The notes below the pieces were generated by a model. That model searched no databases and was not told the origin of the DNA. It saw only the letters and a list, made by a program, of their open reading frames with translations. A program made the translations under genes and the position numbers. This document shows positions 1 through 64,000 of a DNA stretch of 64,000 nucleotides, in pieces. Position 1 is the stretch's first letter. Every line of letters starts with the position of its first letter. The stretch spans positions 3,437,058-3,501,057 of the forward strand of contig JAUPFP010000026.1 of the NCBI GenBank assembly GCA_036925085.1. The letters run 5' to 3'. The DNA is from Brachycybe producta. Lineage: Eukaryota; Arthropoda; Diplopoda; Playtdesmida; Andrognathidae.

Positions 1-178
1 TAAAAGAAAATTAACTTTCCTTCATAATATGTTGCAAGAGGCGAAAAAAGCCCCAACCATATACACGACTAGCAAACTAGCCATTATGCATTAACAATGA
101 GTAGCATTTCATATACAGTAATTATAACGTTAACGTTGCTGTCTAATATAGTTTATCAAAACTTAATGAACGTTCTAG

Positions 179-3100
179 GTGATTACGCAAATGGACAGCT
201 TTGAAGTTGATTCAAATGGCACTTTAACTCACATTTGGCGTTCAAGAGAAGGTAGTGCCGACCGCATTATCAGCTTTCCTTCAACCACGTATGGAATTGA
301 TGCAAACAAAACCTTTGAGGTATGGTGGGGGGGTTTTTTTTGTGTGCGTTCTTCGTAATTTTGATTGTTTATACAGTTTAATATTATTTCCTAACAGTAT
401 TCAGGATTGGTTGTATTTACTGATGCCAATGTAACCAGGATACCAAGTAATTAATTTTCTGTTCTTACGAAGAAAAAAGTCACTTGTTGACGTCAATTAC
501 ATATTATTTGTTGAATTTTTTGCTTTTAGTTTTTTGTAATGCTGATTTTGGTCTCATGTCGTGCTTAAATGGGATGTGTTACAGTCGAAATAAGAGATGT
601 GATGGACAGTTTGACTGTGAAGATGGTTCTGATGAATCAGATTGTATGGATTGTCGAATTCTTGTTGTTTTTTATTGTGGTTCTCGTATAAACAATTTGT
701 ATACACTTATAGGTCCAACCAAGGATTATTTTGATTTAGCAAAATGGCGCGTTAACAGGCGGAATCGTTTTGAGCGACTTTATCAAAATTCATGGATTTG
801 GAAAGATTTTAACATTGGGTCAGTTTGTGGTTGGATAGTTTTATTTTTTAATTAAATTGAATGTAATCTTTTTTTATTCTTATTGCAGTCCTCATGGCCA
901 TTACATTTTTAACATCTCTGTTCCCGAAAGACCAGCCTATTGGGTGGTAAATTCATTCAGTATGAGCAAAACAAAAGGATTTGGTATTCTTTCTCAACCA
1001 TTGAGTGTAAGTTATCATTGCTTATACATTATGTTAGTAAATTTGCTATTGTTCGTTTGTGTCAGACTCATGGGAGGGAACAGTATACATTTCCCCAGAG
1101 AATTAAAAAAAAAATAATAATTTTACGACATAACAAAAAGTATCTAATTAATGATTATAATAGTTTTTTAAAAACATTTTTATAATATTCATTTTAATTT
1201 AGTAAGTCAGGGCATGTTCATCTCCAGATGTACAAATCCATCAGTCAACAATGAATCTGAATAGATGTAGTTTTTATTAATAAACAGTGAATTTATAACC
1301 CTAATTATCTATTCTATCTATCTATATCTAATATAATGTGCTAAGGGCTGACTCTGTATCTCTCCTTCACTTCCACCCTTTGTGCACAAATGTTCTTAGA
1401 AACTGCACACTCTAGAATTGTGAAAATTAACCTGTATACACATCTTTAGATGGGCTTCTTGGTAGTGTAAATTAGAATTTTCAATTTTCCTCTCGTTTAC
1501 CTCATTTTTTGTGAAAAATCATCAAATTTTACAAGAACCAATGAACATAGTGAAGATGGTAGCCAGGAAAGCTTGCTCTATTGCAGCACGCTTTTTTTCA
1601 AAGAATAAATTAACCCACGTGGGTTATGGTAGAGGTCACCTTTGATCTCACAATTTACATTGGTAGCAAAATTAGTTGTGTGTTTGGCAGAGAAGTGAGA
1701 GGCGCTTGGTTCGAGTCCTGGCTGGAGTTTTCGTGTATTCATTTGTTCAACGCAAGGCAGGCTTATACTAGGATCAAGAAAAGTATTTACTCGAAGTGTT
1801 CCCAATCTCTGAGATATTCTATTAGGCTATTACTGTGAACAGCCGTCGAAAGCGGGCTTTCGTTCTGGTAATTTTTTAAAGTGTTTTACCTATAATTTTT
1901 ATTGTTGAAATGGTTTTTAGTATGCTGGTGCTCGTCCATTTTACATGTCTTTGGAAATGCCCACCAAATGTATGCAGGGTGAACAAGTTGGAATAAGAGT
2001 GTCGCTATTCAGTTTTTGGAACAACAATCTTCAGGTATGTTCAAGCTCTTTACGACCGTTTTTGTCGTTTTTCTTTTTTTTTTACTTCACAATTTAAATG
2101 CATTTTAATTGTTAAACTTACACGAATTTATCTTCTTATTGTAATGTTCGTTAGATATAAAAGTTTTTATTGAGGTATACGTTTAGTTGTAAAGGGGGTT
2201 TCTCACTAGACTTGGTCATACAGTTATGTGAGTGAGTGTGTGTCATAACGAGTGTAAGGGTAGGTTTATACTTCAAACTTTGCTAAGATATGCAAGCTTT
2301 GAAGCTTCTAAAAATTAGCTCCCCAAAGCTTAGCTTGTTCATAAAAACATGTGGTCTTGCAAGGTTTACGATATTTTCTAACCTATAAAACGGATACACA
2401 AAACAATAGAACCCTTCCCCTTCTGGAAGAAAAAAAGGTGTGGACTTGTTCATCTCATTTGTGTATCCATTTTCTGATTGGTTCTTTGAATTGCTAAGCT
2501 TTAAAAAGTTGAACAGTTTCAAAGCTGGCTTCATCCTCAGGCTAAGGTAAAAACCTGAAGCTCTGACGTCATTTTTGAAGCTTCGCAGGCTGCTTTGCTG
2601 CTTAGCAAGGGAGTATAAACCAACTCTTAGGTAGGTTATAAACACAGTGGAAACTGTTTTAACTCGTATTTTTGGTCCAGTCTGATAGGAGAGGATAAGT
2701 TTTTCGTATAATTAAACTTGTTCTAGAATCCGTAATCTGCCTAAAATTATTTTGATAACGTGCGATAAAATTAAGGCCTGGTTTTTCAAGAGATAGTTTC
2801 TTTGTAAAAAATTTTTTTTTTCATACATGAGAAAGCACTTGTTTTTGGACGACATATTTATAACAAATTCTATGTTATCAAGAATTAGTTTTGTTTAAAA
2901 TGTAGAGTCAACATGTAAGTTAGCAACTAAGGCTGTGCCGATCACACTTTTTTTACCGAGCCAATACCGAACAAAAAAAATTGGCATGCCGATCGATTTA
3001 ACCGAGCCGATCATGCCGATTTTCACAGCCGATTTCTTGTTCAGAAAGTGTAGGCTGTACATACAGGCATATATGAGCTGGGAGAGGGCAATTGCCCCAC

Positions 3101-6100
3101 ACCCACCCCTCTTTCCAAAGGCTGCTTGCGTCGGCCAAGAGAGAAGCGGTTCGCACAAGAACGTATGGAAAAAGTTAAATTATTATTTTCAGTTTACAAA
3201 GCAATGGCAAGACAACAATTTTCTTTTAAAGATGAATTAGTAATAAAGTTGGTAATACATTGATCTTTCACTGCTGTCGTTTTATCAGGGAGCAGACCTA
3301 ATTGTGGAGTGTGTTAATGATCTGATATCGGTTAACATTTGCCGATTAGCAGTAAATCGGCAAAAATCGGTGCAGCCAGATTGGCTCGGTACAGCCTTAT
3401 TAGCAACAGTTATATTTAATACTGAAACTGCAACAGAAAAGTGTAGCTCATTCTTTGAATATGATGCCCCTTGTTTTATATCAGCAGTTAGCAGTTATGT
3501 TAATTTGATCAATTTCTTCGTAACTTTTAAAGGAGATTTGTGCTATGTTTGCAGGTTATCATTACATTAGCGAATTCTCCCGATTATAAATTTGTTCATG
3601 TTGGACCTGAAGGAGCTGTCTACTCGTACACAGCAGAGACCTCATCTGGAGAACATCAACATCTTATCTGGGTTAGTGTTTGTAATTTTTTTTTTTTTCA
3701 CATTCTAAAGTATTATTTGTTGAAAATGGTATGGTTTTTATGTAGTTATTCCCGTACCACACGGAAGTTGTATACGTTCCGATCGTTCCAACACGTTTAG
3801 GGGATATAAACGTTACCATTCAGGCTGTGACGAGTATTGGAAAGTATTCTGTCACGAGGCTCCTCAATGTCGATGTAAGTATATTTTAAAAGCGAACGTT
3901 TTTTTTTGTGTGTGTGATAAGTTGATAACTTCATTCAGTTTTCGTTGTTCGTTTTGATATTTCAAAATACAACCTCTCTGAAAATGTTTTGCAGTGTGTT
4001 GTATTTCATTACGCATTCAATAGCATGTAACGTATGTCACACCTAGAAATAATGTTTAAGAATGTTAATGGTGTGTAGCTTTCATTGCATGATTTGCTAT
4101 GGATAATTTCAATAGCCTGTAAATTTTTTTAATTTGTGCGAATTACAGACTAACCCTAAATTACGAACTTTCAAGAAACGAACAATTCCTATTTACAAAC
4201 ATTGCCTGGACACTTAAATCAAGACTTCCAATTCATTTAACAAATATAGGACTCCTGGCACTTACGAACATTTTCCGATATGCAAAGCATAAAAGAAGTA
4301 AATTCGACTTAAGAACCAATCAACATACAAACACATTTTAAGGAACTCATTTTGTTCATGAGTTAATAATAACTGGATTGATTTATCCTTTACGTTGTTG
4401 TGTTTATAAAAAATAACGGTTAGCTTGTCAGCAATGCGTTTGACCAGTTGTTTCCAAACTTTTTTTTGGTGATGCCAGAGTATTTTTTGCCTGAAGAAAT
4501 TGCGGCAGACCTATCAAAAATATATGGCACGCTAGTGTTCCCTTTGGAAAGCCCCGGTTTAATGCGTACGTACGTGTAATAGGAAAGTTTAGTTTATTTT
4601 AATTTTTAAATAGTTAAAATGTACTTGAAAATATTAAGTTATAATAACACATTCAATATGTTGGAATATTACAATTGTATCGCTATTCCAAAAAGAATAG
4701 ATACTCTCGATAAATTTATGTGTACAGTAAGTTCCCGATGTATGCGGTTGCATAGATATGCGCGGTTTGGTAACTTCCCTTTACAATCGCAACGTCACAT
4801 ACCAATTAGCTCTGTAAACGCAATAAAAATACATAGGATTTAATGGAATTCAATTTACGCTATTTTTCGACTTGCGTGGGAAATTCAAGAACGTATTGGC
4901 CGTTCAAACAGATGTTTTCGAAGCGTGCAATAATAAAAAGTTGATACAGTGGAGTCGTTTATTCTGTACATTGTGTTGCACACTTATTTGCTAAATTTGT
5001 GGATGTTTTTCATAAGTTTACTAATACTTTTGGCAACGTTTGTGTTTAGGCTGATGGTATTCCTCAGTATCGCCATGCATCTGTATTTCTCGACCTCAGT
5101 AATCACGCTTACATGATCAAGTTTTTGCATGTCAACTTAACCGAAACACCAATTGTGCCCTATCAGCAAGATAGGTACTATGTTTTTGGATCAAATCGTG
5201 CCTGGATAACAGTGTTTGGTTTGTTTTCTGACCAGCTTTCTGATTTTTATTGGTGAGAAGGGATGTTGTGGTTCACGTTGTTGTTTTGAACGATACAGGT
5301 GATGTTGTGGGACCGACATTTCCATATATGCCCATGAATGCCACAAATTTGTTGCGGCTGCCTTCAGGTGCCGGTGAAAATAATATGTTCAACTTTGCAA
5401 TGAACCTTCAAACTGTGAAGTACATGAGGATAACAAACCAAAGACGACTGGACCTTGATAAACAGGCATTTGTCCACTTAAACAAAGGTGCACTTCATAT
5501 TTATGATAATACGTTATGTGCTTCGTCTGCTAATCTGGTTGCTAATTGTGTTTTTTTTAGCTTATGCTCGACAACTGAGTTATCAGACCTCAGACGGTGC
5601 CTTTAAACCCTTTCGTTGGAACAGTATCCCAAGTGTTTGGTAAGATTGCTTTACTACTGTGTTTGTTTTTTACTTTCTCGTTTGTAACCTAATTTTTGTT
5701 TGTCTTGTTAGGCTGACGGCTTTTTGTGCACGCGTATTTCACGAGGCAAACTTCAATGAATGGGAGTTCTTTTTATACATTGATCCTAAAGTGATAACGG
5801 GCGCCATCGACTGGATGCTACGTTATCAGACGAGTTACGGCGCTTTTTACGAAACTACTCTGTACTCTTACGATCGCAAGATGAATTTGACTGTATGTTT
5901 AGAGATGCATGGGTTTTTTTGGCAGCGTCTTATTTTGTTGCTAATTTTTGAAATTTTTTTTCTTGATTTAGTCTGATCGACCAAATGATCCAGTTCGTTA
6001 TAGGAATATTTCTCTAACTGCACATGTGTTGATCACTTTGTTGCAAGTGAGGGATCTCCCAGGGGTAAGTTTTTTCTTTGCATCTAAGAAAGAAATATGG

Positions 6101-9100
6101 GGAATGTAAAATTGGCTTTGTTAAAAAGGATAGTCAACTATGCACAGTTCAGGTGACCTCTTGATAGGGATGTCTTGAGTTCTAGAACCAGACAAAGAGC
6201 ATACACTTCTATAATTGGAATACATAAGGATTGGTGTCCCTTGCTAAAAACGTCTCACTGATCAAAAATGAGGTTCATTGTAAAGAACCCGGCAATAGTG
6301 AGTAACTGCAACAAATCTTGTAATGTTCCAGCCCTTGAGGCGAAGCTGTGAGCTTTTTCACAATGCATCCTCGAGCCAGAATCGGAGATGTTAAGAAATT
6401 GTGGATGCTAGTTGGGTGCTGGAGTTTATAAGAAAGCCCTCCAGAATGGCTATACTACAGTGTGGTTTGCTAAGAGTTTGTTACGCTAATCCAACCACTG
6501 ATTGCGGAGAATCTACTGTAGTAATCTGCATTGTATTCATTGACATAAAGTCCACACTATATTACTATATTTGTCTATAATGATTTTTTTGTGCTAGACT
6601 TAAAGCATCATCAATGCACACTGAATTGCACTAAGTGTTTCGTACTAACAGCAAAACTACCTGGTATAAAATAGAAAAGGCACTAATCTAAACTTCAGCT
6701 TAATTGTTTTGTTTTTTTCTTTTTTTAACATATACATTATCATCGGCTTGCTATCAAAATCTTCTTAGTCGTAATTTTGAGATTTAGGGGTTTTTTGGTT
6801 ATTCATATTCATGAAACACTGACACAAACTTTTTCAGTTATAATCTAAATAAAACGTATTTTGTGTCTCCTGTAAAAACTTGTCAAATTGACTTAGATAC
6901 CATTACCTCCAGAAATCCTTTTTCAAAATATTGTCAAGACTTACGCAGTGATTGTCAAAACGATTTTTAAATTTTAAAATAAGTCAATAAAACCATAAAA
7001 AACTTAATGAAGTGACTTTTCATGAGTTACCAAACGACGCCATTTTAAATTTCTAAAAACGAAAGTCCCCCCCCCCCCCCTCCATATTTTTGTGGCAAAG
7101 GTTGTCACCTCGCATTTCCAGAATTCCTTAATCAAATACATGTATTCCCCCTATTCATATTCAACTCAATACAACCTTCCATGGTGGAGAATAATTCAAA
7201 TATTTAATCCATAGTACTTTGAAATGAAAGTAATGTGAGCTGGTGACAACACATCAGAATTCGAGTAGAGGAGTAGACTTTGGGGGGTTTTGTTGCCAAT
7301 GTCTGTTGTTTGGTGGCACATCTATCTGATAAAGTTCATTTACGTGAAGTCTGATTTTTAATTTTTTTAAATTAATGACTTATTTTGAATTTAAAAAATC
7401 GATTTGGGCATCGTTGAATAAATCTTTGACAATATTTTGACAAGAAATTTCTGAAGGTTTCTAAGAGTTTTGATAGTAAGTTGACAATATGGCACTTATA
7501 GAAATCCGAAGGATAAGAATTTTCAGTATATAATGTCCAGTAAAATGGACATGCCAGCGTCTGCAATGTTTAGGAGTTATAATTCCAGTCCTGACTGTAT
7601 TTCTTAGTTGTAATTGGGGCATGCCTTTTAAACGTCTTGTTTCCCCACAGGCTTTCATTTTTTAAGTTGGGCTATACAAAGCTTAATTTAAAATGGTATA
7701 GTTTCAAGAACAGTTTTGTTTTAGTTAATTTTAAAATTCAAATTGCAGGGTATTTAAAGGTCCAATTGACCCTTTCGCATGAAATAACTAGTAAACGCTA
7801 CATATTCGCATAATTGGCTACCTTTTTGTAAAAGAGCAGATCTGGAAAGGTTTTATTTTAAGTTATGGGGAAGACAATTTCAGAATTATGTTAGGTTTTC
7901 TTGATGAAATGTAACCATATGCTCGTATTTATATATATTTATTAATTCTGTGGTATATATGTGATTTCTTTGGTTTATTGTTTAGGATGTTGGTTCTCGT
8001 GCGGCTAATGCTCGTAATCAAGCTTTGTCTTACTTGGAGCGTATGCTCTCTATTGTTGGCGATTTTAAAGACCCATTTGAGTTGGCTATAACAGCGTATG
8101 CACTCACCTTGGCTGGAAGTCCATTTGGAGAGGAAGCATTTAACATGCTTAACAGTAAAGCCAGGGATGTTGGTAAGGAATCGTTACTTTTTGAATTAGC
8201 CCATAAAGTTTGTTATGGCTTCAGTGCATTTCACTGTAATTGAAGTTTTTGATAAATTGTTTTCATTAGTTTATAATGTGACTATTTGGAAGTTTGAAGG
8301 TTCTGTAAATCTAATGTTAGTTTCTAAACTTAACCGTTGATCGAGTGACATTAGCAGGAGAATTTCTAGTAAGGCTGTACCGAGCCGGTTATGCCAAACT
8401 GATTTTTGCCGATTTACTGCTAATCGGCAAAAATCGGATCGACGAACAAATGTTAACCGATTTCCGATCATTAACGCACTCAACAGTTAGGTTTGCTTCC
8501 CGATAAAACCGCAGCAGTGGAGGGTCAATCAATTTATTACCAACTTTAGCACTAAATTGTTGTTTTGCCATTGCTTTGTAAACTCGAAAATTATACTTTT
8601 AACTCTTTTAGGCTAAAAAATGTGTGTAAAAATATAAATTTTGAGCTTTCCCATTTTGCTCATATCTGTCTTGGTCTGAGAAGCTTTGGAGAGAGGAGGG
8701 GGGAGGGGCAATTGCCCTCCTCCAGTTCGTATGCCTGTGTGTACAGCCTACACTTTCTGCACCAGAAATCGGTTGTGAAACAAACTCCAGCAGCAAAAAT
8801 CGGTATGATCGGCTCGGTTAAATCGATCAGCATGCCAATTTTTTTGTGTGATCAGTTCGGTATCGGCTCGGTAAGAAAAAGTGTGATCGGTACAGCCCTA
8901 ATTTCTAGTCACTGTGCTGAGGTTTCCACTTGTAGTAACGTTTTTGCTCAAGCTAAGACAACTTTAAGCAAAGTTAGGTTTTTCAAATAATTGAAGATGG
9001 CGGCCACTATACTAACAATTCTTTAGTTTTTGTGCATAAATTTATATTTGCTATGCTAGAATAAAGGTGGCCATTAACTGCATCTTCCAAACAAGATTAA

Positions 9101-12100
9101 TATGGACCTATTTTGTTTTCATAATTAAAAATCTATGACAAAATATGTGTGTTTGTTTTTGTCTGAAATAAAATGTAACGTTCGGCAGTGGCAACGGAGG
9201 GATTTTGTTTTAGTCTCCTCCTAGGGTTATTTAATTATGATAACTATCTTAAACTGTTTGGAGTAACCTGGATACAGGCAAGAAATTGCGTTAATATCAG
9301 TTGCGAATATCGGTTATGCTATTTAATTTATATTGTTTACAATTATAAATGTCTATTGTGGTGTCTGTATAGACATTCTTAGACACTTTCAGAAGCTTTA
9401 AACTATTTTTTCTATTTTGTTTGATAAGATGGCATGATGTATTGGGGGCAGGAGCCAACTCCAGCTCCAAATTACGTTCGCCAAAGTGAACGGCAGTTTC
9501 TTCGTGCACGCTTGCCATTTAATTATGACGCCAGCAACATTGAGACGACGGCTTATGCTTTGTTGACGTATGTCGAAAGACAAGCTCTCCTGCAAGAGAA
9601 TATTGTCCAGTGGCTAAATTATCAGCGGCTTACGGACGGAGGGTGGGCTTCTACTCAGGTATGTATTTGTAGATTATTTTTGTGATGGACACTTTGCAAC
9701 TTGTTGTTAAATGATTATGAAAACTTTTCCGCAGGATACTTTGATTGCTATGCAAGCATTGATGGAGTTTACGATACGAAGTCGCATACGAGAAGTGACC
9801 GACCTCTCTGTTACGATTAAACCATCAGCTGCACCCGGCTTTGAAAAAACGTTTCCTGTTAAAGGGTCAAATATGGCTACGATGCAAAGGGTTCAGGTAA
9901 GAAGTTTTAGAAATATGGTACAGCCTAGTCACCAACATAGAGCCGATGCTAACGTAAAAATGAAGAAACCAGGTTGCATGGTTGTGGTTTGTAAATGTAT
10001 AGAACATTTAAAACTAACTTCAGTTTTAAAAGGTTCTGTAAATTTCAATTGATAGTTGTGTATATGGCTCGGAATTTTATGCATTATGAAGCTAATGTTT
10101 CTCGATCTTTGGCCCAAGGGTCAATGGTGAAGTAACGATGCAGTTTAGGTCAACCAAAAAATAGTTTTTTTTTTTTTCCAATTAAAAACACTGGTTAGAG
10201 TTGTCAGTCGTTTTGATTAGAAAAAGTATGTTAGCAGTTGCTCTAACGACAATGATTACTTCACAAATTGGCACCTTCGCTATAATTTGTGAAACATTTG
10301 TTTGATATTGCATAAAATACACCCCGAGCCATATTTATAAATGTAGTTTTGTGTGGGCCACATGACACAATTACGAGTGGGTGAGTGATCGGCGGTACAA
10401 CTTTAATGACTATTAAAGATTTAAAGTTGTACCGCCGATCACTTCGGTACCGCAGATGATACCCTGAGTGCCAACTTATCTTAGCGGATTTGATGAGGTT
10501 GTCCATACTCAAGCACGTGCAGTTTTTTCAGTGCAGTGCTCTCCAGCAGCATATTTTTATGCCATCAGCGAATGACTAACATTATTCGTACACTTTTATT
10601 TTGTGTAAATTGTATACTTGCTGTTTAGATTCCAAATGCTTGGGGTTCAGTTGATGTCTTAGCAAAGGGTGCCGGCATGGCTGTTGTTCAGTTATCGGTG
10701 CAGTACAATGTGGATGTCAAACGTTACCAGACATTGCCTCCCATTAGAGCTTTTTCTGTACTGCCAACGGCCCAATTTACTGGAAGGAATTCATCACACA
10801 TTATAATTCGATCGTGTCAAAAGTGAGTGAAAAACAAATGTTTTACTTAAGCCTGTTTTTTTTTTATTAATATTATCTATTTTGTTTGTTATGCATTCGT
10901 TTTCAGGTGGACTTTAACTAATGAAAGCGTAGTTTCGGGAATGGCGATTCTTGAACTAGATGTGCCTACGGGTTATATTGTTCAGCAACAAGATTTGGAT
11001 GCTTACGTTCTTGCACGGAAAGCGCGTAATTTGAAGAGGGCAAGGTTTTTTGAGAGGAAGCTTTACTACTACTTTGATTTCGTACGTATGATGTTTATTA
11101 AGAGCTAAGACACTCATTCGTGCCCGTGCTGCATGACGCTATAGACGCTTTGTTAAGACCCTAGACACTCCAGTTTACACGTGTAGCGTGACTTCATAGA
11201 CGCTATGTTAATTGGAATTTGATGTGTCAAAACATGCTTTTGATTCTAGCCGCTTTAGTGCCTTTAAGTTGAGATTTTTAACGATAATTAATGATGTAAT
11301 CTCTTCTTGGGTGCTGTGGCCCTGTATTAACATGAGTTTTTTTTAAACATTTTATGGGAGTTTTTATTTTATACAATTTTGAATTATGCTAATTTGCCTA
11401 ACCCATGGTTAAGACCATTGACCCTAAATAAGTCCTTTCGGTTCTTTAAAATCATCTTTCAGCTTTAAGAAAAATTGGGTGTATTTCTAATATGTCCTGT
11501 GGGTAAATTAATAAAGTTTCAAATTGCTGTTTGGTTGCTAGAAACCATTTGAGCAACTTTGGAACTGCAAAATTGATTGTTTTTCATGGCATATGAAACT
11601 AGACTATTTAGGCTCTTAATAAAAATTTGACGGCCATAACATAGTTGCGCGACTCTTTAACAGTAAAACTGACTGAAAAACAATCTTAAAATTTATGCTT
11701 GAACTTCTCACACTATAGTAGGAATGTCGGATTCTGATTAGTCGTATAAATTATTTGTATATAAACGATTTGAATTTTTTTCTCTGAAACATATTTGTCT
11801 CTAGTTTGGCCTTGTTTCCACTGGGGTGAAAATTTCAACTTTTTGAAAATTTCAACTGGTGAAAAATAGAACGCACGTGGCTCCCGCCCACGTTTGTTCA
11901 ATTTTTCACCAGTTTAAATTTTTGAAAAAGTTCAAATTTTCACCCCAATAGAAACAAGGCCTTACGGTTGATACTTATTTACATAAGTTATAAACGTATT
12001 CTTAGCACATTTCTGTTTCAGTTTCTTACAAATTAAGCCTCAAATGTCAGCAGGACGGCACACAAAAGACAATTCTTGAAACGATTTGAAAATTGTAAGA

Positions 12101-12920
12101 GTAACTGAATGTGCTATGTGACTTGATAAACGGTGTATGACTGTTGTCAGTCAATTTAACTAGCAACACAAAATAAAAATCAACAATGATTTAATTTTAA
12201 AAAATCGAATTGAATCATATTGAATCGGGGGAATTGTTTGCTTTTTAATTAAAATCGAATCATCAGAATCGATTAATCAAGCACTGTTGACCATCTCTGC
12301 CCAACTGTCTGAAAGTTTCTTCAAGTGATTGTCGTTGTTTGACCCGCTAAAAATACAGTGCATGAATGCCGACATTCTAATGCTAATGAAATGAAACCAG
12401 GCACAAGAATGTTCTTCTCAGTTGAGATTAACTACCAAAAAAAACCTATCAGTGCAATATTAAATAACTTTTACATTTTTTTAATACACCTTTTTCACAT
12501 TTCAGTTGGATGATTTCGGAAGTTGCATTGATGTTGTACTCGAACGGTGGTATCCAGTTGCAAACATGACTAGGTTTGTTCCGATTCGAGTATACGATTA
12601 CTACGCACCAGGTAAGAGACTCATCCGTTCAATTTATAAAATTATATTTGTGTGTGTTTTGTTTGTTGATTCGGGTTTAATTGACTGTTGGAATGTTTTC
12701 AGAACGTTTTAACGAGACAATGTTTGATATGTATCGGCTATATGCTTTGGATATATGTCAAGTGTGTGGCTCTTACCAATGTCCATACTGCCCCATCTAC
12801 AACTGGGCCGCTTTTCTCAGGCCGGTGCCACATGTTATCATCTCGGCACTCGTCGGATTACTGATGGTGCCAGTTGCGGAGATGTTTTTTGGAGGCAATC
12901 TGCTGATCGCACATAGTTGA
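179..12920 (+). CDS. Mcr: Macroglobulin complement-related protein (Mcr/TEP6-type), 3' part, 20 exons
   Basis: Exons: 179-319, 398-446, 530-643, 713-818, 889-1006, 1921-2034, 3555-3671, 3746-3874, 5050-5218, 5299-5487, 5561-5639, 5712-5892, 5972-6064, 7986-8172, 9429-9658, 9735-9896, 10629-10822, 10907-11081, 12506-12611, 12703-12920. All have AG/GT borders, and phases add up to 956 codons plus TGA. The start lies left of the window. Order of parts: a macroglobulin stretch, an LDLa module (six Cys, acidic DCEDGSDESDC end, split by an intron inside its last Cys codon), MG7-like CMQGEQVGIRV, CUB/thioester domain with AYARQLSYQTSDGAF, receptor-binding domain, and a Cys-rich tail ending in a hydrophobic helix. 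The thioester site reads GAGEN (5367-5381) where thioester proteins have GCGEQ. Loss of that Cys plus an LDLa module is the known hallmark of Drosophila Mcr, a secreted or surface protein of septate junctions and immunity. The ortholog call is by motif; membrane or lipid anchoring of the tail is inferred. Confidence 0.9.
530..818 (+). other. LDL-receptor class A module of Mcr (exon pair)
   Basis: Exon 530-643 holds five full cysteine codons of an LDLa repeat and the first base of the sixth; the Cys codon is completed by GT at the start of exon 713-818. Reading straight through the intervening 69 bases also stays open, but it would put a stray Tyr/Cys-rich stretch after the module. Splicing at GTATGG (644) restores a normal LDLa end followed by PTKDYFD. 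An LDLa module inserted among macroglobulin domains separates Mcr from ordinary TEPs and CD109. Confidence 0.85.
1336..1868 (+). repeat. Interspersed repeat, copy 1 (possible tRNA-derived SINE)
   Basis: This roughly 530-bp stretch in the Mcr intron after exon 5 recurs in the same orientation near 23438-23962. Shared blocks include the 'gctaagggctgac' start, 'aaaaatcatcaaatt', 'gagcttgct', 'ggttatggtagag' and 'aaagtatttactcgaa'. Near 1711 it has GGTTCGAGTCCTGG, a good RNA polymerase III B-box; the A-box is weak. A SINE is possible, but the tail and target duplication were not resolved. Confidence 0.55.
2256..2631. mobile_element. MITE with ~60-bp terminal inverted repeats in Mcr intron
   Basis: The left arm ('taagggtaggtttatacttc', then 'tttgctaag' and 'agctttgaagcttc') is mirrored by the right arm ending 'gggagtataaaccaactctta'. 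No protein is encoded; the minus-frame ORF across it is incidental. Non-autonomous DNA transposon, superfamily not assigned. Confidence 0.7.
2928..3399 (+). mobile_element. hAT-type MITE, copy 1, 8-bp target duplication TTAGCAAC
   Basis: The 472-bp element starts TAAGGCTGTGCCGA and ends TCGGTACAGCCTTA. Perfect 8-bp duplications (2920-2927 and 3400-3407) frame it, the hallmark of hAT transposition. It is full of CCGAT/ATCGG words and has no coding capacity. It lies in the intron before exon 3555-3671; a second copy in the opposite orientation is at 8370-8900. Confidence 0.88.
4140..4350. repeat. Degenerate repeat related to 16165-16425
   Basis: It shares 'acgaactttcaagaaacgaa', 'cccaattcatttaac'-like and 'cgatatgcaaagcat' blocks with the better-kept inverted-repeat element near 16.2 kb. 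It lies in the 3875-5049 intron of Mcr and is too decayed for exact borders. Confidence 0.5.
5367..5381 (+). other. Degenerate thioester site GAGEN in Mcr
   Basis: Codons GGT GCC GGT GAA AAT stand where active thioester proteins encode Gly-Cys-Gly-Glu-Gln. Both residues that form the internal thioester (Cys and Gln) are replaced. The surrounding exon keeps the normal fold sequence, so this is an evolved non-thioester form, not decay. The same kind of loss is known for Drosophila Mcr. Confidence 0.88.
6065..7985 (+). other. Large Mcr intron, 1.9 kb, no gene seen
   Basis: The intron runs between exons 5972-6064 and 7986-8172. It is AT-rich and contains a C-homopolymer near 7068-7082. No conserved reading frame, RNA gene or clear transposon border was found. 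The minus-strand ORFs near 7.4-7.6 kb have no recognisable motif. Confidence 0.6.
8370..8900 (-). mobile_element. hAT-type MITE, copy 2, 8-bp target duplication ATTTCTAG
   Basis: The 531-bp copy of the family at 2928-3399 is inverted here: the end that begins copy 1 ('gtgccgatcacac') is its right end ('gtgtgatcggtacagcccta'). Duplications at 8362-8369 and 8901-8908 are identical. It lies in the Mcr intron after exon 7986-8172. ORFs across it are chance frames. Confidence 0.88.
10385..10442. repeat. Perfect 22-bp inverted repeat, 14-base loop, in Mcr intron
   Basis: Arms 10385-10406 and 10421-10442 are exact reverse complements (gtgatcggcggtacaacttt core). In RNA this would be a strong, uninterrupted hairpin. 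It may be a relic of a small inverted-repeat transposon; the perfect arms suggest recent origin or constraint. The pairing stops abruptly on both sides, which is unlike a typical longer pri-miRNA stem. Confidence 0.8.
11808..11961. mobile_element. Short palindromic MITE (GGCCTTGTTTC family), copy 1
   Basis: The 154-bp element is almost wholly self-complementary: ggccttgtttccact...gaaacaaggcc, with ttcaactttttgaaaatttcaac on both sides of a short centre containing the 'cacgtgg' and 'gggcggg'-like core. It resides in the Mcr intron 11082-12505. A sister is at 20679-20838. Flanks resemble degenerate TTAA, as for piggyBac-type MITEs. Confidence 0.75.
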
Positions 12921-13863
12921 CGGGTAAAATTGATCTGAATGAGTGTTGTGTGACGCTATTATTTTTTATTATTATGATTCCATGATGTTTGAATATCGTT
13001 TTGTGATTCATGAAGTTACATGGATGACAACGAGCGATGGCAGATTTTTTGAGATTATACTTATTTTTAAGAAAGTAAGGAAGCGGAACCGTTTGAAGAA
13101 AAGTGTAGGTTTGAGAATTACAAATTTACTATTTACTCGAGTTTAAAATCTATTCATCCCATCAGTTTTTTTAAAAAAGGTTTTCTTATAACTTGTGTTT
13201 TAGTTTTAGTATTATTTTTTCAATGCGTGACAAACATTTTGTGAAATACGTCATTTTGCGGGCAAATTTGTTTTTTATGAATTTTGTCATATGGTAAGGT
13301 TTTTTTTTAAATTTTATTTCGAATAGTAATGACGCACATTTTTTTTTTCAATTGTGCTTCAATTTTGTGTGGTGTGAGTGTGTGTGTTTGACGAAGGAGG
13401 CGAAAAGAGTGAGCCTAGAAACTGTGCATATATAAGTAATGAGCTATCGTTTTTAACGAGGGCAGTTTTAAAATGGAAGCACAAAGTTTCTTGTCCAGAA
13501 TGAACAGAAAACAGCTCCAAGTGATAATTGGCGGTACCATAATAGTAATTTGTAAATATGTTAGGTATTTAATTACAAGTATTCTTCTCAAGGCTTTCAG
13601 TTTATTGAATTTAATATGACTATCTTCATTGGACAAAATAGGGAATTTAAAGAGACCGCGCAACCTTTGTAAATTTCTCATTGAAATTATTACGAGATTT
13701 ACCAAAGGATTGTCAAAATGTTTAAAATGATTTCATCGATTGAATAAAAAAAAACTTAAATCAAGTGATTTCTAACTAAAACTGCTTTAATTAACGAAAT
13801 CATTGGTAAAAAAAATAGCTAAATTACACCCATATGAAAATACTGTAGTACTCGATGTAGTCG
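12921..13863. other. 3' flank of Mcr, no gene seen
   Basis: AT-rich sequence after the Mcr stop. AATAAA occurs at about 13743, but the true poly(A) site cannot be set from sequence alone. ORFs here have no recognisable motif. Confidence 0.5.
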
Positions 13864-14043
13864 TATATCTGCCTCATCCTAAGAAGAAGATTTTGACGTC
13901 ATAAGAATCGACGAAAAATTTAGAATTGTGTAAAGATACGTTTGATATCATCTCTTTTCTATCATACTAAATGACACAATCCTAAATTTTATGGCAATTC
14001 CAACGATATCACAAGTTTTTTTTTTTTTGGAATGAGGTGGATA
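13864..14043. mobile_element. Inverted-repeat MITE (CTGCCTCATCC family), copy 1
   Basis: The left arm 'tatctgcctcatcctaag' pairs with the right arm 'ttggaatgaggtggata', and inner blocks around 'aaatttagaattgtg' / 'cacaatcctaaatttt' also pair. A related element is at 22730-22927. Confidence 0.6.
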
Positions 14044-15380
14044 GGTGGATATTACATTTTAGTAATTTGTGTGCCAATGATGTCGTTTGGTTTCCACTGC
14101 AGTCTATAATTTCGTATGCAGACAATTTTGACAATATTTGGTAAATGTGTTGATTATGTTGTTGTGATCTTAATGAGAAATTTAAACATTCAGTTTGGAA
14201 ATTTTCGGAATCAATTTGGTTTCTCATGTCATGATATAAAGTCATGTTTTATAGCAATATTTTGTAACGTGACGTGAGTAACGCCATCAACGTTAGACAG
14301 TTTGCACCACACAAACTATGCACGACAACTGCAATTTACAACAACTAGAACCAAAATAAATTTGTTTTCGTCTTTCCCATTAGAACTTCTATGATTGCTC
14401 AGAAACTTAGGTCATAAATGCATTTTGTTGTAGTTTGTGAAAGTGGTCACGTCACGTTTGGCGCAAACTAATAGCAACGACAACAACTTTGTGACATTGA
14501 AATAATATGGTGGCGCAAACTCTTATCATTTATTCAGCATGCTGATTTTGAGTAAAAAGTATTTCTAATTTATCTTATGCACACGCACGCACACGGTTAT
14601 GAAATGTTTTTATCACTGTTTGAGTTGCGAAAGAAACACCTTGTTAAGCACACGATAAACTTAACGTACAGGCCCGTACTGTTATGTCGTTTGATCCAGT
14701 TAGGCAGAACCAGCAAATGCATGCTTGAAACTTTGCTATTTTTTATATATATTTTTCTTCAAAATGACGAATTTCACAAATGATATTTGGGATGGTGGAA
14801 ATTCAGTTCAGTAAACTGGCTTTTTCAGCTTAAAATGAAGTTTAAAAAAAAAATAACCTGTGTACAAAGAGATTTATGTATAATTACAACATTAGGGTCC
14901 AAACGTATATTTTGTGCAGAAGTACGAAGGGGAGTGTAGAATCTCGCAGTTAGTTTCATTTTTTATATATATATATTTCTCGCTTGATTTGGTTAGATTA
15001 TTTTATTGGAGCAGAGACTTAATCTTATTTTTACTTTTTTTTTATACTTTTTTAATGTGTGTACTTAATATGAAATTTGATCAGCCACTTGCTGCCGATA
15101 AAAGGTTATTTTCTTATCTATTTGTTTTAATATTAAAAAAGATCTCAAATTATAAGTAATATAACAGCATAATTGTAGATAGCATTGTTTTTAAAAGTGA
15201 GAACCAAGTGTGTTTCGGTTTGATTCGCATCAATTGTCCACATCCGTTTGCCACCAACTATTCTCAATATAATAAGTGCTAAGCGCCATTTTCGGTATCT
15301 AGCAAGTTGGCATTCAAGAGGGCAGTTTGGTGGCGACAGACGAGCTGGAATACAGCAAATTTCATAATTGTCAGGGAGTC
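14044..15380. other. Intergenic, no gene seen
   Basis: AT-rich with several short chance ORFs. The 14.27-14.53 kb stretch has loosely mirrored words (gtgacgtgag / gtcacgtcac) that may be an old inverted-repeat element, but borders are not clear. Confidence 0.45.
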
Positions 15381-15384
15381 TTAA

Positions 15385-15781
15385 GCCTCGTTTTCACGGC
15401 GATAGTTATTTCGTGAGAGTAGCTGTCATGAAAGTTGCGATAGTTCACTCTCACGATAGCAACTGTCTACATGTCTTGAAGTAACGTGATAGTTCTGTCA
15501 TGACAGTGATGTTTGACAGCAAAAACCACACCAGCAGTAAAGAAATGTGATTGAGTGAGCAACTTGCCTCTCCCTACAGAAGCCAAATTTCCCTACAAGT
15601 GGTCACTCAACAACTGTTATAGTTACTATCACTGTCGCAATAGTCCTATCAACCATCTAGTCAAACGAGATAGTGTGATAGTGCTATCGCAACAGTGTGG
15701 TAATGACTATCATGTGGTCTGCACGATGATAGTTCTGGTGATAGTTGCTCTCGTGACAGCAACTATCGAAAAAACGAGGCT
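15385..15781. mobile_element. piggyBac-like MITE flanked by TTAA
   Basis: TTAA at 15381-15384 and 15782-15785 flank GCCTCGTTTTCACGGCGATAGTT at the left and its counterpart AACTATCGAAAAAACGAGGC at the right. The interior is built of repeated 'actatc/gatagt' words, giving many small hairpins. TTAA targeting is typical of piggyBac-type elements; no transposase is encoded. Confidence 0.75.
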
Positions 15782-16164
15782 TTAATCTTGAGTAGAATTT
15801 TTTTTCGGAATAGCATTTTAGCTACAGTTGCTACGAATGCGTTTTTTGGGGTAATCACTTGTTTGACGAATTCATGATGGTATCATGTCCGAACAATCAT
15901 TTATCCCGGTAGCCGTTCAATGTAACCATGGCTTTTTTCTTCTTCTTTATTCTAATCTAATTAATCTATTTCACGGCTACTAAATCTGATCGCTTGCAAT
16001 TACTAATCAGTGATCTTGTTTCTTCTTTTGAGTTTTATGTAGTTTTCATAAATGTATACTCAGTATTTCTATGTGTTGGTTTGTACTGAGTATACATCAA
16101 CATGTAAGTTTATTTTATATGCAGGGTCTGTAGTTTCCAATTTCATGCTGCGGATTCAAAAGTA

Positions 16165-16425
16165 CGGGCGAACCTCAACTTACAAACTTTCAAGAAACGA
16201 ATAATTATTGATTACATGTATGTAGGTCCATTACGGTTGCATATTGCAGGGACTAGTGCGATTTGCGACTCCCAATTCATTTAACGAACACAAACCACCG
16301 CTGTTAAAAACGTTTTACGATGCGCAAAGCATGAAAAAAAAATTCTACTTACGAACAATTCCGAATACAATTTCGAGGAACACATTTTTATGTTCGTAAA
16401 TTGGGGTTCGCCTATAGTTATTACA
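16165..16425. mobile_element. Inverted-repeat MITE (GGGCGAACC ends)
   Basis: Left end 'gggcgaacctcaacttac' and right end 'gtaaattggggttcgcc' are complementary. A decayed relative is at 4140-4350. No coding capacity. Confidence 0.65.
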
Positions 16426-16552
16426 ATTGGAAAGAAATTGGCCAAAGAAGTTTAGTGATTTTTGTATTTGTTTCTGTCAGCAACATATGGCATGACATCT
16501 AGACATTTTGTTTCAGTGTAAGCTTAATTTTTTTATTAAAAACTATAAGAGC

Positions 16553-16809
16553 GTAAGGCGGAACAGACTAATCGTAGGTTACTAGGTGACCTACACTTTA
16601 AAACTTTTTTACATTAAACTTTGTTACATTAAATTAAGCTTGTTGCAGGAGGTCTGAGGGTCACAGGTCCTATAATTTACAAAAGTGTAGGTCACTGAGT
16701 GACCCACAGTTCATATCTAAAAGTGTAGGTTGCCAAGTAACCCACAGTTCTCCAAATACTTATTTGGAAGGGTCACCTAGTGACCTACGATTAGTCTGTC
16801 CCACGTAAG
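16553..16809. mobile_element. MITE with internal repeated palindromes (GGTCACTAGGTGACC type)
   Basis: About 35-bp terminal repeats (left 'gcggaacagactaatcgtag', right 'ctacgattagtctgtccc') enclose several tandem-like versions of a 'taggt-cac-tnag-tgacc-cac' palindrome. The repeated motif makes the interior a series of alternative stem-loops. Confidence 0.7.
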
Positions 16810-17858
16810 ACTTGGTTCAGGATGAGGTGAGGTTGCTCTCTACTTCATATGTGCATTATTGTTCCTATGCACCAACTGAAGTAGATGATACTTTAGTGAC
16901 TGCATTTTGCACATTGGCAGTTAAGAGCCACCTGAAGTTACATTAACCTCGCATGGTTTGAAGCAAAGTTTGGATAAAAACAAGTGGTTCTAATGATCTA
17001 TACATTATCAGGTTAAGTTGTTAGCAGGTCAGTATTTTACCTATGGTCACGTGCTGACCTTTTAAACTACCAAGTAAATTTTGAGGCTATTGAAAACTAA
17101 ACTGTTGAAGTTAAATCGTAGGAAGTGTGAATGAAATTGAGTTCTCCTAACTGAATTACAGTAATTATTAACGATGTTGTAACTTGTTTAGATTTTTGGA
17201 CTTCATAAACATTGCTCACAAGTTCGAATAATACAAAATGATATACACGAACACCTTAATCGCCTTTCTCACAAGCATGTGAGACGAATTCTTATAATAT
17301 AGAACGCAATTTTATCACACTTTTGATTTATGCATATATATGTAGCCATTAATGAAAAAGATCCAAATTAGGACCTACGTTACTGGTTAATATTGTTTCA
17401 TGTTACTATTGATGGGCATTAGTACTTTCATTTTATTTTGATCTCTTTAGAATATCAATCATTCCGATGTTTACCATATGATATAGTTAAGGGGGGGAAA
17501 ATACACATTCCAGTTTATTGGAATCAAGAATGTTGAAACAGTGTTGGTTGTAACATTCGACAATGCCAACAAAAATAGAAATTGTTCTACTTCAGTACAT
17601 CAAAACCTGGAAATGTAAGGCTTAGCCAATGATATGCAAGTGCATATTAGAATATCTATTGTCAAGGTTTAAATCTTAAAAAAAATATTCTGTACTGGCT
17701 GCAGAATATGCATTGTTGGTTTCAACACAGGTGATTCCAATAAATGGGACTATTATTTTGCCTTTAGAAGTATAGAAAGATGGTAAAAACTAAACCAAAC
17801 ATTTAAGTAATTGCATTTTTGGCCAGTCTGTCCTTGAGAAATGTGTGGTAGGAATGTT
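16810..17858. other. Intergenic, no gene seen
   Basis: AT-rich sequence without a reading frame or repeat border that could be supported. Confidence 0.45.
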
Positions 17859-17862
17859 TTAA

Positions 17863-18646
17863 GAGGCTACATCACTAAATTACTTCGAAAAAGCTCCGCA
17901 CGGAGAGCTAGCATCGTTTTTCTATTGAACCCATAGACCTAATTGTTAAAGGAAAAAATGTTAATTTTTAAAATACACAGTCACAGCGGCAATGTTTATT
18001 TTTCATATTTAAAGTTGTCCAATATTAAGTTTTCAAAGTGCAATGTGCACCTTAAATATATGCCGATCGAGTGATAGAATGACAAACAAATTGGTAAGTG
18101 CGGTTATATTTTTAAAAAGTATTTCAAAATCGCGAATTTCTAACTCTTATGTTAAACTCCATTGAGTACGCGCTCGTAAACAAAAAACATCTATTAAAAT
18201 GCTTGTAAATACCTAAAAATTAGTTTTAAAAAATCGCAAACCACAGTGAAGCCAACAGATTGGCGCACCTTCTGCTTTTTTTCGTGTTTTTTATTTTTTA
18301 GATCTATTTTTACGAGCAATTTTAATGTATGTTTTTTTTTTCTTATTTCGGCGTACTCAATGGGGTTTTAAATAAAAGTTAGAAATTCGCGATTTTGAAA
18401 TAGTTTTTAAAAATATAACCGCACTTACCAATTTGTTTGCATATATTTAAGGTGCACATTGCACTTTGAAAACTTTAATATTGGACAACTTTAAATATGA
18501 AAAATAAACATAATATTGCCGCCGCGACTGTGTATTTTAAAAATTAACGTTTTTCCTTTAACGTCAGTTCCATGGGCTCAATAGAAATACTTTGCTAGCG
18601 TGCTTTGCGGAGATTTTTCGAAGTAAATTAGTGATGTAGCAGCCTC
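17863..18646. mobile_element. Fold-back element, TTAA-flanked, copy 1 (intact)
   Basis: The left ~300 bp ('agaggctacatcac' onward) is repeated in reverse complement as the right ~300 bp ('gtgatgtagcagcctct'), and TTAA lies at both ends (17859-17862, 18647-18650). The centre carries poly-T/A blocks. Two more copies occur at 26172-27635 and 30168-30510. The long arms and TTAA target resemble non-autonomous piggyBac-type or fold-back transposons. Confidence 0.82.
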
Positions 18647-18650
18647 TTAA

Positions 18651-19536
18651 GTATTTTCAGTAGAATTTATTTGGGTCTATCCTATACGTATCTCAAAAAT
18701 TGATAGCATACCAAATAAACATTTTGCAAAACCAATTTGAAGAGTCTCTTTTCCTGTTCCAGTTTGCGCTTTCGAATAGAGACCGGGAGAGGGGGAAAAT
18801 TTTTGGTTCCAACCAATCCCATTTGTACCACTTGTCCCCCACCCATTGCATCTAGCCTAGTTTATTCCTGTCTCATCTCTCGTGGTTTTGTGTCATCCCC
18901 TGGCATTTGTGCCAAGGTGTGATTTTATTTTTTCATTAATGGGAGCTCATTTCGGTCTCTTTAATTTTCTAATATTCTCTTAAGATTGATTATGGTACTA
19001 TTTCTTAAACTGCTTGAAAAACTAAAGTGCACTGCACATGTTGATTAGTTTTGATGTTTTGCAAAAATGGAATGTCACGTGGCAGTTCTGTAAGTTGTGG
19101 ATGCGTTTATAACATCTTTGTTATGCATAATATATTAAATCAAAATTAAGCAGTTTAAAGTGCTTTAGACGAGTGGTCTCCAAATATTTTTGGTCGTGTA
19201 CCCATACATAACAAAAAACCAAACAGGGCACGCACCCCCCAAATAAACAAAAGGTTACTTGGCAGAAACCGTTTTCCTGTCCGGTTTCTTGAGTCACCAT
19301 TTTTCTTGTTTAACGCACTTTTTGGTGCAGACAAGATTCTTACATAGCACAATTAATCAATAAAATTGAATAAATATCAATTGATTGCAAATCTCGCCCA
19401 CCCTCATGGACCGTCTCGCACATCCCACTTTGGAGACCACTCACACAGCTTTAGACATCCAGTGTGAGTGTAATATGGCTCGTTTTTACTTTGCATTGAT
19501 CTAGTTAGTATTTTGTTGCATTCATGGAAATGATTT
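18651..19536. other. Intergenic with a small inverted-repeat element at 19171-19443
   Basis: Within this stretch 'gagtggtctccaaa' (19171) and 'tttggagaccactc' (ending about 19443) form terminal inverted repeats of a roughly 270-bp MITE. No target duplication was confirmed. ORFs at 18737-18922 and 19155-19352 look incidental. Confidence 0.5.
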
Positions 19537-19918
19537 TAGAGGTGGGACGAATCCTAAATTTTCTCGAATCCGAATCCTAAAAGGTTCTCGAATCCTTCAT
19601 ATAAGAATCCTATATTGTTCATTAAGAAGCTAAAAATAAATGAAACAATAGTACATTATTAATAGTAAAAAAAGTGTGGCACTCAGGGCCGCCACAAGGT
19701 GATATTTGTAATCCGAAATTGCAACAATCGCCGTTTTTTGTTAGTGAACGCTTCTATTGGACGTCAATGGAGTTAAAACTAATTTTACCAAAGTTTTTAA
19801 CAATTTTTTTTAAAGGTAAGGATTCGAAAGATGAAAAAAACCCGAAGATTCGAGTTTTCGACTCTCGAATATTTAGCAAGAATCGCGGGATTTGAGGATT
19901 CGAATGTCCCATCCCTAA
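19537..19918. mobile_element. MITE family with AGAGGTGGGAC ends, copy 1
   Basis: Begins 'agaggtgggacgaatcctaa' and ends 'ggattcgaatgtcccatccc'; the interior has many GAATCC/GGATTC words. Similar copies are at 30524-30920 and, shortened, at 31940-32040. No protein motif in any frame. Confidence 0.7.
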
Positions 19919-20678
19919 TTTTTTTAATTAGCACAAGCTGGGGAAATATCTTCAACACAATTACTCTGAAATGCATTACCGTACTCCACAAATCATAAGG
20001 GTTGATATGACTTATGATTTTTGTTTGCATGATTACTTATTAAGTTCCTCAGTTACGTCTCTATCTTCTTAATGCATATTATTTACTTTTTTTTATTTTG
20101 TACATGTGATTGTATCACTCTTATTAATTAATATCTTATGGTTTATTGCCGCGTAGGAGTTTATTATCGATTTTGAAGATCTGATAAATTGTTAAATTGA
20201 TTAAGGGTCGAGTCAGAATGATTGCGACTAACGTAAGAAAACTTAAGTATCGCCGTAATTGTACAGTTCTTTAAATATGAAGTTAAACAACTAATGTTTA
20301 TTTGTAATTTAAAAATAAATAAATAAATTCAAAGTGTCCCTGAGTTTTGATGGGACTTTATTGTGTCGTATCGATACGACTGAAAAATCGTTATTTTAAA
20401 AAGTTATTACAGGATGTTATAGGGAAGTATCGCCTGTTTCAATGGCAAGATATAAACTAGTTCTTAAAAAAATTGTATGTGTACACAAAAAAATATTGAA
20501 ATGGTGTCGGTTTTCTAAAAATCCGATACATATCTGTATCGACCTATAAAACTACCAATACATATTGATATTGTCTTCACGAATAACAATAGTGCTGTCC
20601 AGTTTGCCTGCTTTCGTTTTGCTTTAGCTAATGCTTTGGTGATAATCACAAAGAAGAGAGCTGAGAAAAGGACAATAA

Positions 20679-20838
20679 GGCCTTGTTTTCACTGTGGCGA
20701 AAATTTGAGCTTTTTGAAAATTTCAACTACTGAAAAATTGCCTATGGTAGTGAATGGGCGGGAACCACGTGCGTTCAATTTTTCACCAGTTGAAATTTTC
20801 AAAATGTTCGAATTTTCGCCACAGCGGGAAACGAGGCA
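20679..20838. mobile_element. Short palindromic MITE (GGCCTTGTTTC family), copy 2
   Basis: About 160 bp, left 'ggccttgttttcactgtggc', right 'gccacagcgggaaacgaggc', with 'aaaatttcaact' inner arms as in 11808-11961. An ORF spanning it has no recognised motif. Confidence 0.75.
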
Positions 20839-21636
20839 TTAAGCTGCAAACAGGACAATAAAGCTCATATCCAAAACGTAAATGCCAAATGAAGAAATCA
20901 TTTCAAAGCAGTACAAATTTGGCGGACGCAAAATTAAAACATATTTGGCCAATATTGGTTCAGTTATATCGTGTGGAGAGATAGATATATGTGAGCGCAT
21001 ATTGAGTGCGCATGGGTCATTGACTCATTAACATTTTACAACTTTGTTGTATACCAGCATTTTGCCAGTAACACATGCATAGTAAAAATGTAACCAAGAA
21101 TAACTAGTATTAATTACCCATACTTTCTCCATGTATTTTTGTTACTTTTTAATTGTATTTGGGGGTCCTAATTTTCATTTATTTGGATTACACTCGTGAA
21201 TTTGTGGTAAACTGCAGTACAGGTTCAGTAATCTCTGCTATTTCTTTTGAAAAGATGTAAGGATCACTTTTCTCTTTATTGAAACAGACGAATTTGTTCT
21301 GCTTTTTTTAACAATAGAGCTGGCCAATCGGACACCACTATTGAATATTTAAACTTTTAAATTAAAAATTTCACACATTGCTGAAGTACTATATAAGAAA
21401 AATATTGCTTCAGTTATGTTTGTGTCCATTCTAATTTTTAGCGTTTTATTTCTAACAAACTTATAGGAACGATTGTGTATTAATAATTGTGTGATGGGTT
21501 ATTAATATTCCTAGCGAATTTTTTTTATATCTATAACTGCATTTCACAGATTTCTTAACAGTTGTTCTTGGTAGCTATTTTTTTTTTAATAATTTGTGGA
21601 AATATCTGTATCATTCTATTTAGTTTAGTTTTAAAG
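20839..21636. other. Intergenic, no gene seen
   Basis: AT-rich, with no supported reading frame or repeat. Confidence 0.45.
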
Positions 21637-21842
21637 ACAGGCAATTAGAAATTTGGGACAAACAGAAGTACTGGCTCCGCCCTTTTTATGACGACCGGCA
21701 ACTTCTAATTGGTTTGTTGTGTGGCTCGACGTTGAAAAGGGCGGCGCATGTGACGTCAGACTACATAACCAACCAATTAGAAGTTGCGGTCGTCATAAAA
21801 AGGGCGGAGCCAACTTGTTTGTTCCGATTTCTAATTGCCTGT
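21637..21842. mobile_element. hAT-type MITE (ACAGGCAATTAGAAAT), copy 1, TSD TTTTAAAG
   Basis: The 206-bp element has terminal repeats ACAGGCAATTAGAAAT / ATTTCTAATTGCCTGT and inner blocks 'ggctccgccctttttatgac' / its complement. Identical 8-bp duplications TTTTAAAG are at 21629-21636 and 21843-21850. A relative is at 33056-33260 and a more distant one at 34027-34203. Confidence 0.87.
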
Positions 21843-21960
21843 TTTTAAAGTGATATTTACAACGAATATAAAACTGAAGACAAAATAATGCAGAGGAACT
21901 TCTTTATGTTACGTTTACACTATTTTCACTATTAAGTATTTATAATTTGTAACTTAAGAA

Positions 21961-22535
21961 TTTTATGGTTATAGTTATATATAAAAACATAAATAGCTAA
22001 AAAAAAGCACTAAAATGTTTAATATATACGGCGTTTCGATGATACATATCGTGATATCATACATATTATATTATTGGTCTTTTTCCCTAGACAATGGAAC
22101 TCTCTTCCTGAGGAATTGGTGAATGGGGATCATTTTGATTTGTAGGAAGGACAATTATCTATTGATTGTTTATTTATGTGTGTGCTTGACAATGCTTAAG
22201 GAAGTGAAAATACTACATAATTGTACAATTAAAGAGAAGCAGTTATTAACAAACAAAATAAAAAACCGGTGGATCATTTAATTATACAATTATGTAGTAT
22301 TTTCACTTTCTGGTTTTGTAAGTAATATTTTGACGTATTTTTACTGTTGAAAAATGTATCCCAAAAATTGTCATTTTAGATTTTTAGTTTTTTCACTTGA
22401 AGATGATGATGATGATGATGATGATGATATGTAACAACATCGAAACGTCATATATATTAAACGTTTTAGTGCTTTTTTTTTAGCATTTTATGATAATTTC
22501 ATTTCTCTGACCATTGTAAACAACTATAACCATCA
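21961..22535. mobile_element. Nested inverted-repeat elements with (GAT)n tract
   Basis: Outer arms: 'atggttatagtt' and 'agcactaaaatgtttaatat' on the left pair with 'atattaaacgttttagtgct' and 'aactataaccat' on the right. An inner pair of ~30-bp arms lies at 22201-22231 and 22278-22309 ('gtgaaaatactacataattg'). A (GAT)9-10 microsatellite is at about 22400-22428. Probably one MITE inside another. Confidence 0.65.
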
Positions 22536-22729
22536 AATTATTATACTGATCTGGTCAACAACAAAAATTTTGGAAATATATTTCATCTTTAATTTATAAT
22601 TATAACTTGCTCAAAAATATGAATTAACTTCTGAATGTTTTGAGACACCCACTTCAAAACATATTCAGTCAATAGACGAACAATCGTCTCCTTGCCTAGT
22701 ATGTGAATAAATTGTGTAAATGGTTGCTG

Positions 22730-22927
22730 AATATACCTGCCTCATCCTAAGAATAAGCTTGGTGGCATCATAAGGATTGATGAAAAATTTAGAATTTGTC
22801 ATTTTGTTACTTTGTTTAAAATATTAGTCGTGTTTTTCATGTTTTTTTTTTCAGACTAAATGGTACAATTCTAAATTGTCAATCCGTGTGACGTGACAAG
22901 CTTCTTCTTAGAATGAGGCAGAGATAC
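22730..22927. mobile_element. Inverted-repeat MITE (CTGCCTCATCC family), copy 2
   Basis: Left 'tacctgcctcatcctaagaa' and right 'ttcttagaatgaggcagaga' are complementary; 'aaatttagaattgt' / 'acaattctaaatt' pair further in. Related to 13864-14043. Confidence 0.7.
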
Positions 22928-23437
22928 ATAGTTTTTATGAGAAACAGGCGAATTGCAAATATTTTATTTTGACTTGATCATTCAAGTTAACCTAAAATTT
23001 GCGGTGCTGTCCCAATAACAAGTTTGAAGTGAATTAAAAAGTTGTAAGAGCATTTTGCTTTCAGTTTATTATTATAAAATGTTAGGCTTACTGCCGAAAA
23101 ACTGAAGTATCTGGAATGATAGTGGTGTAACCACTTGGTTCAAATATTTTAAATTTTGTGAATTAACCTATTTTCTTTTTTAAAAAAAAATATGGGAACT
23201 TTGACGTCTTCTCTTTTCATTTATTATATGGCAGTGTATGTATCAAATTACTAAGTTAGATTCTATGTTAGGGATGGTTCACACCTGCTGAAAAAACAAG
23301 CAGAAAAAGGAAATAAAAATTGTTCAGTCATATTTTGGTTCTCCCACATTACAAAAAAAAACTGTTGAAGGGCATACTTGCATTTATAAAATGGGATAAA
23401 AAATAGGAGGATGAACTATCTGTCTTCTAATATTATA

Positions 23438-23962
23438 ATTTGCTAAGGGCTGACAAACCTTCCTTTCCTTTGGGCAGGAATGTTCTCGGAAACTACACTT
23501 CCTAGATTTGTGAAAAATAACCAGTATACACATGTGTTTAGATAGGCGTGTATACAGTAGTAGGCTTGTTAGTATGCTTCAATTTTCTTCCATTTACCTA
23601 ATTTTTGTGAAAAATCATCAAATTCCACCAGAACCCCATAACATAAAAGTTGGCAGCCAGGAGAGCTTGCTTTATTGCATCACGTTTTTTTCAAAGAATA
23701 AATTAAACCACGTGGGTTATGGTAGAGATCACTTTTGATCTCACAATTTACATTTGTAGCAAAATTTGGTTATGATGTTTGGCAGAGAAGTGCGAGAGAG
23801 GTCCTTGGTTAAAGTCCTGGCTGGAGTGTTTTGTGTATTATTTTTTTTCAATGCAAGGCAGGCTTATTTATACCATCATCAAGCAAAGTATTTACTCGAA
23901 ATGTTCTCAATCTGAGATGTTATGTAAAGACTATCATACCGGTCAAAGACGGGTTTTTGTTC
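23438..23962 (+). repeat. Interspersed repeat, copy 2 (possible SINE)
   Basis: Same-orientation counterpart of 1336-1868, ending in the shared 'gggttttngttcta' block. It differs by many substitutions and small indels, so the family is old. The B-box-like word is altered here ('ggttaaagtcctgg'). Confidence 0.5.
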
Positions 23963-24489
23963 TAGTATAGTATAATGCTACAGAAAGACGCCTTTCTATA
24001 TTAGCTGACAACAGGTAATTCAATGTGGCAAGAAGAAACAATTTGTCAGGCCATGTAAATAGAATAAAATTATTGAAATTGGATAAATTCTTTTTTTTAT
24101 AGTGGAATTTATTTTTCAGTATGTCTGAACCATCCTTAACAGTTAAGTGTTTTAATGTTCTGGACAAGTCTATTTGACTTTCAACTATTGAACTCACAAC
24201 TGACCAATTAGTGATGTCAAAACGAGACTTGTCACGTCACTTTTCCTTGTACACAGTTTTATAGAATGACAAGGATATTCGATAGTCATTCATTTACGAT
24301 CATTTGCCATAATTTTGGCGTCACGAATCAGTCTTAAGTCGTGAGGAATGTAGACTTGATCAGAATATAAAGTAGCTATTTTGAACTACCCTAACATAAT
24401 TAAATACTGTTGTTACTGTTTGCTGTAATTACTGTTGTTGCACTTGCAACGTTTGCCGTAACTATATAACAATAGGCTGTGTTACAATT

Positions 24490-24885
24490 AAGGGCGAGTG
24501 CAGACGACAGACAATGCTATAGGCAGTTTAGTCGGTCAGAATGAACAGTATGGCTTCTTACAGGGCAACGCACATGGCGGTCGACTAAATAGATGACCGA
24601 CAAAAAAGATGGGACATGTTTCATTTTTTCCATCGACACGATTGTCGGCGATGGGATGGAGATCCTCTACTCGGCCCTGGAAGCACGCACGAACTACTAA
24701 TTAGTCGGGCAGTTTACAGTTTTTACATAGTGCCTGCGCATGATGGCAGGCGTCCACGCACAAGCTCAACCACGTGTGCTCTTGCGTTATGTCGGCCTCA
24801 GACATCTGACGGACTGTCGGTCGTGTGTGCTGACACCACTACTATTCAGTCTGCCACCGTTTGCCTGTCGTCAGCACTCGCACTT
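24490..24885. mobile_element. MITE with GGGCGAGTGCAGACGACAG ends
   Basis: Left 'gggcgagtgcagacgacagac' pairs with right 'ttgcctgtcgtcagcactcg'. The interior is unusually GC-rich for this window and holds internal mirrored words around 'cgacagtccgtcag'. The plus-strand ORF 24616-24960 crosses the right end and is not a credible gene. Confidence 0.65.
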
Positions 24886-24960
24886 CACGAAGTAAATGTA
24901 ATATACTGTAGTAGGCCTACTGTACTTGTTCTACTACTGAGTTCACACCTGGAAAGTTAA

Positions 24961-26167
24961 ATGCATTTAAGAAATTTGCTTTATAAAATATATTTAATAT
25001 ATTTCAACAGAAAGTTAATGCTTAAAAAATGTTAACTGAGTTTAGTAATATAATGATTTTGTATTTTAATATGTTCGGATATTATTAATGAAATCAATTT
25101 TATTTTGTATATCTTTAACTGGACTCCCTTATTATTCAATAAAACATAATTAACTGAAATGCATTTAGCTGAAGTGTAAACTAGCTACTGTACATGATTG
25201 CATGACATCATTACGGCTGTGCTAGAACAGATTGCAATTTTCAATGGGTTTACATCTTGAGGTTCTCACAATGCATTTTGCATGCTGCAGTTGGACCTCT
25301 TCGTCTCTCTGTCACAGAGGACTGACTGGTTGAGGAGTAATTTATCAATTAACAAAATAGGCAGTAAATTTGTTAATACATACATTATTACTGCACATTT
25401 CGTTATTCCTCGATGCGATTAGTTTAACAAACTGGTTTTAATTCAAAACCAAGATTTCTCACAGGCAAATGTTCCTAGCACTAAAATTTCGTTTGCTGGG
25501 CACACTTGTTTTTAGATTTCTCTATTTACACATTCAGTACTTGTGTCACATTCGGCATATGATAATATTTAGGGTTACGTGCAGCTTTTCGTCTTCATTT
25601 AACTTCTTAGTCAATTTCGACATTATTCATTCCTTAAATTCTAGTTCCAGTTTATTCTCTTGCACTTTATTTTGTACTTAAGCAAAAACACTGGTGTTTT
25701 TTCTTAAGTTTGCTATGTTTTTTATATTTGAAGAAAATGTGTCATTTCATATATTATTTTGTAGTTTAGTTTTATAAGATTTTTATTTCTTTTTTATAAC
25801 TTTAAAAAACGAACTTATGTGAATATAGTATTGATATTTGGTGGTGGGTGTGGAGGAATTTAAGTGAAAAATGTACAAATCCTTTTTTTTTTTTATTCAG
25901 AAATGCCACAATTAACATAGGTATGTAAATTTAGAACCTTTTGTACGAATTATATTGATGATAGATAATTAAAATGTTTTTTTTTGTATATTATAGTTTG
26001 AAGATTGTTGTTACTACGAGCTTCCTATACAATGTAGATTTATATACAGACGCAAATGAAGCAAGTGTTACTAAAGATAAAGCCCAAGTAGTTACGGTAT
26101 GCAAAGCTAATGTAAAAATACAAGTTCCAACATTACAAGTGTAATTGCCAATTTTACTTTTTGACTC
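24961..26167. other. Intergenic, no gene seen
   Basis: AT-rich. The short ORF at 25469-25681 is hydrophobic but has no recognisable family feature or exon context. Confidence 0.45.
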
Positions 26168-26171
26168 TTAA

Positions 26172-27635
26172 GATGCTACATCACAAAATTACTTCGAAAA
26201 GTCTCCGTAATGAGTGCTAGCATCGACCCAATGTTAATGAAAAAGAAAAAAATGTTAAAGAAAAAATGTTAATTTATAAAATACACAGTCACGGCAAATA
26301 TGTTTATTTTTCATATTTTAAGTTTTCCAATATATTAAGTTTTCAAAGTGCAATGTGCACCTTAAATATATGCTGATCGAGTGATAGAATGACAAACAAA
26401 TTGGTAAGCGCTAGGGTGGCAGTGATTTAAATCATGATTTAAATCGTGATTTAAATCAATTGATTTTTTTTAAAAAAATCAAATGATTTTTTTAAAAAAT
26501 ATTCATATTCATTTAAACATTTAAATTATACAATAAATAGAAAACAGTTCCCAGCATTTTTCTTTATGTTTATAAAAATAAAGTCGGGATGGTAGTCCTT
26601 TTGTTAATGCATCATTTTTGGGAAGATAGATAGATATGCTTGAGGAAGTATCCCCAAATGACTGATGGAAATCATTATAGGGACACATTGATATAAATAG
26701 CAATAGTAATCTATTTAAGAGCCTCTGAGGTAAACTGTGTTAAGTCACCAAATCTATATTTTACATGAAGAGTAATTTGAAAGTTTTCCTCTTCATTGAA
26801 GGAATAGGACTTAACATGGTATAAAACCATTTAGCAGCCAATGTGTAAAACTGTGGACTTAACACTGTTCGCCACTGATAAAACTTGACAATCTGTTTAA
26901 AAACACGAATTTTATATCGTATGAAGATGTAAAAAATCGTGTTTTTTTTAAAAAAAAGTGACTTAACACATTTTAACTCTGAGACACTGATTTGCTCTGG
27001 GAACTGAAAAGGCTGCAAAGCTCGTGTTTATGTTCAGAAATCAGAATGTTAAATTAAAAGTGCTTGAAACTTATTATTTTCAAATTTGAATGTTTCTTAG
27101 CATTTTTTTCTTATTTTGCAATTATTTTACTAACAACTTAACAATTAACAATGTTATTATTACTCATTTTTGCAGATATCTTAAAAAAAATTATTTCACA
27201 TAAATAAAAAAAATCTGATTTGATTTTTTTAAAAAAAATCAAAAAAATTAGCCACCCTGGTAAGCGCAGTTATATTTTTAAAAACCATTTCAAAATCGCG
27301 AATTTCTAACTTATGTTAAACTCCATTGAGTAAGAAAAAAACATCCATTCAAATGCTCGTAAAAATAATTTTAAAAAAACACATAGCCACACGTGCTGAT
27401 TTCTTTCTGGTTTTTTAAAATTATTTTTATGTATTTTATGAGCATTTTAATGGATGTTTTCTGCTCTTTGAAAACTTAATATTTTACAACTTTAAATATA
27501 AAAAATATATTGCCGCCGAGACATTGTATTTTAAAAACTAACGTTTCTTCTTTAACATCGGATCTATGTACTCAATAGAAAAACGATGCTAGCGCTCTGC
27601 ACAAGGATTTTTTAAAGTAATTTTGTGATGATGTC
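26172..27635. mobile_element. Fold-back element, TTAA-flanked, copy 2, interrupted
   Basis: The left arm starts 'gatgctacatcacaaaattac' after TTAA (26168-26171) and the right arm ends near TTAA at 27636-27639, matching 17863-18646. The left part is split by an 848-bp MITE at 26412-27259; removing it and one duplication restores continuity with copy 1 ('acaaattggtaagcgcagtt'). Confidence 0.75.
26412..27259. mobile_element. hAT-type MITE nested in the fold-back, TSD GTAAGCGC
   Basis: Ends TAGGGTGGC / GCCACCCTG with 8-bp duplications GTAAGCGC at 26404-26411 and 27260-27267. It begins with a run of self-complementary 'gatttaaatca' words and ends with A/T blocks. The minus-strand ORFs inside have no known motif. 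Confidence 0.82.
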
Positions 27636-28064
27636 TTAAGATGATGATTTTCGTATAGTTGAGCCCCGGGCACGGGGGGGGGGGGGGGTGTATTATATTT
27701 CACATAAAAATCACTTTGGAAGTTTAAGAAAGCTTGGTAGACGCCACAGAGGTCACTGAAGCGATTTAAGGACCGGTATAATGGCCGCTGACATCGTTAA
27801 CACTATTGCCGTTTGCAAAGAATAGTTTTTAAATATTTCTAACATCGTAATTAAAACATAAGTTATGTCATGAATAAGATAACAAAATTAACTTTGATAA
27901 AGGCTCACAAGAGTAGAAGCCTGACTCAGTACCTCCTACAACTGTATTTCTCTAGCAGATCTATTTTTTTACGTTGGGTCGCTCACGAAAAAAAAAAGAT
28001 AACAATTCAATGGAAAATTTTTTTGTAAAGAACACAGACGAAAGGTTAGAAACACGGAATTCTT

Positions 28065-28070
28065 TTTATT
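28065..28070 (-). terminator. Poly(A) signal AATAAA of the GST gene
   Basis: AATAAA on the minus strand, about 30 bases downstream of the GST stop codon. Position and orientation fit 3'-end formation. Confidence 0.65.
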
Positions 28071-28098
28071 GATTCAAGAACAAGAAGAATATTTGGAA

Positions 28099-31000
28099 TT
28101 ATTGACCGCCGAATTTAGCCGATTTGTTGTTAAACGGATATTTTGCTGCTTCGGACGACTTTAAGAATGTTGCGATAGCCGGAAGTGCCTAAAGATATAT
28201 ATAAAAAAAAAAGATAAAATGTGGAAATGACAATCAAAATACTTATCATTTATCAGAATTACCGCAACGCGGGCTTTGTAGTCCTTGAGATTGGAAAATC
28301 CTTCCAAAACGTCTTCTTGGAGAGCCGTAATCAACTCGAGATAAGCATAAGCGATGAAGTCGGCATAAGTCACGCTATCGCCAACGATGAACTGTTGTTT
28401 GCCCAAATAGTTTGACAGAAGTTTCAGATCCTTTGGAAGGTTAGTCAAGAAACTGCTTTTCAGTTCATCCTACAATAAAAAAAGTGTTGCCATTGTTACA
28501 AATTATTTCATTGGCGAAAAACAATACTGTTATATAATAGTTTATTATTCAATAGCAGAACTATCCGTTGAAATAAAACTTAAGGTGTGACCATTACGTT
28601 TTTTTTTATACTTATAAATCGTGTTCCTGGCGCAGCGTTACCATCGCTACGTGTCTTCACGTGGCCATGCGCCCATTGAGTTATAACAGTTAATTGAGAG
28701 AATTTTCCGGTACAAGTACTGTATGTAGGTTTTCAAAAGTATTTATTAAACAAAACTAGTTGTCTTTTTGAAACTTGATTAATAGATTAAGCGAGGAAGT
28801 CTCTCGAAACTCTTTTTCGTGACAATCTTTGTTCGATAAACAATCGTTTTATGACAGTTTTAAAACGCCGATTTTTTGGTTTTTCCTGTTATTGGCGTTA
28901 TAGAACTGTCATAAAACGATTTTTTTCAGAATAGATCATCACAAAAAGGGTTTCTTCGCTTCATTTATGTGCTATTTTGATGAACGGTGGAACAGCAGTA
29001 GGAACAGTTGGAAGGTGACGTTTAGTTATTAGTTATATTTAGCTTGTTGCAGGGGTCTGCGCTCTAGACCTCCGGCAAGAAGCTAAATTTAACGAAACCT
29101 AACCTTCCGACTGTTCTGCCGTTCATAAAAAATAGCACCCCTCTTTATTTATTCATCAGGTCTCGAAAAGACAATGAGTTTTGTTTAATAAATGCTTGTA
29201 AAGATCTACATACTGGTACCGGTAAATTCGCTTCTTGAACGTAGCCACGTCCATAGAGATCTAAGACAGTGGACATGTGAATTCACGTGTAACTCCAATC
29301 TAGTAGCATCATTTGTAATTAATTCTAATAAAAAAACCTATTGGTCACACTTTAACTATTAGTTTATTCCTTCGCTTTCTCAAATACACACATGCCTGGC
29401 CATAACGTCTATTGACACAAGAGAGTTGTTCACAAACACACACACACACACACTATTGCCGTTACAACTTACAAACTTCGGGTTGTAGCAAAGGTGAGTG
29501 GCACTGCTTTTTAAATCAGACAGTTGGTTTTCCATCATGTCCACTTTAGCCTTCTCCTCTTCTGTCGAACCAACTTGAATTTGAAAGGCAAACAAAAATG
29601 TCAAAAATGAACACGTTAATTCATTAATAACACAAACAAAAAATGATTTCTTTGCGAGGAAAAAAGGGGGGGGATTGGTTTGGTATTTTTACTATACCTA
29701 GGTCGTGTTTACGAGCAACGTGGCGCAGAATGGCGCCACTCTGCGTCAACTTCAGGTCCCCATCAATGTAATATGGAAGCTAAAACGATAACAAAGTCAG
29801 AATTCCTGTCATTCAACTATCTATATCACGTTTAAATTTAAATTTCGTCGAATGAAAAAATCAGCTGCTTTTCAACTGCTTTTTTCCTTTTGCTAGATGA
29901 AAGTTTGTGACGTCGGCGGGGTTGACAAAAAATTACAATTGTAATTTAGTCTGATAAACTGACAGGGATGATAGCAACCGTTCTCAATTTTTTGTCAACC
30001 CTTCTGACGTCACACAAACTTCCTCTTAGTTTAGGTCGAAATTTTTATTTTCACTTACTAAGTACCTTTCATAATTAACAATACAGTAGAATGTCGATTA
30101 TCGGAACTAATGTCAGACATGAACAGTTTCGATAATCAAAAGTTCACATAAGTCGAACTCCCATTAAGACGCTACATTACAAAATTACCTCGAAAAATCG
30201 CGGCGGCAATATGTTTATTTTTCATATTTAAAGTTGTCCAATATTAAGTTTTCAAAGTGCAATGTGCACCTTAAATATATGCTGTCCGAGTGATAGAATG
30301 ACAAAAAATTCTTAAGTGTGGTTATATTTTTAAAAAACTATTTAAAAATCACGAATTTCTAACTCTTATGTAAAACTCCACTGAGTACGAGCTCGTAAGC
30401 AAAAAAAAAACCATTAAAAATACGTAAAAATAATTTTAAAAAACCATAAATAAACCACAGTGAAGCAAACACATTGGCGCACGTGCTGATTTTTTTAAAG
30501 CGGAGAAAAGTAAAAAAAAAAAATAGAGGTGGGACGAATCCTAAATTTTCTTGAATCCTAAAAGGTTCTCGAATCCCTTGAATCCTGTATTATTCATTAA
30601 GAAGATACAAATAAATGAAATAATATTAAATATTAAATTATTAATGAGAAAAAAGTGTGGCACTCAGGGTCGCCACAAAGCGATATTGGTAAGCCGGGTA
30701 CCACCGAATTGCAAAGAATCGCCGGTTTTTTTTTTGTTAGTGAACGCTTCTATTTTTACTTCACGTCAGTGGAGTTAAAACGAATTTTTCCAAAGTTGTT
30801 AAGTTATTTTTTAAAGGTTAGGATTCGAAAGATTCGAAAGACAAAAAAAAGGCGGCAAAGATTCGATTTTTCAAACCTCTTAATATTTTTCAAGATTCGA
30901 GGATTCGAATGGCCCATCACATGGCCCCCCTTGCAAAGAAACTTTTTTATTTCCATAAGTAATATTTCTATAAGATTAAGTAAAAAAGAAATTTGTTCCG

Positions 31001-33714
31001 ATAACCGACGCTCTACTGTACTTTTAAATTGACTTTTTTTTTTTGCTTTTAGTCTCGAATGTTTTACGAACATTTAAATTTTAAGTAAATGTTTACGTTA
31101 TGTAAGCAATACCACTCGCATAATATCTGGAAACTTCATTTTTTTAAAAAAAGGGCCTTCATCTAACAATTGGTTGTACATTGAACCTAATATCGGATTT
31201 TTAAACAATATCTTTCAAGTCATTTATAAAGAAATTGGGCGTTTTAGGAACGGAGAGGGGAGTTCAGCCACGATTAGTCCGTTCACTTGGGGTCCGGGGG
31301 GCCCTGCGGACTGACTAATGATGGCTTTTTCTGTGCTGAACATAAACATTTATGGTCCTCCAACAGTGGTTTCCAAACTAGTTTGCTTACGAAACAGTTT
31401 ATTTGAATAAATCGCGGCACACCTTGTAAAACTCACGGCATACCAGTGTAGCACACCCTCTGGGAACCACTGGCTGAGTGTGCACAAGGAAGCCTATTTA
31501 TAAGAGGACAGTTTTGTTTAATTTACTTCCCCCCCCCCAATAAAAGTTTAAATAATACTAGAGGTGGTTTGTACACAACAGGTGGTTTGTAATTTATTCA
31601 GGAAACCTGGGCAAAGCTCGAGTTCCCCACCAGGGTGGCCGCACCCCCCCCCCCCCCCAAACGATTTGTAAACGTTGCAAATACGTGACAACCATGGTCA
31701 ATGACGCACAAAAACGTCTCGTTCAGTTAGAAAAGCTTTGCAAAGTGTTTTTCTTTTACACAATGGGCATTTTTAATATGAATAAAAGTGCTGCCAGATG
31801 GGGTTGGGGGGATGTTCAGGTGGGGGTGTTTTTGCATCATCACTAGTCTTTGTCGTTATATTGATTGCTTCCACCGAGTTGGTGATACAACAAATGTTGC
31901 ATACATTATCGGAGTCAGAATATCGAGATGATTCAAAACTAGAGGTGGAACCAATCCTAAAAGGTTCTCGAATCCTTCATATAAGAATCGTATACTATTT
32001 TTACAAGATTCCCAGGATTCGAATGTCCCCTCTATCCCTAATTCTAACTATTACTATACATGTATCACAGCATTTCCCAGTTTTATTTCACTACGGAACC
32101 CTTTTTTAATCTTTAAAATATTACGGAACCCCACCCCCCCCCCCCCCCAATAGTACTTTTACATAATACTGTAGACGGAGTGAGAAAAATGTCAAATAAA
32201 AAAAAGTAGATATGGATAAAATGATAATTTAGGTTATCAGATTCACTTTACATTAATATTTTTAAAATTTTTTTAACTAATTTAATTAATTTTGGAATTG
32301 TGTTGGGATATCTGAAGATGGGCATGCTGTAACTACAATAAAAAATAATCCATAAGTGATAACTACGGAACCCTGTAAAGGACAGGCAAGATTTTTTTTT
32401 TTAAATCTCGAAATTTCGACTTTTTCCAAAATCTAGACATTTCGACTTTAATCTCTTTTATTGGGCCATGTTGTGCGCATAAAATTATTGCTGATATAAG
32501 AGGGTGCTAGCAATAATTTCATTATTAGAGTGTGGCGCGCGCAACATGGCAGCATAATTTCTGAAAAAAGTCGAAATGTAGAAATTTTTAAAAAAATCTT
32601 GCATGTCCTTTACAGGGCTCCGTAGATAACACTGTTTCGAAAACGCACAATAGATAAAACTGGGAAAGGTTGTCATGGTAACGATTTCCAATTTGTCCTT
32701 GAGATGCCAATTTTTCTTTTCGAAAATACGATCTACCGGTAGATGAAAAGCGTTGAGAATCCATAAAAAGGGGAGGGGGTTCTTTAGATAATAGACTGCG
32801 TTAAGGTATACCGCTTCAAATATGACATTCTTATAGCACAATGGCAACTTCTCCGCCTCCTACGCGAGCGCTCAACGTTACCATTGTGCTATAAAAAAAT
32901 GTCTTATCTGAAGGGGCATACCTTAACGTAGATACTAATCTAAAGAACACGATCTGCCCCCCCCCCGCATCCCCAAAAAAAACAAATTCTCAAAAAACCT
33001 ATGCTTATGAAAGAAATAAAGATAAAAATCGATAATTGAAGGCTCAATCAAAAATACAGGCAATTAGAAATCAGAACAAACAGAAGTTGGCTCCGTCCTT
33101 TTTATGACGAACGCAACTTTAATTGGTTGGTTATGTTGTCTGACGTCACATGCTCCGCCCTTTTCAACGTCGAACCACACAACAAACCAATTAGAAGTTG
33201 CCGGTTCGTCATAAAAAGGGCGGAGCCAACTTCTGTTCGTCACGATTTCTAATTGCCTGTATAAAAAATCGATATTATCGACCTTTCAAAAGATCGATCC
33301 AATATATCGCAACTGCGCGCATTGCTTTCACCCCCCCCCCCCAAAAAAAAAAAAATGTAGCCAATTAAAAATCAGAATTAGCAAATATTACGATAAATTA
33401 GTATAAATTATACGTTTGGAAAGTCGAGTCCGAGTTTCTCCTTTTCGTCGAACCAAGACGATCGGTCGAAATCGGGAGCTGGTCCACATTCGTAAACTTT
33501 GTCTTCGTATTCGGTACCAGTGTATGCATGGAGCAGTCTGATTGGGTGAGCCAACTAGAAACAATTTCGAAATTTGAGAACAAAGGGAACAGTTATTAAA
33601 TTAATTTTAATTAATCAGGCTAAAATTATAATACGGGAGGTTTTTCTTAATATTTCCCAATTAACCCCCTAGACTTACGCCACGAATTTTCCAATAACCG
33701 TGAACTGGAGCCAT
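28099..33714 (-). CDS. Mu-class glutathione S-transferase, six exons, complete
   Basis: Exons in transcript order: 33714-33679, 33554-33414, 29779-29698, 29573-29473, 28469-28263, 28188-28099 (TAA at 28101-28099). All have AG/GT borders and in-phase joins, giving 218 aa, the usual mu-class length. It starts MAPVHGYWKIRG (the mu-class active-site Tyr sits in GYWKIRG), then LAHPIRLLHAYTG, the glutathione-site segment LPYYIDGDLKLTQSGAILRH, the mu linker with EEEKAKVDMMENQ, and helical domain VGDSVTYADFIAYAYLE with its conserved Asp. It conjugates glutathione to electrophiles in the cytosol; cytosolic mu enzymes are dimers. The start ATG is at the only suitable in-frame site and is followed by a GTAAGT donor. 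A poly(A) signal AATAAA lies 29 bases past the stop. It converges with Mcr. Orthology within the mu class is not assigned. Confidence 0.95.
28700..29227. mobile_element. Fold-back element in GST intron 4
   Basis: The outer arms ('tttattaaacaaaact' and 'ccggta' words at about 28708-28770, mirrored at 29165-29225) enclose a second pair ('aatcgttttatgacagtt' / 'aactgtcataaaacgatt') and a third ('gaacggtggaacagcagtag' / 'ctgttctgccgttc'). The 0.5-kb block can fold on itself almost completely in the GST pre-mRNA. Confidence 0.7.
29894..30025. mobile_element. Short MITE in GST intron 2
   Basis: 'aagtttgtgacgtc' plus 'gggttgacaaaaaatt' on the left and 'aattttttgtcaaccc' plus 'gacgtcacacaaactt' on the right form ~40-bp terminal inverted repeats. 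Confidence 0.7.
30168..30510. mobile_element. Fold-back family, copy 3, one arm only
   Basis: After TTAA (30164-30167) the sequence follows the left arm of 17863-18646 ('gacgctacattacaaaatta', 'gtgcaatgtgcaccttaaat'), with an internal deletion near the start, and stops before the second arm, where a different MITE begins. Confidence 0.7.
30524..30920. mobile_element. MITE family with AGAGGTGGGAC ends, copy 2
   Basis: 'tagaggtgggacgaatccta' to 'aggattcgaatggcccatc', with the same central 'tgtggcactcagggtcgcca' block as in 19537-19918. Lies in GST intron 2. Confidence 0.7.
30921..32361. other. GST intron 2, mixed repeat debris
   Basis: Holds a possible 109-bp hAT MITE at 31364-31472 ('cagtggtttccaaac' / 'gggaaccactg'), homopolymer C runs near 31531, 31646 and 32132, and a short copy of the AGAGGTGGGAC family at 31940-32040. 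No exon-like frame was seen. Confidence 0.45.
32362..32637. mobile_element. Inverted-repeat MITE in GST intron 2
   Basis: Left 'actacggaaccctgtaaagg' and right 'cctttacagggctccgtag' pair, followed inward by 'gaaatttcgactttttcc' / 'aaaagtcgaaatgtag'. Confidence 0.7.
32772..32960. mobile_element. Second inverted-repeat MITE in GST intron 2
   Basis: 'gcgttaaggtatacc' and 'tatagcacaatggcaac' on the left are mirrored by 'gttaccattgtgctata' and 'ggcataccttaacgtag' on the right. The GC-rich centre contains 'cctacgcgagcgctc'. Confidence 0.7.
33056..33260. mobile_element. MITE of the ACAGGCAATTAGAAAT family, copy 2
   Basis: Same ends and inner blocks as 21637-21842 ('ggctccg...ctttttatgacga' arms). 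The target duplication is not clear here. Lies in GST intron 2, close to exon 2. Confidence 0.78.
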
Positions 33715-34550
33715 AATAACGATTGGAAAAATACAAAACTGATAAAACGTAAAAAAACAAAAATTGGTATTTCTGCGAACGACGGGACCAACAAGCGAGA
33801 AGGAATTACGAACGTTCTAGATTGCCAAGAGGATGTATTCGTTTAAATAGTGCCGGTTAGACCTTGACAACACAACACGCAATTCAATTCTTAGGAAAGA
33901 AAAAAATAACTGTCAGTCATTATTGCTGATTGTATATTATTGGTCCATGAGTCCTTGCCTATTTGCCAAATTTCAACAAAACAGACCACACCTCCGTTAC
34001 GGAAGCCCACTTGGGACAATCACAAGTGTAGACAACTTCAGAATTTCTTTGGCTCCGCCCTCTTATGAGCGTCATCAATTTCTAATTGGTTTGTTACTGG
34101 GTCTGATGTCACATTCCCCGTCTTTTTTATTTCTAATTGGGTGATATTTTGTCTGACGCTCATAAAAGGGTGGAGTCAAAGAAATTCTGAACCTGTCTAC
34201 AGATGTCTGTCTTGGGACATGTTCCTACACTGTCAAGTCTGTCATGTTCTTCCTCAATATTGGTGGTGTGTATCTAGCTGTTTGCTCACGAGGCGCAAAA
34301 ATCTTTAGTCTCTCCTAAAAATGTTTTTAGAATTGATATTAATTTCTCTCATGTAAACGTAGCGGTAATTGACAACAATGATAAAAATCCTCTTTTGACC
34401 CTCGTTGTCATGGTGGCCATTAGTTATCTCTCTCACAGTTTGAGCAAAGACAAAGAGAGTAAAGACAGAATAAGGAGATATACAGAAGGGAAACTGAGCA
34501 ATTAACTTGAGACAGAATTTTTCCGCCCCAGAATTTTAGTCGCTATTATA
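33715..34550. other. GST upstream flank with a MITE at 34027-34203
   Basis: No promoter element can be named with confidence. 'tagacaacttcagaatttct' and 'agaaattctgaacctgtcta' bound a ~175-bp MITE related to the ACAGGCAATTAGAAAT family (shared 'ggctccgccct' and 'tttctaattgg'). Confidence 0.5.
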
Positions 34551-35309
34551 TGGCAAGCCGTTTTACTTTTTATTCCTGAATTTCGGAGAATGATGAGACT
34601 TGTGTGTTGCTAATTCAATTCTGGATATCGAAAGTTGATTTTTAGATATCGGCGCCGTTTTACTTTTTATTCCTGATTTTCTGAGAATGATGAGACTTTT
34701 GTGTCCTAATTCAATTTTTGATATCGAAAGTTGAATTCTGGATATCGACACACGTCCTGACATTTGGTAGTGGCTTTTGGAGCACCACTTTTTAAGAGAG
34801 TGTCATTTTTTACTATTGAAATCCTACGAAGATGGAAATTACTCTCCCAGTGTTTTCAAAAGCGGCGGCCAGATAGCAGCACAATTTGTGATATCGAAAC
34901 ATGAATTCTGGATATCGAAAATTCAATTTTCGATATCGAAATTGAATGAATTTGTGCGCCGTTTTATTTTTTATTTTTGAATTTTGGAGACTGATGAACA
35001 AACTGAATTTTGGATATCGAAACCTAAATTCTGGATATCGAAAGTTGAATTCTGGATATCGACACATGTCCTGACATCTGGTGGTGGCTTTTCGAGCACC
35101 ACTTTTTAAGAGAGTGTCTATTTTTACTATAGAAATCCTATGAAGATGGAAATTACTCTCGTAGAGTTTCCAAAATCGGCGGCCAGATAGCAGCACAATT
35201 TGTGATATCGAAACATGAATTATGGATATCGAAACTTGAATTTTGGATATCGACACACAAGTCTCATCATTCTCCGAAATTCGGGAATAAAAAGTAAAAC
35301 GGCTTGCCA
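34551..35309. mobile_element. TA-flanked fold-back element rich in GATATC palindromes
   Basis: Ends TGGCAAGCCGTTTTAC / GTAAAACGGCTTGCCA with TA on both sides (34549-34550, 35310-35311) suggest a Tc1/mariner-type target. The ~55-bp ends include 'ttcggagaatgatgagact'. The interior has many 'ggatatcgaaa' units and direct repeats of a ~170-bp block ('gacatytggt.gtggcttttggagcaccac'). The 165-aa minus-strand frame is a by-product of these repeats. Confidence 0.75.
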
Positions 35310-35472
35310 TACTATTATGTCATGACGCAGCTGCCGCCATTTTGAAATGTATTACTTTTTTGATATGTGTTCATCTGTGGCAACAGCAACGATTCAAAAG
35401 TTGGCAAATATAAAAATATAAAAGTTGAAAAGTTTTAAAATTTCATATTTTTCATGTATTTATTTTACATAA

Positions 35473-37015
35473 TAACAAAACTGAAATTTAAAAATAAAAT
35501 TAAAAACTGAAATTTAAAAATAAAATTAAAAACTGAAATTTAAAAATAGAATTCAAAACTAAAATTTAAAAACAAAATTAAAAACTGAAATTTAAAAATG
35601 AAATTAAAACTGAAATTTAAAAACAAAATTAAAAACTAAAATTTAAAAATAAAATTAAAAACTGAAATTTAAAAATAAAATTAAAGATGAAATTAAAAAC
35701 TGAAATTTAAAAATAAAATTAAAAACTGAAATTTAAAAATATAATTTAAAAATAAAATTAAAAACTAAAATTTAAAAACGAAATTAAAAACTGAAATTTA
35801 AAAATAAAATTTAAAAATAAAATTAAAAACTGAAATTAAAAACTGAAATTTAAAAATAGAATTCAAAACTAAAATTTAAAAACGAAATTAAAAACTGAAA
35901 TTTAAAAATAGAATTCAAAACTAAAATTTAAAAACGAAATTAAAAACTGAAATTTAAAAATGAAATTAAAAACTGAAATTTAAAAATAACATTAAAAACT
36001 AAAATTTAAAAATAAAATTAAAAACGAAATTAAAAACTGAAATTTAAAAATAAATTTAAAAACTGAAATTTAAAAATAAAATTTAAAAATAAAATTAAAA
36101 ACTAAAATTTAAAAATAAAATTAAAAACTGAAAATTAAAAACTGAAAATTAAAAACTGAAATTTAAAAATAAAATTAAAAACTAAAATTTAAAAACGAAA
36201 TTAAAAACTGAAATTTAAAAATAAAATTTAAAAATAAAATTTAAAAATAAAATTTAAAAATAAAATTTAAAAATAAAATTAAAAACTGAAATTTAAAAAT
36301 AAAATTTAAAAATAAAATTTAAAAATAAAATTTAAAAATAAAATTAAAAACTGAAATTTAAAAATAGAATTCAAAACTAAAATTTAAAAACAAAATTATA
36401 AACTGAAATTTAAAAATAGAATTCAAAACTAAAATTTAAAAACGAAATTAAAAACTGAAATTTAAAAATGAAATTAAAAACTGAAATTTAAAAATAAAAT
36501 TAAAAACTAAAATTTAAAAATAAAATTAAAAACGAAATTAAAAACAAATTTAAAAATAAAATTAAAAACTGAAATTTAAAAATAAAATTTAAAAATAAAA
36601 TTAAAAACTGAAATTAAAAACTGAAATTTAAAAATAAAATTTAAAAACAAAATTAAAAATTAAAATTTAAAAATAAAATTAAAAACTGAAATTTAAAAAT
36701 AAAATTTAAAACTGAAATTTAAAAATTAAAAATAAAATTAAAAACTAAAATTTAAAAGTAAAATTCAAAACTGAAAATTCAAAACTAAAATTTAAAAATG
36801 AAATTAAAAACTGAAATTTAAAAACGAAATTAAAAACTGAAATTTAAAAATAAAATTTAAAAACAAAATTAAAAACTAAAATTTAAAAATAAAATTAAAA
36901 ACTGAAATTTAAAAATAGAATTAAAAACTGAAATTTAAAAACAAAATTAAAAACTGAAATTTATTAAAAAAAAAATAAAAACTGAAATTTAAAAATAACA
37001 TTTATTAAAAAAATA
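35473..37015. repeat. AT minisatellite, ~26-bp unit built from two 13-mers
   Basis: About 1.5 kb of near-perfect tandem copies of a unit close to AAAAACTGAAATT + TAAAAATAAAATT, with variants (gaattcaaaact, aaaacgaaatt). Variants recur in blocks, suggesting amplification of multi-unit segments. G and C are almost absent. Confidence 0.93.
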
Positions 37016-37403
37016 ATCTGAATAAAAAATTACATTTATCATTTTATTTTAATTACATATACTTTTAATAATTAAGATTAAAACGATTTGAATTTGATTA
37101 TTTAAAACGATATTCATTTTCTTCAAAATATTTTTTTTGTTCAAGTTTTTCACATTTAAAAAGTATTTGTTTCCTCCTTATGTTTCCATTTAATCAATCA
37201 ATTTAGTTAATCAAATGAATAACACAAAACAACCAAACATAGTAATACATTTCAAAATGGCGGCCATCAAGTAACCGGTTAAAATAAGAGAAGCTTTCAG
37301 TCCAAGTTCATGAAATTCTGTCACAGCAACTTTAAAGGTGCCGCACGAGACTTTCCCTTCTGTTCTTCTTCTCATTCTGTGGTGAAGAGGAAGAGCCCTC
37401 ACT

Positions 37404-37630
37404 CACTAGCGTTTGTCCATTAGAATTAGCAGAGCGCATGCGCATTACCATCTTATCGTTTATATAGGAAAACTAACCTAACCAAACCTATAGTGAACGT
37501 CTCATCGGCAGTTTCCATTGGTGATCAATAGATGGCGCTGCTAACGCAAATCTGCAATCACTTTCTTATATAAAACGATAAGATGGTAATGCGCATGCGC
37601 TCTGCTAATTCTAATGAGCAAATGCTAGTG
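37404..37630. mobile_element. hAT-type MITE, TSD CCCTCACT
   Basis: The 227-bp element has ~60-bp terminal repeats (CACTAGCG...ATTAGAATTAGCAGAGCGCATGCG and complement) and identical 8-bp duplications at 37396-37403 and 37631-37638. The arms contain the palindrome gcgcatgcgc. Confidence 0.9.
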
Positions 37631-37741
37631 CCCTCACTCTACTGTCGGCACTTTGAAGTTGTGTGCATCGTGTGCTCCTCCCTTTCTGGCATCAGCGTCA
37701 ACTTTTCAAGCAGCTGATGAGCAGTGCAGACGACAATCTAT

Positions 37742-37744
<3 letters not shown>

Positions 37745-37836
<92 letters not shown>
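37745..37836. repeat. (TA)n microsatellite at the truncation of an LTR element
   Basis: About 46 uninterrupted TA units. It lies where the gag frame of the partial LTR element 37841-38971 is cut off. All YIYIYI frames here are artefacts. Confidence 0.95.
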
Positions 37837-37839
<3 letters not shown>

Positions 37840-37840
37840 A

Positions 37841-38209
37841 CTACATATCCACTTCAATATTCCTCTCTTGGATTATCGTATGACGCTGAATTGTACCTAC
37901 ATCATGCCCGCTCCGAAGTTGCATCGATCCTGATGGTTGCTGGGCTTCATACCAGGCCATCAGTTTCTCCCGTCTTGCAGCAGTCAAATTTTGAAGGGTG
38001 CCTTCAAGTGGATCTTCCATCTGGTTCGTATCGTCATTCTCCTGTGTCTTCGACTTCGATTTCAGCCTGCATTTCTTTCCTTTACCACCTGGTGTAGCTC
38101 CGACATCTTTGTTATTCTCTACTGGATCTGTTGTGAGGTACCCCGCACCTCCACCATTTTGTAACATCCCCGTTTCCGTAGGGTTAGTAGAGAGATCTCT
38201 GCTAGCCAT
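37841..38209 (-). pseudogene. Gag N-terminus starting inside the LTR (element B family)
   Basis: The frame opens at ATG 38209-38207, 50 bases before the LTR end, and reads [15 protein letters not shown], then through the primer site (NGGGAGY) into a Lys-rich, hydrophilic region, ending at a TAG next to the microsatellite after 122 codons. The same ATG and first 17 codons exist in the 3' LTR at 54479. Start inside the LTR is supported by the conserved frame through the LTR border; the protein has no folded domain I recognise. Truncated, so not functional alone. Confidence 0.65.
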
Positions 38210-38971
38210 CTAGAAGTGTCGAGTAGATGTTGATGATTAAGTCTTTCGGTCTATTGGCTCCTGCATTGCTTACTTAACCACCAGGGACACAAGGGTCAGT
38301 ACCTCAGGAGTCCAGAGGTAGAAAATAGCGTAGAGATGTCTTCTTACACGCGGCTGCTGGAGACTTCGTTGTCCGCTGGAAACATCGGCTAAGTGGCGGC
38401 TGTAATATTTAGTACCACTCCCATAAAATAACTGAGTCCACACATCAAATTCATTAGTTGAAATAATATCTTTTATTTACAATAAACAGGCAGTCCTGTA
38501 GATTGAGAGAGAGATATTTCGTATGTTCTGCTGCGTCGAAAGTATAAAATCGGATCTGTCTCTCAATCCACAGACTCTTGTATTTATCGTAATAACAAAG
38601 GCGCCAGGTGTGTCCAAGTCTCTTGGACACTCGGACCTAAAAGTGATCTATCAATTAACGAAAACGAAAACATCTATAAGATGTATAAAATGTAACAATA
38701 AAGAAGGATCTTCGTTTATCATTCTAATAACAATTTGTAAAGATTCTCACATCAAAGAGTTCTGCATCGTTGGTTCTTCTAGGATCTATCCTATTAAAAC
38801 CATCGATGCAGTCCTCTTGGCTATTCTTCTCATCTTGGAGGACAGGGAGTCATCGTCGTGATGGCCTCCCAGCCAACCCCAAGCATGAGGTGAGAACCTT
38901 TCAATACATCCGTGACTTATTTACAGCGTGGTTACGAAAACTGCTTAACCCTAAACGATAGATTCGTTACA
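37841..38971 (-). mobile_element. Truncated copy of element B family: 5' LTR plus start of gag
   Basis: The LTR 38160-38971 (812 bp, TGTAAC...GTTACA) matches the 830-bp LTR at 54430-55259. On the minus strand it is followed by a 3-base spacer, a primer-binding-site-like TGGTGGAGGTGCGGGGTACC (38156-38137) and about 300 bp of gag, then the copy ends at the (TA)n array. A second LTR is absent, so this is a 5' fragment. It supplies the part of the family that lies outside the window for the main copy. Confidence 0.82.
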
Positions 38972-39803
38972 ATTTTAACATTATTTTATCATGTCCTATA
39001 TGCTTTTCATTAAATGTTAATGAAAAAGAAATCTTCAAACAGCTATAAAAAGTTTATCTTTAACTATTTATCCATGAAAATGGTTTTAATATATTTTATT
39101 AATTGTCCAATTTTTAATTATATTTTATCTTTTTATTAAGATTTGCTTGAAGAAAGCGAAAATAATTTTTTATGATCTCATAACAACCATACTAAATTAT
39201 AATAGGTTTGTTTGCATCGCTCATCATTCACATGGTGGCGCTAGTGCATTAGCCATTTTAAGCTCCTCCCAATTTTGCGCACATTTTTCAGAGAGTGAGA
39301 GCTCTTCCTCTTTACTCTCTTTGGTTTGAGGGTCCTGAAAAGGCTGAAAGATCATGCATTGCCTCTATTCCATATACAGTGTACCTCAATGTCACAGCAT
39401 GTATCCAAAGGAGGCTATGGTCACAGCATAGCCTACTTATACTAAAGGCCTGCTCATTTTCTTCAAATGCAATAGTAACGTTGGGAAAAAGTATGGTGTG
39501 TACATCGTTTGTTAAAACCAATAGGTGGCGAAATCTTCTGGACCCTAAGCAGGCTCTGTTCCATCTACTTTTTACACAAGAATTACTTAGAAGTAAATTA
39601 CACATCATAAAAAGAAAAAAATAAATGAAAATAAATGAAATCAAGTTTAATTACATTTTTACAATTCACTGATGATAGAATAAGCAAACTGTATATAGTC
39701 AAGGAGCCCCATGGGGCCCTTAGTGACCCATAAACTAAATATTTTTCAACTAATTTTTAGTTAATTTATAATAGTATTAGGATTATTATTATTATTTATT
39801 AAG

Positions 39804-39863
<60 letters not shown>

Positions 39864-40732
39864 AAAGTTATTTAATTTAAAAAATATAAAATAGTTTGTT
39901 GAAAAAATTGCGAATATTTGAATTTTTTATTTTATTTTTTAACGTTTTTAAATTAATTAATTTTAATTCTTTGATATTTATTTTAGTTTATTAGAATTTA
40001 TTTTAATAAATTTTGTTTGAATTTCGCGGGTTTTATGATATCGCCGACGGCGGCGACTAACGCGTTTTTTTTACAGCCGCGGCAATTTTCGTTTTTTTAT
40101 TATGGTTAAACGATTTTGATTCGAAAACATTGAAAATTGACATTAAACTGATGTTTTCGCATTTAATTATTACCAGACAAGCATACACAATGAAATTAAT
40201 TTTAGAAAAATACGTCAATTTTTTTTAAAAAATTAATGAGTAGTTTTTAAAATAAAATCAGCGGCGAAATATTAGTGGCTGGCTTTCTGGCGTCATTTCC
40301 GCTTTATCTTTTATGCCGGGAATTATGGCATTTTGTTCCGTGGCGGTTTTTTCTTGGTTTACATGAGAAATACTGAGCGTGTTTATTGTAATCGATAGCG
40401 TTTTCATAGATAAAGTGTTTTTAAAGCCTGGTAAGTGATTATTTTATTGTTTACTATCTGTTTTGTTTTCTTTTTCTTGCTTTTATTGCATTTGTTATTA
40501 AAGAATGTGCTGTTACGTATTCAGAGCACTCCGATTGCTCCAATGACCTTATTCTTACTCACTTTTGTGTTTGAGATTGTGATCCGATTACTCCGAGCGC
40601 TCTCACTGTGTAGCATGTGTTTCTCTGATCTTCATGTTTATAGTTCGTTGTAATGGTTTATGAACAGCTGATTTCCTACTTACTCCCGGTATTTCTGGAT
40701 TTCAGAAGCAGAATTAGGAGAAACTGGAAAGT
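38972..40732. other. Intergenic, with a (TTA)n microsatellite
   Basis: AT-rich. A (TTA/ATT)n tract of about 55-60 bp lies near 39804-39861. Around 40.03-40.08 kb there is a short GC patch ('gccgacggcggcgactaacgcg'). No supported gene. Confidence 0.5.
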
Positions 40733-40863
40733 GTTAGAAACTAGAAGGGTAGTTCAATCACTTAATGGTATTTTCATGTTGATATCTTTCAAAATAAGCT
40801 TTTTATGTTCATTTTTTTAAATTTCTGTCTAAAAAGTTTATTTTGGAAGATATCAATATGAAA

Positions 40864-43689
40864 CAGTGGCGTAATTTGGGGGGTGATTTGGGTGATACAT
40901 CACCCCCCCAGACTTACTATACATACCTCCTATAGCTGACCATTTTTTTAATCTATAAGACCATAGAGATGAGTGATCGATTAGATTCGCCTGTACTCCT
41001 ATACAGGAATAAGATTACAGGCGAATCCACTCGATTACTCACCTCAATGATGCTTTTCCAACACCACGTGGATACACACATTGAATATTCTCAGTTTCAT
41101 CAAAAATGAAAAAACGACACCCTACAATTTTGAACTTTTTTGCAAAGAAACCAAAAGTAGTAGCTGAAGAAAGAAATGATCCAGTTCCAGGACCAACAGC
41201 TCAAGCTGATTCCAGTAAAATTGAATCTTTTAATGATGGCAGTATAGACAAAATATGTGGACCAGTTCAAGAACCAACAACGTCTCAAGCCTATTCTAGC
41301 CAGGCTGAATTTTTCACATCAGAATCAGTTGCAGATTCGTATGATCTCTCTAACGAGTTGGACATTGGAAAATATGTTGGTAAATCAAGTTTATCAGTTG
41401 AGACTACTATTTCATTAATTAAGAATCCATGGAAGCCTGATAATAATTACAAATTCCCCAAAGGAGAAAGAAATTTGAGCTTTCAATTAAAATGGTTGTC
41501 AGAATACAACTGGTTGTTATATTCAGAAGTATCCCCGGGAGCATTTTGCAAATATTGTTTTATTTTCTAAAATAAATAGTTCTGGCAGAGGTCAAAACAA
41601 AAGCTTTGGCCATTTTGTAAATCAGCCATACACAAAATGGATCAAGGCTCGAAAAGCATTTGGAAATCACCAGGAATTGGCTTATCATAAAGATAGCATT
41701 TTATGTGCAAATGAGTTTCTTAAAATAAATGACTTTAGAAAACAAGATAATGTGTTGGTTCAACTGGATTCAGCAAGGAAACTTCAAGCCAAGAAAAATA
41801 GAGACAGACTTTGTTCCATAATTGAAACAATTATATTTTGTGGAACACAAGGCATTGCACTAAGAGGGCATGATGATTCCGGTCCATTGCAAGATTCTAC
41901 ACCAATTCATAATGATGGGAATTTTAGAGCACTTCTTCGAATGAGAGTTAATTGTGGTGACACTCTGCTCCTTGAACATTTACAAGAATCCTCGTTTACA
42001 TACATTTCTCCGGCTGCACAAAATGACCTCATTGAGTGCATTGGAATTGTGATTCAGCACAAGTTGATTGAACGTTTGAATTCAGCAAAATGCTTCAGTT
42101 TGGTTGCCGATGAGACAACAGATATTTCAGGTACAGAACAGCTCTCTGTGTGTGTCAGATATGTTGATTGTGATAAAGTTAGAGAAGACTTTCTTGGTTT
42201 TGTTGAAATGAAATCAACAACAGGCGAAGATCTTACAGACTCTTTAATCTCGTTCTTGCAAACTTTACATGTTGATCTACAATACATTAGAGGTCAAGGT
42301 TACGATGGAGCTGCTTCCATGAGTGGTAGATTCAAAGGAGTTCAAGCAAGAATCAGAGACAAAGTCAGAAAGGAAGCCATTTACGTGCACTGCTCTAGCC
42401 ATTCTTTGAATCTTGCACTAAGTGATTCTTGTGGAATTCCAGAAATACGAAATACATTGGGAACTATCGGTGAAGTAATAACGTTTATAAGAAAGTCTGC
42501 AGTTCGACTTGCAACTTTGAAGAGCATAGTCCAGTCAAAGTATCAAAATGCTCCAAAGTCACTTCGTCTATTAAAATATTGTGAAACTAGATTTATTGAA
42601 AGACACGATTCAATTTTACGGTTTGTAGAGCTATTTGATTGTATTGTGGAAACACTAGGTATAATTGAATGTGATGGGGATAGAGAGGCTGCTTCGAAGG
42701 CTCACAACTTTATTTTGGCTATTCTAAACTCAGGATTTATCGTCGCCATGTTTATCTGTGAAGAAGTACTCGCAACTACAGTTAACCTATCGCGAGGATT
42801 ACAAGACCCTCAATATGATTTAATTCAGGCTCTAAAAGGCATGGATAAATGTGTGGAATACCTGGACAGTTTAAGAGGCGATAGCCACACCCAATTCAGG
42901 TTTTTGTTTCAAAGATCAGAGAAATGTGCTACTGAAAATTTCGTGACAATTTCAATACCAAGAATTAATAAAAGGCAAACTCATAGAAGCAACATTCTTT
43001 CAGAATCAGTCGAGGAATACTACCGAAGAAATGTCTACATCCCATTTCTAGATCATATTTTATCAAATTTAAAAAGCAGATTTATGAATCACAGGAACAT
43101 TATTTTGGGCCTTCAGCATCTTGTACCAAAATTTGGAAGCAGTGAATATAATTTCGAGGATTTGGTTGAATTTTACTCGTCAGATTTAACAGAATCTTTA
43201 TGTACTGTTCGCACAGAAATAAATCTGTGGCTTAGTTCTTGGAAAGCTATTCCAGATGTGGAAAAGCCTGCCAATGCACTTGTATCACTTCTTCGGTGTG
43301 ATGAAACTATCTTTCCCAATGTTCGTAAACTACTTCAGATACTGTCCACTTTATCTGTATCATCTTGCACTCCTGAACGTACATTCTCAACCTTAAGAAG
43401 ACTAAAGAATTATCTCCGTAACTCTACAGGTCAAAGTCGTTTAACTGGCTTAGCCCTTATGAATATGTACAGAGATATTAATGTAGATATTAATACTGTA
43501 ATTGATATTTTTGCAGAGAAGAAATCTAGACGTTTAAATATTATACTCTGATTCTTATGTTTCTTATGTTCGTAGTTAACTAATAAAATGAAAGCTAATA
43601 CTTGGTAGGTAACGCTACTGTTTTAATTTTTAGGCTAGACAGTATGAGATCCATATCACCCCCCCAAAAATTTTTAAATTACGCCACTG
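40864..43689 (+). mobile_element. hAT transposon, 2.83 kb, TSD ATATGAAA
   Basis: Terminal repeats CAGTGGCGTAAT / ATTACGCCACTG, each next to a C/G-run block (ggggggtgat / atcaccccccc), with identical 8-bp duplications at 40856-40863 and 43690-43697. It encodes a transposase on the + strand with a single frame break. Apart from that break it looks complete, so it inserted fairly recently. Confidence 0.93.
41106..43551 (+). pseudogene. hAT transposase (ZMYM1/TTF-type finger family), one frameshift
   Basis: Two frames make up one gene: 41106-41570 (154 codons) and a frame open before 41677 up to 43551. Part one starts with the MKKRHPTILNFFAKK tail typical of this group and ends in the zinc finger at FCKYCFIF; part two resumes there in another frame (finger continues with HF and W..ARKAF), so one base is gained or lost near 41559-41570. 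In part two (numbered from 41677) VADETTDIS holds the first catalytic Asp (about 145), GQGYDGA the second (210), HCSSHSLNLAL the hAT CxxH motif, and TPERTFSTLRRLKNYLRN near the end the Glu and dimerisation region. It would cut and paste hAT ends. An error in the assembly could explain the break. Confidence 0.9.
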
Positions 43690-43948
43690 ATATGAAAAGA
43701 CTCAAAGAGCCATTAAGTGATTGTTACCCTTATAGTTTCTAAAAAAAACTTTCTAGTTTCTCTTCATTTTTCTCAGTAACATCAATAGGATGAAAAACAC
43801 TTTGTAAATATTTATTAAGGGTGTTTGCTTCTCTAAACTGAATCACTATTTTTATACTATGACAATTGATTACTATCATTTTTAAGGAATTAGTTGGTTT
43901 GTTTTCTTTATTGGAATGACAGGACATTACAGAAGGTTTTTTATATAA

Positions 43949-44208
43949 TGTAACACCCAGTAACTCCCGTTCCCGCCAAAACCATAGCCTGGGGGTAAAC
44001 AACTCCTGCTTGGCCCTCCCTCCCTTCCTAATTAATATTCTGATGGCGGATTGATATTTCTAGGACCATGGTCACTTGGACCTGGTTACACCTCGTAGGT
44101 GTACACAGGTCCAAGGTATAAAAGGACCATGTTCCTCTTTGTGCCTCATCCTTGTCTTTGTTCTAAATTTGTATTACGTTGAATCTTTCCATACCACGTC
44201 TTGGGGAT
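43949..44208 (+). repeat. LTR-like fragment with TATA box
   Basis: Starts TGTAACACCCAGTAACTCCC and contains TATAAAA (44117-44123) followed by a pyrimidine-rich start region. It has a 19-bp imperfect hairpin (44075-44093 with 44097-44115) just upstream of the TATA box. It runs into the (TA)n array. It resembles a U3/R part of an unrelated LTR element, but no second end is visible. Confidence 0.4.
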
Positions 44209-44344
44209 GATATATATATATATACGTACATATATATATACATATGTATATATATGTATATATATGTATATATATATGTATATATATGTATATATATGTA
44301 TATATATGTATATATATGTATATATATATATATATATGTGTATA

Positions 44345-44389
<45 letters not shown>

Positions 44390-44508
44390 ATATATGTGTA
44401 TATATATGTATATATATATATGTGTATATATATGTATATATATATATGTGTATATATATGTATATATATATATATATATGTGTATATATATGTATATATA
44501 TATATATA
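44209..44508. repeat. (TA)n/(TATATG)n microsatellite, left of element A
   Basis: About 300 bp of TA units with interspersed TG steps. Matching sequence resumes right of element A at 53555, so the element inserted into one longer array. Confidence 0.95.
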
Positions 44509-45597
44509 TGTTAGGTGCTCATGAAAATAATAAAAACACCTAACATGAACACCTAAACATGGTCCCACCAAACAGAACTAATAAATAAAAACCCCAATTA
44601 TATAAAAATAATAATTTTAAACTTGCACAAATGCAAGCATCCAAATATACAAAAATAAGAAAAAATATAAAAACAAGATAAAATTTTACAAAATAGGGGG
44701 ATTAAAGATAAAGATGTTTAAAGATCAAAAACAGGCTAAATAAGGACAAAAACAAAAAAATAAGATAACATCAACTGAATAGCTGAAAAACACAAAATTA
44801 CATGACTGGAAATAATGAAAACATAGCAATGTTCAAAGGACAAATCAGAATAGGTCCCAAAATAACCAAAAAAAACCATATATCACAAAGACAGAAAAAC
44901 ACAGTAATTAAGGAAAGAAAAATGATTATGATAGATTACAACACATTAGGAAAAAACAAAAACTTAATGGTCAAAAAAGGACAAAGTAAAGTAGGTCCCG
45001 AAAAGAAAATAGAATTGGGTCCCAAGTCTGAATTTTTCAGAAAAACGAAACAAAAAATAGAAGTTTGAAAAAGAAGTTTTAGACAGTGGGTTTCGAGATT
45101 TGTTTGGGAAAGGTTCTGGTTTTGATTTTTGGTATTTTGATTTTTGGGAGTTAGTAAGATTTTTTGGGAAAGTTAGTTTTAGGAGTTAGTTAATTTTGGG
45201 GAAGTTTGTATGTTTTGGGGAAGTTTAGGTTTAGGAAGTTTGTGGTCTACATTTCTGAAGTTGGTGAAGTGCCTGAAGAAATTGTTGGAAGACAGCAAGG
45301 AACAAAAAACAGTAAGACCACTTTAATCCATTTTTAAAACGGCCATACTCATTGCACAGCTCTTACACTTGTTTTATATATACCATTTATTACACACCTA
45401 TTTTTATCAAAAGAAAAACTTATCTATTTTAACCTAACCATTTTGTATTCTAGAATATTTGATAAATAAAAATCCATTTTGTTAAAAAATATATTTTTTC
45501 GGTCCGATTTGTCATTGAAGCCTTCACTGGCTTAAAGAACCTGGTTTCATTCATCTCTGTCCCTTAAAATTAAAAAACAAAAAAGGGGCGGGTAACA
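44509..45597 (+). repeat. 5' LTR of element A
   Basis: 1089 bp, TG...CA with 5-bp terminal inverted repeats (TGTTA/TAACA). Near the start is a hairpin-like 'tgttaggtg...cacctaaca'. AATAAA occurs at about 45465-45470, fitting a poly(A) signal before the R/U5 end. The 88-codon frame at 44802-45068 is present in both LTRs and is not a gene I can support. Confidence 0.95.
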
Positions 45598-45601
45598 CAT
45601 C

Positions 45602-45620
45602 TGGCGCAGTCGACAGGATT
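45602..45620 (+). promoter_or_regulatory. Primer binding site, tRNA-Ser type, of element A
   Basis: TGGCGCAGTCGACAGGATT, four bases after the LTR, is complementary to the 3' end of a tRNA ending CGACTGCGCCA, as in arthropod tRNA-Ser. Several insect Gypsy elements use the same primer. The matched primer was recalled by family, not aligned. Confidence 0.75.
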
Positions 45621-45735
45621 ATTTAAAATTATTGGATTAGTTCCCAAGACAGGATTTTAAAGTTTTTTTTTTTCAAGATTCGAAGATTACATTGTTTATT
45701 TACAGGACTTAGGTCTTGAATAATTTTTTTCTAAA

Positions 45736-46083
45736 ATGAGTCCCCGAAAGGAAAATCAAAATAACTTCGGAAAAAAGAGGGTTAAAATAACTTTAAAAAC
45801 TAAAAAGGGTCCTTATGAAAGAAAGGCAATTAACAATAGTAGTGAGAAATATATAAATACTATAGAAAATGGATGTACCAAGCCAATGATACTCAATAAC
45901 CAATCAATGCATGATGCAACACCAGTTTCAATACCAAGTAATATCAGTTTGGTTGAGGAAGATTGGGAAGATGAAACATTATCTTTGGAAGAAATTCAGC
46001 AACTAGCTAAAGCAGCTGAACAAAAAAGAATTTATGGTAGGGTTCTAGAAGATAATGAGTTAAGGAGAATTTTTAGAGAATAA
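45736..46083 (+). CDS. Element A first ORF, 115 aa, unknown
   Basis: First ATG frame after the primer site. A basic N-terminal half (RKENQNNFGKKRVKI) is followed by an acidic C-terminal half (EEDWEDETLSLEEIQQLAKAAEQ). It could be a leader or matrix-like piece of Gag, or an accessory protein. It stops 489 bases before the Gag-like start. No family recognised. Confidence 0.45.
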   Translation: MSPRKENQNNFGKKRVKITLKTKKGPYERKAINNSSEKYINTIENGCTKPMILNNQSMHDATPVSIPSNISLVEEDWEDETLSLEEIQQLAKAAEQKRIYGRVLEDNELRRIFRE

Positions 46084-46571
46084 GGGGTCCTTTTTTAATT
46101 TTTGGTTGTTACTCTGTGAGTGTGTTGTTACTCTTCACATAACTTGAAACAATTTTTGGGGAGTTATTTTCAGGATCTTTTCATTAAAATTAAGAATATA
46201 TAGTTGGGTTGGTTTATTTTATTAGAAGAAATATGAAGTTTAGTATTTTGAAATTTTTATTTGAGTTGAAGATTTAAATTTTATGAATAATCTAAATAAA
46301 TGGAATAAATTTTTGAGCAATGTTAAAAATATTTTTGAGTTCTAAAGGTTTTAAGGGTTATGATTTAAATTTGGCATGTGCATGTTATGGCCGATTAAGT
46401 AATCTTTAAGTGCATGTGCAAAATTTAGTGCTAATTTCTGCTCGCTCCCACACATACACGCACGCTCCCATACAATACGTCCCAGAAAAGTGGACTATAC
46501 ACAATTGGGTGTGGGTCTTTAAGTTTGTGGGGTTTGTAAGGGGACACTTTACAGGAAACAAAGCAGGCAAC

Positions 46572-47125
46572 ATGGAGCATCGAGAAGACAATGAAGCTAC
46601 CACTTCAGGTGTGGGGCACAATCAAAATGTGAATCATCCTGTACACAGTAGCTTGATCCCACATTTTTCAGGAGATGAAAAGGGTCCATCTGTCAAAGAG
46701 CTGTTTAAGCAGACTGAAAGTATTGCTAGACTAGCTAATTGGACAGAGGAATTTCAGATTATTTTAATTAAATCAAAATGCCGGGGTCTTGCTGCAGGAT
46801 TTCTTAGAGATTACCCAGAGGTAAAACAGCTAACAAGGCTAGACGAGCTAAAAGCTATAATGATTCAGCGTTTTGAGCCAATAGAACCCAAATTTGTATC
46901 GATGCAAAAGTCCGTGGAGGAAAAACAAAGCAGTTCGGAATCAGCCATCAAATACATTTTACCAGTGAGAATCCCACTGAGGATGAAATAGTTATGAGGG
47001 ATGGGATGGTACAAAATCAAATAATTAAAGGATTACAACCAAAGATTAAAAGATTCATACTGTCCAGGAATCCAAAAGATTTAGATGAGACAATCAAAAT
47101 TATATTATCAGAAGAAGAAAATTAA
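46572..47125 (+). pseudogene. Gag-like gene of element A, with a frame break
   Basis: From the ATG at 46572 the frame reads MEHREDNEATTSG and then a capsid-like segment (HFSGDEKGPSVKELF, LKAIMIQRFEP) typical of Gypsy/retroviral Gag. It ends at 46991, but the similarity continues in another frame (VMRDGMVQNQIIKGLQPKI) to a TAA at 47123-47125. The shift lies at about 46940-46985. No CCHC knuckle was seen after it. The longer ATG at 46410 is possible but its extra 54 residues look unlike Gag. Role: particle assembly and RNA packaging, if the break is bypassed or supplied in trans. Confidence 0.65.
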
Positions 47126-48699
47126 AAAACTTGTCAATGCAAAATATGGTTTGAATGTCATAAATGAGGAATCTGAGGCAAATTGAGGAGAGATAATTGA
47201 GCAGAGGATGTCTAGGTTAGAAGAACAGCACAAAGCGATACTTGCAGAGATATATGAAATGTTTGAACATTTAGCAAACATTAGTCAAGAAAAGTAATTG
47301 TAGAAAAAGGTGAAGAGTTGAGAATCAATGAATTAAAGTAGCAAATGGGTGGGATGTCCTGTAAAGACAATTTAAGGTAAGAGTGTGGAGGCTCGAAGAA
47401 ATAAAATTAAGAGGTTTAGGAAAAGGGTTTTATAATTAGAAGAAATGAGTAATAGATGTATTTCTAAGGTACACAAATTGACACATCAATGGTGGTCAAA
47501 ATCAAAAAAATATTTTCATACTAAATGTAGAAAATTTGAGACCAAAGGGACAAAAATGGCAAATCAATTACCATTCCCACAGCCATTGACAAGTCAATTA
47601 AAAGAGAAAAGGTGTACTAGAGAAAGGTTTGAATACTAAGGAAATTAGCTGTTGAGAAAAAGAAAAAGGTTTAGTGGACATTGGTGGAATTGGAAATTAA
47701 GTGGTAATTAGAAATTTAGTGGAAATTGGAAATTGAAAATTTAGTGGAAATTGGAAATTTAGTGGAAATTGGAAATTTAGTGGAAATTGGAAATTTAGTG
47801 GAAATTGGTACATTTGATGATGTGTGTCAGACAACAAGCCACAAAATCAAAATTTGTCAATATTCAAAAGGGAATTTTGAAGAGGAACCAAGGAGAGTTC
47901 ACGGGAATTTTGAAGAAGAACCAAAGAGAGTTCAAAGGAATTTTGAAGAAGAACCAAGGAGAGTTCAAGGGAATTGTAAAGAGGAACCAAGGAGAGTTCA
48001 AATGAATTTTGCAGATAAGATTCTTGATACATTCGATTGGGCACTAAATGTCATAGCGCTAGAAAGTATGCATCAGTCTCTAAATAAGAAAAAAATAGTT
48101 AGGATCAAGGGAAATTTGAAAATAGTAAAATGTAGAATTCACATGTGAAATAAAATAATTCTTAGGGGGTAGGAAGCCCTATGGAATTCAGGGAATCAAC
48201 ACAATTGAAATGTCAATGGTGAGGCTATATGGTGGTAATTGAAAAAAATGAAACAAAATTCATTCTTACAAACCATGGATGTGAGTCAAAATGATAAAGG
48301 GATAATTCATGGAATAAGAGTCCATATGCCCACAATGTGCTCTAAGTCTAAGCCAAACAGGGATTACAATGGAGCACGAATCCATTCCCAAATACCATTG
48401 ATAAGTCAATAAGTGAGATATCCGAGAAAACAGAAGTTGAAATAAAAGTAAAATGAGAAACTAGAGTGATTAGAATCAGAGAAAAAATGTGATATGCTGA
48501 AAATGAAAAAATAAGGGTTTCAGCAAATAACGATTTCAGCAAACGGGAAGGCTGAAAAATGACAATAAATAAGAGGTAAATTAGTATAGTCTCTAAAAGA
48601 AGAAATAAGAGGGAGAAAGCATATGAGAAACTAACTTTATAGATATAACTGATTAATGTGGGAAGATGAGTTCATTTATATTTTTGCAGAAACATCAAA
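47126..48699 (+). other. Element A region where pol is missing
   Basis: About 1.57 kb between gag and env. It has no reverse transcriptase, integrase or protease motif in any frame. It holds two tandem arrays (47690-47815 and 47870-48003) and a secondary polypurine-like run 'cttagggggtagg' near 48158-48170, similar to the real tract at 52454. The 140-codon frame at 47726-48148 is repeat-driven. Confidence 0.6.
47690..48003 (+). repeat. Two tandem arrays inside element A
   Basis: First, a ~17-bp unit 'ggaaatttagtggaaatt' repeated about six times (to about 47815). Second, a 33-bp unit starting 'gggaattttgaagaagaacc' repeated four times (47870-48003). The second keeps frame for NFEEEPRRVQG-type repeats, which may be chance or a remnant of a structural repeat. 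Confidence 0.85.
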
Positions 48700-50367
48700 A
48701 TGGAAGTCATGAAGTTGGTGGGATTTTTCGTACTACTGGTAATAGTGAAATCAAAGGAACAGTACGAAGTTGAAAAGTGCCGATGGGTGGATGGAAGGAA
48801 AGTGTGCTACACCGAAACTACAAACGACCCAAAGCAATACTCAAGAAAAATATGTCCAACAGATGGATGTCATGGATGTATTGTAAAATGGGTCACTATG
48901 GTGAAAGTTGATGACAAACAAGGACCAGCAAATGAGTTTCAAATCAGGCAAAATAAAACAGAGAAAGGTGAAGATGAAATGTATGTGTGTGAAAATAGAG
49001 GTTTACCTTGTACCTGTACAAATAACAGTGCTTGTTCAGGAACTGAGCAATACTGTAAAGCTACAAAGCATTGTGCTGAAAAGGCGACCGATTGCCACTG
49101 CGATATTACGCGGGCCAATACAAAGTTAATACATATCGATATTGGTGGGCAGGAATCCGAAAACTTTGAAATAATATCCTATCTTGAATGCTATTTCAAT
49201 ACTTCCGAATTCCTGGCACAGGCTCAAAGTAGCCAAATTGGGAGAAAATTACAGGGGGAGGAAGCATTTAACATTGATGATGGAAAGAACTTCATAAAAG
49301 TTAATGACCCAGTAATCACAGTCAGTGCTGAAGGCACTATTATATTGCGAAAAGATGGAGTTGAAAGAAGTTCACATGTAGGGAAAAATAAACAGATTAT
49401 AATGGACCCGGAACTGGGCATGGAATCTGGTACTCTTCATGTGATCTTCATTTCAAAAGATGGGGAGCTGATGGAAGGAAAGTTCCAAATTGAGGGAAAA
49501 AACATATGCCATCGAATAAAGTGTATATTGTGTTTTGAATTTATAAATAACCTTGATTGCATGCCAACTTACATAGTGTATGGAATTGTGATTTCACTAA
49601 TGGTTTTAACTAGTATTTTTATATTATATGTCCGTATAGTTATTTTAAGCATATGGAACCTTATTAAATTTATTGTCTACATTATCATGTTGTTCTATCG
49701 ATGTGCAAAAAAATGTCTTAGAGTCTCAATGGTGATCGGGGTTGTTAGTGGAAAAATAGCAAAAAATCAGGTGAAAAAGGTACAAGACAAATACGAAATT
49801 TTAGAGGCTGGAACAGTGCCAAAAGTTGGAACAGTGCAAAAAGTCAACCCAACAAGTTTGTTGACAATAACTATAATTATAGGAATTTTGCTAACTTTTG
49901 CCTCAGGTACCCTGGCCAGGTGCACGGAGCATAAGCTGATAAAATCAACTATAACAGAATGTAAAGAAACCAAAATGGGTCAAAAATGCTCCCTATCAAC
50001 CACGGTCCAGTTGACTCTAACCAATTTGGAGTACACAGCATGTTTATGGTTCACAGATCATTTAGAAACATATGTTGCAGGTTTAGATATAACATTTGAA
50101 AGTGTAAATTGTGATTGGCAGACCCAGAGATTGTACTATACATTTCCTACCAAGCTTTTTACTTTGAATCAAGTAGCTTGTCCTCAAAATAAGTACTGTG
50201 GTTGGGGTGAACATTGTCACCCTGATTACAAATTTGAGTCCTTAACAAAAGAATCCTTAGATTGGCCAGGAGTTACTGATTGTTTTCCTGGAGATTCTGG
50301 AAGTGTGTCATTTGGCAGGTTACCAACCTTGTCATCATTACAGGTGGTATCTCAAACCAGAGTTTAA
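48700..50367 (+). CDS. Env-like glycoprotein of element A, N-terminal part (Gn plus start of Gc), bunyavirus-type
   Basis: 555 codons. It begins with a signal peptide (MEVMKLVGFFVLLVIVKS), then a Cys-rich ectodomain with N-glycosylation sites (N84KT, N108NS, N166TS), a transmembrane region at about 290-335 followed by a cytosolic stretch, a second hydrophobic segment (386-402) ending GTLA that could act as an internal signal peptide, and then a second Cys-rich ectodomain. This Gn-TM-tail-signal-Gc order is that of bunyavirus M-segment precursors. The second ectodomain, with a compact Cys/Trp/Gly cluster around 494-528, resembles the phlebovirus G2 fusion family (PF07245), known as env of some LTR elements. 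The frame ends in an unrelated tail; the Gc continues in the next frame. The role would be membrane entry of particles. Family call by architecture. Confidence 0.72.
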   Translation: MEVMKLVGFFVLLVIVKSKEQYEVEKCRWVDGRKVCYTETTNDPKQYSRKICPTDGCHGCIVKWVTMVKVDDKQGPANEFQIRQNKTEKGEDEMYVCENRGLPCTCTNNSACSGTEQYCKATKHCAEKATDCHCDITRANTKLIHIDIGGQESENFEIISYLECYFNTSEFLAQAQSSQIGRKLQGEEAFNIDDGKNFIKVNDPVITVSAEGTIILRKDGVERSSHVGKNKQIIMDPELGMESGTLHVIFISKDGELMEGKFQIEGKNICHRIKCILCFEFINNLDCMPTYIVYGIVISLMVLTSIFILYVRIVILSIWNLIKFIVYIIMLFYRCAKKCLRVSMVIGVVSGKIAKNQVKKVQDKYEILEAGTVPKVGTVQKVNPTSLLTITIIIGILLTFASGTLARCTEHKLIKSTITECKETKMGQKCSLSTTVQLTLTNLEYTACLWFTDHLETYVAGLDITFESVNCDWQTQRLYYTFPTKLFTLNQVACPQNKYCGWGEHCHPDYKFESLTKESLDWPGVTDCFPGDSGSVSFGRLPTLSSLQVVSQTRV

Positions 50368-51403
50368 AGACATTTTTGAAGTCAAACGAATTGTTAGTAT
50401 GAAATGCCAACCACAAATTAAGGCAATTTTCAAAAACAATGGGACGGAAACAGAATACATAATAACTGCAAGTAGAAATGTCCCTGATGAATTTCATATT
50501 GAAGTTATTGGTACCTTTGACCAAGCCACAGATATCATATCCAAACACCTGATAACAAGAGTTGGGCAGAAAGGTGAGGCATATTTGGACACAGCTGCTG
50601 AATTTCATAGACCTATGAGAGGGCAAATAGGAGATGTACAGTCTGGCGAAGTCACATTCAATGATTTTATATTTGATAAGAAAATGGTTGAGTGTCAATT
50701 CTATGAAACAAAAATGACATGTACTAAACAACAATCGTATCTTGAAATGATGTTAACCAGTAAACGAAATTTATTGCCACTGTCACTAACAAATCACAAA
50801 ATGCATATTGAGGAAGGAATGCATGGTCAATTAAAATCCACCTTGATTACCTCAAGCCCTGTGGTAGTATCCATATCAATTGGCAAATATGATGTGATGA
50901 TTCACACCATACAAGTGTGTCCAAAGATACTTAAAATAGTCAAACATCAAGGGTGCTATTCCTGCTCAATATTAGCATTAATTGTGATTGAAGCCTTAAG
51001 CACATGTTTACCTGGGGAAGTGCTAGTAACATTTGAAAATATTAAAATGAGTACTCGATCCATAGTTCTTTCTACCAGTGCTCAACAGTTTGAGATACAA
51101 ATAAGCATTGATAAGAGGTGTATTAATGACAAAATGTGTTTAAGGTCAAAGGTTGGTGTTTCCTGTGAAGCCTTTATTGGTTGTTTTGAAGAACCACAGT
51201 TGAACTTTCAGGAAAATCAAGATATTCGAGTCTCATCAAAAGGGGGATTTGCCCCAGGTGATGACATCAAAATCTCGCCATTATTTCCAGATTTCTGGGG
51301 TACTTTAAGCTCTATGCTCTATATGCCATTAATGATTGGGTTAGGCATACTAGGATCATGTTTTGTATTTTCGTGTGTATTAAGCTTACTACGCATGCGA
51401 TAA
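50303..51403 (+). CDS. Env-like glycoprotein of element A, C-terminal part (rest of Gc)
   Basis: Overlaps the previous frame by 65 bases in the +1 frame; the Cys-rich ectodomain continues without a gap in composition from about residue 7 on, so the ATG at 50303 is unlikely to be a true start. It has many Cys (including CYSC and a cluster near CINDKMCLRSKVGVSCEAF) and ends in a transmembrane helix with a short basic tail (VLSLLRMR), as expected for class II fusion-type Gc proteins. The break between the two frames lies within roughly 50303-50340. No standard slippery sequence was seen there, so mutation is as likely as programmed shifting. Confidence 0.68.
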   Translation: MCHLAGYQPCHHYRWYLKPEFKDIFEVKRIVSMKCQPQIKAIFKNNGTETEYIITASRNVPDEFHIEVIGTFDQATDIISKHLITRVGQKGEAYLDTAAEFHRPMRGQIGDVQSGEVTFNDFIFDKKMVECQFYETKMTCTKQQSYLEMMLTSKRNLLPLSLTNHKMHIEEGMHGQLKSTLITSSPVVVSISIGKYDVMIHTIQVCPKILKIVKHQGCYSCSILALIVIEALSTCLPGEVLVTFENIKMSTRSIVLSTSAQQFEIQISIDKRCINDKMCLRSKVGVSCEAFIGCFEEPQLNFQENQDIRVSSKGGFAPGDDIKISPLFPDFWGTLSSMLYMPLMIGLGILGSCFVFSCVLSLLRMR

Positions 51404-52465
51404 AGAAGGTTCAACAAAAATCAGATCTTAACAACCATAGGGTAACCACAGAAACACTACATAATCATATTGCATATTCTTACTTGAGTGTTCTATTAAC
51501 GTAACTGAATATTATGATGTATTTTAAAAAGTCAAATGTTATGTGAATGTACCACAATATACTCAAAAATGATACTGATTACTTATGTTAACAATGTGTA
51601 ATTGTCAAGAATTATCTATGTATGTATGAAACTTATGAATAATTTAGAAGGGTAAGAATTGTGCAATCAGAGATGTGACAGGTAGTCCCGTAAGGCTTAG
51701 ATAACTAAACAAAAGGATACCCCTCAAGTGTGAGTGTGTAGGGAAATGACATGATTACCATGATGTCTTTGGTTAAACAAAAAACAAGGAGTGCCAACAA
51801 CAAAGGACACTTAAATGAGGGTGATGAATCAAGGATACAACGGTCGGTACACACAAATGCACCAAAGGACGAAACCCGGCAGAGGCCTACACAACAATAA
51901 CATAAAGATGCAACAGTGGAGCCAAGTTCATCAACAAAACCGGGACATTCCAAAACTTAAGGTCATTTATAAACCATGAAGTTTGAAAACCTGAGTTCAC
52001 CATTAAGCAATGGACATGCCAAGGAGAACTAACCTTCAAAATGTTATGAAAAACCTCATCAAACATGAAGGGAGACACTTAATCCTCATGTTAGAGCATT
52101 GCACAACAGCCAATCGCTTGGGGTTTTGTGACAACAGAAGGATAGGCTGCATCATCAAACGTGCTGGTTAGCATATAGACAGTGCTTGTAAAACGGCATC
52201 TAGTGTTGTGTTGTGAACTATCGTCAACTGAAACCGGGACCAAAAACAACTGAGTTTTACAGTGAAATGATGGTCAACATTGTGTGGTAGACATCTAGGA
52301 AAACAACCCATAAAAAGACAATATGCAACAAGAACATTGTTCAATGGGTTCAATTCTACAATATAGCACACCAAGGAATTTCGTCAGTTCATTCGTAACC
52401 AAAGAACAATCATGGAAATCAGTCAAAATTAGAGAAAGAGATAAAGAAGATTTAGGGGGTAGGGA
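51404..52465 (+). other. 3' untranslated part of element A with polypurine tract
   Basis: No coding frame was supported. Ends in AGGGGGTAGGGA (52454-52465) directly before the 3' LTR, the expected plus-strand primer. Several minus-strand frames here are chance. Confidence 0.7.
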
Positions 52466-53554
52466 TGTTAGGTGCTCATGAAAATAATAAAAACACCTAA
52501 CATGAACACCTAAACATGGTCCCACCAAACAGAACTAATAAATAAAAACCCCAATTATATAAAAATAATAATTTTAAACTTGCACAAATGCAAGCATCCA
52601 AATATACAAAAATAAGAAAAAATATAAAAACAAGATAAAATTTTACAAAATAGGGGGATTAAAGATAAAGATGTTTAAAGATCAAAAACAGGCTAAATAA
52701 GGACAAAAACAAAAAAATAAGATAACATCAACTGAATAGCTGAAAAACACAAAATTACATGACTGGAAATAATGAAAACATAGCAATGGTCAAAGGACAA
52801 ATCAGAATAGGTCCCAAAATAACCAAAAAAAACCATATATCACAAAGACAGAAAAACACAGTAATTAAGGAAAGAAAAATGATTATGATAGATTACAACA
52901 CATTAGGAAAAAACAAAAACTTAATGGTCAAAAAAGGACAAAGTAAAGTAGGTCCCGAAAAGAAAATAGAATTGGGTCCCAAGTCTGAATTTTTCAGAAA
53001 AACGAAACAAAAAATAGAAGTTTGAAAAAGAAGTTTTAGACAGTGGGTTTCGAGATTTGTTTGGGAAAGGTTCTGGTTTTGATTTTTGGTATTTTGATTT
53101 TTGGGAGTTAGTAAGATTTTTTGGGAAAGTTAGTTTTAGGAGTTAGTTAATTTTGGGGAAGTTTGTATGTTTTGGGGAAGTTTAGGTTTAGGAAGTTTGT
53201 GGTCTACATTTCTGAAGTTGGTGAAGTGCCTGAAGAAATTGTTGGAAGACAGCAAGGAACAAAAAACAGTAAGACCACTTTAATCCATTTTTAAAACGGC
53301 CATACTCATTGCACAGCTCTTACACTTGTTTTATATATACCATTTATTACACACCTATTTTTATCAAAAGAAAAACTTATCTATTTTAACCTAACCATTT
53401 TGTATTCTAGAATATTTGATAAATAAAAATCCATTTTGTTAAAAAATATATTTTTTCGGTCCGATTTGTCATTGAAGCCTTCACTGGCTTAAAGAACCTG
53501 GTTTCATTCATCTCTGTCCCTTAAAATTAAAAAACAAAAAAGGGGCGGGTAACA
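52466..53554 (+). repeat. 3' LTR of element A
   Basis: 1089 bp, same length as the 5' LTR. One substitution was noticed on reading both (the 88-codon frame differs at residue 11, Phe versus Val). Ends at TAACA before the TA array. Confidence 0.95.
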
Positions 53555-55259
<1,705 letters not shown>

Positions 55260-55268
55260 CCCCCCAAC
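55260..55268 (-). promoter_or_regulatory. Polypurine tract of element B
   Basis: GTTGGGGGG on the minus strand directly abuts the 3' LTR. Short but in the correct place for plus-strand priming. Confidence 0.6.
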
Positions 55269-55679
55269 TAGTTTAAGAGTACGTCCCTGTACTCTCAAAA
55301 AGCTAACTATTAAAAATACCCGTTGGTATGAAAATCTATACGATAAAAATTATAAATCCCGTTGGATAATAAAATTTAAAAATCACAACTCGTGATACTA
55401 ATAGCATCTCGCTATTTTAAAATTCCCGCTTGGAATTAGAAACAATTCTAAAAATTGACAAATAGGCGAAAGCCTATCAAATTACAAAAGGGACAATCCC
55501 CTAATATAAAAACTTCTATAAAAACGCAGGCAACTGCCTTAAAAACTACGAAAAATAAATAGACAACGGTCTATAAAGAAAATGCGAACATGCATTGAAA
55601 ATACAAAATACAAAAAGTATAAACACAATACTTAAAAAAAAACAATTAAAACAAAGCAATATTACGACCCCGGGCCATG
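55269..55679 (-). other. 3' untranslated region of element B
   Basis: About 410 bp between ORF3 and the polypurine tract. T-rich on the minus strand, with many short blocks of the form 'x-ccgt/gct-y-tt' in which a word is repeated in mirrored form; no gene seen. Confidence 0.5.
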
Positions 55680-57065
55680 CTAATACGTCTGGTCGGCCCA
55701 TCCAATCGCAGGGCTTTCTGGTCCTCGTCGAAGCTCCATTTCGAGGAACTCGGCGGCTTCAGCCGATCCCTTGTAGTAGCGATGACTTCGGCGACCTTCT
55801 GCCTGGCTGGTGGCCTCATCGAATAGCAGGTACGGTCGATCATCATGGAGAGAAGGTTGGCGAACTGGATTCCGGACGATGCGGAAGGGGCGACTTCGGT
55901 CCCATCGGAAGAACTGTGTCATCCATCGTCGAATCTCGTTATCATTCTCCTCCAAGTGAAAGACATCATTGTAATAATGCACGGTAGTTTTTCTGGGTTG
56001 ATTGTCGACAATCAAGATTAGTGAGCGGGCCCGGACGACTAGTGCAACGATGAAAACCTCTGTATCGGCGGGAAGTGGATTCTTCGGTGGGGTCTCGTTA
56101 CTCTCAAAGAGCCCCAGATACAGGTGGCGGCGTGGCGTTCGTTTACGCTGCCATTGCACAAACAAATTATTGAGGATCGTCTCGTCCTCCCGGGTGCTTC
56201 GGTGTGGTTTCGTGATGGGCTTGCCATCAGGGACCTCCAAGGAGACCGTGGGAGCCCTCAAAGGCAATCCCAGACGTTCCTTAACTGGTCTCCGTTTTGG
56301 TGTGGTCCCAGTTTCCTTCTTTGGTCTATCTGTATCTCCAATTTTCGACCTTGCTTCGATGGGTACAGGAGACGTTATGGAAGCCCTAGGACTCCCAGGA
56401 GCTTCCCTATCGCTCCTGACGGTAGTCTTTGGCTCCATCATCGTGATGTCATCTCGGTATAGCCCTGACTCACGAGGGCGGACATCTCTCAATACGACGG
56501 TATTCTTCGGCGCCTGATGAAAGAAGCTTTTTACTTCCGATCTCAATTGGGTTCGCAGGCCCCTGCTGGGCCGGTTTCGCTCGACGAGAGGCCTTGGCTG
56601 CCTCCAGCGCCGAACTCCGCGGACCAACAGGTCTTCTGTGGGGCCCGAGTTGCCAATCTCGATTGGAAGGGCGGTCCCCTTACAATCCATTATGCGGCCG
56701 TCGTATAATACGATACGCTCCCCATCAAAGGTTTCGTAGACCTGATCCACCAATGCCAACCCTCGGAGGTGGTACTCGACCGCGATGTCGACCAATAACC
56801 TCAGTTGTGCATGGTAGTTGTCTCTTGGATCCTCCATGACGGTAATTTCCTTATGTTCTGAAGTCGCGAGTTTAGCATATATCTTGGGAGGGGGAGGAAC
56901 AGCGGTTTCAACTCCTCTGGCCTCTTCTTCAGGCCTGGCCCCTGGGAGCTCCTCATCATCGGTGTCGATATACAGGACATCGTTGTCCTCGTCATGGGTA
57001 TTTCGAATGGTGATGACGGGTCCCTGCGTCAGACTCGACGACTCTTTTTGGAGGGAGGTGGGCAT
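55680..57065 (-). CDS. Element B ORF3, 461 aa, unknown, in the env position
   Basis: Starts at ATG 57065, overlapping the end of pol by 37 bases in another frame, and runs to a stop near the LTR. It has no signal peptide and no transmembrane segment, so it is not a conventional env. The N-terminal third is acidic (DTDDEELPGARPEEEARG), followed by a more folded-looking segment (LRLLVDIAVEYHLRGLALVDQ, LYDGRIMDCKGTALPIEIG), a basic, Pro/Arg-rich middle, and a C-terminal segment with hydrophobic strands (VFIVALVVRARSLILIVDN) and many aromatic residues. The intact length and clean overlap argue for a real protein, perhaps produced by frameshift, reinitiation or a spliced RNA. No family recognised. 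Confidence 0.65.
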   Translation of the reverse strand: MPTSLQKESSSLTQGPVITIRNTHDEDNDVLYIDTDDEELPGARPEEEARGVETAVPPPPKIYAKLATSEHKEITVMEDPRDNYHAQLRLLVDIAVEYHLRGLALVDQVYETFDGERIVLYDGRIMDCKGTALPIEIGNSGPTEDLLVRGVRRWRQPRPLVERNRPSRGLRTQLRSEVKSFFHQAPKNTVVLRDVRPRESGLYRDDITMMEPKTTVRSDREAPGSPRASITSPVPIEARSKIGDTDRPKKETGTTPKRRPVKERLGLPLRAPTVSLEVPDGKPITKPHRSTREDETILNNLFVQWQRKRTPRRHLYLGLFESNETPPKNPLPADTEVFIVALVVRARSLILIVDNQPRKTTVHYYNDVFHLEENDNEIRRWMTQFFRWDRSRPFRIVRNPVRQPSLHDDRPYLLFDEATSQAEGRRSHRYYKGSAEAAEFLEMELRRGPESPAIGWADQTY

Positions 57066-57787
57066 CGCAGGACTCCGCGAGCCCTGCCTCTCGACGCTTC
57101 TTTGCCTCCCTGTGTCGCTTGCTTGCGCTGATTAGGTTCGATGACAGGAGCGGCTGCAGGACATTCTACTGGAGCAGGTCTTTTTAGAGTATGGAGGCGG
57201 TCCTTCGTTTTGACTGCTTCCGGCTCTACCAACTCCTGATATGCCTTCTCTGCATCTTTCAGTGCTTGGCTTTTGGGCACATACCGCCCTTTACTGTCCC
57301 AAATCTCATTTAGGCTTCTGTGTGGGACTGGTGGTCGATTCCGGCGACTATGGCGCTCCCAATCGGCAGGGGTCCATTCCTCCGTCCCTTCTGGCTCTCC
57401 GGTCTTGCCCCAATGGCGTGGTTCAGCTCCTCCGGGAGCAAACTCTCCGGACTTGATGGATTTGTAAAAGTTGGGCTGTCCAGCCCCGATGAATCCTGGC
57501 AGAATCTTTTTCGCCTGGCGTTTCTTGGCCGCCTTGGAGATATTCGGGACAATCGCATAGTCCCAAAGGCCATCGGCAATCTCTTTTTCCAGCCCGACTG
57601 CCGCAGTCTCAAATACCAATTTTGACCCTCCTTCTATCGGAACAATAGAACTGGATTCGGTTCGACCTCTCTTGAATCCCCTCTCTTCGTGGCCACGACC
57701 TGACAAGGCGGGTCCACGGACACCGTGACCCCCACCTTGCCTGGTAGCGGCCACATCCCGATATAAATTCTCCAAAGGAGACGCCAT
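57029..57787 (-). other. C-terminal module of element B pol beginning at an internal Met
   Basis: From MASPLENLYRDVAATRQ the last 252 residues form a basic, Gly/Arg-rich (GRGHEERGFKRGR) and Trp-containing (GLWDYAIVP, EEWTPADWERH) region ending in KKSRRV. It lies beyond a hydrophobic stretch and right before ORF3. It could be an independent protein made from a spliced RNA, since it begins with a good Met and is very unlike pol. Function unknown. Confidence 0.5.
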
Positions 57788-60700
57788 CTTAAGACTAGGA
57801 GAAAAAGGATTAAAATTTCGGAGACCGAAATAATTCCGTTTATTTCGCTCCTTTTCTACCTTTCTCTGCCCAAATTTCCGCTGGATGAGGATTCCAATTT
57901 CTCTCTGTCGATGTACTCCGTCCGTTGGCCCGAATAAACCGAAACTTTTCATGATAAAACAAGACTTTTCCAAGAGGTTTCCAATAAAACTTCCAAAATC
58001 TTTAGTGGTAACGGTAAAACTTTTCCAAAGATGGCCGATAACGGTACAAAAAGTGGTGATATGAAGAAGATGCCAAAAAATAGTGCCGGTACATGTGTAT
58101 AGCACATGGGCACAACTGTCAGTTGTGAAGAAGGTAAACAATAGGACCCGGATCCATAGTGGTGCGAGGCTAGTAGACATTTTACTTAATGTATCCCTCC
58201 GCCCACGTGTTTCTTCCATGCTTGGTAGCGTCATTGACCGCTCCCTGTTTACTTCCTCATTTGGGACGTCATTTCCATCTGTGGCGTCACTAGCATCGAT
58301 ATCATCGTCCATTTTTGTTGTTTCATCGATAACTTCCGCGTTTTTCACCTCCATTTGAAATTCCATCGGCGAATTTACATCTTTTTCGTCGATTTCCATC
58401 GTTTCTTCAGGAATTTCGCTGATTTCTTCAACAAATCCAATGGTTTCCATGGTAAAATTCGTCTTGTTACCATATTCTCTGGTGAATTCCATCGCATCTT
58501 CGCCAGGTAAGTATGAGAATTGCTGCTGGTTATCGTCTGCTGCCATTTTTCTTCTAATTTCGACGTTACGGTCAGAATGCTTTCGGATTGCTTTCGTAAT
58601 TATTTCAATTTCTTCTTCATCCTCAGAAGATTCGATCCAAGCATTTTGGCATCTGCAGTGTCCACAACATCTCTTCTTACGCGAAGGTAAGTTTTTCTTC
58701 TTGACAAACGCTGTCATTTCTTTTTCTTTTACAGGTTCCGATTCGGATTCTTCTGGCGATGAGTTACCCATGGACTCCAGGGTGTCTCCAGTCGTTGGAA
58801 CATTGGGTCCGTTTTTTTGGTAAGTCTCATATAGTGGTCTCAGGTTTGCAACGTTTACAGAGTCTTCCACTAATCTTCCAGCTCGATTCTCGTAACTCAA
58901 TCGGTATACGGTGTCCGATACTTTCGACACAATCGTATATCCCTGTCTCCATTTCGTTAAGAACTTCTTGTTCTGTCCAGGCCTGATTCGCATGTCTCGT
59001 ACAAGTACTTTCTGTCCGATTTGGTACTCGTAAGGCTTCTTATGCCTTTGGTCGTAGTACTTCTTTCGACGATCATGTGCTGCTTTCAGGTTCGCCCTGG
59101 CTGTTCTTAGTTCTTCTTCTTGGCGTTCTTCCGCCTGTTGTCGAACGTCCACGAGGTTTCCTGCCTCGTTATCCACAATAACTGGTCGTTCTGGAACTAA
59201 GGTGTCTACTTTAGTTCTGGGCTCCCTCCCAAACATGAGTCTGTACGGCGTAAACTTCGTGGATGAATGTACAGATGAGTTGTACGATTCCAAAACTTCA
59301 TCCAGTTTCGTTGCCCAATCAGTCTGGTTCTTCGCAGGAGTCAGATACTTTTTCATAGTCTGAATAATGCTTTTATTCGTCCTTTCGGCGAGACCATTAC
59401 TTTGCGGATGGTATGCAGTTGTTGTTTCGTGCTCTATCTTGTTTATTTTCAAGAATTCTTGAGTGTTCTTCGCAACAAACGGCGTCCCTCGATCCGAAAT
59501 GAGTTTCTCTGGTATCCCGAAGATTCGCTTTACGTCTTTTGCTAGGAAGTTCATTACGATTAGTGCGGTTGTGCTTTTCACTGCTTTAGCAACGCAATAT
59601 CGAGTGGCGTAATCGACTGCCAGCAAGATGTGCTTGTTTCCTCCAACCGACGGTACTAATGGTCCAATGAAATCCATTCCCCAGCAATCACAAGGCTTTC
59701 CAATGGGCATTTCTTGAAGGAACCCTTCAGGTTTCTCCGTACCCAACTTGTGTAATTGACAAATCTCACATGATCGCACATATTCGAATATGTCGTGCTT
59801 CATGTTATTCCAATAAAATCTTTGCCTGGCTCTATTCCAGGTCTTAGTTTGTCCCTCATGACCAGCATCTGGCTCGTCATGGCATAATCTCATTACTTCA
59901 GGGATGAGATGTTTTGGCACCACATTCACGAGTGTGGGTACGGAACTTCCGTGAAACACACAAGCGAACAACTTGTTGTCGTAATCGCAAAACAACTTAT
60001 GAAGAGGTGACTCTGGTTGGTTACGCAACTCCTCACGAATCTTCAAAATCTCTGGGTCCAATTTTTGCTCCACCTTCCAATCCCATTGTAAGGTTACATT
60101 AAAGATCACACTGTCATCTAGGTCTTCCGCTTCTGGGATGGCCTTCCAGTTAACAGGCACTCCTGCTGGATATCTCGAGAGGCAATCGGCTTCGATGTGA
60201 AGTTTCCCCTCCTTGTAGATGATTTTGTAGTCGTACTCCTGCATTAGCAGCTGCCAGCGACCAAGTCTTCCTTCCAGACGTGCTGCAGTTTTCATGTAGC
60301 ATAATGCGTGGTGATCCGTCACAATTGTAAAGGGCTTCTGGAACAGGTACGGCCGGAACTTGGTGACTCCATAGATTACTGCTAGGCACTCCTTATCCGT
60401 CGTACTGTAGTTCTTTTCCGCGTCCCTTAGAACTCTGGAGACACTTCCAATGATCTCCTTTCTTCGTTTATCCTCTGACTTTTGGTAAAGCATCGCTCCA
60501 ATTCCGTATCCACAGGCATCAGTATGCATAAATATTGCAGCCTTCGGATCATATACGGCAACCAATGGAGATTTCGACAACATATTCTTTAGCGTGCGGA
60601 ATGCATTCTCGCAGTCAACTGACCATTCGAACGGTATATCTTTACCCGTAAGGTCTGACATTGGCTTCGCTATGTTGGCAAATCCAGGTACATGCTTTCG

Positions 60701-63351
60701 ATAATAACCCGCCAATCCAAGAAAACTTCTGATTGCGGTTACATTGTCAGGAACTGGGAAGTTCTTTATGGCGACAACCTTATCTGGATCTGGCCGAATT
60801 CCATCAGGCGAGATCAGGTGTCCCAAATACTTCACTTCTTGGAATCCAAAGAAGCATTTCACTGGATGCAACTTCAGGTTTGCTGTCCTCAGCAGGTCCA
60901 AGATAGTTCTCAGTCTTTCCAAAAATTCTTCGAACGTTCTTCCAAACACTACGATGTCGTCAAGGTAGACAAGGCACGTTTCCCATTTGTGCCCGGCGAG
61001 TAGGATGTCCAATGCACGTTGCATAGTGGCAGGAGCGTTTCGGAGTCCGAAAGGCATTCTTACGAACTCGAACAATCCTCGATGAGATGTAAATGCGGTC
61101 TTCTCGATGTCGCTTTCTTCCATCTCGAACTGCCAGTATCCACTCTTCATATCCAGCGTTGCGAAGTAGCATGCTCCTCTCATGGAGTCTAATGCGTCAT
61201 CAATCCTCGGTAATGGATAAGTGTCTGCCTTTGTAATCGCGTTCAACTTCCGATAATCCACACAGAAACGGTAGGAGCCGTCCTTCTTCTTTACAAGGAC
61301 GATGGGCGATGCATACGGCGATTTCGATGGCCTTACAACCCCAGATTTCTTCATCTCCTCTAGCGTCTCATCAATTACGATGCGTTCCCCAGGCCCGCAT
61401 CTTCGTAACGTGTCTCGAACAGGTAAATTATCTCCAGTTTCGATCTTGTGTTTGGTCAGATTCGTAGCTCCCAGGTCCTTAGATGAAAAGGCGAAGATCG
61501 GTTGGAACTCCTTCAGTAGGGTCGTCAACTCTTCTCTTTGATCATCTGTCAGTTCAGGACCAAGTTGAATTTCTCTTTCAAAATCAACGGGTGCTTCTCC
61601 GATGTCTCTAAAGTTTTCCTCCTCGGAAACTTTGCAGGCTTGCTCTTCTTCTAGTTCTTCTAGAAGTTCGAAGTGTCCAATAGTCTCGCGGTCTCCAATC
61701 CCCACGGACTCCAGTGTGGTATTCAGGAGTTGGACTTCCAGTTGTGATGTCCCATTCCCTTGTAGCACACTGCTGGCCACAACGATGCCTTTTCTATTAA
61801 AGAGACTATCGTTCGTTTCAATCATGAGTACTTCGTTTTCCTCAATGATTCGCCCTGCAGCTACTTTGAGGTTCAAAGCCTGGCCCGGATTTAACGTAAT
61901 CCTTCCTTGGGCTTTTACGCAGCTTTCCTCTCTAGCTTTTATGGCATAGGAGTTATCCAGATGGCTATTCTGAGCACATCCCTCCTCTTTTAACTCTTTG
62001 AAGAAATTCCAGGGAAGGCTACTACGCGCACTTCCTTTCTTCAACAATTCTCGTGTTCCTTCGTAGAACATCTCATTAGCAAAGTAGATCTTGGAGGTCT
62101 TCATGGAAATGATGAGATCAAATGCAGCTCCCAGGTCTCTCCCCAGCAGTGCTTCTCGTTTTCCATCTATGATGAGCATCCTTGCCGTTACTTGCTTTCC
62201 GTTCAACTCGAACGTCGGCCACAACTGACCAAGTACTTTAATCGGTACCCCTCCTACTGCGCCTAGTGCAGGTGCGTTCCGGATTGGTCCATATCGAAGT
62301 CCGTACTCTTTGGCCATTGTGCCTGACAAGATAGTGAACCCAGTTCCGCTATCCGCCAAAAATCTAACTGGTGTGCCATCAACCTGAATGGTAACCTTGG
62401 CAACACTCTCATCGGGCGTAGTATCTCCTACCTCGATGAGTTCGCATGAGGTGAGTAGGCTGTCTACAGTGATTTCGACACTCTTTCGACAACAAGCCCT
62501 ACTCCTCAATAAATCTCCAACTTCAACGGATTCAATAACCTCGCTGTTCGCAGGGATCCTGCTGGTATCATCTCCTCTACCGATAGCTGCGTTTACAATA
62601 GCCTTCTTGGATTTCTTAGCATCAGTTTCGGCCTTGCCCCAGGCAATAACATTGGATGTTACATCTTGAGGGATTTCCTGAGCAACATTGCTTATCCCCG
62701 GTATACACGCCGCAGAATTCTGTTGGGTCCTTCCCTCAATTCCGACTGGCACCGCAGAATTCTGTTGGGTCTCTCCCTCAATTCTGTCTTGATTAACTCC
62801 AGTTTCCATGGCTTCCACAATTCTCTTTGCTTCCTCCAAGCTATTCGCGTAAACTACCATAGCTTTCGTAGGTGACCAGATGATGGGTTCCGGAAATATC
62901 TCCTCGATGATTTCTCCCCTTCGACCAGTATCCTTTCGCAGCTTCTTATATTTTCGTGAATTCCGTTGTCGTTTTCCATTCGTAATGCCGACTAACAACT
63001 CCGACGATTGCTCAGGGAGTCCTTGAGTGTCCAAATCACATGGTCTCTTCGGTGCTCCAGCCTTTGGTCTAGTTGTGGCGACATTCGAAATGCCGACTAA
63101 CAACTCCGACGATTGCTCAGGGAGTCCTTGAGTGTCCAAATCGCATGGTCTCTTCAGTGCTCCAGCATTCCGTCTAGTTTTAGTGACATTGGTAGCTTCG
63201 CTCACGCCCCTATTCCCCCCCAACAAAGCTTTGTCCACAATGTTTTGGGAATTGGCGATCGCTGTTTCGTTTCGATTTTGTCGTTTTCCAGAGGGTTTTC
63301 CGTTCTTAAAGGGCGGTAGGCCCCTCTTTACTGCCACCCTTTCTAGTTTAA
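57029..63351 (-). CDS. pol: Element B pol polyprotein: protease, RT, RNase H, integrase plus long C-terminal extension
   Basis: About 2,100 residues; numbering below starts at GTG 63337. The frame has no ATG at its start and begins after a TGA at 63355-63353, consistent with entry by frameshift from gag. Parts: variable N-terminus with a tandem duplication (51-120); retropepsin with LADSGTG (DSG at 329-331) and ALLGRDLG; reverse transcriptase about 640-840 with YLDD (791-794); RNase H (Asp940, Glu983, Asp1008, Asp1051); integrase zinc finger (His1153, His1160, Cys1190, Cys1193) and core D1222, D1282, E1318 (exact DD35E); chromatin-end module near 1455-1500. Then comes an unusual ~600-residue extension: a basic Cys patch (RKKRCCGHCRCQ), an acidic region, a hydrophobic stretch 1725-1770, and a second module from an internal Met (1851, codon 57787-57785) that is basic and Pro-rich. 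All catalytic residues are present. Confidence 0.95.
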
Positions 63352-63352
63352 A
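63343..63352 (-). promoter_or_regulatory. Programmed -1 frameshift site UUUAAAC followed by UAG
   Basis: Minus-strand T TTA AAC TAG: in the gag frame the codons are TTA AAC TAG. Slippage by one base gives TTT AAA CTA GAA, exactly the pol frame, which is closed by TGA three bases upstream of the heptamer. UUUAAAC is among the most efficient known slippery sequences. A downstream stimulatory fold was not evaluated. Confidence 0.85.
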
Positions 63353-64000
63353 TCAGCCGGGTTTTCCTCTCGCAGGAACTTCTTCTGCCCGTTCTCGCTG
63401 ACGACAAAATACTGCTGGCCATTTTTCCCAGTGGCCATTCCATGTTGAACAAGTCCAACGGTTCCATCCGCAACTACTTTCTTTGGGCAGTTTCTTGAAA
63501 AGTGACCCTTCTCATGACAGTGATAACATTCTACTGTGCTGAGATCTTTCAGGGTTTTACTTCCATCTTGCGTTTGCTGACCATTGTAGTTCTTCTTCCG
63601 CGGATATCTTTGGTTCCATTTACGACCTTGTTGCTGATTCGAGTTCTGGTTGGTCTTCTGTTGCGCTTGGTTATTTGAATTTGATGGAGTCGAGTTGTTC
63701 GTTGGGTCCGCTTGATCTTGAGTAACAACCGCATAAGAACGTCCTCCGTCCATTACTGCTTGCGTCTGTTTGGCATTTTGGCGTTGGTTATTCTTCTGTG
63801 GACCCTTGGAGACCTGGGTCGTCGTTTGTTGACCCATCGTTCCTTCCGGTATCCATAACCCATCAGCCATCAAAACTTCCTCTGTATCCTTGATATATGT
63901 CGTGTACAGTTTCAGATTGCTATTCGGCGCATTCTGTGTAGCATTACGTATAATCGGATGAAGTTTCTGCCGAAATTCCACAATCCGGTATTTGTCGGTT
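63343..64000 (-). CDS. gag: Element B gag, C-terminal part with CCHC zinc knuckle
   Basis: The frame is open to the right edge and ends at TAG (63345-63343). It contains an Asn/Gln-rich linker, then CYHCHEKGHFSRNC, a perfect C-x2-C-x4-H-x4-C knuckle for genomic RNA binding, and a short tail ending ENPADLN. The capsid part lies outside the window. The stop follows a -1 slippery heptamer, so a fraction of ribosomes would continue into pol. Confidence 0.92.
   Translation of the reverse strand, partial: TDKYRIVEFRQKLHPIIRNATQNAPNSNLKLYTTYIKDTEEVLMADGLWIPEGTMGQQTTTQVSKGPQKNNQRQNAKQTQAVMDGGRSYAVVTQDQADPTNNSTPSNSNNQAQQKTNQNSNQQQGRKWNQRYPRKKNYNGQQTQDGSKTLKDLSTVECYHCHEKGHFSRNCPKKVVADGTVGLVQHGMATGKNGQQYFVVSENGQKKFLREENPADLN

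What the first reader, a model, noticed from the sequence alone, without database searches (positions are those of the whole stretch)
44509..53554. Young LTR element that carries gag and a bunyavirus-like glycoprotein but no pol
Seen: two equal 1089-bp LTRs, primer site, polypurine tract, gag-like and env-like genes, and 1.6 kb between them with no enzyme motif in any frame. Known: phlebovirus-type glycoproteins have been captured by some LTR elements of invertebrates, and pol-less elements can be moved in trans. Inference: this is a recently mobile element that packages itself and keeps an entry protein while borrowing replication enzymes. Keeping env while losing pol is the reverse of the usual order of decay.
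Basis: partly seen in the sequence, partly recalled or inferred. Interest (0 to 1): 0.88.

Follow-up and report, generated by a model that had tools for sequence, protein, structure and literature searches.

The report
Pol-less chimeric LTR element, broken env
A recently inserted jumping element carries a virus-derived entry gene but no copying enzymes; it turns out to be one of a small family of patchwork copies with broken genes that most likely are moved by relatives in the same genome, so it looks like a passenger of other elements rather than a self-packaging one.

Summary
The anatomy is largely real: 1,089-bp LTRs (1088/1089 identical), a tRNA-Ser(AGA) primer site, a polypurine tract, a phlebovirus-type Gn-Gc glycoprotein (PF07245) and no pol. 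The structure is not unique in the window's own 295-Mb genome. Three copies at different sites (C26 = window, C27, C108) share the pol-less interior and the same gag break, and each env is broken in its own way. Four relatives with this LTR carry pol sequence (C35, C3, C11, C1:131); C35 has 99.9% the same broken gag beside an open RT-RNase H-integrase stretch. A second, about 70%-related family has ~900-codon open env frames, and in the one copy read (C61) open gag and pol stretches. The window element is a patchwork: LTR, env and 3' UTR match pol-bearing C3 at 95-100% except one LTR stretch (84%), while the leader-gag-middle block is foreign to it. Best reading: a non-autonomous chimeric Ty3/gypsy derivative moved in trans. 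Self-packaging and a kept entry protein are not supported. A pol-less, env-bearing LTR family is already in print (TelKA2n, PMC5408684).

The parts
44509..45597 (+). 5' LTR, begins TGTTAG, ends GTAACA
   Evidence: 1088/1089 identical to the 3' LTR; of the 30 LTR loci held I tested 24: the same start in 24, the same end in 23 (L030 was matched only to LTR position 1058)
45602..45620 (+). primer-binding site for tRNA-Ser(AGA)
   Evidence: complement of the 3' end plus CCA of tRNA-Ser(AGA); 23 exact genomic matches to the pattern (backward control 0), 3 of 3 fetched are called tRNA-Ser(aga) by ARAGORN
45657..46385 (+). 729-bp leader block with a 115-codon frame (45736-46083), in the pol-less copies and not in the C35 or C3 copies
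   Evidence: full length only at C26, C27 and C108 (98-100%), 8 further partial matches, e.g. C51 at 89%; absent from the held C35 and C3 pieces; no Pfam family over its cut-off
46572..46988 (+). gag 5' part, open frame of 139 codons; broken beyond
   Evidence: frame pieces; C35 99.9% identical without gaps over 46572-47300; no Pfam family of its own; the C3 homologue is weakly Retrotrans_gag, E 9e-4, under the cut-off
46989..47429 (+). rest of gag in changed frames with an internal stop; no CCHC knuckle found
   Evidence: 99.9-100% to C35 up to 47429
47430..47948 (+). region in whose place C35 has the zinc-knuckle end of gag and pol; here 18-bp and 33-bp tandem repeats
47949..48607 (+). sequence that follows the pol frame in C35; holds a pol-tail remnant (48005-48061) and a PPT-like TTAGGGGGTAGG at 48162
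   Evidence: 98.6% to L044 646-1304; remnant blastp E 1e-8; PPT-like expected 0.0003 times by base composition, also in C27, C35 and C108
48672..48689 (+). splice-acceptor-like site 10 bases before the env ATG
   Evidence: second best of 497 AG sites by a simple matrix of recalled frequencies
48700..50364 (+). env piece 1: N-terminal signal-like stretch, Gn with hydrophobic anchor region, internal signal, first part of Gc
   Evidence: PF07245 E 1e-13; Gn stem like PDB chain 7x6u, E 0.0017; hydrophobic stretches
50303..51403 (+). env piece 2: rest of Gc with C-terminal membrane anchor, in a different frame
   Evidence: PF07245 E 2.1e-10; hydrophobic stretch at residues 337-365
51404..52465 (+). 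3' untranslated region ending in the polypurine tract
   Evidence: about 97% identical in C3, C11, C27, C35 and C108; tract before the 3' LTR
52466..53554 (+). 3' LTR

Best explanation
The element is a recently inserted, non-autonomous, chimeric derivative of an envelope-bearing Ty3/gypsy element. Shown: its LTRs, primer site, 3' UTR and env are those of a family that includes pol-bearing copies in the same genome; the leader-gag-middle block (about 45657-48607) is foreign to the C3 relative and lacks pol; gag and env are both frame-broken; three copies at different sites share this interior. Inferred: its RNA is made from its own LTR, packaged by Gag of relatives, copied by their reverse transcriptase primed with tRNA-Ser at the intact primer site, and inserted by their integrase, which sees the same LTR ends; the patchwork arose by template switching between co-packaged RNAs. 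Env arrived or was refreshed by that switching and is decaying, not serving entry.
For: LTR pairs: C26 1088/1089, C27 1088/1088; C108 516/516 over what is left of its true 3' LTR. The three pol-less copies have different flanks: a TA repeat (C26), ordinary sequence (C27), a GAAGTT repeat (C108). Target duplications of 4 bp are clean in C27 (GTTA), C35 (CACG) and C3 (ATAG) and in 8 of 12 solo LTRs; those of C26 and C108 fit 4 bp but are ambiguous in repeats. tblastn with the neighbouring gypsy pol against the 70 loci then held finds pol in pieces of C35, C3, C11 and C1:131 and none in the pieces of C26, C27 and C108. C35: 1008 open codons with RVT_1, RNase H and rve. The 30 bases inside the 5' LTR, primer site included, are identical in the five copies whose 5' end was held (C26, C27, C35, C108, C3); TTAGGGGGTAGGGA precedes the 3' LTR in C26, C27, C35 and C11, one base different in C3. 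The first gag break is shared by C26, C27, C35 and C108: 98-100% over 520-729 bases without gaps. Mosaic: C3 is 95-100% over env but 68-78% over gag; C35 and C27 are 99-100% over gag, 68-73% over the Gn middle and 98-100% again from about 49.7 kb. gag in the pol-less pair C26/C108: 2 synonymous, 8 non-synonymous changes (dN/dS 1.07); Gn between C26 and C3: 12 and 5 (0.10).
Against: No expression, packaging or transposition was measured. No copy of the close family that I read has gag, pol and env all open (C35 has the broken gag, C3's pol is interrupted; C11 and C1:131 were read in part), so the helper is not identified; the second family is a candidate, but its LTR ends were not read. Only one of the three pol-less copies has an unambiguous target duplication. 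The window's env has no stop in about 890 codons, which by itself would fit recent constraint. The LTR search scored 40 of 49 candidates, so copy counts are lower bounds. 73 bases of C27 and 3 of C108 between held pieces were not read.
Confidence: 0.84

Rival explanations
1. One reading: a self-packaging, env-keeping pol-less element under selection to keep gag and env.
For: env has no stops in two long pieces and a 3-base period; an older pol-less relative at C41, with no room for pol between gag and env, has a 562-codon open Gn-Gc frame.
Against: The gag break is shared by 3 of 3 pol-less copies, and gag dN/dS is near 1 in the one informative pair. env is broken in 3 of 3: frame break (C26), stop (C108), lost or replaced parts (C27). 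C41 has a stop inside PF07245 too. env was exchanged with pol-bearing copies.
Confidence: 0.06
2. Simple one-off deletion of pol in this single copy.
For: C35 has the same gag to 47429 and the same sequence from 47949, with pol between.
Against: C27 and C108 share the pol-less interior and a 729-bp leader block that C35 and C3 lack.
Confidence: 0.03
3. Assembly error: the breaks or the loss of pol are artefacts of the assembly.
For: The env break is seen in the window copy only: C35 is open through that point and C108 is in one frame there apart from a stop. C108 also shows a suspicious 2.6-kb duplication.
Against: The first gag break is shared by four loci without gaps and the pol-less interior by three.
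Confidence: 0.06

Closest known systems
TelKA2n, non-autonomous family of the rotifer Adineta vaga (PMC5408684, passages read)
   Different: Env of the TelKA clade is paramyxovirus F-like; here it is phlebovirus Gn-Gc-like, and the copy is a patchwork with gag and env both broken
Atlas virus and other nematode belpaoviruses (PMC9094657, abstract and passages read)
   Same: Phlebovirus-type Gn-Gc env at the 3' end of an LTR element
   Different: BEL/Pao with one intact Gag-Pol-Env frame; here the relatives have gypsy-type pol and the window copy has none
Cer elements as described in a review (PMC5962544, one passage read)
   Different: No pol-less form is mentioned in the passage
Insect errantiviruses such as 17.6, 297 and gypsy (features recalled)
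   Same: 4-bp target duplication, tRNA-Ser primer in some, env as third gene from spliced RNA
   Different: Their env is baculovirus-type (PMC5962544 passage), not class II phlebovirus-type
Pol-less LTR elements of plants (TR-GAG, LARD; listing and starts of abstracts, otherwise recalled)
   Same: LTRs, primer site and PPT without pol, moved in trans
   Different: No env

Membership tests
LTR retrotransposon, recent insertion | paired near-identical LTRs, TG..CA ends, primer site, PPT | tested here: met
LTR retrotransposon, recent insertion | target-site duplication of this copy | tested here: inconclusive
   TATA on both sides, but inside a TA repeat; clean 4-bp duplications in C27, C35, C3 and 8 of 12 solo LTRs
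Ty3/gypsy (Metaviridae) | own gypsy-type RT, RNase H and integrase | tested here: not met
   none in the window copy; pol-bearing C35 has RVT_1, RT_RNaseH, H2C2, rve and Integrase_p58_C, so the window copy is a derivative of, not itself, a complete gypsy element
Non-autonomous LTR retrotransposon (TelKA2n-like) | several pol-less copies plus a pol-bearing relative with matching cis signals | tested here: met
Non-autonomous LTR retrotransposon (TelKA2n-like) | movement in trans observed | not testable with these tools
   needs expression or packaging data
Phlebovirus-type Gn-Gc envelope | PF07245 match, Gn-like part upstream, membrane anchors | tested here: met
Phlebovirus-type Gn-Gc envelope | open frame through the fusion domain in this copy | tested here: not met
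   frame break inside PF07245
Endogenous belpaovirus (BEL/Pao) | BEL-type pol | tested here: not met
   no pol in the window copy; the relative read has gypsy-type domains

The most novel reading that the evidence does not exclude
Pol-less, env-bearing gypsy derivatives form a long-lived satellite lineage: they keep refreshing env by template switching with helpers because carrying env in the shared particle pool favours their spread between cells, and the older pol-less copy at C41, with a 562-codon open Gn-Gc frame, is an earlier member.
Probability: 0.09. Interest if true: 0.75.

Novelty: new member of a known kind. Interest (0 to 1): 0.42.

Why it matters
It is a clear natural case of LTR elements that look trans-mobilised and were assembled by recombination, with donor families present in the same genome, so env exchange between retroelements can be traced copy by copy. 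It also shows phlebovirus-type Gn-Gc glycoproteins on a backbone with gypsy-type pol, in several near-identical copies. [quoted passage not shown] Among the titles listed in my searches (one search found none) I noticed none that names a pol-less element with this envelope type; most listed papers were not opened.

Tried and rejected
Protein-database searches with env piece 1, env piece 2 and the gag piece gave no relatives, nor did scans of viral contigs or phage records. Single-sequence structure predictions of the gag piece (mean pLDDT 40.5) and env piece 2 (36.1) were too poor to search with. The gag pieces hit no Pfam family over its cut-off, nor PHROGs. An intron as the cause of the env break was considered and rejected because only about 30 bases lie between the two matched parts. 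In one search my frame for the first Gc part was wrong and the script then failed; those rows were dropped and redone. The C108 'pair' of full LTRs (1108/1109) was rejected for dating: the last LTR and its upstream flank are a 2,609-bp copy of the first, and the true 3' LTR is cut after 516 bases. In one search, 5 of 15 second-family copies lay in the opposite orientation and were not compared.
Full report
Names. C26 is the window copy (C26:3481566-3490611); C27, C35, C108, C3 and C11 stand for the copies at C27:2997956, C35:783929, C108:42430, C3:5316180 and C11:4218378; C1:131 for that at C1:13093672.

Observation. The window holds two LTRs of 1,089 bp (44509-45597, 52466-53554), 1088 of 1089 identical, in a TA microsatellite. 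Four bases inside the 5' LTR lies a primer site (45602-45620) complementary to the 3' end of tRNA-Ser(AGA): the matching pattern occurs 23 times in the genome, its backward control never, and 3 of 3 stretches fetched are called tRNA-Ser(aga). A polypurine tract abuts the 3' LTR.

Coding content. env-like sequence lies at 48700-51403 in two frames. Both pieces hit PF07245, E 1e-13 for profile 1-128 and 2.1e-10 for 140-308, so the break falls inside the Gc fusion domain. The part before Gc resembles the stem and anchor of a solved 'Envelopment polyprotein' chain (7x6u), E 0.0017; that this is a bandavirus Gn is recalled. Hydrophobic stretches fit a Gn anchor, an internal signal before Gc and a Gc anchor. 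A splice-acceptor-like site sits 10 bases before the env ATG, rank 2 of 497 AG sites by a matrix of recalled frequencies. gag is open for 139 codons from 46572 and then continues in changed frames with a stop; no CCHC motif was found. The relative C3 is open over the first break, to the end of the piece read. There is no pol, but 48005-48061 resembles the end of the C35 pol frame, 15 of 19 residues.

Genome survey. The window lies in G000 (295.3 Mb, 442 contigs). PF07245 has 83 matches there and none in the 14 control genomes. The LTR has 71 matches, with 40 of 49 candidates scored. Of seven loci of this LTR family whose interiors I read wholly or in part, three show no pol (C26, C27, C108) and four do (C35, C3, C11, C1:131); an eighth (C1:8152154-8164770) was not settled. 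C35 carries a 1008-codon open stretch with RVT_1, RNase H and integrase beside a gag 99.9% identical to the window's broken one. C3's pol is interrupted and is 99.0-99.2% identical to C35's where both exist.

Shared structure. The 729-bp leader block with the 115-codon frame is full length only in C26, C27 and C108, and the interior across the pol gap is shared by the same three. Their flanks differ: a TA repeat, ordinary sequence, a GAAGTT repeat. Target duplications are 4 bp: GTTA (C27), CACG (C35), ATAG (C3) and 8 of 12 solo LTRs; the solo LTRs at C13 (two), C15 and C19 did not match. The three pol-less env genes are broken differently: a frame break (C26), a stop (C108), and loss or replacement of the Gn start and of a Gc part (C27).

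Mosaic. In 200-base steps C3 matches the window at 95-99% in the LTR except 84% at 45109-45308, shows no match or 68-78% through leader, gag and middle, and 95-100% from 48.5 kb to the end. C35 and C27 match at 99-100% through gag and 94-100% after the pol gap, lack the Gn start, fall to 68-73% at 49.1-49.5 kb and rise again to 98-100%. These are marks of template switching; the mechanism is inferred. C35 itself looks like such a product: window-type gag up to 47429, then zinc knuckle and pol of C3 type, then window-type sequence again.

Selection. Gn, window versus C3: 12 synonymous, 5 non-synonymous; versus C11: 18 and 9. The second Gc part gives 5 and 5 versus C3 and, the other way round, 0.5 and 11.5 with a stop versus C11. 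gag, window versus C108: 2 and 8. By the window's env would gain about 1.4 stops per 1% of neutral change and has none, so its constraint ended recently; recombination from pol-bearing copies explains that without selection on pol-less ones, but does not exclude such selection.

Older relative and second family. At C41 gag, middle and env lie so close that pol has no room; gag is 79% like the window's and env is open for 562 codons up to a stop; no LTR was found for it. At C61 the pieces read show a gag frame with CCHC knuckles and Retrotrans_gag (E 4e-4, under the cut-off), a 1146-codon pol stretch and an 897-codon env frame. Ten of 15 sister copies could be compared in the env region and are 97.8-99.9% identical to it. 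Gag and pol of the sisters and the LTR ends of this family were not read.

Interpretation. The element works, by inference, as a passenger: own promoter, primer site and ends; Gag, RT and integrase from relatives. It is not a self-packaging element with a working entry protein. Env-bearing pol-less families are known (TelKA2n, PMC5408684, passages read), and phlebovirus-type env on LTR elements is known (Atlas, PMC9094657, abstract and passages read; Cer elements, PMC5962544, one passage read).

Noticed in passing
[quoted passage not shown] its pol is about 35-38% identical in protein to the long matches in the window family's relatives.
   Followed up: partly
41106-43551 (+): hAT-type transposase (DUF4371 and hAT dimerisation domains in 41677-43548).
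   Followed up: no
45736-46083 (+): 115-codon frame of unknown function without stops in C27 and C108 too, and open in a relative outside the LTR family at C51 (L073; 11 synonymous, 18 non-synonymous changes): possibly captured from another repeat or gene.
   Followed up: partly
48162: Internal copy of the polypurine-tract core TTAGGGGGTAGG, also in C27, C35 and C108 and not in the tested pieces L041, L042, L043, L049, L072 and L015: a central PPT or a relic of an earlier 3' end.
   Followed up: partly
L020, L021, L038 (C108): This copy sits in a GAAGTT minisatellite; a stretch of array plus LTR is present twice (2609 bp, 99.9%), and the 3' LTR is cut after 516 bases: unequal exchange or an assembly duplication.
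   Followed up: yes
L048-L063, L071: Second envelope-bearing Ty3/gypsy family with phlebovirus-type env, at least 11 near-identical copies in the env region (reference plus 10 compared).
   Followed up: partly
17859-18650: Long imperfect palindrome (78%) with partial relatives at 26166-26411 and 30198-30496: a foldback or MITE-like repeat.
   Followed up: no
38156-38971 and 54426-55259: Dispersed repeat of about 830 bp, 82% identical, the second copy lying between the microsatellite and the neighbouring gypsy element.
   Followed up: no
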